Source of the DNA: a virus
IMG/VR virus record: IMGVR_UViG_3300025405_000260
Coordinates: 1 to 44,500 of that record
Direction: 5' to 3' (one strand)
Length of the DNA: 44,500 nucleotides
Position numbers and translations under genes: made by a program
Shown: piece by piece, positions 1 to 44,500 of the stretch
How the letters are laid out: every line of letters starts with the position of its first letter
How positions within the stretch are numbered: the stretch's first letter is position 1
The notes under the pieces: model-generated
Told to the model about the DNA's origin: nothing
The model's input: only the letters and a program-made list of their open reading frames with translations
Database searches by the model: none

Positions 1-1
1 T

Positions 2-625
2 ACTATTACAGGCACAACACTTAATCTTGCAGGTAATGCTATAGTTAATAGTGGTACTTTCACTAATGGTCTAGTTATTGGTAATGGTACGGCTGGAAAT
101 AAAATTACTTTTAATGGTACTTTTGGGTCTATTAATGGTGCATATAGTATAAATTCTATGTTTGGTGTATTTTCGGGAAATATTCAAGCTGGTAATAGCT
201 TAACACCGTTCCCAATGCAAACTGCATCTAATAGCTATGGTGGTACTATTGCCAGTACAATTACCACAACTTCAGGGCAGATTGCAAATATCTCCTTGTC
301 ACTTCCAGCATCTGGAACCTATCTGGTTACAGGTCAGCTGGTTATAGCTAATAACGCAGCATCAACTACTTATGGTGCAACTTTGTGGATGTCTACAAGC
401 GGAACAGTAGCTGGAAGTATCAACAACGCTCCTATTTACAGTCAAATTTCTATTCCAGGTCAGGGATTTAGTACGGTACCAATGATTGGACAGGTTACCG
501 TTAGTAGTGCTACTAATCTTACTCTTTACGGTTACGCTAGTACTGGTGCTGGTAATAATATGGTTGTTATAGGTAACAGCTATGGTTTAACCCCAACCAC
601 ATTTGTTGCTACAAGAATAGTATAA
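2..625 (+). CDS. Virion structural / tail fibre-like protein, 5' truncated
   Basis: The reading frame is open from the left edge, so this is the C-terminal 207 residues of a longer protein. An internal ATG at 158 exists, but the same Thr/Gly/Asn-rich composition continues upstream of it without a stop, so it is probably not the start. The visible part is a low-complexity beta-type sequence with many Gly-Asn and Ser-Gly pairs, as in trimeric phage fibre and appendage proteins. The last 120 residues look like a compact beta-sandwich head. It lies directly before neck genes, so it may be a head fibre or decoration rather than a tail fibre. No family is recognised. Confidence 0.6.
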   Translation, partial: TITGTTLNLAGNAIVNSGTFTNGLVIGNGTAGNKITFNGTFGSINGAYSINSMFGVFSGNIQAGNSLTPFPMQTASNSYGGTIASTITTTSGQIANISLSLPASGTYLVTGQLVIANNAASTTYGATLWMSTSGTVAGSINNAPIYSQISIPGQGFSTVPMIGQVTVSSATNLTLYGYASTGAGNNMVVIGNSYGLTPTTFVATRIV

Positions 626-626
626 T

Positions 627-1517
627 ATGAGAATTAGACCTATTCCACAGTATGCTTCTGAGCCTATTGGTATTATGATCTACTCTCAGGGTACTCTAAC
701 AGACCCTGATTCAGTTGTTATTAGTGGACAGAGTGTTCCTGGAGTCTTTGTTCAGGTAATCGACTCAGATAACGGAACAGTTATTGTTCCTTCTGGGACT
801 CTTGCTACTTATGAATCAACCGGAACCTATCAGTATACATTAACTTCTGCAGATACCTCTATTCAGGGAAACTATCAGGCCAACTGGACTTATAGTATTA
901 ACGGCACCCCTAGACAATATCAGGATAATTTTGTTATTACTGATCAAATGCCCTACTGGCAAAATCTAGACTATGATCAAAGACAGCTAGTAGCCAATAT
1001 TGTTCACCGTTTAGATAAAAGTTTTGACTCTAGTAGTGGTGGCCCCTACCTTCAAGAATTAGGCCAATCTGGTTTTAATATCTACGAAGAGGTTGCTTTT
1101 ATGATGTCTACAGAAGCAATTGACTATATTAACTATGAATTTCAGCCTGTTTTTACTCCTGCTTTCCAGGTAGGTGTAAACGTAATGGCTCCATTCCCCA
1201 CCAACTATTATGGTGTTTTAACTGTTCAAACTTATGCTCACTTTATCAAGCATATTGCTAGAAACTATATTGAACAACCTACTCCAGAGGGTATGACTGC
1301 TGCTTGGATGAATCGTAGAGATTACTATAATCGCTGGATGGATCTCTACAAGATGGAAAAAGAGATTGCTGATAAACAGCTCCGTCAAATGAAGCGTTGG
1401 TATATGGTTGGTTCCAAGAGATCCCTGCTGGTTGCTGGTGGTCTTATTCCGCGTATGTTTGTTAATCCAGCTAGACCTCACTTCATGTATGCTGCCGTTA
1501 ATATGGGTGGTATGTAG
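627..1517 (+). CDS. Putative neck/connector virion protein with N-terminal Ig-like domain
   Basis: A 296-residue protein starting one base after the previous stop. Residues 1 to about 110 have an Ig/Big-like beta pattern (an extracellular-type domain ending near an NFVITDQ motif). Residues 110-250 are helical and rich in aromatic residues, followed by a basic segment near KEIADKQLRQMKRW. The position, at the head-proximal end of a tail operon and before terminator-like genes, fits a neck or head-tail joining protein. The function is inferred from gene order. The sequence alone supports only a virion protein. Confidence 0.5.
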   Translation: MRIRPIPQYASEPIGIMIYSQGTLTDPDSVVISGQSVPGVFVQVIDSDNGTVIVPSGTLATYESTGTYQYTLTSADTSIQGNYQANWTYSINGTPRQYQDNFVITDQMPYWQNLDYDQRQLVANIVHRLDKSFDSSSGGPYLQELGQSGFNIYEEVAFMMSTEAIDYINYEFQPVFTPAFQVGVNVMAPFPTNYYGVLTVQTYAHFIKHIARNYIEQPTPEGMTAAWMNRRDYYNRWMDLYKMEKEIADKQLRQMKRWYMVGSKRSLLVAGGLIPRMFVNPARPHFMYAAVNMGGM

Positions 1518-2191
1518 TGTCTTTCGATTTAGAAAGCCCTCAATACGTCTATAAGCAGAGAGAAGCTTGGGCACAAACAGATCAACAAAGATTTCATGAT
1601 GAAGCTTTGCAATGGTTTGGAGAAGAGTGTATTGTAAGATTGCTCTGGCGTGCAGAAGATGCAGCTGCTGGTAATGTTACCTACTGTCAAACCTGTCAGG
1701 ATAGCCCTAATCCTTCTAACCCAAGTGCAAGTATTCAATCACGTGTAGCTAATGTCTATAAGCAATCTGGTAACTCCTATTGCCCCGATTGCTATGGTAC
1801 TACTTTTACAGGTGGTTTTCAACCTACCAATTACCATATTTATATGTTAGCTACGGATACTGCAGAAATTAGAAGTAATCTTCAAACTGGACAGTTCTGG
1901 AAAGAAAATCCCAATGTTCAATTTAGTTGGTTTCCTCAATTAAGAACAGGTGATTTAGTTACCAGAGTTCAAGCTTGGAATCCAGATGGTAGCCCTGCCT
2001 TGACAACTACAAGATACCAAATTTCTGCTGTTAGTCCAGTTACAATTAGAACAGGCCCCGGTCCAACCAATCCTGCACCCTGGAGATCTGGAACACCACC
2101 TTTTGCTAATAACGAAATTATTGTCAATCAAACAGCAACGTTAGAAAATTTATGGCCTGGCCATCCCTACTATCAGGTGGCACTCCAATGA
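1517..2191 (+). CDS. Putative head-tail connector protein with zinc-ribbon-like Cys pairs
   Basis: A 224-residue protein using a GTG start whose G is the last base of the preceding TAG stop, so it is translationally coupled. Residues 53-90 hold two CxxC pairs (CQTCQ and CPDCY) about 32 residues apart, which could bind a structural zinc. The rest is mixed alpha/beta with a hydrophobic beta-rich second half. Such cysteine knuckles occur in some phage adaptor proteins, but no family is recognised. Its place between neck and tail-terminator-type genes suggests a head-tail adaptor. Confidence 0.45.
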   Translation: MSFDLESPQYVYKQREAWAQTDQQRFHDEALQWFGEECIVRLLWRAEDAAAGNVTYCQTCQDSPNPSNPSASIQSRVANVYKQSGNSYCPDCYGTTFTGGFQPTNYHIYMLATDTAEIRSNLQTGQFWKENPNVQFSWFPQLRTGDLVTRVQAWNPDGSPALTTTRYQISAVSPVTIRTGPGPTNPAPWRSGTPPFANNEIIVNQTATLENLWPGHPYYQVALQ

Positions 2192-2682
2192 GATTACCTG
2201 AGGAAATAGCAGAAGAAATCTCTAATAGAGCTTTAGAAATAGCTAGACGTACAGCTCCCAAGAGAACTGGTAAGGGTGCTTTGTTCTTAAAGGCTACTAG
2301 TTCTGCTGGACAGATTGGTATTGAGGTCCCAGACGAAGTTGCCTATATGACATACCAAGATCAGGGATTTGGTCCATTTATTATGGACTCTCTAGCTGGT
2401 AAAACTATTCCAATGAGATCTGCAGATGGAAGTATTTCTTTTCGTAGAGCTTCCTCTAGAAATATTGGTAAGCCTATTATTACCAGAGACTCTAAGGGTG
2501 ATTTAATTAAACCTAAAACTGCTTGGAGACACCCTGGTCTTACAGGTTCCCATTTTATTGAGAAAGCTTTAAGACAGGCTGCTACAGAATGGGCTAAATC
2601 TAGAAATGGACAGGAAATGATTAGAATGCTGGATGAATCAGCAGCAGCTGATCTTATGGAATTTCTCAGAGGTCATAAATAA
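2188..2682 (+). CDS. Putative tail-completion / neck protein (HK97 gp10-like by position)
   Basis: I choose the ATG at 2188. It overlaps the previous stop as ATGA and has an AGGTGG-type ribosome site at 2175-2180, giving 164 residues. An in-frame ATG at 2152 lies inside the previous gene and is less likely. The protein opens with a helix (PEEIAEEISNRALEIARR) followed by the TAPKRTGKG segment, which resembles the N-terminus of HK97 gp10-type tail-completion proteins, where a helix precedes an Arg/Thr/Gly-rich turn. Gene order (adaptor, this gene, terminator-like gene, sheath) agrees. The identification is inference. Confidence 0.5.
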   Translation: MRLPEEIAEEISNRALEIARRTAPKRTGKGALFLKATSSAGQIGIEVPDEVAYMTYQDQGFGPFIMDSLAGKTIPMRSADGSISFRRASSRNIGKPIITRDSKGDLIKPKTAWRHPGLTGSHFIEKALRQAATEWAKSRNGQEMIRMLDESAAADLMEFLRGHK

Positions 2683-3374
2683 TGTTTACTACTGCTGTAA
2701 AGACCTGTATTGTAGAAGCGTTAGTTTCTGGTTTTAATTCATTAAACCCAACTGGTTCCTACCCCTCTAGTACCTCTTTAGATTTAACGCCCAACAGTGT
2801 TACGATTGAATATCCTCTAGAGGAAGTTCAATGGCCTGCTCTCTTTGTTCAATTTAGACCCAGTAAGTCTCAATGGACTGGTCTTAATCCAACAACCTAT
2901 TCTGGAGCAGCAAGTCCTTGGACAGCATCAAGAGAAATCTATTTTGAGGGTGCTCTTGACTTCCAAATTTTAGCTATGCATTCAGAAGAACGAGATAGAC
3001 TTTGGGATAGTTTAAATAACCTTATCCTAATGAATGAGTTTTCCCCAGGTGCTACTGCATTCTACAATAGTATCAATCAAAATGATCTGGTGGGTATTAC
3101 CCTATTATCCAGTACAGTACAGAGTCTAGGGGATACAGTTTCTCCTGGCACTCCCTATAGTCCTGAAGAATTAACATATGAAGCTACCTTAAGAGTTCAA
3201 TGTGTAGGCGAAGCTTATGAGAATAAGTTTAGTCAATCTGTTCAGGGTATTTCAGCAGTAACAGTTAGTGGTGTCTTAACATTGGTTATAAATTCTCAAA
3301 ACCCATACGTACCCAATATTACAGCTACTACCTCCAGTGGAGTTATAGTTCCCAATTTTACTGTAACTTCATAA
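2682..3374 (+). CDS. Putative tail terminator-like protein
   Basis: A 230-residue protein coupled to the previous gene through TAATG. It has an alpha/beta pattern: an N-terminal helix (VKTCIVEALVSGFNSL), then strands including the WPALFVQFRP segment, and a helix around HSEERDRLWDSLNNLIL. That layout is common in tail terminator proteins that sit directly upstream of the sheath gene in myoviruses. The last 45 residues add a Val/Thr/Ser-rich Ig-like tail. No specific residue motif proves the function. Confidence 0.45.
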   Translation: MFTTAVKTCIVEALVSGFNSLNPTGSYPSSTSLDLTPNSVTIEYPLEEVQWPALFVQFRPSKSQWTGLNPTTYSGAASPWTASREIYFEGALDFQILAMHSEERDRLWDSLNNLILMNEFSPGATAFYNSINQNDLVGITLLSSTVQSLGDTVSPGTPYSPEELTYEATLRVQCVGEAYENKFSQSVQGISAVTVSGVLTLVINSQNPYVPNITATTSSGVIVPNFTVTS

Positions 3375-3383
3375 TTTTAAACA

Positions 3384-3396
3384 TTGTAATTTACAA
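3384..3396. promoter_or_regulatory. Palindrome upstream of the sheath gene
   Basis: TTGTAA-T-TTACAA is a perfect 6-1-6 inverted repeat in the 56-base gap before the sheath gene. A weak promoter-like pair (TTGTAA, 18 bases, CATAGT) overlaps it. It could be an operator or late promoter element, but AT-rich palindromes of this size arise by chance. Confidence 0.25.
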
Positions 3397-3430
3397 GATA
3401 ACTAATGCATAGTAATGTAAGGAGAAGTCT

Positions 3431-4921
3431 ATGCCAAATCCCATTCCCGGTTACACAAACCCTGGTGTCTACGTAACACAATCGACGTTACCTAATATTG
3501 GTGCTATCTCTAGTACAACTCTTAACACTCTTTTCCTGGCTTCTGTTCCTTCCGGTAACTTTCCAACTAGTAGTAATCAGGATGTTTTTAAGGTCAATAG
3601 CACTAGTCCTCAAACTTTTACTTTAAGTCAGAGTGGTACAATTAGTAGCTTTGCTGTTACAAATAATACCTATGGTAACTCCTATTCTATTAGCGGTTCT
3701 GGTACTACTGTAGCTTCTGGTTTTAACATTGCAACACCTACAACAAGTGGTAATGTTACAGTCTTTACAGTTAGTGGTCTTCCAGCTAATACCTGGTTAA
3801 GAGCCAGCTACAGCTACACTACCTGTACACCTTCAACGATGTACACCTTCTCAGATTTTAATAGTTTGCAATCTGTTTTTGGCCCTGCTTTCTCTTATGT
3901 AAACGGAACGCCAACAGTTACTTCACCGTGCACATTGGCCGGTTACCTTGCCTTTATTAATGGTGCCTCCCTTGTTAGCTGTATGAACATTACACAAACA
4001 GCTAGTGGTGTTACCAATCCTGGTGTTGACCTTATTACTGGTATCTATGGAACATTAAATATCCCAGGTATTGATGTATTTGTTCCGCTGGGTATGGACA
4101 CAACCTACCTTACAGCTGGACAGTCTAGTGGTCCATTGTTTAGCCAACTTTCTTCATTCCTCCAAGCTCAAGCCTACAATGGTGTCTACCAGAGAGCCTT
4201 TATTGGACTTAACCAGGCTGTTGCAAGTGGTACCAATCAGAGCCTTATCAATACCTGCACATCTATTATTGGTGACACCAACAGTAACTCAAGAATGTCT
4301 CTTGTAGCTCCTCAAACTGTTAACTACAATGTTGGATTAAGTTCAACAACAGGTACAGTTACAGGCGTTGTCCCAGTTGATGGTTTCTATATGGCTGCTG
4401 CGGTAGCTGGTTTGTATGCTGGTTTGCCCAATGTTGCTGTTCCACTTACCAATAAGTACATCAATGGATTCTCTGGTATTAGTAACCAACTTACAACAGC
4501 AGATTCTAATACATTGCAATCTTACGGTACACTTATTATTAGACAAAATAATGTTGGCGCATTGAGAATTAGACAGGGTCTTACCACCAATGTTTCCAGC
4601 TGGCTTACTCAGGAAATATCAATTAGTTCTGTAGGTGATGCATTAAGTAAGCAATTGAGTTCTGCATTACACAATAGTGGATTAATTGGTTCGCCATTAA
4701 GCGTAGCTACAATTAATGGATTACAATCAGTTGTAAATACAACCTTAGGTAAAGCTGTTTCATCAGGCCTTATTCAAGCTTTTTCTAACCTAAGTTATTC
4801 ACAAAATCCCAGTAATCCTACAGCAGTTAATATTACTTTTAGCTACTCACCAACAATTCCGTTGAACTACATTAATGTGAATTTGACGGTTGACTCTAGT
4901 ACCGGAACAGTTACGTTCTAG
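3431..4921 (+). CDS. Contractile tail sheath protein
   Basis: A 496-residue protein with a strong AAGGAG ribosome site about 8 bases before ATG. It begins with the sheath-type motif GYTNPGVYV, and its C-terminal 120 residues (IRQGLTT, the helix with VNTTLGKAV, ending in strands with a PLNYINVNLTV motif) follow the pattern of phage sheath C-terminal domains that interlock neighbouring subunits. A Ser/Thr/Gly-rich insertion at residues 40-130 probably forms the outer variable domain. The next gene is tube-like, which is the normal sheath-tube order. This gene defines the virus as a myovirus. Confidence 0.88.
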   Translation: MPNPIPGYTNPGVYVTQSTLPNIGAISSTTLNTLFLASVPSGNFPTSSNQDVFKVNSTSPQTFTLSQSGTISSFAVTNNTYGNSYSISGSGTTVASGFNIATPTTSGNVTVFTVSGLPANTWLRASYSYTTCTPSTMYTFSDFNSLQSVFGPAFSYVNGTPTVTSPCTLAGYLAFINGASLVSCMNITQTASGVTNPGVDLITGIYGTLNIPGIDVFVPLGMDTTYLTAGQSSGPLFSQLSSFLQAQAYNGVYQRAFIGLNQAVASGTNQSLINTCTSIIGDTNSNSRMSLVAPQTVNYNVGLSSTTGTVTGVVPVDGFYMAAAVAGLYAGLPNVAVPLTNKYINGFSGISNQLTTADSNTLQSYGTLIIRQNNVGALRIRQGLTTNVSSWLTQEISISSVGDALSKQLSSALHNSGLIGSPLSVATINGLQSVVNTTLGKAVSSGLIQAFSNLSYSQNPSNPTAVNITFSYSPTIPLNYINVNLTVDSSTGTVTF

Positions 4922-4943
4922 TTAAACAGGAGATTTTTTAATT

Positions 4944-5555
4944 ATGGCACAGACAAGATTCCGCGTAGGTGGAGCATATACAAGATTACAGTGGACTTCA
5001 CCTGGTTCAACTACTCCACAAACCCTGGCCTATGTTGATATTATTAGAGAAACAGCTCCTAAGTATGTTGCTGCCCCTCAACCAATTCAGCCATTAGACC
5101 AGGAATATCCTATTGAAATCGCACTTCCAGGAGCTTTAGAAGCAGGTATGTTGGAAGTACAATTCCGTGAACAATGGAATTCAGAAGTTTGGAATGCTTT
5201 TTACACCACCTATAATGACCCCATTACAAGCACTAAGAATATCTATATTGCTGACCTTTTGGGTATCTTTAAGGCCCAGCTTCAAGCTGGTAACAGTGGT
5301 ATCAGTCTTACCAAGCTTATTATTGACCCTACAACAGGTCAAGCTGTTAGAACTATTCAATACCACGATCCAGTCATTGTAAACATTGCGGTTGACGAAA
5401 CCGTACAGATTAACTCAATGACGTTTCCAAAGTCTGTACAGTTTATGTATCTCTACCGTACAGAAACGGTAAATCCATTAGCTAACGGTTCACAATTAAC
5501 AACAAAACCAACATATTCAGATTCTTCTTACGGTCCTACGGCCGCAGGTAAGTAG
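4944..5555 (+). CDS. Tail tube protein
   Basis: A 203-residue protein directly after the sheath gene with an AGGAGATTTTTTA leader before ATG. Size, position and the strand-rich pattern (YVDIIRE, YPIEIALPGALEAG, MLEVQFREQW, then KLIIDPTTGQ and IQYHDPVIVNIAVDE) agree with the tube subunit that forms the inner conduit of a contractile tail. The short Ser/Gly/Lys-rich C-terminus is probably disordered. Function is assigned from gene order and fold pattern rather than a diagnostic residue. Confidence 0.72.
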   Translation: MAQTRFRVGGAYTRLQWTSPGSTTPQTLAYVDIIRETAPKYVAAPQPIQPLDQEYPIEIALPGALEAGMLEVQFREQWNSEVWNAFYTTYNDPITSTKNIYIADLLGIFKAQLQAGNSGISLTKLIIDPTTGQAVRTIQYHDPVIVNIAVDETVQINSMTFPKSVQFMYLYRTETVNPLANGSQLTTKPTYSDSSYGPTAAGK

Positions 5556-5576
5556 TTTTAAGAAAGGAAAGGTAAA

Positions 5577-6488
5577 ATGCCTTCACGTTCATTAATTATC
5601 CAACTTCAGCCAGGACAGTCACAGGCTATCTTGCCTGACCACAGAAAGATGCTTCCTGGTATCCAGTACGTTATTGACTGGAACACTTTTGAGAAGCTTT
5701 CTTTAGGAGCTCGTCAAAACGTTATCCAAATTGTAGGTGTTAACAACGACAGTACAACAGCATCTACTTCATTCGTACCTGCTCAGACAGCTACTGGTCC
5801 TAATTCAGCACTTAACATTCAGACCATTTTATCAACTACTACAGCTAATGCTAACACTCTTAACCTTGCAGGTTTTTCTGCTCAAGGTTGGACAGCTAAT
5901 AGTGCTGGTCCTACAGGTGTTAGTGCCAATAATACTATTAACTTCTCATTGACTGGCCCTACTGGCGAGCGTTACACCTACGTACAAAATGTTGCTAGTG
6001 GTATTGCTGCTGGTCAGGTCGTTGTATGGGCTGACGAAGTCAATCGTTTTGTTACAACTGGTCGTCCCACCTACCAGGTTTTTGTCGATGGTCAGGGTAC
6101 TCAGTACCAGGCTTCAATTATTGACAGCAACACCTCCCCAGCCACTATTGGTACAAAGCAGGGACGTTTTGCTGGTGTAGCAAACGTTGCAATTGCTTCA
6201 GGTTACTACGGTTGGGTTCAGATTGAAGGTTACTGCCCATCAGTTCAGGTTACAGGTACAGTTTTGGCCGGTAGCACCCTGGCAGTTTCTACTACATCAG
6301 GTACCGCTGCTGCACAAGCTGCTACAGCAACTGTTTATGGTCCTAACAACTCCGTTACCGGTTCACCTCTGGCCAACAACGTCTTTGGTACAGCTCTTAC
6401 CAGTGGTACCAACACTAACGTTGCTGCACACTTGCGTAGTGTTAACAGACCTAAGATGCCTTACAATCGGTTCCTTAACCGCAACTAG
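5577..6488 (+). CDS. Repetitive virion structural protein
   Basis: A 303-residue protein with an AGGAAAGG ribosome site. The N-terminal 60 residues (IIQLQPGQSQAILPDHRKM onward) look like a folded anchoring domain. The remainder is Ala/Thr/Ser/Gly-rich with long runs of beta-forming residues and ends in a basic, Arg/Asn-rich tail. It sits between the tube gene and the tail assembly chaperones, where some phages keep a second major tail or decoration protein. Its careful codon use and strong ribosome site suggest high expression. No family is recognised. Confidence 0.55.
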   Translation: MPSRSLIIQLQPGQSQAILPDHRKMLPGIQYVIDWNTFEKLSLGARQNVIQIVGVNNDSTTASTSFVPAQTATGPNSALNIQTILSTTTANANTLNLAGFSAQGWTANSAGPTGVSANNTINFSLTGPTGERYTYVQNVASGIAAGQVVVWADEVNRFVTTGRPTYQVFVDGQGTQYQASIIDSNTSPATIGTKQGRFAGVANVAIASGYYGWVQIEGYCPSVQVTGTVLAGSTLAVSTTSGTAAAQAATATVYGPNNSVTGSPLANNVFGTALTSGTNTNVAAHLRSVNRPKMPYNRFLNRN

Positions 6489-6506
6489 TTTTAAATAAAA
6501 GAGGTA

Positions 6507-6521
6507 GGCAGATGGTCTGCC
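6507..6521 (+). promoter_or_regulatory. Small hairpin before the tail chaperone genes
   Basis: GGCAGA-TGG-TCTGCC is a perfect 6-bp stem with a 3-base loop, 18 bases upstream of the GTG start of the chaperone gene. It is not followed by a T-run. It could reduce read-through or protect the upstream mRNA, separating high expression of structural genes from low expression of the chaperones. Confidence 0.4.
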
Positions 6522-6538
6522 CTTGACCAAGGAGAAAA

Positions 6539-7021
6539 GTGCAAACACAAGTAAATCTTTCGGAAATGTTTCCGGATGAATGGAAAAATGAATTTGAAGG
6601 GCTTCTTTATTTAGGCCATCTGGAGAAGGAAGTCACTTCAATTCCATTCCATACATTTACTGTAAGAACTCTTACGGTAAGTGAAAAGTTAGCAGTATCA
6701 TTAATTACCAAAGAATACGTAGATACCGTTGGTTATGGCAGAGCCTATAGAGCAGCTGTTGTTGCAGCTGGTTTACAGTCTGTAGATGGCCAAGAGGTTA
6801 TTGCTGGAGCCAAGGGTGTAAACATCCTAAAGCAAAAGTATGACTACGTAACCAATGGTTGGTATGACTCGGTTATCGATGTTCTTTTTACGGAAATTGA
6901 TAAGTTAGAAGGCTCAGTACTCAAGGTCCTGGAAGAAATTGGGATGTTTGAGTCAAGTAAGCCTGTTGCCATTTTCAAGTCTGATGAAAAGAGTGATGAC
7001 AACCCAAAAGATGGGAAGTAG
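6539..7021 (+). CDS. Tail assembly chaperone, short form (gpG-like)
   Basis: A 160-residue acidic protein starting at GTG behind an AAGGAGAAAA ribosome site. The pattern of a small, mostly helical, charged protein ending in a Lys/Asp-rich tail, placed between virion proteins and the tape measure gene, is that of the first tail assembly chaperone, which coats the tape measure during tail polymerisation. Near its 3' end the frame contains C CCA AAA at 7003-7009, where ribosomes can slip by -1 into the next frame and make an extended form. The unshifted form stops at TAG 7019-7021. Confidence 0.78.
   Translation: MQTQVNLSEMFPDEWKNEFEGLLYLGHLEKEVTSIPFHTFTVRTLTVSEKLAVSLITKEYVDTVGYGRAYRAAVVAAGLQSVDGQEVIAGAKGVNILKQKYDYVTNGWYDSVIDVLFTEIDKLEGSVLKVLEEIGMFESSKPVAIFKSDEKSDDNPKDGK
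7003..7009 (+). promoter_or_regulatory. -1 ribosomal frameshift slippery site, C CCA AAA
   Basis: The heptamer fits X XXY YYZ exactly in the chaperone frame (codons CCA AAA). After slipping, both tRNAs re-pair with CCC and AAA. The -1 frame is open from 7000, just after a TGA at 6997-6999, through the second chaperone ORF to 7356, so a frameshift here and only within this short interval yields a fusion of 272 residues. Confidence 0.85.
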
Positions 7022-7356
7022 ATCCCTACTTAATCTATCACGTCCAAATGGCGTATAAGAGGGGTCTACTTACAGGTCCAGATCTTAACGAACTTCAGGA
7101 AAGACTTCTAATGGCTATTTTAATTCAGGAAAAAGTAGAGAAGTTTAAAGATACAGAAGCTGCCTTTGAACGTCAAATTATGATTCATCGTCCTGATGTT
7201 TGGGAAAAGCTACTGGAAAAGCGTAAAGAAGATGAAGCTTTGGGCTTTGACCACATTGAGGATAAGGTCCCTGAGACTCCTGCTGAAGTTGCTGCAATTG
7301 ATAGAGCATTTGAAGAAATGCTTTCTAATATTGATACATCTGAGATGGGTGAGTAA
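7009..7356 (+). CDS. Tail assembly chaperone, frameshift extension (gpT-like)
   Basis: This is the -1 frame part of the fused chaperone, join(6539..7009,7009..7356). It reads RWEVDPYLIYHVQ before an internal ATG at 7048 that has no good ribosome site. The extension is helical and strongly charged (ERLLMAILIQEKVEKFKD, then VWEKLLEKRKEDEA), as in T-domains that contact the tape measure. It ends by TAATG overlap with the tape measure gene. Independent translation from 7048 cannot be excluded but is less likely than frameshifting. Confidence 0.8.
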   Translation, partial: RWEVDPYLIYHVQMAYKRGLLTGPDLNELQERLLMAILIQEKVEKFKDTEAAFERQIMIHRPDVWEKLLEKRKEDEALGFDHIEDKVPETPAEVAAIDRAFEEMLSNIDTSEMGE

Positions 7357-9542
7357 TGGCATTAAACAGTGGTGGTGAAGAGTTTGACCTTGGTCTAAAT
7401 GTAAACCTAGGCTTAGACCAGTCCATTGCTGATGCCTCTACACTTGCTCAGTATATTAGCGATATGCGTAAAGACCAGGAAGCATTAAATGATGCTGTCT
7501 CTACTACGCAAGATAAAATGACAGCCCTTACAGGTGAGTATGAAACACAACTTAACCTACGTCAACAACTAGTTGAAGCTGAAAATCAGTTAAAGAGTAT
7601 TTCTGCTATGCAAAGAGAGGATGCTGCAAGTATCCTCAGTAACTATCAACAGTTAAATGGTGTTATTAGCAACCTTGCCAATACTATGAGTAGTGTAAGA
7701 GGTTTTGGTGCTGTTAATTCCTCTGTTACTAGCTCTGCTCCACCTACCTCTTCTACCAGTAGTTCTAGTACCAATAATATGTACTATCCTACTGGCGGTG
7801 GTGGAGGCGGTGGTGGAGGCGGTGGTGGAGGAGGGGGAGGCGGTACTGATCCCGTAGGCGCCAATATTAGTGGTCGTAATAGAGCTGAAGATCAACTTTT
7901 AAATAATATACCCTGGGTAAGAGCTCTTAATACCATTGGTGCTCTTATGCCTCAAGCAGGTGGTACCTATCTTCAGAGTGGTTTTGGTGGACAAGCTGCA
8001 AATATGTTGCCTGGAGTATTGCAAGCTGCAATTCCTGGCCCTATGGGTCAAGTAGCTGCTCAAGTTGCTAGAATTATAACCAATGTTGCTAGATTGGGGG
8101 GACAAGCATTACAGGAAGGTCAACTCTATAGTGGTCTAACTGGTGGTACAGGCGTTGCCGGTGCTTTAGGCCAGGATATGAGTGCTCAATGGGCTTCTGG
8201 TTTTGGTTTTAACGCTGACCTTAGCTATGGTCAAGCCAAGCAGATTAGAATGAATGCTGCAGCTTTAGGTTATGGATTAAATAGTAGTTTGTTTAATCAA
8301 ACTGTTGCCTTTGGTGAAAATGCACAATCTAAATATAATATTAGTCCAGATCAATCTGTACAGATGGTACAGCAAATGGTTGTAGGCGCTGGTGCAACTT
8401 TTGCTGAATTAAATAATGCACTATCTAATCTAGCTGTAACTGCTTCACATACTCAAACCTCTTTCCAGGGTGCTCTACAAACATTTCAAACTGCTGCTGC
8501 AATGGGATCTGCTGCTGGTATGACCGGAGCAGGAGCAACCTATTTTGGTCAGAGTGCTGCATTACAGTTTGCTGGTATGCCTAGTATGACAGGAGACCTA
8601 GGCTCCTATAATCTGTTTGGTTCTACTCTTGGTCAAGCTATGATTGCCAATGCTACTGGTATCAACTTTACGCAGATGGGTGCCTATGCAGCTGGTATGG
8701 GTGGTACAGGAACAGCACTTGGCAATACAGCTAACCTGATGAGTGGTAGTAAGACAGTTATTGCTAGAGCTTTGGCCAATACTTTTGGTATTACGGCCAA
8801 TATGTCTCCTGGTCAACTACAGCAAGCTGTATTGGCAAATGAACCACGTATTGTAATGATGTTAACTCAAGTCTTTGGTTATTCACAGCAAGAAGTTCAA
8901 CCTATTAACGTACTTATGAAAGAGATCTATAGTATTCTAGGTACGCCTGGCGGACCTGGTAGGCCTGGCACGTCAACTCCTACCCCATCTCAAATTATGC
9001 AAGCCAATAAACCACTACTTAATGCCCTTGGTCAGGGAGGTGCCAGTAGTACATCTCAAGCCTTTGGTAATCTTGCTAATGCTAGTACAGGAACCTTTGG
9101 AGCCTCTGGGAGTGTTAGTGCTTTAATGGAACAAGCAGCCAGTAAGGCCGGTTGGAATACCAGTGAATTAGGCTTTGATATTGGTGGCCAATTTACCAGC
9201 ATGTCTCAATTCAACTCAGATAATGCTGCACAAAGAGAAGCTTTAAGTATGGCTATGTTAACTGGTGGTGCCTCAATGGCTACAGGCCTTAATGGTAGAG
9301 TAATTGGTGGTGGTGGAGTTAATCAAGGTCTTCTTGAGATGTTGAGTCCTAGTGATAATCCATCACAGTTGAGTCAATTGTTTGCACAATCTAGTATGAG
9401 TGCTGCAGCTCAAGCAGCTGCACAGATTGAATTAAGTGGTAGTGCTGCTCAATTCTTTAAGATTATCAACAACCCACAGGCATTAATTCAGATGATTAAC
9501 AGTTATGCTGCAAGTACCGGTGGCGGAAAGCCGATTAAGTAA
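7356..9542 (+). CDS. Tape measure protein
   Basis: A 728-residue protein coupled to the chaperone gene. Residues 25-110 form a predicted coiled coil (DMRKDQEALNDAVSTTQDK and onward). A Ser/Thr-rich linker and a run of 17 glycines (residues 147-163, bases 7794-7844) follow. The remaining 560 residues are Ala/Gly/Gln/Met-rich helices, typical of tape measure proteins that fill the tail tube and set its length. A tape of this size would suggest a tail of roughly 110 nm if the usual 0.15 nm per residue rule holds. No lytic domain motif is visible. Confidence 0.82.
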   Translation: MALNSGGEEFDLGLNVNLGLDQSIADASTLAQYISDMRKDQEALNDAVSTTQDKMTALTGEYETQLNLRQQLVEAENQLKSISAMQREDAASILSNYQQLNGVISNLANTMSSVRGFGAVNSSVTSSAPPTSSTSSSSTNNMYYPTGGGGGGGGGGGGGGGGGTDPVGANISGRNRAEDQLLNNIPWVRALNTIGALMPQAGGTYLQSGFGGQAANMLPGVLQAAIPGPMGQVAAQVARIITNVARLGGQALQEGQLYSGLTGGTGVAGALGQDMSAQWASGFGFNADLSYGQAKQIRMNAAALGYGLNSSLFNQTVAFGENAQSKYNISPDQSVQMVQQMVVGAGATFAELNNALSNLAVTASHTQTSFQGALQTFQTAAAMGSAAGMTGAGATYFGQSAALQFAGMPSMTGDLGSYNLFGSTLGQAMIANATGINFTQMGAYAAGMGGTGTALGNTANLMSGSKTVIARALANTFGITANMSPGQLQQAVLANEPRIVMMLTQVFGYSQQEVQPINVLMKEIYSILGTPGGPGRPGTSTPTPSQIMQANKPLLNALGQGGASSTSQAFGNLANASTGTFGASGSVSALMEQAASKAGWNTSELGFDIGGQFTSMSQFNSDNAAQREALSMAMLTGGASMATGLNGRVIGGGGVNQGLLEMLSPSDNPSQLSQLFAQSSMSAAAQAAAQIELSGSAAQFFKIINNPQALIQMINSYAASTGGGKPIK

Positions 9543-10528
9543 TGAGCAATACTTCTACTGGTGGCCCAGGAGGGTCCGGCGGAGCTCCAAACTATCCTGG
9601 AGTTTCTGTAGGGCCTGTAGGTACGCCTAACCCCTTTTCTCAAAAGAAAACTATAACTAAAGCTACTCAAAAATCTGTAGCTGGTAACACAAAACCCATT
9701 ACACAGATTACTAATATTGCTACTGATCTATACGATCCAGGTTATACCAACTATGCTACCGCTTTTTTAAGTCTAGGTTTAACTCAAACCCAGTTTGCTG
9801 CTTTACAAAAACAAGCTGGTCAACGAACTGGACATGGAGAACTTGGAGGAGCTCTTGGTACATCTATAGGTACAGACGTACTACCTTTACCATTTAATCC
9901 CAATGAATTGGTATTTAGTTATGTATTAAACAAGCAATCTTTTGATACCTATGGTGGTCGAGTTACACAGCTATTGTCTGTTAAGATTGACTCTATGACT
10001 TTACAGTTGGATGCTGGTTCAAGATCTAATCTAGTAGCTTTCTTTAATGCGTTAAAGATGTATCAAACCTATCAGATTGAACATCAGCTTCCTATGAAGT
10101 TTACTATTCCATCTAATGGTTCTGAATTAGCAAATAAGATGCTAACTACAACTGGTTTAACCTTCTATGTTTGGCTAAGAAGTATTGACGTTGGTTGGGA
10201 TGTCAAAACAACATCTAATGCTTTTTCTCTAGCTTTTGAAGTAGAGGATACCAGTTACGAGGCCTATGCTGACAGTTCTAGTGCAGCTAATGGATATGCT
10301 GCTGTTACAAAGTTTATAGGTTCTATCGGCGGTTTGTTTAATATTACCAAGGGTGGTATTGGTTATAGTGCGTTTCTTGCTGGTATGCCTTCACTACCAG
10401 GTATTCCTGGAACAGGATCAGCTACAGTAGCCGATCTTAACGCTGCTGGAGTAGCTACTGCTAGTGGTTATAATGCTGCTGTTATTCAATCTACCGGTCT
10501 TGGTAATGGCCAGCCCTATACTTTCTAG
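9542..10528 (+). CDS. Putative baseplate/tail hub-associated protein
   Basis: A 328-residue protein overlapping the tape measure stop by TAATG. The first 60 residues are Gly/Pro-rich and probably disordered. Residues 105-240 form a beta-rich domain with PFNPNELVFSYVLNKQ and, later, LSVKIDSMTLQLDAG, a pattern seen in the tail and LysM-type adaptor proteins that follow tape measure genes in myoviruses. The C-terminal 80 residues are Ala/Gly-rich. The function is inferred from position just after the tape measure. Confidence 0.5.
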   Translation: MSNTSTGGPGGSGGAPNYPGVSVGPVGTPNPFSQKKTITKATQKSVAGNTKPITQITNIATDLYDPGYTNYATAFLSLGLTQTQFAALQKQAGQRTGHGELGGALGTSIGTDVLPLPFNPNELVFSYVLNKQSFDTYGGRVTQLLSVKIDSMTLQLDAGSRSNLVAFFNALKMYQTYQIEHQLPMKFTIPSNGSELANKMLTTTGLTFYVWLRSIDVGWDVKTTSNAFSLAFEVEDTSYEAYADSSSAANGYAAVTKFIGSIGGLFNITKGGIGYSAFLAGMPSLPGIPGTGSATVADLNAAGVATASGYNAAVIQSTGLGNGQPYTF

Positions 10529-10540
10529 TAAGGAGAGATT

Positions 10541-10708
10541 ATGAATCAAACTTTTTCTAACGTTCCAGTATCAAAGCCTATCGCACATGAAGACTTAGAA
10601 GATCTAGTTATGGGCAATGGTTTTTCCTGGTCTAGTACACAGGGATTAATTCATCAAGTTAGTGTAGCTCAACCTGGCCCTCTTGCCTCCTGGTTTGGGA
10701 GTAAATAA
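10541..10708 (+). CDS. Small tail-operon protein, 55 residues
   Basis: A short gene with a strong AAGGAG site 7 bases before ATG and a TAATG overlap with the next gene, so it is very likely translated. The product has no membrane segment or signal peptide. It contains an acidic helix (HEDLEDLVMGNG) and a Trp-containing, Gly/Ser-rich C-terminus. Its place between two baseplate-type genes suggests a small structural or assembly protein. No family is recognised. Confidence 0.65.
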   Translation: MNQTFSNVPVSKPIAHEDLEDLVMGNGFSWSSTQGLIHQVSVAQPGPLASWFGSK

Positions 10709-11688
10709 TGTCTGACCCTTTTGCTGGATTACTTCCAACTTCAAATTCTTCTTTTAGCATTCCTGTAATTACAGCAGCGCCAGTATCTGTACCCAGTACA
10801 ACTACAGGTGTTTCCAATAAGGGTACAGCTAATAACCCCTGGGCAAATAGTGGTACCAGTATATTTGTTACTCCAAGAACAACAGTTCCTACAAAGATAG
10901 AATTACAAACAAAAAATGTTCCTGTTGCTGAACCTTCACCTGCACAACAAGGTCAGGGAAATGCTTTAATATCTATTCCAATTATCCAGAGTAATGGAAC
11001 TACTCAGTATATTCCCTTTAATGTTTGGATCTTTTCTTTTCAAACAGGTAGCTATACCACCTATGATAACGATCAAGTTCACAGAGGTATGGTCTGGTTT
11101 CCTATTAGACGTAATGAAATGTTTGTTCAGTTTGGTATTATGTGGCCTCTACAATCTAAGAAAACCCCAAACGGTTTCCAAAATATGCAGAGTTTCCAAA
11201 ACTATCTTAGACTGCATCAACAACAATCGGTTTTAACTAATGGACAACCAACCCCATTAAGTTTTGTATACTATAATAATACTGGAACCGCTAAAGGTTT
11301 AGGCCAAACTAATAAGTCTAGTGTTATTGACAACAACCTAGCCATTAACGGAAATAATCAAGACTTAATCAATCAATCGTATGCTATTACTGCTAATGGT
11401 GCCTCTAGTTCTACCTCACAAACTACTACAGGTAATCTACAAGCTTTGGCCTATCAGGGTTGGATTGACAGAGTTGAAAAAGAATACAGAAGATTTAAGT
11501 CCGCATACGTTAAGACCTATCGTATGAATATCCTAAATACTGATGTAAGCTCAAGTCGATTAATGGTCAATAATCTAGAAAGCTCTATTGTTCCTTCTGT
11601 TATTAGTGCGCAACAATATGGTGTAGGTTGGTCTAGTGCCAATCTTTCACTTGGTAATGGTATCAATATTTCAAGTATAACGGGATAA
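10708..11688 (+). CDS. Putative baseplate protein
   Basis: A 326-residue protein. Residues 1-90 are Ser/Thr/Pro-rich. Residues 90-175 form a beta domain with WIFSFQTGSYTTYDND and VHRGMVWFPIRRNEMFVQF segments. Residues 240-300 hold a helix rich in Arg and Lys (IDRVEKEYRRFKSAYVKTY) followed by strands. This alternation resembles hub-associated adaptor proteins encoded between tape measure and hub genes. It pairs with the 9542 gene in general layout, suggesting that both belong to the central baseplate. Confidence 0.48.
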   Translation: MSDPFAGLLPTSNSSFSIPVITAAPVSVPSTTTGVSNKGTANNPWANSGTSIFVTPRTTVPTKIELQTKNVPVAEPSPAQQGQGNALISIPIIQSNGTTQYIPFNVWIFSFQTGSYTTYDNDQVHRGMVWFPIRRNEMFVQFGIMWPLQSKKTPNGFQNMQSFQNYLRLHQQQSVLTNGQPTPLSFVYYNNTGTAKGLGQTNKSSVIDNNLAINGNNQDLINQSYAITANGASSSTSQTTTGNLQALAYQGWIDRVEKEYRRFKSAYVKTYRMNILNTDVSSSRLMVNNLESSIVPSVISAQQYGVGWSSANLSLGNGINISSITG

Positions 11689-11689
11689 T

Positions 11690-14563
11690 ATGGCAATCGG
11701 TAAGAACGGACAATTTTATTACTCTCCAGATATAGCTGTCTATATTCAAACAGCTCGTGATGGTGTAATCAATATCTCTGAAGATATTATGTCCTTTACA
11801 ATTCAAAGACAGTTGAATGGTGTTAGTACTGCCCAAATTATTTTAGCTAACTTTGGGTTTAAATACACTCCTGGTTCAAATGTAGCTAATACAGCTCCTG
11901 GAGTTATTCCCCCTCAACCTGTTATTAATACGATGGACCAGATTACTATTTTCCTAAAGAGAACAGAATATTTTCAGGTTCTTACAGGTTTTGTAACCTA
12001 TGCACCAATTATCTCTATTATGCCAACTCCTGTATCCATTCAGGCAAGTTGTACCCTCTACAAGGCACAAAATAGTTATTGGGACTCTGGTTCACTAGAC
12101 TTTGCTGGATTAATCCCAAACTACCTCTATAACCAGACCAGCAATGACTATAAAGATGGTGGCGCAGGACAAGGTATGGTAAATATCCTACACGATGTTT
12201 GTAATTGGCCTGCTGAAAATATCCGTATTGGTACAATCCCACAAAAATGGTTTGATTTTGCTGCTGGTGTAGAATATAAAGCTCCAACTCCTCCTACCCA
12301 GGCTGCTGGTAATCCAAATGGTTCTTCTGGTCTAGAGTATGTTACACAGCTTACCAAAAATAAAACAGCGTTATATGTAAATGGAACTAAAACAACTCCT
12401 GCTGCCCCTCTAGGAACTAATCTTCCAACCTCTATTGGGTGCATTAAAGAATCAGCTAGTAGTCTAATGCAAAGTGCAAGATTTTTGGAAAATGCTACAA
12501 TCCAAAATCCTCACGACTTACTTAACAATAACGTTAATTTTTGGATAGCAATGCCATTACCTTTTGTAGCCCCATCTATACCAAATGGCTCATGGCATTA
12601 TAAACCTGACCCCAAACTGCCTGACCCCAAGAGCTGGGTAGCAGGTGGTTCAGACCCCAAAAAGTATGCCTGGCCTTGGCCTGCTGATTCAACCTATGGT
12701 AGAATTATTCAGCTAAGAAGTTCTGGCGGAGGTATTGTTTGGGTAAATGTAGTTGAGGTATTACCCTACGATAGTCCTCTTGCTGTTCTTTCTCCTGCAG
12801 CTTACGATGCATTATCTGGTGCTAACTATGATCCCAACGTTGGCCTCAAGGTTACAGTTGACGGATGGATTAACCCTGCTACTATTGATACAGCTACTTT
12901 AGAGGGTAGAGTTTTTAATAATGCTGGAGCAAACGCCTCTAGTGATTATGTTCCAGGAGTTACCCCTAAGCCTTCTACAGGTACCCACGAAAAGAAAACT
13001 AGTTTAACTGGTGTTTTTGATAGCGTAGCTCAAGTTCAGTCAGTTATTAAAGACGAGCTCAATATTAAGTTCCCAAGTACGATGGATTCCTATACTTGGG
13101 CCTATGTACTCCTTAGATCACTTGGTGTTCCAGCTGGATCTCCTACACTAGCTAGAGACCCAAGTCATCCATCCTATAGTGTTAGTAACATTGCAAGATG
13201 GATTAATGCTGAAGGTGTTTACTGGTTATGGGAACAGGGTGACCCAGGTATGTCTGAAAAGTACCCACCAGATGGTCACTCCTATAATGACCCATTAGAT
13301 ACAAGTTTAGACACTAGTACTACACCTCAAGTACAAAATCAGAGTAGAGGAAATAGTATTTCACCTTTTAGTTACGAAACTGTAGCTCAAGGTATTTTTG
13401 CAACACAGCAAACTTTACTTACACAAAGTTTTAGTCCTAGAAATGGTGGAGTAACCAACTATAAAGCTGTAATTGCTGCTTTGACCTCTAATGCTTCAGT
13501 AAATGAATTTGCTGCTGCATTAGAACCAACTGGTTGGGGTGGTGCAAATACCTACGGAGGCAGTAAACCTAGAACTCAAGCTATTGGTATCAATAATGCC
13601 TTAATTAAGTTAGGTAATCCAGGATGGGTAACCAATCAAGCCAACTGGTCTCAAAATGCTCAAGGTGGACAGCCTACAAGCTACACCTCTATTCCAGGAC
13701 AGGGAGCAGCTGGGACTGCAAATAATCCCAACTTCAATATTACTGGAATTGTTCCAGGTGTTTCTCCTGCAGGAACTATCCTAGAAGGCCTACCTAACGC
13801 TTTTATTGTCGACGAACAAGCATTGTCAACTATTAGTACTCTAGCAACAGGTGGATTGAGAGTATTCCAGAGTGCTCCAAGCGGTGATTTTGTTTCCTGG
13901 TTCCCAGATTATTTTGGTCTCTACGGAACAAGAGCATCAATGCAGATTTTTGATATTGAGATTATGGACCTAAAAATCTATCACGACGATACTCAATTAA
14001 CTACACACTCAGCCGTATCTGGAGACACTACAGGTATTGGAGAATCTGTTACACTAAATGACTGGTTGAGTAGTCAGGGTATTATTTCTGTTACCAGTCT
14101 CAATATGTTGAGACTGCTTTTTGGTATCAATACTGCCGATAAGACAAAGAAGTTGGCAAAGATTTTTGGATTAAAAGCAGATGCTGAAGTTCCTGCCTAC
14201 TTTATGCAGAGATATGGATTACGTCCGTATGTAGATGAAGAACCTCTTATTCACAGTCACACACTAGAGATCGCTTTTGCATTACAGTCGTTCCTCTACT
14301 TGTGGTCAAAACAGTATGCTACAGAAGTAATGTTGACATTTATGCCTGAACTGTATCCTGGTATGATTGTACAGTTGCCTGAACATAACCTACAGATGTT
14401 TGTATTAAACGTTACTCACCAGGGTTCTCGAGATGGTGGTTTTACTACTCAGGCTACCTTTACCTGTCCTACACTGGTAAATATTGAAGACGTAACAACC
14501 GGTAAGATAAAGGGCGATCCTATTCCTTACCATTATGGATACCCCATTAATCCCTCTAAGTGA
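11690..14563 (+). CDS. Baseplate hub protein (gp27/gpD-like) with a large inserted region
   Basis: A 957-residue protein. The N-terminal 130 residues (DIAVYIQTARDGVINISED, FTIQRQLNGVSTAQIILAN) and the C-terminal 110 residues (the ELYPGMIVQLPEHNLQMFVL region, then a HQGS turn and a TTQATFTCP strand) are the split halves expected of phage hub proteins that join tube to spike. Between them lie about 500 residues with Gly/Pro/Thr linkers. Two segments in this insert, near residues 470-520 (helix with a WAYVLLRSLGVPAG stretch) and 570-640 (AALEPTGWGGANTYGG), look like separate domains and could be peptidoglycan-active, but I cannot name a family. Confidence 0.62.
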   Translation: MAIGKNGQFYYSPDIAVYIQTARDGVINISEDIMSFTIQRQLNGVSTAQIILANFGFKYTPGSNVANTAPGVIPPQPVINTMDQITIFLKRTEYFQVLTGFVTYAPIISIMPTPVSIQASCTLYKAQNSYWDSGSLDFAGLIPNYLYNQTSNDYKDGGAGQGMVNILHDVCNWPAENIRIGTIPQKWFDFAAGVEYKAPTPPTQAAGNPNGSSGLEYVTQLTKNKTALYVNGTKTTPAAPLGTNLPTSIGCIKESASSLMQSARFLENATIQNPHDLLNNNVNFWIAMPLPFVAPSIPNGSWHYKPDPKLPDPKSWVAGGSDPKKYAWPWPADSTYGRIIQLRSSGGGIVWVNVVEVLPYDSPLAVLSPAAYDALSGANYDPNVGLKVTVDGWINPATIDTATLEGRVFNNAGANASSDYVPGVTPKPSTGTHEKKTSLTGVFDSVAQVQSVIKDELNIKFPSTMDSYTWAYVLLRSLGVPAGSPTLARDPSHPSYSVSNIARWINAEGVYWLWEQGDPGMSEKYPPDGHSYNDPLDTSLDTSTTPQVQNQSRGNSISPFSYETVAQGIFATQQTLLTQSFSPRNGGVTNYKAVIAALTSNASVNEFAAALEPTGWGGANTYGGSKPRTQAIGINNALIKLGNPGWVTNQANWSQNAQGGQPTSYTSIPGQGAAGTANNPNFNITGIVPGVSPAGTILEGLPNAFIVDEQALSTISTLATGGLRVFQSAPSGDFVSWFPDYFGLYGTRASMQIFDIEIMDLKIYHDDTQLTTHSAVSGDTTGIGESVTLNDWLSSQGIISVTSLNMLRLLFGINTADKTKKLAKIFGLKADAEVPAYFMQRYGLRPYVDEEPLIHSHTLEIAFALQSFLYLWSKQYATEVMLTFMPELYPGMIVQLPEHNLQMFVLNVTHQGSRDGGFTTQATFTCPTLVNIEDVTTGKIKGDPIPYHYGYPINPSK

Positions 14564-14636
14564 GCATTTGTTCCCTTTAGGTCTCCCAAGAGTAACTATA
14601 GTCATAATTAAATTATACCATTAGGATAAGAAACAT

Positions 14637-15380
14637 ATGTTACATAAGCAATCTAGTACAGTAACCAATCTAGTTAGACGTATTACCCTTACAACTGGAC
14701 CTACCACTCTACAGTATTCTGGCACACCAATGGTTACCGGTATGGACGAAAAAGGCTATCAATACCAGGTTGCCCTGGATGCATTACCACCTGGAGTTGA
14801 TTTAAATTCTTTTGCAGCTGGCCAGCAATGGTTTATTGAAAGACGAACTACCTACTGGAGGCCTTTTCTCTACATAGGAACACTACCTGCTAAGCAAAGT
14901 TCTACCCCAGGTTATTATGCAAACTATTACAGTACAGTAACTCAAACAGCACCTTTAGCAAATACACCATACGCTACCACCTATAACGTAACATCAGATG
15001 CAAATGGGTTTAGTGTAGACTCTACGGGTAGTCAAATTACAGCACAGTATGCAGGTACATACCAATTTGTTTTTACAGCACAAGTAATCAACTACAACTC
15101 TTCTGGTTCTGCTACAAATAATCTCTCTTTCTGGTCTAGAGTAAATGGAGTAGATGCACCTTGGAGTGCTGGTGAATATACAAGTTTTTCAAAGGGTGGT
15201 GGAGTTACTCCAGGCCTTGTAGTAGGTTGGAATTTTATTACAGAAATGAATGCTGGAGATTACGTTCAATTAATGTGGGGTGTAGATAACTCCAGTAACT
15301 ATCTACAACTTGTAGCTCAACCTACTCCACCCTACGGACCTGCTGTTCCTTCTGTTACAATAACCGCTCAACAACTGTAA
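14637..15380 (+). CDS. Baseplate-associated protein with C1q/jelly-roll-like C-terminus
   Basis: A 247-residue protein in a short gap after the hub gene, with AGGATAAG upstream of ATG. Residues 20-80 look like a small beta-barrel anchoring domain (GMDEKGYQYQVALDALPPG, then QQWFIERRTTYWRPFLYIG). Residues 110-245 read as a TNF/C1q-type jelly roll (AGTYQFVFTAQVINYN, the FWSRVNGVDAP turn, AGDYVQLMWGVD), a fold used by phages for receptor binding. It may be a small spike or receptor-binding subunit on the baseplate. Domain names are inferred from strand patterns. Confidence 0.5.
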   Translation: MLHKQSSTVTNLVRRITLTTGPTTLQYSGTPMVTGMDEKGYQYQVALDALPPGVDLNSFAAGQQWFIERRTTYWRPFLYIGTLPAKQSSTPGYYANYYSTVTQTAPLANTPYATTYNVTSDANGFSVDSTGSQITAQYAGTYQFVFTAQVINYNSSGSATNNLSFWSRVNGVDAPWSAGEYTSFSKGGGVTPGLVVGWNFITEMNAGDYVQLMWGVDNSSNYLQLVAQPTPPYGPAVPSVTITAQQL

Positions 15381-15414
15381 TGTACCCTCCTAGAAAAATC
15401 ATGGAAGAAGTAGT

Positions 15415-15870
15415 ATGAAAACACTTCAGGTATCCAATGGCGACATCGTTCTAGATAACGGTGGTAGATTACAGTTTGTCCAGGGTAGCAATAAGTTAAT
15501 TCAAGATTTAGCTTTATGGTTAAAGGAGCCAATTGGAACTGGTTTTACCACTCCAAATTTTGGTTCTATTCTTCCTTCATTGGTAGGCTCTTCTGAGACA
15601 GCTGCAGTAATTGCTCAAGTGCAATCAGAAGTTTCTAGAATTTTAGGTCTCTATCAGAGCCAACAATTACTTGATTTACAATCAGCACAAAATACTTCTC
15701 AGCTAGCCAACTGGAATAAGTCAGAAATTATTAGCACAATTAATTCAATCGACGTTTCCAGTTCTTATACTACAATCAACATTTACGTAGGCATTACGAC
15801 ATTAGCTGGAGCTAACTTAACACTATCCCTCGCAGTAGATTCTAACGGAGTACAGGTAACAAATGGCTAA
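15415..15870 (+). CDS. Baseplate wedge protein, gp25-like
   Basis: A 151-residue protein. Size, the opening strand pair (NGDIVLDNGGRLQFVQG), the helix with QDLALWLKEPIGTGFTTPN, and position immediately upstream of a J-like wedge gene match the gp25/DUF2634-type wedge proteins of contractile tails. The gene's last 8 bases overlap the start of the J-like gene. In this family gp25 couples the inner baseplate to sheath polymerisation. The assignment is from pattern and context. Confidence 0.68.
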   Translation: MKTLQVSNGDIVLDNGGRLQFVQGSNKLIQDLALWLKEPIGTGFTTPNFGSILPSLVGSSETAAVIAQVQSEVSRILGLYQSQQLLDLQSAQNTSQLANWNKSEIISTINSIDVSSSYTTINIYVGITTLAGANLTLSLAVDSNGVQVTNG

Positions 15871-18436
15871 TGCTAATTCAATCTTAAATAGACTTCTTTC
15901 ATCTCTATCTATTGCTGACCCCACCTGGGATACCTCAGTAGGTTCTGCAACCTATAAGATTATGGAGTCTGTAGCTACTGAGTTGGCTAACGTTAGTAAT
16001 AACTCGACTCTGCAAACATACAGTTTTGATGCCAACGGTAAGACAGGGACACAGCTGGATGCTTTTGTCAACTTGTTTGGTATTACCAGACAGTTGGGTA
16101 CAAGATCAGTTGGTTCAGTTACTTTTACGTTAGCTACCCCAGCAACCATTAATATTAGCATCCCTCTTGGTACGCAGGTTTACGTTCCTGGAACTAACAG
16201 TACAACTAACTCTAATATCTATTTTGCAACAAACGCTCCAGGTCTTCTAGTTTCTGGACAAACTGAGATTACACTTCCTGCTAGCTCTGTATTAACAGGC
16301 GCCTACAATAACGTAAGTTTAGAAACGATTACCAATATTGCTACCCCTCTTCTTGGTTATCCATCTGTCACAAACTTCCAAGCTTTTACAGGTGGAACAG
16401 ATACAGAAACCGATAGTCAACTTCAGGCACGATGGGCAAATACAGCTTTTAATAACATCTCAGGAACAATTGATAAGTTTGTTTCTGTAATCTCACAAAA
16501 TCCCAATATTCTTTCCTCAAATATTATTGGTGCTCAACAAACCTACACTGAACAGGTTCCTGTCTATACAGTAGTTTCAGGTTCTAATGTTTCACAGATT
16601 GGTATTATCGCACAATCGCAGATTGCTGTAATTTCAGGTAGTACGTTAGGGTCTCTACAATCTGGTAGTATTCCAACTAATGTAGCAATTACAAGTGGCT
16701 ATATTACAGCTAGTACCTCTAATATTCTTCCTCCTGCAAGTGGCGTTCAAGTTTACTACAATGGAACCAGTTTTAACATTACAACTACCTATAGTGGATG
16801 GGCAGGACCTACCGTTAGTGGAGTCTTGTATCTTAACTACCCTGTCTATAGCTCAACTCTATTGAGTGGTACCTCTACAGCAACAACAGTTAGTACAGCA
16901 TTAACAAGTTTACTAACAGCTGCTAATGGTATCGTTACTTCAGCAAGTACAGTTGTTAGTGGTAACACTCTTGCTAGTGGTTTAAACATTCAGTTTAATC
17001 AACCTCTTGGATACAACGTCATTATTAGCGGTAGTGGTTCTACAAACAACAACTATATTAAGTCAACAGTTCCAGATGCAAAGTATATCTATCCTCAAGG
17101 AACAGAGCAGATTGGTGTAAATATTGGAACACCAAATCAATTTATCTTACAAAATCAAATTGACTACGTCTATCCTACATCAACTACTCCACCGTTAATC
17201 ATTACAGTTACAGGAACATCCAATAATGCTCCATACACCTATACTGGAAACTACCTTCAGTTAACTTCAGAATACGTTCCTCTTTCCTCTAGAATTACCA
17301 ACCCAACTATCAACTCTAATTACGTAGACGTTTTTATTAACAGTAATACCTCAACATTAGTTCAAGAGCAGGTTTACTTTAATCCTCTTTCTACACTCTC
17401 TACAACTTCGGGAGTAGGTAGATTATGGACAGGGAACTTTATTTTGGCCAACGGATCTGGTGCTGGAACTGTAGCCAATGGTGATTATTATATTCCGTTT
17501 AGTAGTACTCCAGCAAATAATTTTCCTGCACAGGTTATTTCAGGAGCCTATCCTACCTACGTTACTCTTGGTAGTTATAATATTCCTATTGCTTTAGACT
17601 ATATTAACTACAACGGTGTAACAACTACAAGTGGTCTCTATGGTACAGTTGGGACCAACACACTTTATACCACAACAAGTATTTCTGGTCTTATTCCAGG
17701 TTTAGCAGTCACCAGTGGTTCTCAAATTGTAGCAAATGGATATCTTCCGTTTGGCACCTTTATTACAGGTCTTGCTCCTGGTTCACCAAGTCAAATCTTT
17801 CTTAGCAATACACTTACTAGCGGTATTGCCAGTACAAGTACTCAAGTAGCCAACTGGTGTACCGTAGCCTATCCTGTTTACGATAATACCAATAATGCAG
17901 GTAGTATCCTAGATTCAACTGGTATTGCTATTGATTCTGCCAATCTTGCCAACTATGGTGTTCCTCTTAATCCTCTTACAGCAACAGTAGGAACAGTTAC
18001 ACATAGCTATAATAGTGACGTTGCACAAGTTAATGATTTAATTCAGCAATCTAGAACTATTGGTACTAACGTCTTGGTTAGACAAGCTCAATATCTCAAT
18101 CTTCTTATTAATCTGTCTGTAGTCTATCAACCTGGGGCCAATATTCCCAATACGAATACAGCTATCCAAAATAGTATTGCTCAGTATTTTTCTACACTAA
18201 ACTTTAATAGTACGTTGAGTTTAAGTGGTCTTACTAGCATTGTTCAAGGTATTGGTGGAATTTCTAGTTGTAGAATTACAACAAATACAGATAACCCCAA
18301 CAACTATGGTATTCAATCTGTTACGTTAGATGGAACTAAGATTCAAATCTATACTCATGATATTGTTTTGTCAAGCAATCAAATTCCAGCACTGTATGGA
18401 ACTAATATAACTGGATACGGAAGTAGTAACTTCTAA
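15863..18436 (+). CDS. Baseplate wedge protein, J-like (gp6 family)
   Basis: An 857-residue protein. The N-terminus has the J-like layout: a helix, then ESVATELANVSNNS, then a TQLDAFVNLFGITRQ segment, strands with IPLGTQVYVPGTN, and the FTGGTDTETDSQLQARW motif that marks baseplate_J proteins. A long Thr/Ser/Gly-rich beta region (residues 230-680) is inserted before the C-terminal part (residues 700-857), where strands and helices of the wedge core resume. The wedge forms the hexameric rim of the baseplate and carries the next gene product, gpI-like, in P2-type tails. Confidence 0.8.
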   Translation: MANANSILNRLLSSLSIADPTWDTSVGSATYKIMESVATELANVSNNSTLQTYSFDANGKTGTQLDAFVNLFGITRQLGTRSVGSVTFTLATPATINISIPLGTQVYVPGTNSTTNSNIYFATNAPGLLVSGQTEITLPASSVLTGAYNNVSLETITNIATPLLGYPSVTNFQAFTGGTDTETDSQLQARWANTAFNNISGTIDKFVSVISQNPNILSSNIIGAQQTYTEQVPVYTVVSGSNVSQIGIIAQSQIAVISGSTLGSLQSGSIPTNVAITSGYITASTSNILPPASGVQVYYNGTSFNITTTYSGWAGPTVSGVLYLNYPVYSSTLLSGTSTATTVSTALTSLLTAANGIVTSASTVVSGNTLASGLNIQFNQPLGYNVIISGSGSTNNNYIKSTVPDAKYIYPQGTEQIGVNIGTPNQFILQNQIDYVYPTSTTPPLIITVTGTSNNAPYTYTGNYLQLTSEYVPLSSRITNPTINSNYVDVFINSNTSTLVQEQVYFNPLSTLSTTSGVGRLWTGNFILANGSGAGTVANGDYYIPFSSTPANNFPAQVISGAYPTYVTLGSYNIPIALDYINYNGVTTTSGLYGTVGTNTLYTTTSISGLIPGLAVTSGSQIVANGYLPFGTFITGLAPGSPSQIFLSNTLTSGIASTSTQVANWCTVAYPVYDNTNNAGSILDSTGIAIDSANLANYGVPLNPLTATVGTVTHSYNSDVAQVNDLIQQSRTIGTNVLVRQAQYLNLLINLSVVYQPGANIPNTNTAIQNSIAQYFSTLNFNSTLSLSGLTSIVQGIGGISSCRITTNTDNPNNYGIQSVTLDGTKIQIYTHDIVLSSNQIPALYGTNITGYGSSNF

Positions 18437-19641
18437 TGGCCGGTGCTGTTTATCCCTTAAGTTTAAATCAAACGCTAGATTGGAAGGTTAGAAACTTTCC
18501 TGATGACATCTATAGTTTTAACCCTCTTGATAAACTCAGAATTTTGATGTCTATTCTGCTGGACAATCCTGGAGTTGGGCAGTTAGACATTGTACAAACA
18601 GCTGCTAGAATTAATCAGGAAAATCTAGAGTTTTCTGATATTGATACTATTCTTGGTATGTTATTAGGTATCCCCAGATTACCATCTGAGCTGTATAGTA
18701 CTTCTGCCAATCCCTTTACAGACCAGTTGTTAATGTCTCAATGGTTTGATGTAATCTATAAAGATTCCAACTATAGACAACGTTTAGATTCTGCTGTTGC
18801 AGCTCGTTTATTTGGGGCAACCCCAATTGGTATAAAGTCAATGGCTGAGTCTGTTTCTCATACCCCTGTTAAAATGGTTGAGTCCTGGAATGTCCCCATC
18901 GTAAAAGCTTCTGGCAATTACACTGTCACCATTAGTGGTTTTACCTATACTACAATTGCTAGTGGAACTTCATTAGTTTCCGGGACGTTATCAACTACCT
19001 CTGGGTATATTCCTTATGTATCTCAGGGTATTACTAACTATGCATATGTAGGTTATACAACAGCTGAAACTTCTAGGGGGCTGGATGGAAGCGAAATTAT
19101 GTTCTATCCTAAAGCTCTTCCTGACGTTAGTTGGAGCCCAGACTTTAGAGAATCTATTATTACGTCGATTGAAACTTTAAAGCCAGCTAGTATTGATATA
19201 ACGGTTGCTAATCCTGTAGCTACTACAGAATATATTCAAGCCCCCTATAGAATGAGTTCTACCGTTTCTGGAGTTTTTACTACAAGCGGAACAGCTTCTG
19301 TGGTTTATGGAAATTCTTACTTCTTCTATCTTAACAGAACTGTGTTGGCCAATAACGTATCTACTCCCACCAATATTACAACAGCTATTGTTGCAGCAAG
19401 TGGACAAAATTCTGTAGTTGCAAATGGTCGTTACTGGTTGGTAAATAATCAACCTTCACAGGCTCCGTTTTTTGCACATACTGTTACTCAAGAAGCAGAT
19501 ATTGATGTTACACAAAATATCTCTACAGTGCAGGTTCAAGCTTTTGGTAATACAGGAGTTTCTACTCCTACAAATACAGCTACAGGCCTTTTAGGTCAGG
19601 GAACACTTAGTGTTAGTAGTACAGTTTATGGAGCCCTTTAA
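18436..19641 (+). CDS. Baseplate protein, tail protein I-like
   Basis: A 401-residue protein that shares a base with the previous stop. Residues 20-150 are helical (LRILMSILLDNPGVGQLDI, YRQRLDSAVAARLFGAT) and resemble the wedge-binding region of gpI-like proteins, which follow J-like genes and link the wedge to fibres. Residues 150-260 include a Thr/Ser-rich strand region. Residues 260-401 form a further beta domain. No exact family motif is visible, so the call depends on order and general pattern. Confidence 0.55.
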   Translation: MAGAVYPLSLNQTLDWKVRNFPDDIYSFNPLDKLRILMSILLDNPGVGQLDIVQTAARINQENLEFSDIDTILGMLLGIPRLPSELYSTSANPFTDQLLMSQWFDVIYKDSNYRQRLDSAVAARLFGATPIGIKSMAESVSHTPVKMVESWNVPIVKASGNYTVTISGFTYTTIASGTSLVSGTLSTTSGYIPYVSQGITNYAYVGYTTAETSRGLDGSEIMFYPKALPDVSWSPDFRESIITSIETLKPASIDITVANPVATTEYIQAPYRMSSTVSGVFTTSGTASVVYGNSYFFYLNRTVLANNVSTPTNITTAIVAASGQNSVVANGRYWLVNNQPSQAPFFAHTVTQEADIDVTQNISTVQVQAFGNTGVSTPTNTATGLLGQGTLSVSSTVYGAL

Positions 19642-22600
19642 TGGTTATTCAAGCACCAATCTATCCTATTTTTCCCTCTAGTGGTACACATATTACCGGT
19701 AACTCTATCTTTAATAGCCCTACCGTCCCTATAGCTACTTCTGTTAATACTAACCCGTTACAGGACTATTCTTCTAGTACAGCTGTAGCTAAAATGACTA
19801 CAGGTGGTGTTGTAGTTAATCAAGTTTATGCTGTAGAGGGTGTAATTGGATCTGTCAATAATAATACTTCATTACGCTACTATAATCCAGCTACAAATCA
19901 GGTAAATAACACTTCAGCTGGACAGGTAAACTTACAAAATAATGCTATCCCTCAAACTAGTTGGGTGTCTCCAGTAGTTGACGATAGTTATAATACAGGT
20001 TTTAACTTAACCTTCCAGTTCAATAAGACAACCTATCTTAACTACATCGTTTTTGATATCTTAGAGATTCCCTGTACTTGGGCTCTATATCAGGGTTCAG
20101 TTTCTCCCGGTAATGAACTCTACAATGGTATTATCAATACCTACAACCCAAGCAGCTATCAGACAGTTCAATTGGAATTAAACAGTACGTATACTTTTAA
20201 CTCTACTATCCCATTAATTCTTGTATTGACTAAGGTAGCTACTGGAACACAGTATTCTTTTAGTATTCAAAACTTTATTGCTAAGTACGTTATTACACAA
20301 TACAGTGACCTAACTGTATCTGGTAACACTACCGTTAGTGGAATTATTGCACAAAACAGTTTAGGCTTTATCGAAACGTACACCCCAACGACTTTTCCGT
20401 TAAGCAATATGCTTATTCCAAATCAAGGTCAAACATACTGGAAGTCTTCTCCTCAACCTGTAAAGGATGCGGTTGTTGATTTTGTTTTGGATCTGGGTAT
20501 TCAGCAAGAAGTCAATCGTATGTATTTAGATCCGCTGTATATCGGTAGTCCACTAAACATCTACTATTCAGATGTACACGCAAATGTTACAGATTATACT
20601 ACTTTAACCTGGTACCCTATTAACAGAGATTTTACGATGAAAAAGGGTCTCTATGTTCTACCTTCAACTTTTACCCGTTATCTAAAATTTGAAATTACAC
20701 AGTTAACGCCTGAGCCCTATATTTTGCCTTTAGACTCTGTAAATAAAACTATTCAAGTTTTTCCAGATTGGGTAGATAGCTATTATGATACTATTGAGCA
20801 GGGTATTTCAGATATCAATGGAGCCACATATAACAGTCTTGCAGGAAGTACTACTCCTCAAACAGCTATCTATACCTCTACAAACTACAATACAGCGCCG
20901 CAAATTTTAAGTAACTACGGACAGGCAACTTCTCAACTTTCAAGTAACACGTTTGGTGGTTCTACCAGTACAAATTCTACAGGCAACTATTCTGTAGTTG
21001 ACCCTACAATATCCTATAAGACACTTTTGGGTGTTGGCGATTTTGGTTCTCTGTATAACAATACGATTAACGGACAGTTTATCAATAAGAGATTCTTTAA
21101 TTACGGTACCCATCAATACAAAAATGTCAATATAAATCAAACCTGGCATCAAGTATACTTTACTGGTATTAAGTATCTATCTCTCTATGCTTATGCTCCA
21201 AACGAAGTAACTGAATACGAAGAATTTATTGACTATTTCCTCCCTACAATTGTAGCCTCAGGTGTTTATACTCCTTCTGCTACAACTATTATTAGTGGTG
21301 GAACAGCAACCTATGGTATTGCCGTTGGAGATGCAACAGCAGCAAGTGGTACAATGACCGTAGCTGGTGGTTGGACAGGACTAGCTGGACAATATGTTCA
21401 AACTAAAAATCTTCAAACTTTTCAATCATTCAATAGCTTTAAGCTTGGTGCACAAGATTATGGATGGGAACCATTTTTTAGTCAAACAGCTACCCTCTTA
21501 AATAATGCTGTAACTGTCAATAGTGGAAACGTAGTAACAGTTCCGGCAATTAATGTAGTTATTAGCGGTGTTAATCTTACCAGTAACAATATTACACAAA
21601 CAGCCAATCCGCTGTACAATATTTTTAGTATTAGTGGAAGCTCTGGTACAAGTTGGATTAAATCTGGCACAACAGGAAGCCTTAACCTTTTTACAACTGC
21701 TCAAGCACAAGTTGTCAGTGGAACAGGTTGGACAGGTCAGGGTGGTCCAGTCGTATCTGGTGGAAACGTTATTACAACTTCTGGTATAGTTCAACCAACT
21801 CTTTCTCAATGGAGTTCGTCATATGCTAACGAACAATATGCTGGAGCATTAACCTTTGGTGGTATTGGAGCATCATCTACAGGCAATAACCCCTATACGT
21901 TCCTGGTTACAGCTTATGGTACAGGTTCCGTAACAGTAAGTGGCCTCTTCTATGGTACAGGTAATTCGTTAGTTGCTAGTGGTAGCCAAACCTTTACTAT
22001 TGCAAGTAGTGGAACTCAAATTTCCTATACTGCCAACGCAACCAGTCTTGGGACGAAAGCAACATTACAGTTGATTCCTACAGCTAATACAACTTTCTTT
22101 AATGCAGGTTGGTTCCAGGGATCCTCGGCCAACTACACTAATCCAATCGTTTTAAATAATATGAACGTTTCAGCTGTAGCTAGAATCTATCTTCCAAATA
22201 CCAATTACGGTACCTACACTTGTGGTCTATACAGTATTCCTGCTTCTGGAACCCAAGGTGTTTTAATTGCTTCACAATCTTTTAATAATTTGCCAACACA
22301 AACTTGGGTGGATATTGTTGTTCCATACAACCTACAGAATACCTCCTACATTAACTTCTATGTTGAGTTATCACAAAGCTTTGGTAATGGGCCTGGAACA
22401 GTTGGAGAAACTTACGAAGTAGCTATGTTAGGTATCTTCTATAGTCCCATTAACTACCAATTCTCTATAGATGGTGGCACCACTTGGAATAATATCATTA
22501 CTGGTATTAACAATCCCAATGTGAATATCAATACACCAAGTTCTACTCAGCAGTTGTCTATTAAGGCCAACTACCTACAAGACAAAACGTATATTCAAGC

Positions 22601-22805
22601 ATTAGAGATTGTTCCAAATCTTACACAAACACCGTTCTATACTACAGCTAATATTGAACAGATGAGTAATCCAAAGGTCAATGAAGTACAGACTTTAACT
22701 CCTCCATCTCTACGTCCTTTGTTCCAGTTAAATTCAGAACCCATTCCCTATAACTATAGTATTCAACAGTTGATGAATATTAACAACCCATATCAGCTCC
22801 CCTAA
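19641..22805 (+). CDS. Large peripheral baseplate/tail protein with discoidin-like domain
   Basis: A 1054-residue Thr/Ser/Gly/Asn-rich protein, last gene of the tail module. Residues 255-365 resemble an F5/8C (discoidin) jelly roll: VVDFVLDLGIQQEVNRMYLD, the LNIYYSDVHANVTDYTTLTW segment, then RYLKFEITQ. Such domains bind carbohydrates, so it could contact host surface glycans. The C-terminal 300 residues include another beta-sandwich pattern (TCGLYSIPASGTQGVLIA and following). It is likely a side fibre or host-contact protein held by the gpI-like product. Function is inferred. Confidence 0.6.
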   Translation: MVIQAPIYPIFPSSGTHITGNSIFNSPTVPIATSVNTNPLQDYSSSTAVAKMTTGGVVVNQVYAVEGVIGSVNNNTSLRYYNPATNQVNNTSAGQVNLQNNAIPQTSWVSPVVDDSYNTGFNLTFQFNKTTYLNYIVFDILEIPCTWALYQGSVSPGNELYNGIINTYNPSSYQTVQLELNSTYTFNSTIPLILVLTKVATGTQYSFSIQNFIAKYVITQYSDLTVSGNTTVSGIIAQNSLGFIETYTPTTFPLSNMLIPNQGQTYWKSSPQPVKDAVVDFVLDLGIQQEVNRMYLDPLYIGSPLNIYYSDVHANVTDYTTLTWYPINRDFTMKKGLYVLPSTFTRYLKFEITQLTPEPYILPLDSVNKTIQVFPDWVDSYYDTIEQGISDINGATYNSLAGSTTPQTAIYTSTNYNTAPQILSNYGQATSQLSSNTFGGSTSTNSTGNYSVVDPTISYKTLLGVGDFGSLYNNTINGQFINKRFFNYGTHQYKNVNINQTWHQVYFTGIKYLSLYAYAPNEVTEYEEFIDYFLPTIVASGVYTPSATTIISGGTATYGIAVGDATAASGTMTVAGGWTGLAGQYVQTKNLQTFQSFNSFKLGAQDYGWEPFFSQTATLLNNAVTVNSGNVVTVPAINVVISGVNLTSNNITQTANPLYNIFSISGSSGTSWIKSGTTGSLNLFTTAQAQVVSGTGWTGQGGPVVSGGNVITTSGIVQPTLSQWSSSYANEQYAGALTFGGIGASSTGNNPYTFLVTAYGTGSVTVSGLFYGTGNSLVASGSQTFTIASSGTQISYTANATSLGTKATLQLIPTANTTFFNAGWFQGSSANYTNPIVLNNMNVSAVARIYLPNTNYGTYTCGLYSIPASGTQGVLIASQSFNNLPTQTWVDIVVPYNLQNTSYINFYVELSQSFGNGPGTVGETYEVAMLGIFYSPINYQFSIDGGTTWNNIITGINNPNVNINTPSSTQQLSIKANYLQDKTYIQALEIVPNLTQTPFYTTANIEQMSNPKVNEVQTLTPPSLRPLFQLNSEPIPYNYSIQQLMNINNPYQLP

Positions 22806-22810
22806 GGCCT

Positions 22811-22839
22811 TTGATTCTCCTTGAGATCTATAATAAAAT
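22811..22839 (+). promoter_or_regulatory. Promoter, TTGATT-N17-TAAAAT, leaderless start
   Basis: The -35 (22811-22816) and -10 (22834-22839) are separated by exactly 17 bases. The helicase ATG at 22846 lies six bases after the -10, so transcription should start at or within a base of the start codon. No ribosome site precedes that ATG. Confidence 0.72.
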
Positions 22840-22845
22840 AGTATT

Positions 22846-24714
22846 ATGGGTTCAGATAATATCGTCTATGTACAGGAAAGTGCCATTTTAAATGGTGTAC
22901 TTAGATTCTCATCTTTAACTGACAACCTCAAAGAAACTGGTTTTTTAGATCAGTATTCATCCTTAAAAAATAGAGATAGACTTCCTGAGTTCCAAAAGTA
23001 TCTTCAGGACAATAATATAGAACTAGTCTTTGAAGACTCCAGTAGTGAAGAAAGATATAATTCACTATCCAGAAGTACAGTTGAGCCATTTATTGTAAAT
23101 AGTCCCTTTTTAGAGGATCACAGTTTATTCCCCTTCCAACACGTTGGGTTAAACCTGGCCTGGGAAAAACTAAAGACAAAGAGTCCTAGAGTATTAGTTC
23201 AATGGGATACTGGTGCAGGAAAAACTTTATTTAGCTGTTTAACCGCTCAACGTTTATTTGATGAAGGTAGAGTAGATAAAGTATTTGTCTTCTGTAAAAA
23301 GATTAAACAGTATGACTGGGAACAAGAGTTTAAAAGAATGACGACTCTTTCAGTTGCCCGTTTGGGGACCCCTACGCGTAAAGCTCGTCATGAATTTTAC
23401 GAAGAGGATAAGTCTCAAGTTTTGGTTCTCAATTATGAAAAAGCTCGTGGCCCATCCCTTATTAAAATCAAAGGTCAAAAGGGAAAAGTCGAGGACTTTG
23501 CACGCACGGATATTAAACAATTACTAGATATATATAACACTGAAGGTTATTCTAATATCTTAATTATTATTGACGAGGCCCAGAAAATCAATACCGGTAA
23601 TAGTCTTTTATCCGATGGCTTTGATCGTCTATTAAACAAGACCAATAAAAACGTAATGTGCCTTGCTTTAACAGCCACTCCCTACACCACCAGCCCCTTA
23701 AATATACGTAACATTTTTGCCACCATTGCCCCAGGGATTCCTGGTGTTAGTAATATGGATAGAGATGACTTTAAAAGAGAATATGGTAAAACATTAGATT
23801 ACTATGGCACCAAATGGGCTAGACAATTATATGTAAAAGAATGGGATAAATCAAAACTTCCTATTCTTGGTAAAAAGCATGAAGATTGGACTCACATCGC
23901 AATGAAGAGTGACCCAATGATTGCCAAGCAGTTTCCAGAGTCAATGCCAAAAAAGGTTGTCTACGAGCTTTCAGATATTGATAGAGAAATTTACGATTAT
24001 GCTGAAAAACTGGCTAGAGAAAAGTTTAATCCAGATAATCCAGTTACAGCTTGGGGTTATATTGATACCTTGAGAATGATTTGCAATACTACTGCTGGAC
24101 TAAAGAACAGTAAGAGCCATTTTGCTCAAGAGCTGGTAGATCATTTTAAGGATGCTATCAGTATTGAGAACAGTAGTAAGTATCAACTTATTGAGGCTGC
24201 TTTAGAAACGGCTTTTGAGAGTAACGATAAAGTGGTTTTGTTTACTTTTTGGACACATGGTACACTATTTCCTTATATGGAAGCCTTACAGAATAAATTT
24301 CATGGAGTTCCAATCCTACCTATCTGGGGAGTTGGAATGGAATCAGATCAGGTTACCAAAAACATTAAGCAGTTTAACGGAGGAAGTGGTCCTGCTGTAT
24401 TGATTACCTCTGATGTTGGACAGGAAGGATTAAACCTATATGCTCCCTACCTCTGGAATATTGAAGTGCCTAGAACTTACGCAGAGTATAAACAAAGATC
24501 TAACAGAATTAATCGAGCAGATTCTAAATCTAAAGGAATCAGCCACACTTGGATCTATCGCCCAGTTGCATCTAATACGATTGAAGAACGAGTCGATGCT
24601 AAGGTTCTTAGAAGAAGAGCTGAAGCCGAAGCCATTCGCGGAGTGGTAGACGAATTAGGCGATATGGAAGACACCATTGATGTTAGTCCAAAAGCCTTAC
24701 TATTTGGTATTTGA
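22846..24714 (+). CDS. SNF2-type superfamily 2 helicase/ATPase
   Basis: A 622-residue protein with a Walker A variant DTGAGKTLF near residue 125, a DEAQ box (IIIDEAQKIN) near residue 245, the LALTATPYTT motif III, and a second RecA-like domain containing TSDVGQEGLNL and the arginine-finger motif QRSNRINRAD. This order is typical of SNF2/DEAD-like helicases of phages, which remodel DNA or DNA-protein complexes in replication, recombination or transcription. It starts a new transcription unit after the tail module. The absence of a Shine-Dalgarno sequence and a -10 six bases upstream indicate a leaderless mRNA. Confidence 0.85.
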   Translation: MGSDNIVYVQESAILNGVLRFSSLTDNLKETGFLDQYSSLKNRDRLPEFQKYLQDNNIELVFEDSSSEERYNSLSRSTVEPFIVNSPFLEDHSLFPFQHVGLNLAWEKLKTKSPRVLVQWDTGAGKTLFSCLTAQRLFDEGRVDKVFVFCKKIKQYDWEQEFKRMTTLSVARLGTPTRKARHEFYEEDKSQVLVLNYEKARGPSLIKIKGQKGKVEDFARTDIKQLLDIYNTEGYSNILIIIDEAQKINTGNSLLSDGFDRLLNKTNKNVMCLALTATPYTTSPLNIRNIFATIAPGIPGVSNMDRDDFKREYGKTLDYYGTKWARQLYVKEWDKSKLPILGKKHEDWTHIAMKSDPMIAKQFPESMPKKVVYELSDIDREIYDYAEKLAREKFNPDNPVTAWGYIDTLRMICNTTAGLKNSKSHFAQELVDHFKDAISIENSSKYQLIEAALETAFESNDKVVLFTFWTHGTLFPYMEALQNKFHGVPILPIWGVGMESDQVTKNIKQFNGGSGPAVLITSDVGQEGLNLYAPYLWNIEVPRTYAEYKQRSNRINRADSKSKGISHTWIYRPVASNTIEERVDAKVLRRRAEAEAIRGVVDELGDMEDTIDVSPKALLFGI

Positions 24715-24739
24715 TTCACAAAAATGCCTATATTAAACT
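24711..24739 (+). promoter_or_regulatory. Promoter, TTGATT-N17-TAAACT, -35 contains upstream stop
   Basis: The helicase stop TGA (24712-24714) is inside the -35 box. Spacing is 17 bases to TAAACT at 24734-24739. The transcript would have a leader of about 70 bases before the Rpf-like gene. The leader contains a T7 run and an unused purine-rich AAAGGAG near 24762. Confidence 0.68.
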
Positions 24740-24815
24740 AAAAGTTATTAATTTTTTTACCAAAGGAGAATATATAGAAAGCTAAAGTCCTTATTGTTAT
24801 AGTCAAGGAGAGATC

Positions 24816-25217
24816 TTGAGACGTTTTATTTTAGCAACTGTTGTTGTAGCAAGTACAATGTTGTTCCCTACAACTGTAGAAGCAAAGACGAGCAAAGAAG
24901 TAACCACGTTAGCATCGCGTAAAAAGGTGCATCATAAATTAATTAAAGCATTACAACCTGCAGTAAATATTCCAAGAGCAATCATGGAAGAATGGTACAA
25001 AGTCAACATTTGTGAAATGGGTGGAACCTGGCATAGTGTCGGTCCCATTTACAGTGGTGGTCTAGGTATGAGAAATATTAACTGGATAGCATATGGTGGC
25101 TTAAAGTTTGCCCCAAATGCAGGATTAGCAACACCAGAAGAGCAAGTCTATATTGCTCGTAAGATCGAAGGCAGTAACTATGTCCCCGATCAAAATGGTT
25201 GCGGACAGGGATGGTAA
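24816..25217 (+). CDS. Secreted Rpf-like (resuscitation-promoting factor) muralytic enzyme
   Basis: A 133-residue protein with a TTG start behind AAGGAGAGATC. Residues 1-23 are a signal peptide with a hydrophobic core and a VEA cleavage site. Residues 60-133 match the Rpf transglycosylase-like domain: ICEMGGTW with E67 as the expected catalytic glutamate, YSGGLGM, WIAYGGLKFAPNAGLAT, and a final Cys (C129) able to pair with C66. Rpf enzymes cut peptidoglycan and belong to Actinomycetota. Here it may help lysis or loosen the wall of slow-growing hosts. It has no separate anchoring domain. Confidence 0.78.
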   Translation: MRRFILATVVVASTMLFPTTVEAKTSKEVTTLASRKKVHHKLIKALQPAVNIPRAIMEEWYKVNICEMGGTWHSVGPIYSGGLGMRNINWIAYGGLKFAPNAGLATPEEQVYIARKIEGSNYVPDQNGCGQGW

Positions 25218-25227
25218 AGGATAATAA

Positions 25228-25449
25228 ATGACAAAAAAGTATGATAAGATTCATCGTGAGATTATGGACTATATCCTCTCTGGTGAAATGCACTCAACCT
25301 TGATTGGAATGATGATTAGTGTAGATAGTAGCACTAAGAGTAATGACATTAAGAGTGTTAAGCAATTTGCAGAATACGTAGTCAACCTCATTGCCAAGGC
25401 AGAAAAGTTTGCTAAGGACAATGTAAAGATTAAGGCAACTAACAAGTAG
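25228..25449 (+). CDS. Small hypothetical protein, 73 residues
   Basis: It begins 10 bases after the Rpf-like gene with AAAGGATAAT as ribosome site. The product is Lys-rich and mostly helical (YDKIHREIMDYILSGEMHS, then VKQFAEYVVNLIAKAEKFA), with no membrane segment or signal peptide. It is likely cotranscribed with the Rpf-like gene. Function unknown. Confidence 0.65.
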   Translation: MTKKYDKIHREIMDYILSGEMHSTLIGMMISVDSSTKSNDIKSVKQFAEYVVNLIAKAEKFAKDNVKIKATNK

Positions 25450-25460
25450 CTATGTAAGGA

Positions 25461-25605
25461 TATTTACCGACGTCATCGGCACTCGGACTAGGTAAATAGG
25501 TAGGCGTTATCTCCACATAATCCGCCACGTCTACCGGCAAGAAGGATACATGGGTTAAGAGTTGAGTCGGCGTTCAGGCCTAGACTCCTCTTAACCCCCT
25601 TCTTG
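25461..25605 (+). ncRNA. Structured non-coding RNA with three consecutive helices
   Basis: No gene occupies 25450-25648. Three helices are visible. (1) TATTTACC 25461-25468 pairs perfectly with GGTAAATA 25491-25498. (2) GGTA-GGCG-TTAT 25499-25510 pairs with ATAA 25517-25520, CGCC 25523-25526 and TACC 25532-25535. (3) CAAGAAGG 25538-25545, GGGTTAAGAG 25552-25561 and GAGTC 25564-25568 pair with GACTC 25583-25587, CTCTTAACCC 25588-25597 and CCTTCTTG 25598-25605, giving 23 pairs. Helix 3 followed by TTTATT could also end transcription of the Rpf-like operon. No known RNA family is recognised. Confidence 0.62.
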
Positions 25606-25613
25606 TTTATTCC

Positions 25614-25642
25614 TTGAATTTTCTATATAGACCAATTATTAT
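25614..25642 (+). promoter_or_regulatory. Promoter, TTGAAT-N17-TATTAT, leaderless start
   Basis: The -35 at 25614-25619 and -10 at 25637-25642 are 17 bases apart, with an ATG six bases after the -10 at 25649. It begins just downstream of the structured RNA and would drive the 38-residue gene and the ligase-glycosyltransferase run. Confidence 0.65.
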
Positions 25643-25648
25643 AGTTAT

Positions 25649-25765
25649 ATGGAAAAAATTACGGTAGTAGTAGCAGGAAATTTTATTCAGGAAGTCCTGG
25701 AAGATTTTGTAGTAAATTTTAGTAAGTCAGATAAGCTTATCGGAGTAGATGAGGAAAATGAGTAA
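25649..25765 (+). CDS. Very small protein, 38 residues, leaderless
   Basis: ATG lies six bases after a -10 box and no ribosome site precedes it, so it fits a leaderless start. The product is acidic (VEQ-poor, with a VLEDFVVNF helix and VDEENE tail). Its stop at 25763-25765 overlaps the start of the DNA ligase gene, so it may act partly as a translational lead-in for the ligase. No family is recognised and translation is a prediction. Confidence 0.5.
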   Translation: MEKITVVVAGNFIQEVLEDFVVNFSKSDKLIGVDEENE

Positions 25766-26702
25766 ACAAGAATTGATGTTGGCTAAGACAACATCAGTAG
25801 AAAGTATTGAAACAGAAAAAGAATTCTGGAAAGATTACTGGCTTGAGCCAAAGTTAGATGGCATGAGAGCGGCTGTATTAAAAGAGGGTGACAAGATTAC
25901 CATCTATGGTCGTAGTCATATGGAATACCAGGACCATGTTCCCCATCTGGTAGAAGCCTTTAAGGCTATTCCTCTAGATTACTTTCATCTAGATGGTGAA
26001 CTCTGTTATGTTACTAGTACCCAAGAGGTTCAAGGCAAACAGGTTCCTATTGTTGACTTTAATAAAACGATGAGAGTAATGGGTTCTAATTTTGATGTTG
26101 CTATTGAAAAGCAGATTGAATCTGGTTATATCTCCTTTATTGTTTTTGATACGATTGACCCAGGGGTTTTCTATAAGAGTAGAGTAGAAGATCTCAATAT
26201 TCTTCCAGAGTTAACTCAATCTAAATATATCAAGCGTATTCCTGTATTTGAGTTTTGGAGTATTGACACCTATAATAGATTAATAGAGTTAGGTGTTGAA
26301 GGCGCTATGCTTAAGAATGTTAATTCTCTGTATAAATCTGGCCGACCTAATAAAACGATGTATAAGATTAAGAAAGAAGAAACGTATGATGTCGTGGTCT
26401 ACGAAGGCTATGAAGGAACGGGTAAGCATACTGGAAGACTTGGTGGCCTTAAATTCGGTGCTTATCTCCCAGATGGAACATTTAAGAAGGTTGGAAGAGC
26501 CGGTGGTGGATTTAACGACGCCGAAAGAGAAGAAATCTGGAACAACCTCGATTCCTACCTTGGAAGAGTTATCGAAATTAAATGCAACGAAACCGTTGGT
26601 TCCAAAGAATATAGAACCCCAAGACACCCACAATTCCTCAACTGGAGAATTGACAAAGAGCCACTGGCATGTACGATGGAACAATTTAAAGTAAATGATT
26701 AA
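25749..26702 (+). CDS. ATP-dependent DNA ligase
   Basis: A 317-residue protein if started at the first ATG (25749). A second ATG at 25758, preceded by GAGGAAA, is an equal candidate. Nucleotidyltransferase motif I is EPKLDGMR, with K35 the adenylated lysine. Motif III is YFHLDGELCY, motif IV EGAMLKN, and motif V YKIKKEETYDVVV. A C-terminal OB-fold follows with FKKVGRAGGGFNDAE. Size and motifs match short phage ATP ligases that seal nicks during replication and repair. Its start overlaps the tiny leaderless gene. Confidence 0.88.
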   Translation: MRKMSKQELMLAKTTSVESIETEKEFWKDYWLEPKLDGMRAAVLKEGDKITIYGRSHMEYQDHVPHLVEAFKAIPLDYFHLDGELCYVTSTQEVQGKQVPIVDFNKTMRVMGSNFDVAIEKQIESGYISFIVFDTIDPGVFYKSRVEDLNILPELTQSKYIKRIPVFEFWSIDTYNRLIELGVEGAMLKNVNSLYKSGRPNKTMYKIKKEETYDVVVYEGYEGTGKHTGRLGGLKFGAYLPDGTFKKVGRAGGGFNDAEREEIWNNLDSYLGRVIEIKCNETVGSKEYRTPRHPQFLNWRIDKEPLACTMEQFKVND

Positions 26703-27129
26703 TGAACTAGAATGGCAATCAGAAGGACTCTGTAAAGACCTACCTACAGGAATTTTCTTTCCTGGTCAGGGTGAAACTGTAAATAAGATGGCTATAGATG
26801 CCTGTGAAGAATGTCCTGTAAAGGAACAATGCCTGGATCATGCATTAAGACATGAGGGGTATGGTTACTGGGGTGGTACTACCGAAAAGGAAAGACAGAG
26901 AATTCGTAAGGTAAGAAAGATTCGTTTAAAGAATCCTTCTACAGGTATGGGGAATATTGGGGTTGGTTTTAACCCAAACGGTAGACCTAGAATAGAGAAA
27001 CCAGAATGTGGAACAATGCAAGGCTATAATTACGAACAACGTAATGGACTACCCTTTTGTGATGCCTGTAAAGCAGCAAGAGCAGCCTATAACAAGAAGA
27101 GATATCAAGAGCTAAAGGCGGCAATGTGA
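26695..27129 (+). CDS. WhiB-like Fe-S regulator fused to a second Cys motif
   Basis: A 144-residue protein overlapping the ligase end. Residues 13-46 carry C13-X23-C37-X2-C40-X5-C46, the WhiB [4Fe-4S] pattern, followed by GYWGGTTEKER (residues 57-67), the conserved WhiB turn before a basic region. Residues 105-125 add CGTMQGY and a CDAC pair, a motif I recall from other actinophage proteins that may bind zinc. WhiB proteins act with RNA polymerase sigma factors and respond to redox state, so this product could redirect host transcription. The fusion is the odd part. Confidence 0.85.
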   Translation: MINELEWQSEGLCKDLPTGIFFPGQGETVNKMAIDACEECPVKEQCLDHALRHEGYGYWGGTTEKERQRIRKVRKIRLKNPSTGMGNIGVGFNPNGRPRIEKPECGTMQGYNYEQRNGLPFCDACKAARAAYNKKRYQELKAAM

Positions 27130-27818
27130 TTAAAGTTGGATTAGTAATTCCTGTCCTCAATAATTTTGATGGAGCAATGGACCTTATCTACTCTGCAAAA
27201 ACTAGAGAAAATGAATTAAAGATTTATGTTCAACCTCAGTATAGATATCAGGTGCCATTATCACAAGCCTGGAATAATGGTATAAAGCAGGCAATCACAG
27301 ATGGTTGTGACTATATTATTGTTGCCAACGATGATACCTTATTTGCTCCCCACTCAATTGACGAGTGGGTAGATAGGATGTCTCAAGAACCAGAAAATGT
27401 AGTATTAACTGCCCCTCTAGATGTAAAGAAGACTTTTGACGATCCTTTTGAGATCGTTTTTTCAGACTCCGATACAAGTTATGAATTTGAGGAAAATGAA
27501 CTCTTCTCTATGTTTATGGTCCGTAAGGATTTTTGGGAACGTTGTGGATGGTTTGATGAGAACTTTGACCCATGTTGGTGGGAAGACAATGATATGCACT
27601 ATAGGATTACCCTGTTAGGCTTTAGTATCACAAAGTACACTATTCCCTATATACATTTAGGTAGTATTTCTACGAAAAAGATGAATCTTCCTATCAATAG
27701 TCTAAAGAGTCAAGAATATTACAGAAAAAAATGGGGAAGTAACAACAGAACCTTGATTGAGGCATATAAAACACCCTATAATAGAAAGGATTTAACCCCT
27801 AAAGATTGGATTAAGTAA
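27126..27818 (+). CDS. Glycosyltransferase, GT-A (GT2-like)
   Basis: A 230-residue protein with a GTG start inside the previous stop. The N-terminus VGLVIPVLNNFDGAM, the nucleotide-binding IIVANDDTLF with the NDD metal site near residue 66, and a C-terminal FDPCWWEDNDMHYRITLLG motif mark a GT-A fold enzyme of the rhamnosyl/GT2 type. The acceptor cannot be read from sequence. It opens a run of four glycosyltransferases that share overlapping stop/start codons, so they likely work on one glycan. Confidence 0.75.
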   Translation: MIKVGLVIPVLNNFDGAMDLIYSAKTRENELKIYVQPQYRYQVPLSQAWNNGIKQAITDGCDYIIVANDDTLFAPHSIDEWVDRMSQEPENVVLTAPLDVKKTFDDPFEIVFSDSDTSYEFEENELFSMFMVRKDFWERCGWFDENFDPCWWEDNDMHYRITLLGFSITKYTIPYIHLGSISTKKMNLPINSLKSQEYYRKKWGSNNRTLIEAYKTPYNRKDLTPKDWIK

Positions 27819-28408
27819 TGCCTAAATTCTCTATCATTGGTGTGGATTATGAAAAACATACTCCACGAGATATGATGGTAGAGGGATTACAGAGTATTGC
27901 AAATCAAACTTTTAAAGATTTTGAACTATTAATCTGTCATGATGGGCCCAAAGAGGTCCCCTATGAAGAAGAGGTAGATTTTAAGTCTATGGGGTTAAAC
28001 CCAATCTTTCTAAATACACCAGAAAGAGAAAATAAATGGGGCCATCCTTCTAGACGGTTGGCAATGCAGAATGCTACCGGTGAGTATTTTATCAATTTTA
28101 ATCTAGATAACCTACTTACACCCAACTGTTTAGAAAATCTTAATCTAGCCATTACCCATACTAAAGGTTATGTGTTAATCTTTAATATACTTATGCGTGG
28201 TAATCACACAGGTAATGATATTTTAAGAGGTGTTCCACCAGTACATACCAATATTGATGCTATGCAGATGGTTGCTAGTAGAGAGATTTGGGAGTCAATT
28301 AGTTGGTGGTATAGAGATGAACCATCCTCTGATGGAATGATTATTGAAGAAATTTGCAAATTGCACCCCTGGCTTGAAGTACCCTTAGTGTTAGGAGAAC
28401 ACAGATAA
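27818..28408 (+). CDS. Glycosyltransferase family 2-like protein
   Basis: A 196-residue protein. It begins with a GT2 start strand (FSIIGVDYEKHTPRDMMVEG) and has SIANQTFKDFELLICHDG, the typical acceptor/donor segment of GT2 enzymes. The metal motif is FNLDN near residue 92 in place of DxD, so metal binding may be altered. The C-terminus carries a DEPSSDGMIIEEICK segment. It is short for a complete GT2 enzyme and could be a reduced form with a different partner. It is coupled to both neighbours by TAATG. Confidence 0.68.
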   Translation: MPKFSIIGVDYEKHTPRDMMVEGLQSIANQTFKDFELLICHDGPKEVPYEEEVDFKSMGLNPIFLNTPERENKWGHPSRRLAMQNATGEYFINFNLDNLLTPNCLENLNLAITHTKGYVLIFNILMRGNHTGNDILRGVPPVHTNIDAMQMVASREIWESISWWYRDEPSSDGMIIEEICKLHPWLEVPLVLGEHR

Positions 28409-29697
28409 TGTCCAAAACAAAAGTTTTAGCTTACGGTGACTATTGTTGCTCAACTGGTTTTGCTACCGTTATGGGTAACATCCTTAGAGAGCTTAATGCT
28501 ACTGGTAACTATGAAATTGACGTCGTTGGTATTAACTACGATGGTGGTCCATACGATACAGAAAAGTGGCCAGGTAGAGTATGGCCTGCTATTAGTGCTT
28601 TAAGACAGCAGGGTCCATATGGTGACCTCCATGGTAGACAGGTATTCCTGGATAGATTAGGTCAGGGTGACTACGATGTTGTATTTATCGTACAGGATAC
28701 CTTTATTATGTTGCCAATTACTCCACAAATCTTGGAAGTACAGCGTAATAAGCCAAAGAGCTTTAGTACGATTTATTACTATCCGTTTGACTGTGCCCCT
28801 AGAGAGGAATGGGTACGTCATTGTGTTGCCTCTTATGACTTTCCAGTTGCCTATACAGAATATGCAAAGAATGAAAGTCGTAAGTATCTTGGACCATTAG
28901 CAGATAAGCATTCAGTTATCTATCATGGAACAAATACAACCGATTTTTACCCACTACCAAATGAAGATCGTAAGCAAATTCGTCAATCCTTGTTTGGACC
29001 TTACGCAGATAGATTTATTATCAGTAACATCAATCGTAATCAGGGACGTAAGGACGTTACCAGAAGCTTTATGATTCTTAAGGAACTTCGACGTCGTGGA
29101 TACGAGGAACCATTCCTTTACATGCACATGCAGGAAACAGACTTTGGTGGGAGTATCCTAGCACAAGCAACCAACTTTGGATTGGTTCCAGACAAGGACT
29201 TTACGATCCCAAACCCACAACAGTTTAGTGCACACATGGGCTTTCCTGTTGAAGTGGTAAATCAAATCTATAACATTAGTGATGTTTATCTTTCCACCTG
29301 CTTGGGTGAAGGTTGGGGTTTGAGTATTACAGAAGCAATGGCCTGTAAGACTCCTATTGTTGTTCCAAATAATACATCACTTCCTGAAATTACCAACAAT
29401 AGTGAACGTGGTTGGTTAATTCCTTCTGGTGAAACTCCTACGCACTGGATTATTAAGGACAACGATAACGATCGTGTTCGTCCTCTTATGAACGTTGAAA
29501 AAGCTGCAGATGCAATCGTCGAAATTATGGAAAATAAGGACGGAATTGTTGAAAAGAAGGTAGACCTGGCCTATGAATGGGCTAGCCAACTTACCTGGAA
29601 GTCTGTAGTTGAGGATTGGAAGTCAATCTTTAACAAGGCCACCAATAAGTCTAGAAGTGCTAACCTTCTCAAGAATGGGTCCGTACAATGGAAGTAG
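28408..29697 (+). CDS. Glycosyltransferase family 4 (group 1)
   Basis: A 429-residue GT-B enzyme. The C-terminal donor domain has the family 4 motif STCLGEGWGLSITEAMACKT with the E-X7-E pair near residues 300-308, followed by PIVVPNNTSLPEIT. The N-terminal half has a Rossmann-like start (KVLAYGDYCCSTGFATVMGN) and an acceptor domain. A helix-rich C-terminal tail follows. Retaining GT4 enzymes use nucleotide sugars to extend glycans. It is the largest of the four consecutive glycosyltransferases and overlaps the next gene by 10 bases. Confidence 0.85.
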   Translation: MSKTKVLAYGDYCCSTGFATVMGNILRELNATGNYEIDVVGINYDGGPYDTEKWPGRVWPAISALRQQGPYGDLHGRQVFLDRLGQGDYDVVFIVQDTFIMLPITPQILEVQRNKPKSFSTIYYYPFDCAPREEWVRHCVASYDFPVAYTEYAKNESRKYLGPLADKHSVIYHGTNTTDFYPLPNEDRKQIRQSLFGPYADRFIISNINRNQGRKDVTRSFMILKELRRRGYEEPFLYMHMQETDFGGSILAQATNFGLVPDKDFTIPNPQQFSAHMGFPVEVVNQIYNISDVYLSTCLGEGWGLSITEAMACKTPIVVPNNTSLPEITNNSERGWLIPSGETPTHWIIKDNDNDRVRPLMNVEKAADAIVEIMENKDGIVEKKVDLAYEWASQLTWKSVVEDWKSIFNKATNKSRSANLLKNGSVQWK

Positions 29698-30440
29698 TTG
29701 ATATTTTCATGTTTAACAATGAGATGGAGTTATTAGATCTCAGAGTTAAGATTCTTGAAGATGTTGTAGATAAGTTTATCATCAAGGAAGCAGAATTTAC
29801 CTTCCAGGGTAATCCAAAGGAGGCTCTTGGTAAGACCTACAATCACCCCAAGGTTTTTGTTGAAACTGTAGAGTACGATCCCAACTGGACTATTTGGCAA
29901 CGAGATAAATACCATAGGGCTAGTAGAGTAGATCTTAAGAAGTTTGATGTAAGTGATGATGCTTTAATTTTAATGAGTGATCTAGATGAAATTCCTAATC
30001 CACTGGCTGTTGCCTGGTTGAGAGATAATTTTGATGGAGAAACCGTTTACTCATTTGAACAACTAATGTTTCAGGGTTACCTCAACGTTAGAAATCTTAG
30101 TGAACGATGGGCTGGCACTAGAGCTTGTCATGTAGATATCTATAATACATCTGATGCTGAAACCTTAAAACAGGATAACGATAACGTTACCTTGATTGAG
30201 AATGCAGGTTGGCATTGGAGCTTTCTTGGTGGAGTAGACGAGGTCACCAGAAAGATTAAGGACTATGCTCACAATGAGTTTAATACCCCTCTAGTTCTTA
30301 ACGACGTCGAAAATAGATTACTTAATGGTCTAGATGTTTTGGGTAGAAATTGTATTCTTCAAACGATTGAGATTGATGATAGTTACCCTAGTTATATCCT
30401 AGAGAATCTAGATAGTTTAAGCCATTTAATTAGGCATTGA
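29688..30440 (+). CDS. Glycosyltransferase family 17-like protein
   Basis: A 250-residue protein. The opening (VDIFMFNNEMELLDLRVKI, then VVDKFIIKEAEFTFQGNPK) and MSDLDEIPNP with its DxD metal site, followed by MFQGYLNVRN and a WHWSFLGG motif, match GT17 (beta-1,4-GlcNAc-transferase-like) enzymes, which also occur in phages and giant viruses. It closes the glycosyltransferase run. Its stop codon TGA lies inside the -35 box of the next promoter. Confidence 0.82.
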   Translation: MEVVDIFMFNNEMELLDLRVKILEDVVDKFIIKEAEFTFQGNPKEALGKTYNHPKVFVETVEYDPNWTIWQRDKYHRASRVDLKKFDVSDDALILMSDLDEIPNPLAVAWLRDNFDGETVYSFEQLMFQGYLNVRNLSERWAGTRACHVDIYNTSDAETLKQDNDNVTLIENAGWHWSFLGGVDEVTRKIKDYAHNEFNTPLVLNDVENRLLNGLDVLGRNCILQTIEIDDSYPSYILENLDSLSHLIRH

Positions 30441-30465
30441 TTAATCTTTTTAATCCCATTATACT
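30437..30465 (+). promoter_or_regulatory. Promoter, TTGATT-N17-TATACT, -35 contains upstream stop
   Basis: The -35 at 30437-30442 includes the GT17 stop TGA. The -10 at 30460-30465 is 17 bases downstream. ATG follows six bases after the -10, giving a leaderless start at 30472. A 9-bp inverted repeat flanks the -10. Confidence 0.72.
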
Positions 30466-30480
30466 TTTGGTATGGGATTA
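30451..30480. promoter_or_regulatory. Operator-like 9-bp inverted repeat around the -10 box
   Basis: TAATCCCAT (30451-30459) and ATGGGATTA (30472-30480) are perfect inverted copies separated by 12 bases that hold the -10. The right arm contains the start codon. Arm centres are 21 bases apart, two helical turns, so a dimeric regulator could bind one face. The left arm is upstream of the predicted transcript start, so this works as DNA and not as an RNA hairpin. Confidence 0.5.
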
Positions 30481-30615
30481 TTAGTAGAAGTAAAAAATAG
30501 AGTTTGTCCTGAGGGTAGAGTAATTCTCTGGATTAGCAAAAAAAGTAAGAAAAGAAAAGTGTACTACTTTCATGATGATGGTACACCCTGTAAGAAAATG
30601 GATATAGATGAGTAA
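30472..30615 (+). CDS. Small basic protein, 47 residues, leaderless
   Basis: ATG lies at the expected transcription start. The product has a hydrophobic/basic opening (MGLLVEVKNRVCPEGRVIL), a Lys/Arg-rich middle (SKKSKKRKVYYF) and an acidic end. It resembles small single-domain beta proteins but no family is recognised. Its last 8 bases overlap the start of the UV endonuclease gene, so ribosomes on the leaderless message could re-initiate there. Confidence 0.58.
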   Translation: MGLLVEVKNRVCPEGRVILWISKKSKKRKVYYFHDDGTPCKKMDIDE

Positions 30616-31639
30616 GCAACGTGTAGGTTTTTGTTGTAAGTATATCGATAGGCCTGATCAAATTTTAGGCATTGGTGCCAAAGACGATGCAAAAGAATGG
30701 ACTACTAGAAGTTTATCCCTAAACTGGATGAATAAGAATAGAGGCCATAAAGCTGACTTTAAGCTTATTGACGTAATGGAGCATAACCTTCGTAGTGTTA
30801 AGTTGCTATTAGAAAAAGTAGCAGCTAGAGACGAAATCTACCATATGGTACGTCTTGGTAGTGATATTCTTCCTCTTTACTCTATTGAGTATTGGAAGAG
30901 TGTTTATCGACGTCATGGCATTATTGAGAAAATTGAAAACGGTCTTGGTGAGATTGGTGATTTTGCTCGAGCTAACGATATTCGTTTGAGCTTTCATCCT
31001 GGTCAGTTTGTTGTATTGGCCAGTAATCGAGCTGACGTTAGAGCAAATAGTATTGACGAAATTGAGTACCATGCTGACCTTGCCTACTGGATGGGTTATG
31101 GCGATCAATTCCAAGACCTTAAGATCAATATCCATATCTCTGGCCCATTGGGTAGTTATGCTGTTCAGCAAGCTTTGCCCCATCTATCCCCTGTAGCCAA
31201 AAATTGTTTGACTATTGAGAATGACGAGATGTCCTGGGGTATTGACGAAAGTCTTAAGCTTGAACGTGATCTTGCTTTAGTTGTTGATGTCCATCACCAT
31301 TGGGTTAAGACCGGTGAGTATATTGAGCCAGATGACCCTAGAATGCAACGTGTTATTGATTCCTGGCGAGGCGTTCGTCCAGTTATTCATTATTCTCAAC
31401 CTAGAGAGGACGTTTTAGTTGGTCATGACCCTAGCGTACGTCCTGATTTCCTTGATTTGATGTCAAAGGGCTTTAATAAGCCAAAGTTGAGAGCTCATAG
31501 TGACTTCTACTGGAACGAAGCCTGTAATAATTGGGCTTGGTCTTTCCTAGATAAGTTTGATATTCAGACTGAGAGTAAGGCCAAGAATCTTTCCCAAGAG
31601 GCTTTTGTAACCTCCCAGTTAACTAAAATAAGTCATTGA
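30608..31639 (+). CDS. uvsE: UV damage endonuclease, UvsE/UVDE family
   Basis: A 343-residue TIM-barrel protein. The opening VGFCCKYIDRP, the family motif LSFHPGQFVVLASNRADV, EIEYHADLAYWMG, INIHISGPLG, TIENDEM and the VDVHHHW metal site follow UvdE order closely. These enzymes cut next to pyrimidine dimers and other lesions, starting an alternative excision repair path. It is coupled to the small leaderless gene. In a phage it may repair DNA after UV exposure, consistent with sunlit water, though that is inference. Confidence 0.87.
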   Translation: MSKQRVGFCCKYIDRPDQILGIGAKDDAKEWTTRSLSLNWMNKNRGHKADFKLIDVMEHNLRSVKLLLEKVAARDEIYHMVRLGSDILPLYSIEYWKSVYRRHGIIEKIENGLGEIGDFARANDIRLSFHPGQFVVLASNRADVRANSIDEIEYHADLAYWMGYGDQFQDLKINIHISGPLGSYAVQQALPHLSPVAKNCLTIENDEMSWGIDESLKLERDLALVVDVHHHWVKTGEYIEPDDPRMQRVIDSWRGVRPVIHYSQPREDVLVGHDPSVRPDFLDLMSKGFNKPKLRAHSDFYWNEACNNWAWSFLDKFDIQTESKAKNLSQEAFVTSQLTKISH

Positions 31640-31664
31640 TTATCTTTTGTCTCCCAATTATACT
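31636..31664 (+). promoter_or_regulatory. Promoter, TTGATT-N17-TATACT, before tRNA-Leu
   Basis: The -35 at 31636-31641 includes the UvsE stop TGA (31637-31639). The -10 TATACT at 31659-31664 is 17 bases downstream. Transcription would start near 31671, 11 bases before the tRNA. Confidence 0.7.
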
Positions 31665-31681
31665 AAGTTTATTAATAATTT

Positions 31682-31764
31682 GGCCTAATGGTGGAATGGC
31701 AGACACTGGAGACTTAAAATCTCTTGCCTGAAAGGGCGTGTGGGTTCGAGTCCCACTTAGGCTA
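31682..31764 (+). tRNA. tRNA-Leu (UAA anticodon)
   Basis: A 7-bp acceptor (GGCCTAA / TTAGGCT, first pair G-U), a D arm GTG/CAC, an anticodon arm GGAGA-CTTAAAA-TCTCT with anticodon TAA, a long variable arm as in class II leucine tRNAs, and a T arm GTGGG-TTCGAGT-CCCAC are all present. CCA is not encoded. It reads UUA, a frequent codon in the surrounding genes. Confidence 0.93.
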
Positions 31765-31776
31765 CTAGGAGGTAGT

Positions 31777-32028
31777 ATGAATAAAGAATTCAAATGGGCT
31801 TGTACGGTATTGCTACAGTTAAATAACGTACCTGCTGGTCCTGGTTATCTAAAGGCATTTACCAATCCTTCTGCTAACCAACAATGGATTAATGCCTGCC
31901 TTAAAAATGCACAACCACAGATTGGTTCTATGACCAGTGGAGTGTATGACAAGATGATTAGAATTCTCCAAGAAAATGGAATTGATACAAATATTTACGG
32001 CCCTGGAAACGGAACCGGAAATCATTAA
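31777..32028 (+). CDS. Small hypothetical protein, 83 residues
   Basis: I start at ATG 31777 because an AGGAGGT site lies at 31767-31773, while an upstream in-frame ATG at 31738 falls inside the tRNA. The product is a small soluble protein with an N-terminal helix (KEFKWACTVLLQLNNV) and a helix near VYDKMIRILQENG. It sits between two tRNA genes and is likely processed from the same transcript. Function unknown. Confidence 0.68.
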   Translation: MNKEFKWACTVLLQLNNVPAGPGYLKAFTNPSANQQWINACLKNAQPQIGSMTSGVYDKMIRILQENGIDTNIYGPGNGTGNH

Positions 32029-32034
32029 GTCCCA

Positions 32035-32107
32035 GCCCCAGTAGCTCAGTGGACAGAGCTGAACGTTTCTACCGTTTAGGCCGGGGGTTCGAATCCCTCC
32101 TGGGGTA
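32035..32107 (+). tRNA. tRNA-Arg (UCU anticodon)
   Basis: A 73-base cloverleaf: acceptor GCCCCAG / CTGGGGT, D arm GCTC/GAGC, anticodon arm GAACG-TTTCTAC-CGTTT with anticodon TCT, and T arm GGGGG-TTCGAAT-CCCTC with one G-T pair. CCA is not encoded. It reads AGA, a common arginine codon in these genes. Confidence 0.93.
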
Positions 32108-32132
32108 CGCAGTAAATAAAGAAAGGAAAAAT

Positions 32133-32339
32133 ATGGCGGTAGATTCCAAACATGGATTCCCCTGTAAGCAGTGCAAAGAGTATAACTATGTAATGCTTGA
32201 CCACTATCAAAATACTAAATGGAGTATGGCTGGTAGAAGAAATGCAGAATTTTATTTTCCCTATATGAGTGAAAAAGATCAGCATTTCCTTAATACGAGA
32301 ATTTGTAGGTCATGTGAAAAGGTGAGTAATGGAAATTAA
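32133..32339 (+). CDS. Small zinc-finger-like protein, 68 residues
   Basis: I start at ATG 32133, behind GAAAGGAAAA, since an earlier in-frame ATG lies in tRNA-Arg. Two pairs, CKQC near residue 11 and CRSC near residue 59, can bind one zinc. Between them are aromatic residues (FYFPYM). Single-zinc proteins of this size are common in actinophages and may bind nucleic acid or partners. Exact role unknown. Confidence 0.66.
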   Translation: MAVDSKHGFPCKQCKEYNYVMLDHYQNTKWSMAGRRNAEFYFPYMSEKDQHFLNTRICRSCEKVSNGN

Positions 32340-32598
32340 GCTAAGTGTAAGTATTGGAGCAACCATCCAGGTAAAGAACGCTCGTGGAGAATGGGACTGG
32401 ATTAAACCTGAAGTAGGAGCAGAAGTAAAGCTTCTTGAAGGTGACATTGACAGTACCAACTCTAAAGAGCTTTTTGCAGAAATGTGGGACAATATTGTAG
32501 GCCCTCAATTTGCATCTGTTGTTCAAGAGCTTATTGGTGAACAAACACCTAAGGTAGAAGATGCCAAGCCCAACACCGAAGAAGAAGATTACTACTAG
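32329..32598 (+). CDS. Hypothetical protein, 89 residues
   Basis: It overlaps the previous gene by 11 bases, with AAAGGTGAG as ribosome site. The N-terminal 40 residues form strands (IKLSVSIGATIQVKNARG, then a Trp-containing turn). The C-terminal 30 residues are acidic and likely disordered. It overlaps the next gene by 38 bases. No family is recognised. Confidence 0.6.
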   Translation: MEIKLSVSIGATIQVKNARGEWDWIKPEVGAEVKLLEGDIDSTNSKELFAEMWDNIVGPQFASVVQELIGEQTPKVEDAKPNTEEEDYY

Positions 32599-33043
32599 AC
32601 CAGGAGCCAATAGACCGTCAGCATTTGGTTTAGAAGCTTGGCCTGTAGTTTGGGGTGTATATGTTGGGCAGGGCTGTATCTCTGGTGAAGACCCACTAGA
32701 TTGGATTCATATTTTAGCTCATGCTCATAATCGTAAAGATGAAGAGTATTTTGGTTGGATATGTATTAGAGATGCGAAAATGGCTTTTACCAAGTTGGGT
32801 AATCCTTCACTGGTAATGAAACATGAAGTAGCTCACCTTATTGCTAATGACCAAGGCCATACCAAAAAATGGAGAGAAATTCTTACTCAGATGGGTGGTG
32901 GGGTTGAGGCAAAAAAGTACTTGAATTCCAAGGTAAAGTCAAATAAACTAGATAATAAGGCATTAATTAGTAAGGAAAAAAATGGACAAGACACAAGAAT
33001 TAGCAATCCAGGAGTCCTTGAAGGCCCTGGGGATATCAACTGA
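32561..33043 (+). CDS. Putative zinc metalloprotease-like protein (HExxH)
   Basis: A 160-residue protein. H88-E89-V90-A91-H92 is an HExxH zinc site, and H100 in NDQGHTKKW could be the third ligand, as in SprT/minimal gluzincin-type proteins, where HExxH is followed by a GH-K-W stretch. The C-terminal 40 residues are basic then Gly/Asn-rich. SprT-like proteins act on DNA-protein crosslinks or other phage and host targets. The first 20 residues are basic and Pro-rich. Protease activity is a prediction from the motif. Confidence 0.58.
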   Translation: MPSPTPKKKITTRPGANRPSAFGLEAWPVVWGVYVGQGCISGEDPLDWIHILAHAHNRKDEEYFGWICIRDAKMAFTKLGNPSLVMKHEVAHLIANDQGHTKKWREILTQMGGGVEAKKYLNSKVKSNKLDNKALISKEKNGQDTRISNPGVLEGPGDIN

Positions 33044-33707
33044 AGATCTTTTAGATTCAATTCCAACCTGGACCAAGGATACTAGTCTACCTAGCCGTTC
33101 AAAGGTTCGTGAAGTTTGGAAGCAGGGTAAAGAGGTTACCAGTGAGGATATTGAAGCCTTTGAAAAGTTATTTGAAGTCTTTACTTCAGCTGACTTAAGT
33201 AATCGTGAGTTTCCTACAGAAGAAGAAATTGATGCTGTAGCTGATGAGTTGCTTTCTATCCGTCAGGTAAAGGATATGCTTGAAGGACGTGAATCAGCTA
33301 TTCGTAGTTATGTATTTGATTCAGTTAACCATCGTTTGACTTTTGAGGGTAAAGACCCAGAACGTGATTCAGGAGTACTTACCAGTTACGAATATGGAGT
33401 AAATCTCTCCAAAGAAGTATCTGGTGGTAAGCCTCAGATTGATGTAGATAAGCTTTTTGAAGTCTTGGAATCAGATCAGTTTACGTTGGTTACCAATCAG
33501 ATTGAAACTACTGTTGTTACCCGTTATCCAAATGGTGACCGTACCTCTGATACCGTTATCTCCTACGAGGTAAATGAAAAGGAACTTGAAAAGCAGTTAA
33601 TTGCAGGTAACGTAGGTATGGAGCAAATTCTTAAGGCTACTACACCAACCAAGACTAAGACGGCTTTTTACGTTCGTAAGATTAAGGCCAATAAGGAAGA
33701 TGCCTAG
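32982..33707 (+). CDS. Hypothetical protein, 241 residues
   Basis: ATG 32982 is preceded by AAGGAAAAAA and lies within the end of the previous gene in another frame (62-base overlap). The product is acidic: residues 10-130 are helical with many Glu, Asp and Ser (EDIEAFEKLFEVFTSADLS). Residues 130-220 form strands (TVVTRYPNGDRTSDTVISYE). The C-terminus is basic. No family is recognised and no catalytic pattern is visible. Confidence 0.62.
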   Translation: MDKTQELAIQESLKALGISTEDLLDSIPTWTKDTSLPSRSKVREVWKQGKEVTSEDIEAFEKLFEVFTSADLSNREFPTEEEIDAVADELLSIRQVKDMLEGRESAIRSYVFDSVNHRLTFEGKDPERDSGVLTSYEYGVNLSKEVSGGKPQIDVDKLFEVLESDQFTLVTNQIETTVVTRYPNGDRTSDTVISYEVNEKELEKQLIAGNVGMEQILKATTPTKTKTAFYVRKIKANKEDA

Positions 33708-34047
33708 AGAATACGGAACAAGAGAGGGTGATGACGAACCTAGATTTACTCAGGGGATGGCTGCTGCCTTTTTTGATCTAAATGCTCAAGCTTTAAGAGC
33801 AAAAGAACGTTCTGGATATTTTACGGATGCTCAAGGTAATAATCTAGAGATATATAGGACCCCTGGAGGTGAACGTAAATATAGTCTAAATGATATCTGG
33901 CGTATTGCTCATGCATTACGTAGACAAAATAAGATGACAGATAGACAGTTACGTTTAATTACCTTAAGAATTGATGCATTTAAGGAACCTGTGAAGAAAC
34001 ATAGAAAGAAGTTCCGTAAGGGAACTATTGGAGGACAGCCAGTATGA
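33700..34047 (+). CDS. MerR-like helix-turn-helix protein
   Basis: A 115-residue basic protein. Residues 15-80 fit the MerR winged HTH: FTQGMAAAFFDLNAQALRAK as helix-turn-helix, then a wing with RTPGGERKYSLNDIWRI, and a helix IAHALRRQNKM followed by TDRQLRLI. Such BldC/MerR-type small regulators occur in actinobacteria and their phages. The C-terminal Lys/Arg-rich tail may aid DNA binding. It overlaps both neighbours and could control its own cluster or host genes. Confidence 0.62.
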   Translation: MPREYGTREGDDEPRFTQGMAAAFFDLNAQALRAKERSGYFTDAQGNNLEIYRTPGGERKYSLNDIWRIAHALRRQNKMTDRQLRLITLRIDAFKEPVKKHRKKFRKGTIGGQPV

Positions 34048-34631
34048 AGATTGCTTTTACAGGAGCTCATAGTGTAGGTAAAACTACTGCTATGAATATG
34101 TTGTATAGTACCCTTCTAGATGCCTATGGAGAAATTCAGGTTGAAACTCTTGGTTCCAGTACCAGAGATTTAATGGAGATAGGTTGGAATAGAGACCAGA
34201 GAGGTTTTGAGTTAGCCTGTATCTATGAACGACGTAGGTGGATGTTAGAATTACAGAGTAAAGAAGTATCCTGGATATTAAGTGAGAGATGTGCTATAGA
34301 TGAAACGGCGTATATGTATGAAAAGTTTAGTGAAGATCTTAGGTCTAGTGATAATTATCTACACTATGACTTTTATAGTGTGGCTAAACAAGAAGCCGAA
34401 TGGGAAGTCCAAAACTACTGGGATCGTGTCTACTATATTCCAGTGGACGACAGACCTATTGATGACGATGGTGCTAGACCCCTTGATAAGGACTACCAAA
34501 GAAAGATAGATAATAATATCTTGAAGTCCATTGAGAAATATGGTAAAATGGACTTAGTAAAGAAAATGCCTACTGAATTAGAGTTATGGCAGGACTACTT
34601 TAGGAAGGAAGTAGAGCAATGGAAGAAGTAG
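34044..34631 (+). CDS. P-loop NTPase / kinase-like protein
   Basis: A 195-residue protein with Walker A GAHSVGKTT at residues 7-15. Later motifs (SERCAIDETAYMYE with an ERC/DET signature, then VYYIPVDDRPIDDDGARP) resemble AAA_28/NadR-type nucleoside or nicotinamide-riboside kinase-like proteins of phages. The exact substrate cannot be told. It is coupled to the MerR-like gene by ATGA-type overlap and to the next gene by 13 bases. Confidence 0.65.
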   Translation: MKIAFTGAHSVGKTTAMNMLYSTLLDAYGEIQVETLGSSTRDLMEIGWNRDQRGFELACIYERRRWMLELQSKEVSWILSERCAIDETAYMYEKFSEDLRSSDNYLHYDFYSVAKQEAEWEVQNYWDRVYYIPVDDRPIDDDGARPLDKDYQRKIDNNILKSIEKYGKMDLVKKMPTELELWQDYFRKEVEQWKK

Positions 34632-35419
34632 AAGAGTATTATGAAGAATCTCAAGAAGTAGAAAATAAGCTCTTTCAGTTAGAAAAATTAGAACAGGGCC
34701 CTAGTAGGTCTGAGCAACTTTATGGCTCTGATTGGAAAAAGAAGGTTCTCAACAAAAACGACCTGCCTGTTCCAGATGTAATGTATGTTAATTGTCCACG
34801 TCATGGAGACTTCCTCATGACACCAATTAAGATCTTTCGTTCAGCTTATGGGGTTAGTGTTACGTTCCAGTGCCACCATATTGATAAGTATGACCATGCC
34901 TGTTTGATTATTGTTCAGGTAAACGAACCCATTAGTGGTAGTAGACCATGGTTACGTTCTGGAGATTTACTGGCTCATGAACAATGGGACAAAGCATTAG
35001 AAAAAGTACAGCAGGTTAATTTTGGTGACAGAATTATTGCCACCACTAATGAAGACCTGGATATGAGTAACGTTTCTAGTGATCTTACCTTTACAGAAGT
35101 TCCACCTAACCCCTGGACAAAGCAGGGTTCTGTTTCCTATATCATCTGGGATGTGTTTTGGAAGAATATTCAGGAACAGGGATTTTGTACCTACAAAGCC
35201 ATCGAAGATGCTATGATGGAACGTAAGGGTGAAATTCCAAAGCAAACATATCAGGATACACTTGGGTCAGTTCCATTGACCAACTGGATGATGTTACGTA
35301 CAGGATTTGTAATCAAGAAGTTTGGTGAGTCATGGAAGGTAGTTGCTAGAGGAGAAGGAGCGCCTACTAGTAAGCCATGGAGTGATCCCGAATATAGAAA
35401 GAAATTTGGATTCGAATAA
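34619..35419 (+). CDS. Hypothetical protein, 266 residues, possible zinc site
   Basis: The N-terminus is very acidic (EEVEEYYEESQEVENKL). Residues 60-95 contain NCPRHGDF and CHHIDKYDHAC, a Cys/His group able to bind zinc. The C-terminal half is helical with several Trp residues and a C-terminal winged-helix-like stretch (MERKGEIPKQTYQDTLGSV). It is the last gene before the strong promoter at 35427. No family is recognised. Confidence 0.6.
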   Translation: MEEVEEYYEESQEVENKLFQLEKLEQGPSRSEQLYGSDWKKKVLNKNDLPVPDVMYVNCPRHGDFLMTPIKIFRSAYGVSVTFQCHHIDKYDHACLIIVQVNEPISGSRPWLRSGDLLAHEQWDKALEKVQQVNFGDRIIATTNEDLDMSNVSSDLTFTEVPPNPWTKQGSVSYIIWDVFWKNIQEQGFCTYKAIEDAMMERKGEIPKQTYQDTLGSVPLTNWMMLRTGFVIKKFGESWKVVARGEGAPTSKPWSDPEYRKKFGFE

Positions 35420-35426
35420 TTAGATA

Positions 35427-35455
35427 TTGATTTTCATTAGAATCTTTATTATAAT
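35427..35455 (+). promoter_or_regulatory. Strong promoter, TTGATT-N17-TATAAT
   Basis: The -35 at 35427-35432 and a consensus -10 at 35450-35455 are 17 bases apart. It lies 8 bases after the stop of the previous gene. Transcription should begin near 35462, giving a 5' leader of about 190 bases before panD. Confidence 0.8.
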
Positions 35456-35469
35456 TAAAGTATAAATAG

Positions 35470-35514
35470 TCAAAAGTTAAGGTTTTTACCTCCATTTCGA
35501 CCTTAACTGTTTGA
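35470..35514 (+). promoter_or_regulatory. Leader hairpin 1 (possible attenuator/terminator)
   Basis: TCAAA-AGTTAAGG pairs with CCTTAACT-(G bulge)-TTTGA, 13 base pairs, with an 18-base loop, followed by TTATTTTA. It could work as a weak terminator or attenuator soon after the promoter. GC content is low, so termination is uncertain. Confidence 0.55.
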
Positions 35515-35522
35515 TTATTTTA

Positions 35523-35563
35523 GTCCTGGGGATTTTCTTTCCTTCCTTCCGTTGCCCCAGGAC
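35523..35563 (+). promoter_or_regulatory. Leader hairpin 2 with pyrimidine-rich loop
   Basis: GTCCTGGGG pairs perfectly with CCCCAGGAC around a 23-base loop rich in C and T. The loop segment TTTCCTT (35538-35544) is complementary to AAGGAAA in the panD ribosome site (35647-35653), so a loop-SD contact is possible. Confidence 0.58.
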
Positions 35564-35568
35564 GAATC

Positions 35569-35636
35569 GTAGCTGTAGTATAAAAAAGTATTACATCCCT
35601 AGTTGGGAGATGTAGGTGCAAGTCCTACCAGCTACA
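35569..35636 (+). ncRNA. tRNA-like structure in the panD leader
   Basis: GTAGCTG/CAGCTAC is a perfect 7-bp acceptor-type stem, and GTAGG-TGCAAGT-CCTAC a perfect T arm with a 7-base loop. The expected D arm reduces to three pairs and lacks the GG of a normal D loop. The anticodon arm (TCC/GGA closing a CTAGTTG loop) is short and lacks a purine after the anticodon. It is either a degenerate tRNA or a tRNA mimic, not a reliable functional tRNA. Confidence 0.5.
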
Positions 35637-35655
35637 CTGTTGTAGAAAGGAAAAT

Positions 35656-36003
35656 ATGAGACAGTATGTAGCATCCAAGCTCCATGGTTTGAGAGTAACT
35701 CACAAAAGTCTAGATTACCATGGTTCAGTAACCATTCCAAAGAATTACTGCCTAGAATTAGATATTCAGGAGTATGAATGGATTTATGTTGTAAATGCCA
35801 GTAATGGTTTACGTTGGGAAACTTACGTACTTTACGGCCCAGATCATGAATTCCACCTCAATGGTGGTGGAGCTCGTTTGGGAGAAATTGGGGATAAGTG
35901 CATCCTCTTTACTCGTAAGGTTGGAGATGTTTACGAACCAGCCAAGGTTCTAGAGATCGACGAAAAGAACGAAAAGATTAAAGCTTTTACGTATGAGCAA
36001 TAA
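35656..36003 (+). CDS. panD: Aspartate 1-decarboxylase (pyruvoyl enzyme)
   Basis: A 115-residue protein aligning with bacterial PanD through most of its length: SKLHGLRVTHKSLDYHGSV with K8, H10, Y21 and the self-cleavage pair G23-S24 (which yields the pyruvoyl group), VNASNGLRWETYVLYG with R53 and Y57, NGGGARLGEIGD, and VLEIDEKNEKI. The enzyme turns L-aspartate into beta-alanine and CO2. It is slightly shorter than the 126-residue E. coli enzyme. It is the first gene after a strong promoter and structured leader and overlaps the amidoligase gene by 11 bases, suggesting that beta-alanine is a building block for that pathway and not only a CoA precursor. Confidence 0.88.
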   Translation: MRQYVASKLHGLRVTHKSLDYHGSVTIPKNYCLELDIQEYEWIYVVNASNGLRWETYVLYGPDHEFHLNGGGARLGEIGDKCILFTRKVGDVYEPAKVLEIDEKNEKIKAFTYEQ

Positions 36004-36832
36004 TTTTACCTACGGTTGCGAATTAGAGTGGTCTGATGTAGATAAGAGGACCCCTATTCCTGCTGAACTTGGTGCCTGGGATTGGGAGGATACAACCATC
36101 GTTAATTCAGATGGTCATGCCAACGACCCCAAGGGAAAGAACCATTTCTTTGGTGGGGAAATTAATACTAAACCTACAGAGACTATTAGTGAGCAAATTT
36201 TAAACATAGGTCTCCTTAAATCTCTACTTAACCCTAATAGTTTTTATAGGGCCAATTTGCATATTCATGTAGGAATGGAAGGCCTTACAGAGGACCTAGA
36301 GATTCAAAAGAAGTTATTGCGTTATATTAAGGATAACGATGAGTTTATCTATAACGAAATGCTCTTTAGGCCTGAACCCACCAAGGAAATGTATCCTGAC
36401 CCTGATGTATTAAAGGCTGCTAAAAAGTTCCATAGACAGCAGGTTATCTGGGCCAAGAAGCCTATGGCCCCAGATCGTGTAGAAAAGTGTTTGGCTGCTA
36501 ATACAGTTAGAGAATTTTATGAAGGTCATTTCCTCTATTCTGAAAAGCACCAGAGAATCTTTTACCACTTGAGTTCCCCTAGAGCCGGAATTAACCTTAG
36601 ATCATTACATAAAAATGGTACAGTTGAGTTTAGATGCTGGCCTGGGACAACTGATGTAGATCAGATTAAGGATGCAATGGAATTTTGTAGAGAATTTATG
36701 GAGGCTGCCTTAAATAACCCTTCAAGAACCTCTAGAGATATCTATGAATCTAGAACCTGGAACTTTCCTCAATGGCAGGAGTTTATTTACGACCTAGAGG
36801 TAGGTTACCACAAAACGAAAGTAGAACACTAG
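35993..36832 (+). CDS. Amidoligase-family protein, copy 1
   Basis: A 279-residue protein with the amidoligase (COOH-NH2 ligase) pattern: TYGCELEW with acidic E10/E12, FGGEINTKP at residues 53-61, NLHIHVG at 88-94, and TVEFRCWPGTTDVDQIKDAM in the C-terminal half. In this glutamine synthetase-like fold the acidic residues and histidines bind metal-ATP, and the enzyme joins a carboxylate to an amine. Targets in phages are unknown. The gene overlaps panD and is followed after one base by a paralogue with the same layout. Confidence 0.8.
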   Translation: MSNNFTYGCELEWSDVDKRTPIPAELGAWDWEDTTIVNSDGHANDPKGKNHFFGGEINTKPTETISEQILNIGLLKSLLNPNSFYRANLHIHVGMEGLTEDLEIQKKLLRYIKDNDEFIYNEMLFRPEPTKEMYPDPDVLKAAKKFHRQQVIWAKKPMAPDRVEKCLAANTVREFYEGHFLYSEKHQRIFYHLSSPRAGINLRSLHKNGTVEFRCWPGTTDVDQIKDAMEFCREFMEAALNNPSRTSRDIYESRTWNFPQWQEFIYDLEVGYHKTKVEH

Positions 36833-36833
36833 T

Positions 36834-37697
36834 ATGGACCGTAGAGAAAAATTAGGTGAGTTCACCTATGGATTAGAGATTGAGTGGAGTGATTGTGATT
36901 CAAGAACTCCTCTTCCAGAAGATTGTGGCAAATGGAGCCCAAAGGAATGGACGATTGTTAATTCAGATGGTAGAGCAAATGACCCCACTCATATTAGGAA
37001 TACTCAGGGTGGAGAAATCAATACAGTTCCATCCGATACGATTGAACGTCAAGTAGAGATTACTAGAACTCTTCGTGATCTTTTAAACCCTACTGCATTG
37101 TATCGTGGTAGTCTTCAGGTGCATATTGGAGTTCCTGGTTTAGTAGATGACCTTGATGCCTTAAAGGACCTCTTTCGTTATACGATTGATAACCAACCCT
37201 TTATCTTCTTTGAGATCTTTCCTAGAGTAAAGCTTACTAGAGGTATGTTTTCTAACCCAGAGGATTGGAAGGTAGCCAGTAGATTTGATAGACAAAAGAA
37301 TCTATGGACCAAGCGTGGTGTTCCTGCTAGTAGAATTGATAGTATTCTTAATTCAGAGACTACCGAAGATTTTTATGAGAATCACTTCCAGTATAACGAG
37401 AAGTTAGGACGTAGACTTTACCACCTTGGTGTATGGAGAGCTGGAGTAAATGTACGTAGTGCTTTTATGCATGGTACAGTTGAATTCCGTTGTTTCCCCA
37501 ATACTACAGATCCAGATCAGGTACGTGATTGCTTTGAGTTTGCCAGACAGATTGTTGAAGCTGGTCTCTATAACCCTTCTAGAACTGCCAAGGATATTTA
37601 CGAGAGTAGAGAATGGAATTTTCCAGATTGGCCTCCATTTGATGTAGAATTGGAAAAGGGCTTCCTTGCTACTGCCAAGAGGCCTGACGGTATCTAA
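36834..37697 (+). CDS. Amidoligase-family protein, copy 2
   Basis: A 287-residue paralogue of the previous gene. It has FTYGLEIEWSD with E15/E17, GGEINTVP, a changed SLQVHIG where copy 1 has NLHIHVG (the first His is Gln), and the GTVEFRCFPNTTDPDQVRD segment. The shared order of motifs and similar C-termini (RTSRDIYESRTWNFP versus RTAKDIYESREWNFP) show a local duplication with later divergence. It likely handles a related but different substrate, or forms a heteromer with copy 1. It is coupled to copy 3 by TAATG. Confidence 0.78.
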   Translation: MDRREKLGEFTYGLEIEWSDCDSRTPLPEDCGKWSPKEWTIVNSDGRANDPTHIRNTQGGEINTVPSDTIERQVEITRTLRDLLNPTALYRGSLQVHIGVPGLVDDLDALKDLFRYTIDNQPFIFFEIFPRVKLTRGMFSNPEDWKVASRFDRQKNLWTKRGVPASRIDSILNSETTEDFYENHFQYNEKLGRRLYHLGVWRAGVNVRSAFMHGTVEFRCFPNTTDPDQVRDCFEFARQIVEAGLYNPSRTAKDIYESREWNFPDWPPFDVELEKGFLATAKRPDGI

Positions 37698-38578
37698 TGA
37701 CCACCTATGGACTAGAAATTGAGATGGGAGATATCAATCTCCTTAAGGCTGCTAATCTGGTATTTACAAAGCAAGGTCTTGATCCCAGTACATGGAAGGA
37801 CCGTGGAGTCCATCTTAGTGAAAAGGTTCGTAAATACGATATCTGGAATATTAGCTCAGATAAGACTATTACCAATCACAATGGTACTAGATGCCGTAGA
37901 GTAGTAATGCTTCCAGATGGTAGTATTGTTGGTGGTAAAGAAAGCAATCGTGAATACTGGCAGGGTGCAGAATTAATCTCTCCTGTTTTAAAGTCCGAAG
38001 AAATGGACAAGGACTTTCCTGTACTACAAGGCTACCTAGATGTACTCTATGCTAATGGTGCCAGTATTGACCCAGCCTTATTCCATGACCTACATGTTCA
38101 TGTAGACTTTGGTGAACAAAGCCCAGAACAGTGGAAGAGATTAATGGAGTTTACGGCCTGGATTAGAGAAGCTCAGTATCCTCTTATCAAGGTACATGAA
38201 GCTGCTACTCCAGAACACTCTCCAAAGAAGTATCGTTATAGTGATGAATTTGTAGCTGATCTTCTTAAGACAAAAGATTACGAAGAGTATAGTTACGAAT
38301 ATCGACGTCACCATAAGTTAGCAAATGGGGAAAGACAGAGTTTCCAACTATATCAGTATCGTAGATTAGCCTGTCCAGGAGCAGTAATGGACCCAACCAA
38401 GAGTTATAATACTCTTGAATGGAGAATGTGGCCTGGTCTATCTAATGTGGACTTGATTAAACGTATTGCACAATTTAGTATTAATTGTACCGAATCTTTT
38501 CCATCACAGGAATTTGTAGAAGAATGGTCTAAAGAGACCGTTGAATTAATAAAGGAAGAAAATGCCAGAAAAGCCTAA
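37697..38578 (+). CDS. Amidoligase-family protein, copy 3 (divergent)
   Basis: A 293-residue protein with TTYGLEIEMGD at the start, AELISPVL in place of the GGEIN motif, DLHVHVDFGEQSPEQW, and NTLEWRMWPGLSNVDLIKR, so the acidic and His motifs remain. An additional region (residues 45-95) carries KTITNHNGTRCRRV. It is much more diverged than copies 1 and 2 and is probably an older paralogue that forms a different amide bond. It overlaps the methyltransferase gene by 17 bases. Confidence 0.75.
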   Translation: MTTYGLEIEMGDINLLKAANLVFTKQGLDPSTWKDRGVHLSEKVRKYDIWNISSDKTITNHNGTRCRRVVMLPDGSIVGGKESNREYWQGAELISPVLKSEEMDKDFPVLQGYLDVLYANGASIDPALFHDLHVHVDFGEQSPEQWKRLMEFTAWIREAQYPLIKVHEAATPEHSPKKYRYSDEFVADLLKTKDYEEYSYEYRRHHKLANGERQSFQLYQYRRLACPGAVMDPTKSYNTLEWRMWPGLSNVDLIKRIAQFSINCTESFPSQEFVEEWSKETVELIKEENARKA

Positions 38579-39227
38579 GTCTAGAAGAGCTATTAAGACG
38601 TTTGATATTAATACGTTATCAGATGAGCAGCGTAAAGAGTATTGGAATAATATGTCTGAAAAGCAGGTATTTGGACTCTACCGTCCAAAGACTATTCGCT
38701 TTGTAAGAGAAAAGACCAAGGAAATTACGGACAAGTACTATGCTTTGGACCCCAATGTTACGGTTCATGAGCCTGGTTGTGCATATGCTATGGCTTTGAG
38801 AAGTATTAACCCAGAGATTAAGTATCTGGGTACGGACCTGGCTGAAAATATGATTACTGGTTCTAGAGAGTTATATGCAGACCTTCCAAATGCCACCTTT
38901 GAGGTAGAGAGTATTGAATCTGCCTATGAGAAGGGAATTAAGGCAGATGTTAGTCTTATCTTGTGTATGATGGACTCTATTGCTCATGATTATTCATTGG
39001 AGTTGTTGGAGAAGGTAATGGAGATGTCTAATAAGGCTGTTTTGTTTATCTCTCAACGACATGAGTTTAATCGTAGTTTGCATGATCCCAACTGGAACTG
39101 GACTAGAAACTTTAATAGCCATGACCCTCAGGAAATTGTTGAAATGGCCAATAAGCTTGGTTGGGATTGTGAATTAGATGTACGAGAAAAGTATTCTAAC
39201 TTTGCAGCTACCTTGACTAGGAGATAG
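38562..39227 (+). CDS. Class I SAM-dependent methyltransferase
   Basis: A 221-residue protein. Motif I is VHEPGCAYAMALR (residues 68-80), followed by KYLGTDLAENM with D92 as the SAM-ribose acidic residue, then a glycine-poor middle with LILCMMDSIAHDY and VLFISQRHEF. No DNA-methylase catalytic motif (such as NPPY or PC) is visible, so it probably methylates a small molecule or protein. It sits between the amidoligases and a TGT-like enzyme in one overlapping run. Confidence 0.75.
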   Translation: MPEKPKSRRAIKTFDINTLSDEQRKEYWNNMSEKQVFGLYRPKTIRFVREKTKEITDKYYALDPNVTVHEPGCAYAMALRSINPEIKYLGTDLAENMITGSRELYADLPNATFEVESIESAYEKGIKADVSLILCMMDSIAHDYSLELLEKVMEMSNKAVLFISQRHEFNRSLHDPNWNWTRNFNSHDPQEIVEMANKLGWDCELDVREKYSNFAATLTRR

Positions 39228-39228
39228 A

Positions 39229-40095
39229 GTGGATTTATATATTGGAAAACCCCATAGATATGTTGGGCCCAATCAGTTAGGTTATGCATTATCCCATGAA
39301 ATGAATAACGAAGCAACTATTGAGAGATATTCTAAGACCAATCGTTTAATTCTAGATAATGGAGCAGATGAATTAGGAGAAGGTGAGGGTGGCATGAGAT
39401 TGGCCTACCTTGCTGGTAGATTGAATCCTGAATTTGTTATCCTTCCAGATGTCCTTCATAAGGATAAAGAAACTCGTAAGCGTGGAATTAAGTTCTATAC
39501 CTCTATGAGAGATGCCGGATATGACGGTAAGTTTATTTCTGTTATTCAGGCTAAGACTCTAGATAAAGGTTTGGAAAGCTATAAGTTTTGGGCCAAGAGT
39601 GGTATGGTAGACCGTATTGGTGTTACCTATGATACAAAGATTGTAGGACATGAGGACTATGCCTTAGAGTTTTCTTGGGGAAAACGTATTAGCTTTCTCT
39701 ATAAGTTGGCTCCACTATACGAAAAGTATGAAATAGGTATTCATATGTTGGGTACTCTAGATGTACATGAAATGTATTTACTTAACCATTACGATGAGTT
39801 TAAGAAGTATGGAATCTATCAAATGATTGAAAGTCATGATACTACTGCTCCATGGGCTTGTCCTACAAAATTTTATGCTGGTACGAATAGAATCCATTTT
39901 GATAGAGAAAAGAATTGGGAACGTTTAAAGTTTTCTAGGAAGTTTGAACCATCTAAGTTAGGGATAGCCTACTGGAATGTTGTTTGTTATCTTGCTGCCT
40001 GTAAAATTCCTCTAGAGAGATGGAAAGAATATATTCCTGAGAATTTTGTAAATCATTACTGGGAAGATTTAGAGTTTAGACATTACTATGAATAA
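39229..40095 (+). CDS. TGT/DpdA-like base-exchange enzyme (TIM barrel)
   Basis: A 288-residue protein with a GTG start behind AGGAGATA. Its motifs recall tRNA-guanine transglycosylases and phage DpdA proteins: LILDNGADELGEG (D43 in the place of the DSGG motif), FVILPDV (D74), KFISVIQAK, DRIGVTYDT, then GIHMLGTLD followed by MIESHDTTAPW, where D204 takes the place of the nucleophile Asp of TGT. The zinc-binding Cys cluster of classical TGT is not seen. Phage DpdA proteins put 7-deazaguanines into DNA. The family call is by motif order only. Confidence 0.55.
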   Translation: MDLYIGKPHRYVGPNQLGYALSHEMNNEATIERYSKTNRLILDNGADELGEGEGGMRLAYLAGRLNPEFVILPDVLHKDKETRKRGIKFYTSMRDAGYDGKFISVIQAKTLDKGLESYKFWAKSGMVDRIGVTYDTKIVGHEDYALEFSWGKRISFLYKLAPLYEKYEIGIHMLGTLDVHEMYLLNHYDEFKKYGIYQMIESHDTTAPWACPTKFYAGTNRIHFDREKNWERLKFSRKFEPSKLGIAYWNVVCYLAACKIPLERWKEYIPENFVNHYWEDLEFRHYYE

Positions 40096-41008
40096 GCTTT
40101 TAATTATCGACGGTCATAACGTAGGTCTAAGAGCTTATTTTGGATTGATCAAGCAGGGGTTAAGGACTCGGGATGGTATTGGGACCTGGGGACTCTATGG
40201 TGCTATTAATTCGTTATCCTTCTATGTAAAGGAATATCAGCCTACCCACCTTTTAGTGGCTTTTGATAAAGGTCGTAGTGCTGTTAGAACAGAAATTTTT
40301 TCTGAGTATAAGGCCAATAGAACAACCAGTAGTCCAGATAACTTTCAGGAATCTAGACAACAGATTAATCTCTTTGAAGAATTTTGTCAGCTAGCTAATG
40401 TTAAGACAGTTAGAGTCCAAAATATTGAAGCAGATGATATTATTGCTCAAACTGTACACGCTTATGCAGATAAGTTTGACCAAGTAGTTATTGTATCAGC
40501 TGATCATGACATTAAGCAGCTTATTCAAGATAACGTAATTGTAGTAAAACCCTCACTAGGTCAATCTAGAGATGTAAAACAGGAAATTCATACCTATAAA
40601 AGTATTCGTGAAGAATATGATATGGAGCCAAAAGACTTAAGACAGATTTGGGCTTTAACAGGAGACAAGGGAGATAATATCCCTGGAGTTCCTGGTATTG
40701 GTGAAAAAACTGCCTTAAAGCTTCTCAGGAAATATGGCGGTTTTAAAGAACTGCTTGATAGTGATGAGCCAAAGATTGAAGGCTACCAGGAAGTAATTAA
40801 GAAGGCCTATAGACTTGTTGATCTATTTATAGAAATGGTTGAACTTGATATTCCTACATTAGAGGAATTAAAATTTAAACCAGAGACCTCTAAATTGGGG
40901 TTAGATAAGTTTCTTATCGAGTATGAGTTAAACAGTATTAGATCTAGGTATCAAGATGGACTTCTGTGGAAGGAAGCTCCAAGTATAGGAAGGAAGTTGG
41001 GTGAATAA
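40088..41008 (+). CDS. 5'-3' exonuclease / FEN-type nuclease
   Basis: A 306-residue protein of the Pol I N-domain/T5 exonuclease family. IIDGHNVGLRAYFG opens the PIN-like fold, VAFDKGRSAVRTEIFSEYK is the arch region, IEADDIIAQT and VSADHDIKQL hold metal-binding acids, and TGDKGDNIPGVPGIGEKTA is the helix-hairpin-helix motif. It removes 5' flaps and RNA primers. It overlaps the genes on both sides by 8 bases. The presence of a replication nuclease within an otherwise metabolic run may reflect early expression rather than pathway membership. Confidence 0.88.
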   Translation: MNKLLIIDGHNVGLRAYFGLIKQGLRTRDGIGTWGLYGAINSLSFYVKEYQPTHLLVAFDKGRSAVRTEIFSEYKANRTTSSPDNFQESRQQINLFEEFCQLANVKTVRVQNIEADDIIAQTVHAYADKFDQVVIVSADHDIKQLIQDNVIVVKPSLGQSRDVKQEIHTYKSIREEYDMEPKDLRQIWALTGDKGDNIPGVPGIGEKTALKLLRKYGGFKELLDSDEPKIEGYQEVIKKAYRLVDLFIEMVELDIPTLEELKFKPETSKLGLDKFLIEYELNSIRSRYQDGLLWKEAPSIGRKLGE

Positions 41009-42089
41009 GAACCAGGTAGACAAGGTTGTTAGAGATGTTATAGAGTTTATTAACTCTGGACCTATTGATGATAATGATTTTGGAAGGGTAGCTTTAAGTC
41101 TCTACGATTTGCATCGTGAATATAACCCTACCTATAAGAAATATGAGATTGGTGAGTTAAAGGATTGGAGAGAGATTCCTTTAATGCCAATCAGTGAGTT
41201 TAAGAACTCTGATGTAGGTTTAAAGTTTGAAACTCAAATGCCCTTTCCTGGAGTAGAGTTCCATTCTAGTGGTACTACCAAGGGTGATAAGAGTAAGCAC
41301 CGTATGTATGATACAGAGGCTTATAGGGCTTCTATTGCAAATGGTTTTAAGGTTTCTGTTGAACCTGCATTGTATCCTAGATACCGTGTTGTATTGTTAA
41401 CTCCTGAATTACCCAATAGTAGTCTTTACTATATGATGAGCTATATTTCTGAGCTCCATGACCGTAGAGGAACTAGAGAGGTTTTTAGTCAGTTAACCAA
41501 TATAGAAGCTGTTAGAAGCTTAATGGAGGATGACCTATCCTGGGAGGTAGAAACCCCTGTTTTGCTTTTTGGAACTAGTTTGGCCTTTTATGACTTGATG
41601 GAATCTATGGAGAAAGCTGAGGTAAAGCCATTTAAGCTCCCAGAGGGTTCTATGATGATTGAAACTGGTGGTTGGAAGGGTAGAGATATTAAGCTTTCTC
41701 CTAGAGAATTAACCACCAAGGTTTCAGTTAATCTTGGAATTGATTTTGATAACTGTATTAGAGAATATTCTATGAGTGAAATGTCTAGTCAGTTATGGTC
41801 TTGGGGTAATGACTATACCGTAGGGTATGTTTGGCCAGATTGGTTAAATGTACGATTGGTAGACCCTCTTACTCAAACTGAAGTAAAGGAAGGCGAAAGT
41901 GGAATTATTGCTTTTGTGGACCTTGCCAATGTATGGAGTTGTCCATTCATCTTGACCGAGGATATGGGACATCTATATTATGTAGATAAAGGTTTTGAGA
42001 AGTTAGTATTGGAAGGACGGGCAGTAAATGCTCCAGAGAAGGGATGCAGCTTAACTTATGCCCAGAACACGGAAAAATTGGATAGTTAA
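41001..42089 (+). CDS. LuxE-like acyl-protein synthetase
   Basis: A 362-residue adenylating enzyme starting at GTG. It has FHSSGTTKGDKSKHR (residues 87-99) as the ATP/phosphate loop, MIETGGWKGRD at 217-227, and EYSMSEMSSQLW (253-264), the order found in LuxE/F390 synthetase-like proteins. The C-terminal GCSL motif (C349) is placed where LuxE carries its acyl-accepting Cys. In luminescent bacteria LuxE activates fatty acids and passes the acyl group to LuxC. Here the next gene is LuxC-like, so the pair likely reduces some carboxylic acid; the acid is unknown. Confidence 0.78.
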   Translation: MNKNQVDKVVRDVIEFINSGPIDDNDFGRVALSLYDLHREYNPTYKKYEIGELKDWREIPLMPISEFKNSDVGLKFETQMPFPGVEFHSSGTTKGDKSKHRMYDTEAYRASIANGFKVSVEPALYPRYRVVLLTPELPNSSLYYMMSYISELHDRRGTREVFSQLTNIEAVRSLMEDDLSWEVETPVLLFGTSLAFYDLMESMEKAEVKPFKLPEGSMMIETGGWKGRDIKLSPRELTTKVSVNLGIDFDNCIREYSMSEMSSQLWSWGNDYTVGYVWPDWLNVRLVDPLTQTEVKEGESGIIAFVDLANVWSCPFILTEDMGHLYYVDKGFEKLVLEGRAVNAPEKGCSLTYAQNTEKLDS

Positions 42090-43101
42090 TCCCACAGGAG
42101 ACTTCGTTAAGGAGTTAGCCTTATCAGGTAGGTTCCTAGAATCTGATTATAGGATTGCTATTAAGAATGGGGATATTCCAGATGACTTTGATGAGAATTT
42201 AGAGAAGTCAGATAGGAAGTTTGTAATTATTGGGGCTAGAAGTGTTCCAATGGCTACTGCTAAAAGTGTATTCCTTTGCTTAAGATTGGCTGGACCTGAG
42301 AGTGTAGTAATTAAAACTGCTACTGAAGATGAAGGTCTGTTAGTACAGAATGTTTTAGATAACTGGACTCCTCATGGAGTTGAAACTAAGATCTTTAGTA
42401 TTGGTTCCGATAAGTTAAGGAACTATCCAGAGTGGGCCAAATACCTAGAGGAAGCTACTGATATTGTAGTCTTTGGTGGTAGAGAAACTGTAGACTCCTT
42501 TATTGAGTTAGAAACTAGGAAAAGAAACGTCTATATCCATGGGCCAAAGTTTAGCTTTAGTATTATTAAGGCTAAAGATTTAAACATGGCACACCTAAAT
42601 GACATATGTGATGACTTTGGTCTCTATTATGGTGAAGGCTGTTTAAGTCCTAAGTTTTGTATTATCGTAGGTAAAGTAGACCCAAAGTGGTATCATGAAG
42701 CTAGTTTAATTATGCAGGCTGAGCATGGAGATAATATCATGGAATTTCGTGGTAAGCTCCCTATGGCCAAGAAGTCTGAACTAGTACAGGAAATTGTAAC
42801 TGCTAATGTTGTTGGTAAATATGTTAGAGTAGAGACTCTGGATGATAAAAAGAAGCTGTTTAGTCCACTATACGGTGATGTTAGATTTATTAACGTTAAC
42901 ACCTTAGATGATTTAGTTCCATTCCTTGAGGATTGGAAGTACGATATTAGTACTGTAGCCTGTTTAGAGGAAGAAGACGATATCGTAGATTTAATGGACG
43001 AGTTCAATATTACTAGAGTTTGTGCTTTTGGGGAGATGCAGTTTCCTGAATTTGATGAGCCTTTTGATATTGTCGATGATTTTGATATATACTGTCAATA
43101 G
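42058..43101 (+). CDS. LuxC-like acyl reductase
   Basis: A 347-residue protein starting inside the end of the LuxE-like gene (32-base overlap). GEGCLSPKFCIIVG at residues 192-205 gives the catalytic Cys (C195) in the aldehyde-dehydrogenase-like context of LuxC. Other parts (KFVIIGARSVPMATAKSVF, the VVFGGRETVDSF segment, and VYIHGPKFSFSII) fit its NADPH-binding and catalytic core. LuxC reduces an enzyme- or CoA-bound acyl group to an aldehyde. The protein is shorter than LuxC (about 480 residues) at the N-terminus, so it may be a minimal form. Confidence 0.72.
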   Translation: MPRTRKNWIVNPTGDFVKELALSGRFLESDYRIAIKNGDIPDDFDENLEKSDRKFVIIGARSVPMATAKSVFLCLRLAGPESVVIKTATEDEGLLVQNVLDNWTPHGVETKIFSIGSDKLRNYPEWAKYLEEATDIVVFGGRETVDSFIELETRKRNVYIHGPKFSFSIIKAKDLNMAHLNDICDDFGLYYGEGCLSPKFCIIVGKVDPKWYHEASLIMQAEHGDNIMEFRGKLPMAKKSELVQEIVTANVVGKYVRVETLDDKKKLFSPLYGDVRFINVNTLDDLVPFLEDWKYDISTVACLEEEDDIVDLMDEFNITRVCAFGEMQFPEFDEPFDIVDDFDIYCQ

Positions 43102-43112
43102 GAGTAATAATA

Positions 43113-43271
43113 ATGCAGGTATGGTTGGTAACAACAAAAGCAAAAGGTAAAGTTGTAGGTATCTATTCTGCCTACGAGTATGTTCAAAAGAATATTAAGG
43201 ACCCAGAGAACTTGGTAATTACGAAGTTTCAGGTAAATGCTACCTTAAAGAAGGTAAAGGAAGGGGACTAA
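43113..43271 (+). CDS. Small hypothetical protein, 52 residues
   Basis: ATG follows GGAG by 8 bases and the gene ends by a shared base with the next ATG. The product is Val/Lys-rich with strands (QVWLVTTKAKGKVVGIYSA) and a helix, probably soluble. It lies between the reductase and aminotransferase genes, so it may be a small accessory to them. No family is recognised. Confidence 0.6.
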   Translation: MQVWLVTTKAKGKVVGIYSAYEYVQKNIKDPENLVITKFQVNATLKKVKEGD

Positions 43272-43438
43272 TGCAGTATGGTGATATTGTAGTAGATAAG
43301 ATAGCTTTAGGTAAGATTGTTGGTAAAACAACAGATGGAAAATGGATCATCGAATGGGTTCTTGAAGGAAATCTTGAAGCTCTTTCAGAAGAGCAACTAT
43401 ACCTGGTAGAGGAAAATAATGAGTCTAGCAAGAACTAA
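43271..43438 (+). CDS. Small hypothetical protein, 55 residues
   Basis: It starts at ATG overlapping the previous stop (TAATG) and its end overlaps the aminotransferase start at 43419. The sequence reads like a small beta-barrel (GDIVVDKIALGKIVGKTTDG, then KWIIEWVLEGNLEALSEE). Such short SH3-like proteins are frequent in phages. The tight coupling on both sides argues for real translation. Confidence 0.6.
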   Translation: MQYGDIVVDKIALGKIVGKTTDGKWIIEWVLEGNLEALSEEQLYLVEENNESSKN

Positions 43439-44500
43439 TCCCTGGCCTTATGATATTACGATTAAGGAAGCTAAGGGAAGTTATTTCTTTACAGATGAGT
43501 ATGGTCCAATGTTTGACTTCGCCTCTGGTATTGCAGTAAATAACCTAGGTCATCGTAACAAGAAGATCTTGGCTGCTACTGAACGTGTAATGGATAAGTA
43601 TGCCCATATTAACGTTTATGGTGAGTTCAATATTAAAGAACAGTTGAAGTATGCTGACCTTTTAGCAGATGCTTTTAACTTTCCTGCTGGTAAAGAGGAA
43701 GAAGGCCTTTGGACCCAAAACAAGAAGACTTGGTTTTGTAATGCAGGAACCGAGGCAAACGAATTAGCAATGAAATTAGCAACCCTGAGTACAGGGAGAG
43801 AAGGATTTATAGCACTTAAAGATGGATTCCACGGACGTTCTCTTGGTAGTCTTAGTCTCACTTATAAGCCAACTTATCGTGAGCCTTTCGCTTATATGGT
43901 CAACCCGGACCTTACGAAATGGGTACAAATTGGAGAAGAAATCCCAGAAGAGTATGGAAGTAGAGCCGCTCTCTTTATGGAGTTGGTACAAGGAGAAGCC
44001 GGAGTAGTTCCGGTTGATCCCAACTGGGCTAAGTATGTTAGTGACTGGTGTGAAGACCATGGTGTATTATTAGTTATTGATGAAGTCCAAACTGGTTTTG
44101 GAAGAACAGGAAGACATTTTGCTTTGGATCTTGATGATTATAGTGGCGTTAATCCTGCCATTGTTACCCTGGGTAAGGCAGCTGGTGGAGGATACCCCCT
44201 TGGAGCTGTGGTTACCAGCAAAGAGATTATGGATTACATTTCTGAGCGTAACCCTTTTACTCATCTTAGTACTTTTGGTGGTAATCCAATAAGTGTAACT
44301 GCTGGTAGAGTAATGTTTGAAGAGACCAAGAAAAAGGAATTGTTGACAAATGTTCTCAATTCTGAAGTATTGGCCAGAAGTGTATTCCAGAACTTTGAAC
44401 ATGCCTACTTGAGAGGCAAGGGTTTGATGTTGGGTCTAGTATTAGATGATTCAATTGATATTGACTCTGTAGTCCAGAATATTTGGAAGAAGAGTATTTT
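43419..44500 (+). CDS. Class III PLP aminotransferase, 3' truncated by window end
   Basis: At least 360 residues are visible from ATG 43419. Family marks are WFCNAGTEANELAMKL (cofactor phosphate site), FHGRSLGSLSLT, LLVIDEVQTGFGRTG (Asp binding the PLP ring nitrogen), VTLGKAAGGGYPLGAV with the Schiff-base lysine, and STFGGNPISVTAG. The group includes acetylornithine, GABA and beta-alanine aminotransferases, which swap amino groups between amines and aldehydes or keto acids. With the LuxE- and LuxC-like genes upstream, it could convert the aldehyde they make into an amine. The end is outside the window. Confidence 0.88.
   Translation, partial: MSLARTNPWPYDITIKEAKGSYFFTDEYGPMFDFASGIAVNNLGHRNKKILAATERVMDKYAHINVYGEFNIKEQLKYADLLADAFNFPAGKEEEGLWTQNKKTWFCNAGTEANELAMKLATLSTGREGFIALKDGFHGRSLGSLSLTYKPTYREPFAYMVNPDLTKWVQIGEEIPEEYGSRAALFMELVQGEAGVVPVDPNWAKYVSDWCEDHGVLLVIDEVQTGFGRTGRHFALDLDDYSGVNPAIVTLGKAAGGGYPLGAVVTSKEIMDYISERNPFTHLSTFGGNPISVTAGRVMFEETKKKELLTNVLNSEVLARSVFQNFEHAYLRGKGLMLGLVLDDSIDIDSVVQNIWKKSI

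Follow-up and report, generated by a model that had tools for sequence, protein, structure and literature searches.

A bulged hairpin that follows the virion/lysis genes of an uncultured phage, referred to here as hairpin B, has a structure that is maintained by selection, as seen from compensatory changes among related phages. It is an RNA family absent from Rfam, supported by covariation, and probably a variant of the hairpins that stand at operon ends. Judged from the sequence, there is about an even chance that the element containing it is, in this phage, the terminator or 3'-end hairpin of the virion/lysis operon.

Genomic setting

The window, i.e. the whole 44.5-kb virus record analysed here, has its main genes from the left end to position 25449 all on the + strand. 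The co-directional genes upstream of the element span approximately 25 kb and include those for tail sheath, baseplate wedge and minor tail proteins, and the gene order just before the element is an SNF2-like helicase, an Rpf-type transglycosylase and a 73-aa ORF, the last of which had no match in Pfam or PHROG. Beyond the element, whiB (at 26695) follows a ligase gene, and glycosyltransferase genes come next. Because the nearest named phages by helicase (24–28% identity) infect Rhodococcus, Gordonia and Mycobacterium, the hosts of these phages are probably actinobacteria. The element starts 11 bases past the stop codon of the 73-aa ORF and ends 8 bases short of a promoter. Downstream on the + strand there are just three strong matches to a leaderless promoter, and this is one of them. 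The location given in an initial annotation, between the Rpf gene and a leaderless promoter, is borne out by PF06737 upstream and by TTGAAT-17-TATTAT and the ATG at 25649 downstream; the sequence and coordinates given there were likewise correct. The features of this region are:

24816–25217, + strand: Rpf-type transglycosylase gene (PF06737, E 2e-11)
25228–25449, + strand: 73-aa ORF, last gene of the virion/lysis run, 5' of the element
25461–25498, + strand: helix 1, 8 bp, UAUUUACC/GGUAAAUA; near chance and seen in the window only
25499–25535, + strand: hairpin A (helix 2 of the initial annotation), short, just 5' of hairpin B; identified by shuffle test and relatives
25538–25605, + strand: hairpin B (helix 3 of the initial annotation), the conserved core; identified by fold (z -6.4), homologues, covariation and the match of an independent model
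25538–25545/25598–25605: hairpin B, P1
25546–25551: hairpin B, 5' bulge AUACAU
25552–25561/25588–25597: hairpin B, P2
25562–25563: hairpin B, UU bulge
25564–25568/25583–25587: hairpin B, P3, GAGUC/GACUC
25569–25571/25578–25580: hairpin B, GGC/GCC with a 6-nt loop
25581–25582: hairpin B, 3' bulge UA
25606–25611, + strand: U-rich tail UUUAUU, terminator-like, directly 3' of the stem (its U score falls within the highest 4% of positions in the window)
25614–25642, + strand: sigma-70-type promoter TTGAAT-17-TATTAT (-10 at 25637–25642)
25649–25765, + strand: 38-aa ORF with a leaderless start 6 nt past the -10 hexamer, overlapping the ligase start
25749–26702, + strand: ATP-dependent DNA ligase (PF01068, PF02467), first large gene 3' of the element

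Other structured sites were seen as well. Window positions 35420–35655 are a structured gap in which a promoter-like TTGATT-TATAAT is followed by a pair of hairpins, AGTTAAGGT...ACCTTAACT and GTCCTGGGG...CCCCAGGAC; the latter has a long loop rich in pyrimidines, and a tRNA comes next, at 35569. A second leaderless-type promoter, TATACT followed by 6 nt and ATG, lies at 30450–30480 inside the inverted repeat AATCCCATTATAC...GTATGGGATT. In the related contig L002, a GC-richer gap of 202 nt between the helicase and Rpf genes (3286–3487) is possibly another structured RNA.

Two hairpins in the gap

The + strand gap between the stop of the 73-aa ORF (25449) and the leaderless ATG (25649) folds strongly. 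Positions 25461–25605 reach -56.9 kcal/mol, against -36.6 +/- 4.1 for shuffled sequences (z -5.0, with none of 200 shuffles as low), and most prominent is hairpin B, at -35.1 kcal/mol and z -6.4. No shuffle of 1000 equalled this value, confirming the 23-bp interrupted helix of the initial annotation, which we resolve into 8, 10 and 5 bp with a 6-nt 5' bulge. Hairpin A also exists (z -3.5, 0 of 1000 shuffles), but not in the form first drawn, 12 bp with a CUCCAC loop; at minimum energy it has 9 bp around an open loop of 19 nt. The proposed 8-bp helix 1 fared worse, since 50 of 1000 shuffles equal it (z -1.9) and no counterpart was recognised in any relative examined; its 3' strand overlaps a UAGGUAA stretch common to some relatives (L066, L088). 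It is true that helix 1 meets helix 2 at 25498/25499, but with no helix 1 recognised in relatives their coaxial stacking has no support outside one sequence. What had been described as a three-helix RNA is therefore a two-hairpin element plus an unsupported helix 1, found only in this phage and near chance.

Hairpin A occurs in most relatives as a variable short hairpin 5' of hairpin B (e.g. GAAG.GAGCU/AGCUC.CUUC, GAAG.GGGC/GCCC.CUUC and GAGGGG/CCCCUC). Its region has z below -1 in 13 of 20 copies and a mean z of -1.3, compared with -3.3 for hairpin B, and it could not be aligned reliably across clades. There is further variation around the two hairpins: L091 and L094 have an extra hairpin between A and B, P1 of L050 encloses both hairpins, and a helix that would enclose the entire element (P0) is good in L012, L018 and L020 and missing from others. 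That the element codes for protein was rejected, as the frame that runs open through it in L008, L012 and L023 is closed by stops in L009, L018 and L020.

Distribution among related phages

Searches with the ligase, helicase and glycosyltransferase proteins gathered about two dozen distinct related contigs. A matching hairpin B follows the helicase/Rpf/73-aa gene block in all 20 distinct related metagenomic phages examined, and a hairpin with the same tip follows the helicase in every distinct contig spanning that region, the exceptions being L030, a contig that breaks off within the helicase, and the distant, differently arranged L082/L083. When contigs were scanned at full length, each had one copy, in the same place and orientation. 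Two outgroup copies (L091, L094) are too diverged for the covariance model and were recognised by eye, more weakly, from their position, a UUG bulge and an AGCU...AGCUCC tip. The phages carrying hairpin B are large and uncultured, with contigs of up to 133 kb.

The initial annotation could name no RNA class for the element, and the Rfam search agrees, with no match there at the gathering threshold or up to E 10. Among 50,697 phage records, similar DNA was limited to chance short matches to the window element, and a sister-clade copy had no DNA match. The model found nothing convincing in the complete genomes of Rhodococcus phages Finch and E3, Gordonia phage Skog and mycobacteriophage Shrimp, and searches with helicase or WhiB returned no relatives in host genomes. 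Context-free matches to the tip pattern in IMG/VR outside the clade were dismissed as chance, coming from contigs without a matching hairpin.

The most constant part of hairpin B is its tip. In (nearly) all 20 copies P2 ends in GRG, followed by a 2-nt 5' bulge UY, a G (often with a bulged Y) and AGUC or a close variant; the 3' side, after a variable loop, is GACU(C) or a variant and then CYC. This is not a kink-turn, which was considered and set aside: the UY bulge is followed by Watson–Crick pairs, not a 3-nt bulge with tandem sheared G-A pairs. In the sister clade, there is almost no variation in the 5' bulge, CCUGGUCUU, or in P2 (L009:6935–6943 and the same place in 11 other copies), and the window, with AUACAU, is wholly different there. 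This has the look of a site for binding or pairing that was acquired or lost as the clades diverged.

A free-standing non-coding RNA of about 150 nt, as the initial annotation had proposed, is not supported. A stable small RNA of 100–150 nt acting in trans would suit the compact, very stable fold and the conserved unpaired stretches, but we consider it improbable: the element keeps to the end of the operon, its unpaired bulge differs between the two clades, and no promoter is recognisable 5' of it in the window or in 16 of the 19 other copies, the remaining three having marginal 9-of-12 matches. An operon-end element fits better, given the 11 bases that separate it from the preceding stop codon and the 8 bases that separate it from the following promoter.

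Covariation in hairpin B

When 18 copies are aligned to the model, pairing holds in 97.5% of cells. Both sides have changed at 13 of 23 pairs, in 39 cells, while shuffles gave 9.9 +/- 2.8 and none of 500 was as high; sliding one strand by 1–3 columns lowers the paired cells to 40–67%. As the model was built from 17 of the same 18 copies, the alignment is biased toward the structure. An independent model, made from the 12 sister-clade copies only, finds the window element in the expected place (E 6e-6), and also L055 (E 1e-9), L086, L088 and L002 (3e-4), ahead of anything else. The helicase tree requires at least 37 changes of pair type; where P2 ends in GRG/CYC, A-U and G-C have replaced each other four times independently at the middle pair. 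Sequence variation that breaks the pairings had been named as grounds for abandoning the structure; for this helix, variation instead preserves the pairs.

The same data speak to a function in DNA, such as a cruciform or a replication or packaging site. A long inverted repeat present once per genome is what one might expect of it, but G-U pairs occur (one P4 pair is G-U in five copies), the bulges are on fixed strands in constant orientation to transcription, and the other strand folds more weakly (in L002, -31.4 vs. -43.0), leaving this explanation very improbable.

Two clades, with and without tail and promoter

The helicase tree places the window with L002, L050, L055, L086 and L088 (class I) and makes the other 12 copies (class II) their sister, with L091 and L094 as outgroup. 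In class I, a sigma-70-type promoter begins 2–9 nt past the stem in the window, L002, L055, L086 and L088, and is leaderless in all of these except L002; L050 has a -10 only. The U-tail is good in the window, L002, L088 and the outgroup L094 (no more than 4% of positions are as high), with TTTTT of L094 scoring above all positions; it is fair in L086 and poor in L050, L055 and L091, the last having A rather than U. The window's own U tract is imperfect (UUUAUUCC), and a simple terminator scan, which cannot handle bulges or mismatches, did not flag the element. Since class membership follows the tree, the association of tail and promoter does not consist of independent events.

Class II is the most conserved, with 89% identity per column and helicases only about two thirds identical to that of the window. 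Its tail is near background in most copies, no sigma-70-type promoter was found up- or downstream in any of the 12, and whiB lies directly 3' of the element, without a Shine-Dalgarno sequence. Termination is therefore unable to explain the whole family, and for class II a regulatory leader or processing site is as likely as a terminator. The clades with and without tail and promoter constitute a natural experiment on the hairpin's other roles.

Two observations concern the start of whiB. An AU-rich stretch, AUAAAUAUUAUGG-like in several copies, precedes the whiB ATG in L008, L009, L012, L014–L018, L020, L064 and L066. In L023 (7061–7156), and also in L079 and L090, whiB is without the usual start codon past the element; followed upstream, its frame meets no stop across the entire hairpin and reaches a GTG that overlaps the small ORF's stop codon, so that in this lineage the whiB coding region may contain the element.

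Role of the element

The reading of the element as a terminator or 3'-end hairpin draws on class I, in which hairpin B usually has a U-rich tail and stands 2–9 bases before a sigma-70-like promoter. In the window a gene run closes with a stable, GC-rich hairpin, and the initial suggestion that part of the element may terminate transcription is supported as likely by the stem, U-rich tail, position and adjacent promoter. As polymerase leaves the 73-aa gene, hairpin A would form first in the transcript, followed by the long hairpin B, whose GC-rich stem with UUUAUU would most likely bring about intrinsic termination in this phage; the stem would then cap, and may protect, the 3' end of the mRNA. 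Eight bases further on, the new sigma-70-type promoter would give a leaderless mRNA for the ligase–WhiB–glycosyltransferase operon, and the hairpin would thereby insulate the virion/lysis operon from the next. In this role it marks the end of the virion/lysis operon, making it a site at which to study the separation of transcription units and the use of leaderless promoters.

Plain termination is presumably not the sole job, given the invariant UY bulge and tip and the conservation of class II without tail and promoter. Termination needs no invariant tip, and the conservation of GRG-UY-G(Y)-AGUC...GACU-C, a UY bulge under a 4–5 bp cap, thus suggests that it is bound by something, probably a phage or host protein. 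A broader proposal, which we put forward only tentatively, is that the family comprises cis-acting phage RNAs with an invariant tip for which the phage or the host has a dedicated reader protein, the ancestral form being a terminator ahead of a leaderless promoter and class II a whiB leader. If true, class II would represent conversion into a promoter-less, Shine-Dalgarno-less leader controlling the phage WhiB regulator.

Alternatively, the element could be a regulated leader where the whiB/glycosyltransferase operon begins: an attenuator that can be switched, or an antitermination RNA, resembling put or the whiB7 leader, with a tip-bound phage or host factor deciding whether polymerase passes. 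Class II argues for it, as all 12 copies are without a promoter between element and whiB, the ATG comes approximately 10–40 nt past the stem with no Shine-Dalgarno sequence, bulge and tip are almost invariant, and upstream sequence could pair with the P1 5' strand in L015, L016 and L017. However, some copies do not preserve this alternative pairing, the search of this phage turned up no antitermination gene, and the window's downstream operon has its own promoter past the element; we regard this explanation as unlikely, though not negligible. A somewhat less probable one is RNA processing, in which a host RNase III-like enzyme would cut the bulged stem and part the virion/lysis mRNA from the downstream mRNA. 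The stem of approximately 23 bp with asymmetric bulges, kept in both clades with or without a promoter, is consistent with such cutting, which would also explain function without a U-tail; on the other hand, the stem is interrupted by bulges, and the part that is invariant across clades is the tip, not the stem sequence.

Comparison with known systems

RNase III sites lie between early T7 genes as long bulged hairpins, and hairpin B resembles them in being a long bulged hairpin between phage genes; it differs in its conserved tip and single copy. The class II copies, as structured RNAs ahead of whiB, recall the mycobacterial whiB7 leader attenuator, whereas the window element is not directly ahead of whiB; of the features of such a leader, no consistent or conserved leader peptide ORF was found, and alternative pairing was found in some copies only. 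The put RNA of HK022 is a cis-acting antitermination RNA, and the likeness to it is one of architecture: both consist of paired consecutive hairpins, carry conserved bulges and lie where a phage transcription unit meets the next. Our element is at an operon end, with a promoter following it in the window. From the intrinsic (Rho-independent) terminators at phage operon ends, the element differs by its conserved bulges and tip sequence and by the second hairpin in front, and class II copies differ further in lacking U-tail and promoter. With these terminators it shares a GC-rich stem closing a gene run and, in most of class I, a promoter just behind; a U-rich tail is seen in the window, where it is imperfect, and in L002, L086, L088 and L094.

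Follow-up and report, generated by a model that had tools for sequence, protein, structure and literature searches.

A phage operon with LuxE-, LuxC- and aminotransferase-type genes, predicted to take part in 7-deazaguanine DNA modification, and an optional amidoligase layer

Gene content and layout of the locus

The window analyzed here is an entire IMG/VR record (IMGVR_UViG_3300025405_000260), a 44.5-kb fragment whose 3' end falls within an aminotransferase gene. Its source is a large uncultured virus whose host is probably an actinobacterium; a megablast search of isolated phages with the region gave no match. The features of the operon, all on the plus strand, are these:

35427..35455, +, promoter-like site (TTGATT-17-TATAAT, 10 of 12 consensus bases) within a 230-base gap 5' of the operon
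35656..36003, +, PanD, aspartate 1-decarboxylase (beta-alanine); optional module; PF02261, 2e-23
35993..36832, +, amidoligase 1 (AL1); PF12224, 1e-6 (above cutoff)
36834..37697, +, amidoligase 2 (AL2), 48% identical to AL1; PF12224, 7e-4 (just under cutoff)
37697..38578, +, amidoligase 3 (AL3); PHROG amidoligase, 0.001; no Pfam match
38562..39227, +, Rossmann-type SAM methyltransferase; weak PF13649/PF08242 match, 0.006
39229..40095, +, predicted DpdA-type DNA guanine transglycosylase of DpdA/TGT fold (core); assigned from predicted structure, hhalign and gene context
40088..41008, +, FEN / 5'-3' exonuclease; PF02739, 4e-39
41001..42089, +, LuxE-type adenylating acyl transferase (core), predicted to activate a carboxylate; PF04443, 6e-10
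42058..43101, +, LuxC-type acyl-thioester reductase (core), predicted to reduce the activated acid to an aldehyde; PF05893, 2e-10
43113..43271, +, small protein (52 aa), an ORF confined to the window, with no counterpart in relatives
43271..43438, +, small protein (55 aa), kept in G001/G002 and G007/G009 at 44-52% identity
43419..44500, +, class III aminotransferase (core; cut by the record end), predicted to convert an aldehyde to a primary amine; PF00202, 2e-65

All of the genes named in an initial annotation of this DNA were present where it had placed them, and the family matches and overlapping order bore out both the set and its arrangement: the gaps between neighboring genes are -32 to +11 bases, and nearly all of the genes overlap. 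That annotation had also assigned the operon one promoter. The site at 35427..35455 exists; shuffled sequence would yield 28 such sites against the 18 observed, so there is no excess, and its role as the single promoter is thus only plausible. Four glycosyltransferase-like genes (27126-30440) lie upstream of the operon.

Enzyme families

The transglycosylase gene has no Pfam match, and a PDB sequence-profile search with it returned nothing. With a first structural model (pLDDT 65), Foldseek found generic TIM barrels only, and DpdA was at the top but tied after VIA-align. This model was replaced by a second, for which a diverged sequence was added to the input. The best VIA-align match of the improved AF2 model was DpdA (7ui4; Z 14.8, rmsd 2.8 over 171 residues), and the other rows in the top 50 were all TGTs, more than 2 Z units lower. 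The description “TGT/DpdA-like” given initially was thereby upheld. By hhalign, the protein matched the DpdA of Flavobacterium phage immuto (98%), while its profile found no match in 9g DpdA, a Vibrio DpdA2-like protein or UvdE; in both immuto and Bacillus phage BSP7, homologues sit within deazaguanine gene clusters. Because Foldseek on the better model still mixed TGTs with transaldolases, the assignment as DpdA was based on VIA-align and hhalign together with the genomic context. In every lineage the FEN gene separates DpdA from LuxE; it is probably a replication gene.

The LuxE-type protein has a profile match to the LuxE chain in the structure of the LuxC-LuxE fatty acid reductase (PDB 7xc6_E, 7e-16) and conserves the adenylation-type motif SSGTT.xDKS. 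The corresponding match of LuxC to 7xc6 is weak (0.02); in this weak alignment, its invariant Cys195 falls opposite a Cys in the solved LuxC. The closest PDB entries to the aminotransferase are acetylornithine aminotransferases (7e-50). Neither LuxC nor LuxE (nor the LuxE of relative L069) had a match in 50,697 phage records, so the pair is absent from the isolated phages searched, and the LuxC profile found no relative in bacterial and archaeal genomes. The known substrates of LuxC and LuxE are fatty acids, not heteroaromatic acids. No luxD, other lux or lipid genes were seen among the neighbors, and deazaguanine genes were there in all lineages.

PanD matches PDB PanD (4e-11), and its Gly23-Ser24 self-cleavage site is invariant. 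It is present in three of six lineages, and in the window it overlaps AL1 by 11 bases. It is found, too, in phages for which the listed neighboring genes include none for modification. Ten residues of AL1 (E10, E12, E56, N58, H92, R197, N201, R203, E212 and R214) are invariant in eight relatives, one of them a Vibrio phage; in relative G001, AL1 and AL2 are fused. AL3 is homologous to AL4 of relative L004 (BLASTP 2e-24; hhalign E 1e-20), which itself matches PF12224 at 4e-19.

Clustered at 60% identity, the AL1/AL2 family falls into 26 clusters: 19 accompany ADDT (within about 10 kb), four accompany 7-deazaguanine genes and three neither. A Pfam check of ADDT in 14 loci placed 13 above cutoff. 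As ADDT or 7-deazaguanine genes stand alongside homologues in 23 of the 26 clusters, these amidoligases belong to DNA-base hypermodification. The idea that they are specific to deazaguanine clusters was rejected, most clusters being accompanied by ADDT. A profile search for ADDT or 5-hmdU DNA kinase near the deazaguanine-type loci other than the window (L002, L003, L018, L069, L073 and L074) found none. Vibrio phage 2.275.O has an amidoligase flanked by a DpdA-like gene and QueF, with QueC and FolE alongside. The amidoligase substrate may be a base-linked carboxylate in ADDT phages and a base-linked amine in preQ1 phages.

Deazaguanine genes and modular content in related lineages

In five related IMG/VR lineages, QueD, QueE and FolE, the genes for 7-carboxy-7-deazaguanine (CDG), lie beyond the window's cut point; the window record stops before QueD, and this evidence thus comes from the relatives. 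QueD and FolE were recognized there by their profiles (PTPS, 3e-35; GTP_cyclohydroI, 1e-70) and QueE by homology; QueD keeps its CxxxHGH motif. The order DpdA-FEN-LuxE-LuxC-aminotransferase-QueD-QueE-FolE is the same in all five, including G011/L069 (34-55% identity). As judged by sequence comparison, its recurrence down to such protein identities confirms that the gene set is grouped beyond chance. With these genes after the cut, the locus reads as a 7-deazaguanine DNA-modification locus, and the 7-deazaguanine base class is well supported. A hypermodified base of this kind, one of two options offered initially, thus gains strong support; in the accompanying proposal to look for folE, queD, queE and queC, the first three were found beside the set in relatives and no QueC was found.

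The remaining genes vary as modules. The full set of PanD, amidoligases and methyltransferase occurs in three lineages, the window counted, and G007/G009 carry the core with one amidoligase only, closest to AL2. Two lineages, G006/G008 and L069, one of which is at about 40% identity, carry only the core and lack PanD, the amidoligases and the methyltransferase. When independent occurrence was examined, the core genes always co-occurred, and PanD, AL3 and the methyltransferase came and went jointly, as one unit. LuxE, LuxC and the aminotransferase adjoin DpdA and QueD/QueE/FolE even in lineages without amidoligases. On a tree rooted with L069 as outgroup, PanD, AL3 and the methyltransferase are patchy and gene trees conflict, a pattern compatible with both gain and loss.

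Searches of the window record and of every relative with LuxE/LuxC found neither QueC nor QueF, and the same searches were positive in most control genomes. Since the LuxE/LuxC contigs are fragments (the largest 133 kb; related isolates, 135-165 kb), the two genes could lie in unsampled parts of the genomes. Supply of preQ0 by the host could also occur.

A proposed route to preQ1 and its alternatives

We propose, with a probability of roughly two in three, that this locus directs the conversion of CDG to preQ1 by LuxE, LuxC and the aminotransferase, insertion by DpdA, and an optional layer of amides. FolE, QueD and QueE would make CDG from GTP. LuxE, with ATP, would activate its carboxylate, and LuxC, with NADPH, would reduce the activated acid to 7-formyl-7-deazaguanine, an aldehyde that the class III aminotransferase would convert to 7-aminomethyl-7-deazaguanine (preQ1). 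The three enzymes would thereby stand in for QueC and QueF, bypassing the nitrile route. The transglycosylase would exchange guanine in phage DNA, either for the finished free base or for CDG, which would then be processed on the DNA. In the window phage and two other lineages, the amidoligases would attach carboxylate-bearing units, most simply the beta-alanine made by PanD, to the amine; alternatively, they may target remaining CDG carboxylate. The methyltransferase may cap the decorated product, and so bulky a base would shield the DNA from host nucleases.

In two lineages, LuxE, LuxC and the aminotransferase accompany CDG synthesis and DpdA although PanD, amidoligases and the methyltransferase are all missing, which suggests that these three enzymes most likely act on CDG itself and yield preQ1. 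The initial annotation had supposed that the genes jointly build an amide- and amine-bearing group: the modified base stands, and the assembly of an amide side chain by the LuxE-LuxC-aminotransferase set becomes unlikely, as two lineages have that set with no amidoligase. Amide formation is most likely an optional later layer. With somewhat less assurance, though still at better than even odds, we envisage a second phage preQ1 route, independent of QueC and QueF and passing through 7-formyl-7-deazaguanine, to which some members add peptide-like decorations (beta-alanyl, methylated) in DNA with up to four amidoligases.

Other accounts place the amide earlier or the chemistry elsewhere. CDG could be amidated first, with beta-alanine or another amino acid, after which LuxE, LuxC and the aminotransferase would turn the distal carboxylate into an amine. 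The product would be a CDG aminopropyl amide, CDG itself would never be a substrate of the core enzymes, and the chemistry would be near that first annotated. One operon does unite PanD, amidoligases and LuxE/LuxC/aminotransferase in three lineages, and acetylornithine-type aminotransferases use aliphatic amino-aldehydes; yet two lineages, one of them very diverged, keep LuxE/LuxC/aminotransferase, CDG synthesis and DpdA, with no PanD or amidoligase found, and we consider this order of events unlikely. Beta-alanyl-dPreQ1 and dCDG 3-aminopropylamide are isomers (C15H22N6O5, [M+H]+ 367.17 by our own arithmetic), which exact mass therefore cannot tell apart. An unrelated PanD might instead feed host pantothenate and CoA beside a complete deazaguanine DNA-modification core. 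The occurrence of PanD alone in other phages, such as Achromobacter phage 2-1, is in keeping with this account, but the overlap of PanD with AL1 and its co-variation with AL3 and the methyltransferase make it quite improbable.

The destination of the base might also differ. The TGT fold of the transglycosylase, with TGTs ranking just after DpdA in score, would suit a 7-deazaguanine bound for host tRNA (queuosine-like) or a boost to host queuosine rather than phage DNA. Against this, the DpdA score exceeds that of every TGT by over 2 Z units, the sequence relatives are phage DpdAs in DNA-modification clusters, and the linked amidoligases group with DNA-base enzymes, leaving the tRNA account a small chance. 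We give the least credence of all to the view that the target of the amidoligases, PanD and LuxE/LuxC/aminotransferase is a polymer of the wall, a capsule-like glycan or a component of the virion, with the deazaguanine genes as mere neighbors. It was the second option offered initially, and the upstream glycosyltransferase-like genes would suit it, as would an amidoligase-bearing module of Pseudomonas phages, a module proposed to target peptidoglycan (PMC11945000). It lost ground because the core genes always adjoin DpdA and QueD/QueE/FolE, amidoligases or no, and because the amidoligase relatives keep company with ADDT or deazaguanine genes in most clusters.

We return to the proposed preQ1 route and its relation to known systems. 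Phage 7-deazaguanine DNA modification has been described with DpdA and FolE/QueD/QueE/QueC, with or without QueF, ArcS and Gat-QueC (Hutinet et al. 2019, PMC6884629); for phage Bipper, in which only QueC is missing, the ability to carry CDG is predicted (PMC6884629). A DpdA-type transglycosylase, FolE, QueD, QueE and predicted guanine replacement are common to those systems and to the present group. The latter differs in that neither QueC nor QueF was found and LuxE, LuxC and a class III aminotransferase stand in their place, and in its extra amidoligase/PanD/methyltransferase layer. Streptococcus phage Dp-1 and Halovirus HVTV-1 are dPreQ1 phages that use QueF; later derivatives, reportedly described by Cui et al. 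in NAR in 2023, include methyl-dPreQ1, formyl-dPreQ1 and dCDG. In those phages and, by prediction, in this group, preQ1 is a product or precursor in DNA whose amine is further decorated; there, preQ1 arises from preQ0 by nitrile reduction, whereas here CDG would be its source, through reduction of the carboxylate and then transamination. The dPreQ1 derivatives known to us do not include amide decoration.

With the LuxC-LuxE fatty acid reductase (7xc6), the locus shares an adenylating, acyl-transferring LuxE beside a thioester-reducing LuxC; it differs in that no LuxD gene was seen, in the added deazaguanine and aminotransferase genes, and in its predicted nucleobase-acid substrate. Thymidine hypermodification cassettes (ADDT, 5-hmdU DNA kinase and amidoligase, e.g. 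phage Simon) use the same amidoligase subfamily, mostly at 30-44% identity, but work on thymine, and no ADDT was found beside the deazaguanine set. In the CmoA/CmoX/CmoY system of Synechococcus phage S-B43, a DNA-base carboxylate likewise serves as the handle for an amide with an amino acid, although the base is cytosine and the ligase is of the asparagine-synthetase type rather than a PF12224 amidoligase (PMC12783734). The open-access literature searched held no prior description of an amidoligase with 7-deazaguanine, of preQ1 with an aminotransferase, or of phage LuxE/LuxC.

If the proposal is true, a reductase-transaminase route to preQ1 would be new nucleobase biochemistry; to our knowledge, no way to this base has been described other than through the nitrile, by QueC and then QueF. 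Its aldehyde and amine handles would be useful in DNA labeling. With minimal, intermediate and full gene sets available in nature, direct tests of each step are possible. The recurrent phage amidoligase family, linked here to both thymine and deazaguanine modification, would gain a function, the repertoire of DNA bases would widen to amide-decorated deazaguanines, and phages would have a new way to disguise their genomes.

The modification operon and its surroundings

All of the genes that the initial annotation had assigned to the operon, from panD to the class III aminotransferase gene, are present on a single strand, where neighbors overlap by up to 32 bases or lie at most 11 bases apart, and their family assignments were upheld. 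PanD retains its catalytic Gly-Ser, and production of beta-alanine from aspartate is well supported. The window is a complete IMG/VR record (44,500 bases, about 39% GC) that ends within the aminotransferase gene. The encoded phage has a contractile tail and is related to actinobacterial myophages with genomes of 135-165 kb: its sheath protein shares 25-28% identity with the counterparts in Mycobacterium phages Myrna and Phabba, Gordonia phages and Rhodococcus phage E3. Given the size of these relatives and the presence of a WhiB-like gene, the record represents about one third of a genome, and the host is probably actinobacterial. Several features lie upstream of panD:

27126-30440: four consecutive glycosyltransferase-like genes (GT2-like twice, GT1/GT4-like, GT17), possibly acting in virion or DNA glycosylation
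30608-31639: a UvdE-type UV endonuclease gene
35463-35562: two strong hairpins between a promoter-like site and panD
35569-35636: a tRNA-like sequence just upstream of panD

In several relatives, the UvdE gene immediately precedes the modification genes. It has no match in lineage G006, where a small protein in the same interval resembles, by eye, a pyrimidine-dimer glycosylase. The pyrimidine-rich hairpin loops, CCTCCATTT and TTCCTTCCTTC, recur in a relative (L004, 2440-2575); the stems are not alike. The pair is possibly an RNA leader element. The tRNA-like sequence scored 40.7 bits against the Rfam tRNA model and has an unusual anticodon arm; ARAGORN did not call it, and no tRNA was called at the matching L004 locus.

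The transglycosylase and the 7-deazaguanine genes

The gene initially described as TGT/DpdA-like has no Pfam match, but its predicted structure supports the identification. Its AlphaFold model (pLDDT 72, pTM 0.74) most closely matched the solved DNA preQ0 insertase DpdA (7ui4, Z 14.8); the remaining rows of the top 50 were TGT structures (Z 12.0-12.5). Profile comparison related it, at 98% probability, to a DpdA from Flavobacterium phage immuto that is encoded among QueD, QueE, FolE, QueF and a formyltransferase. An unannotated relative also resides in a QueC-QueD-QueE-FolE cluster of Bacillus phage BSP7; this hypothetical protein, BSP7_057 (L153, 5821-6609), is likely a DpdA of the same subfamily.

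FolE, QueD and QueE together convert GTP to 7-carboxy-7-deazaguanine (CDG). The initial annotation had named these genes, with queC, as ones to seek. In relatives retrieved by amidoligase, LuxC, DpdA and LuxE searches, the aminotransferase is followed by QueD, QueE, FolE and a dCTP deaminase; QueC was not found. Pfam-model searches detected neither QueC nor QueF in any record of the group, while the same searches were positive in most control genomes and found QueC in one unrelated record (G010). QueD keeps its CxxxHGH motif. The radical-SAM motif of QueE is a variant, CX3CX4C, in the window's group (L004, 12945-13700; L018) and the usual CX3CX2C in the diverged locus L069.

The related records, window included, form six lineages. 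The full set (PanD, at least two AL1/AL2-type amidoligases, the third amidoligase AL3, the methyltransferase and the core) occurs in the window, G001/G002 and G003, the last with a fourth amidoligase. G007/G009 combine the core with one amidoligase. The core alone (DpdA, FEN, LuxE, LuxC, aminotransferase, QueD, QueE, FolE) is found in G006/G008 and L069; a Pfam search of whole records detected no amidoligase in G004, G005, G006 or G008. Because the core proteins of L069 are only 34-55% identical, the set must be ancient and was kept together.

A proposed route from CDG to an amidated base

The minimal set comprises CDG synthesis, a DNA guanine transglycosylase, a carboxylate-activating enzyme, an acyl reductase and an amine-forming aminotransferase, and no other carboxylate-adding gene was found; the reductase pair would therefore most simply act on CDG itself. 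From gene content and established chemistry, we infer that its carboxylate is reduced to the aldehyde and then transaminated, giving 7-aminomethyl-7-deazaguanine (preQ1), already known as a base of phage DNA (PMC6884629). FolE, QueD and QueE, recognized by homology in the relatives, would make CDG from GTP; LuxE would convert it to an acyl-adenylate and acyl-enzyme, LuxC would reduce the activated form to the aldehyde, and the aminotransferase would yield preQ1. DpdA, whose fold is evident, would perform insertion into DNA. PanD would supply beta-alanine, with up to four amidoligases forming amides and a methylation step in addition.

What do the amidoligases modify? For amidoligases of Pseudomonas phages, peptidoglycan has been suggested as the target (PMC11945000); here, the neighboring genes point to DNA. 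A profile scan with AL1 and AL2 gave 79 loci, which were clustered at 60% identity with those already collected. Of the 26 clusters, 19 carry an ADDT-family protein, 4 carry deazaguanine genes and 3 carry neither, proportions that describe loci found with AL1/AL2-derived patterns and flanks of at most 10 kb rather than all amidoligases. ADDT, the amino acid:DNA transferase, is part of thymine hypermodification; of 14 loci compared with its Pfam model, 13 exceeded the curated cutoff. Vibrio phage 2.275.O has a homologue of AL1 (27%) between a DpdA-like gene and QueF, alongside YhhQ, QueC, a GATase-like gene and FolE. There, preQ1 would be made by the usual route with an amidoligase again adjoining, which favors the preQ1 amine as the target. 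Alternatively, the substrate may be a base-linked carboxylate. Beta-alanyl-dPreQ1 and dCDG 3-aminopropylamide have the same calculated formula, so mass alone cannot distinguish these two leading structures.

Two other cassettes were observed. Amidoligase, low-molecular-weight phosphatase-like, GATase-like and ADDT genes recur together in phages (L076, L078, L082, L084 and others), apparently as a module for thymine hypermodification that includes amide formation. In Rhodococcus/Gordonia phage Jace (gp85-88; L070, 7347-10112), PanD adjoins a ParB-like protein, one protein that matches both GNAT acetyltransferase and ATPase families, and a CoA-transferase III-like protein. This cassette, too, may modify DNA with the help of beta-alanine.

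Neither LuxE nor LuxC has a relative in the isolated-phage collection, and for LuxC a search of bacterial and archaeal genomes likewise found none within its sensitivity. In the open-access papers searched, which do not include the main 2023 paper on further phage deazaguanines, no description of this gene composition appeared, so its novelty is provisional. The insertion enzyme and the CDG genes are of a known kind; the steps from CDG to the final base are not. The locus is accordingly grouped with phage 7-deazaguanine DNA modification.
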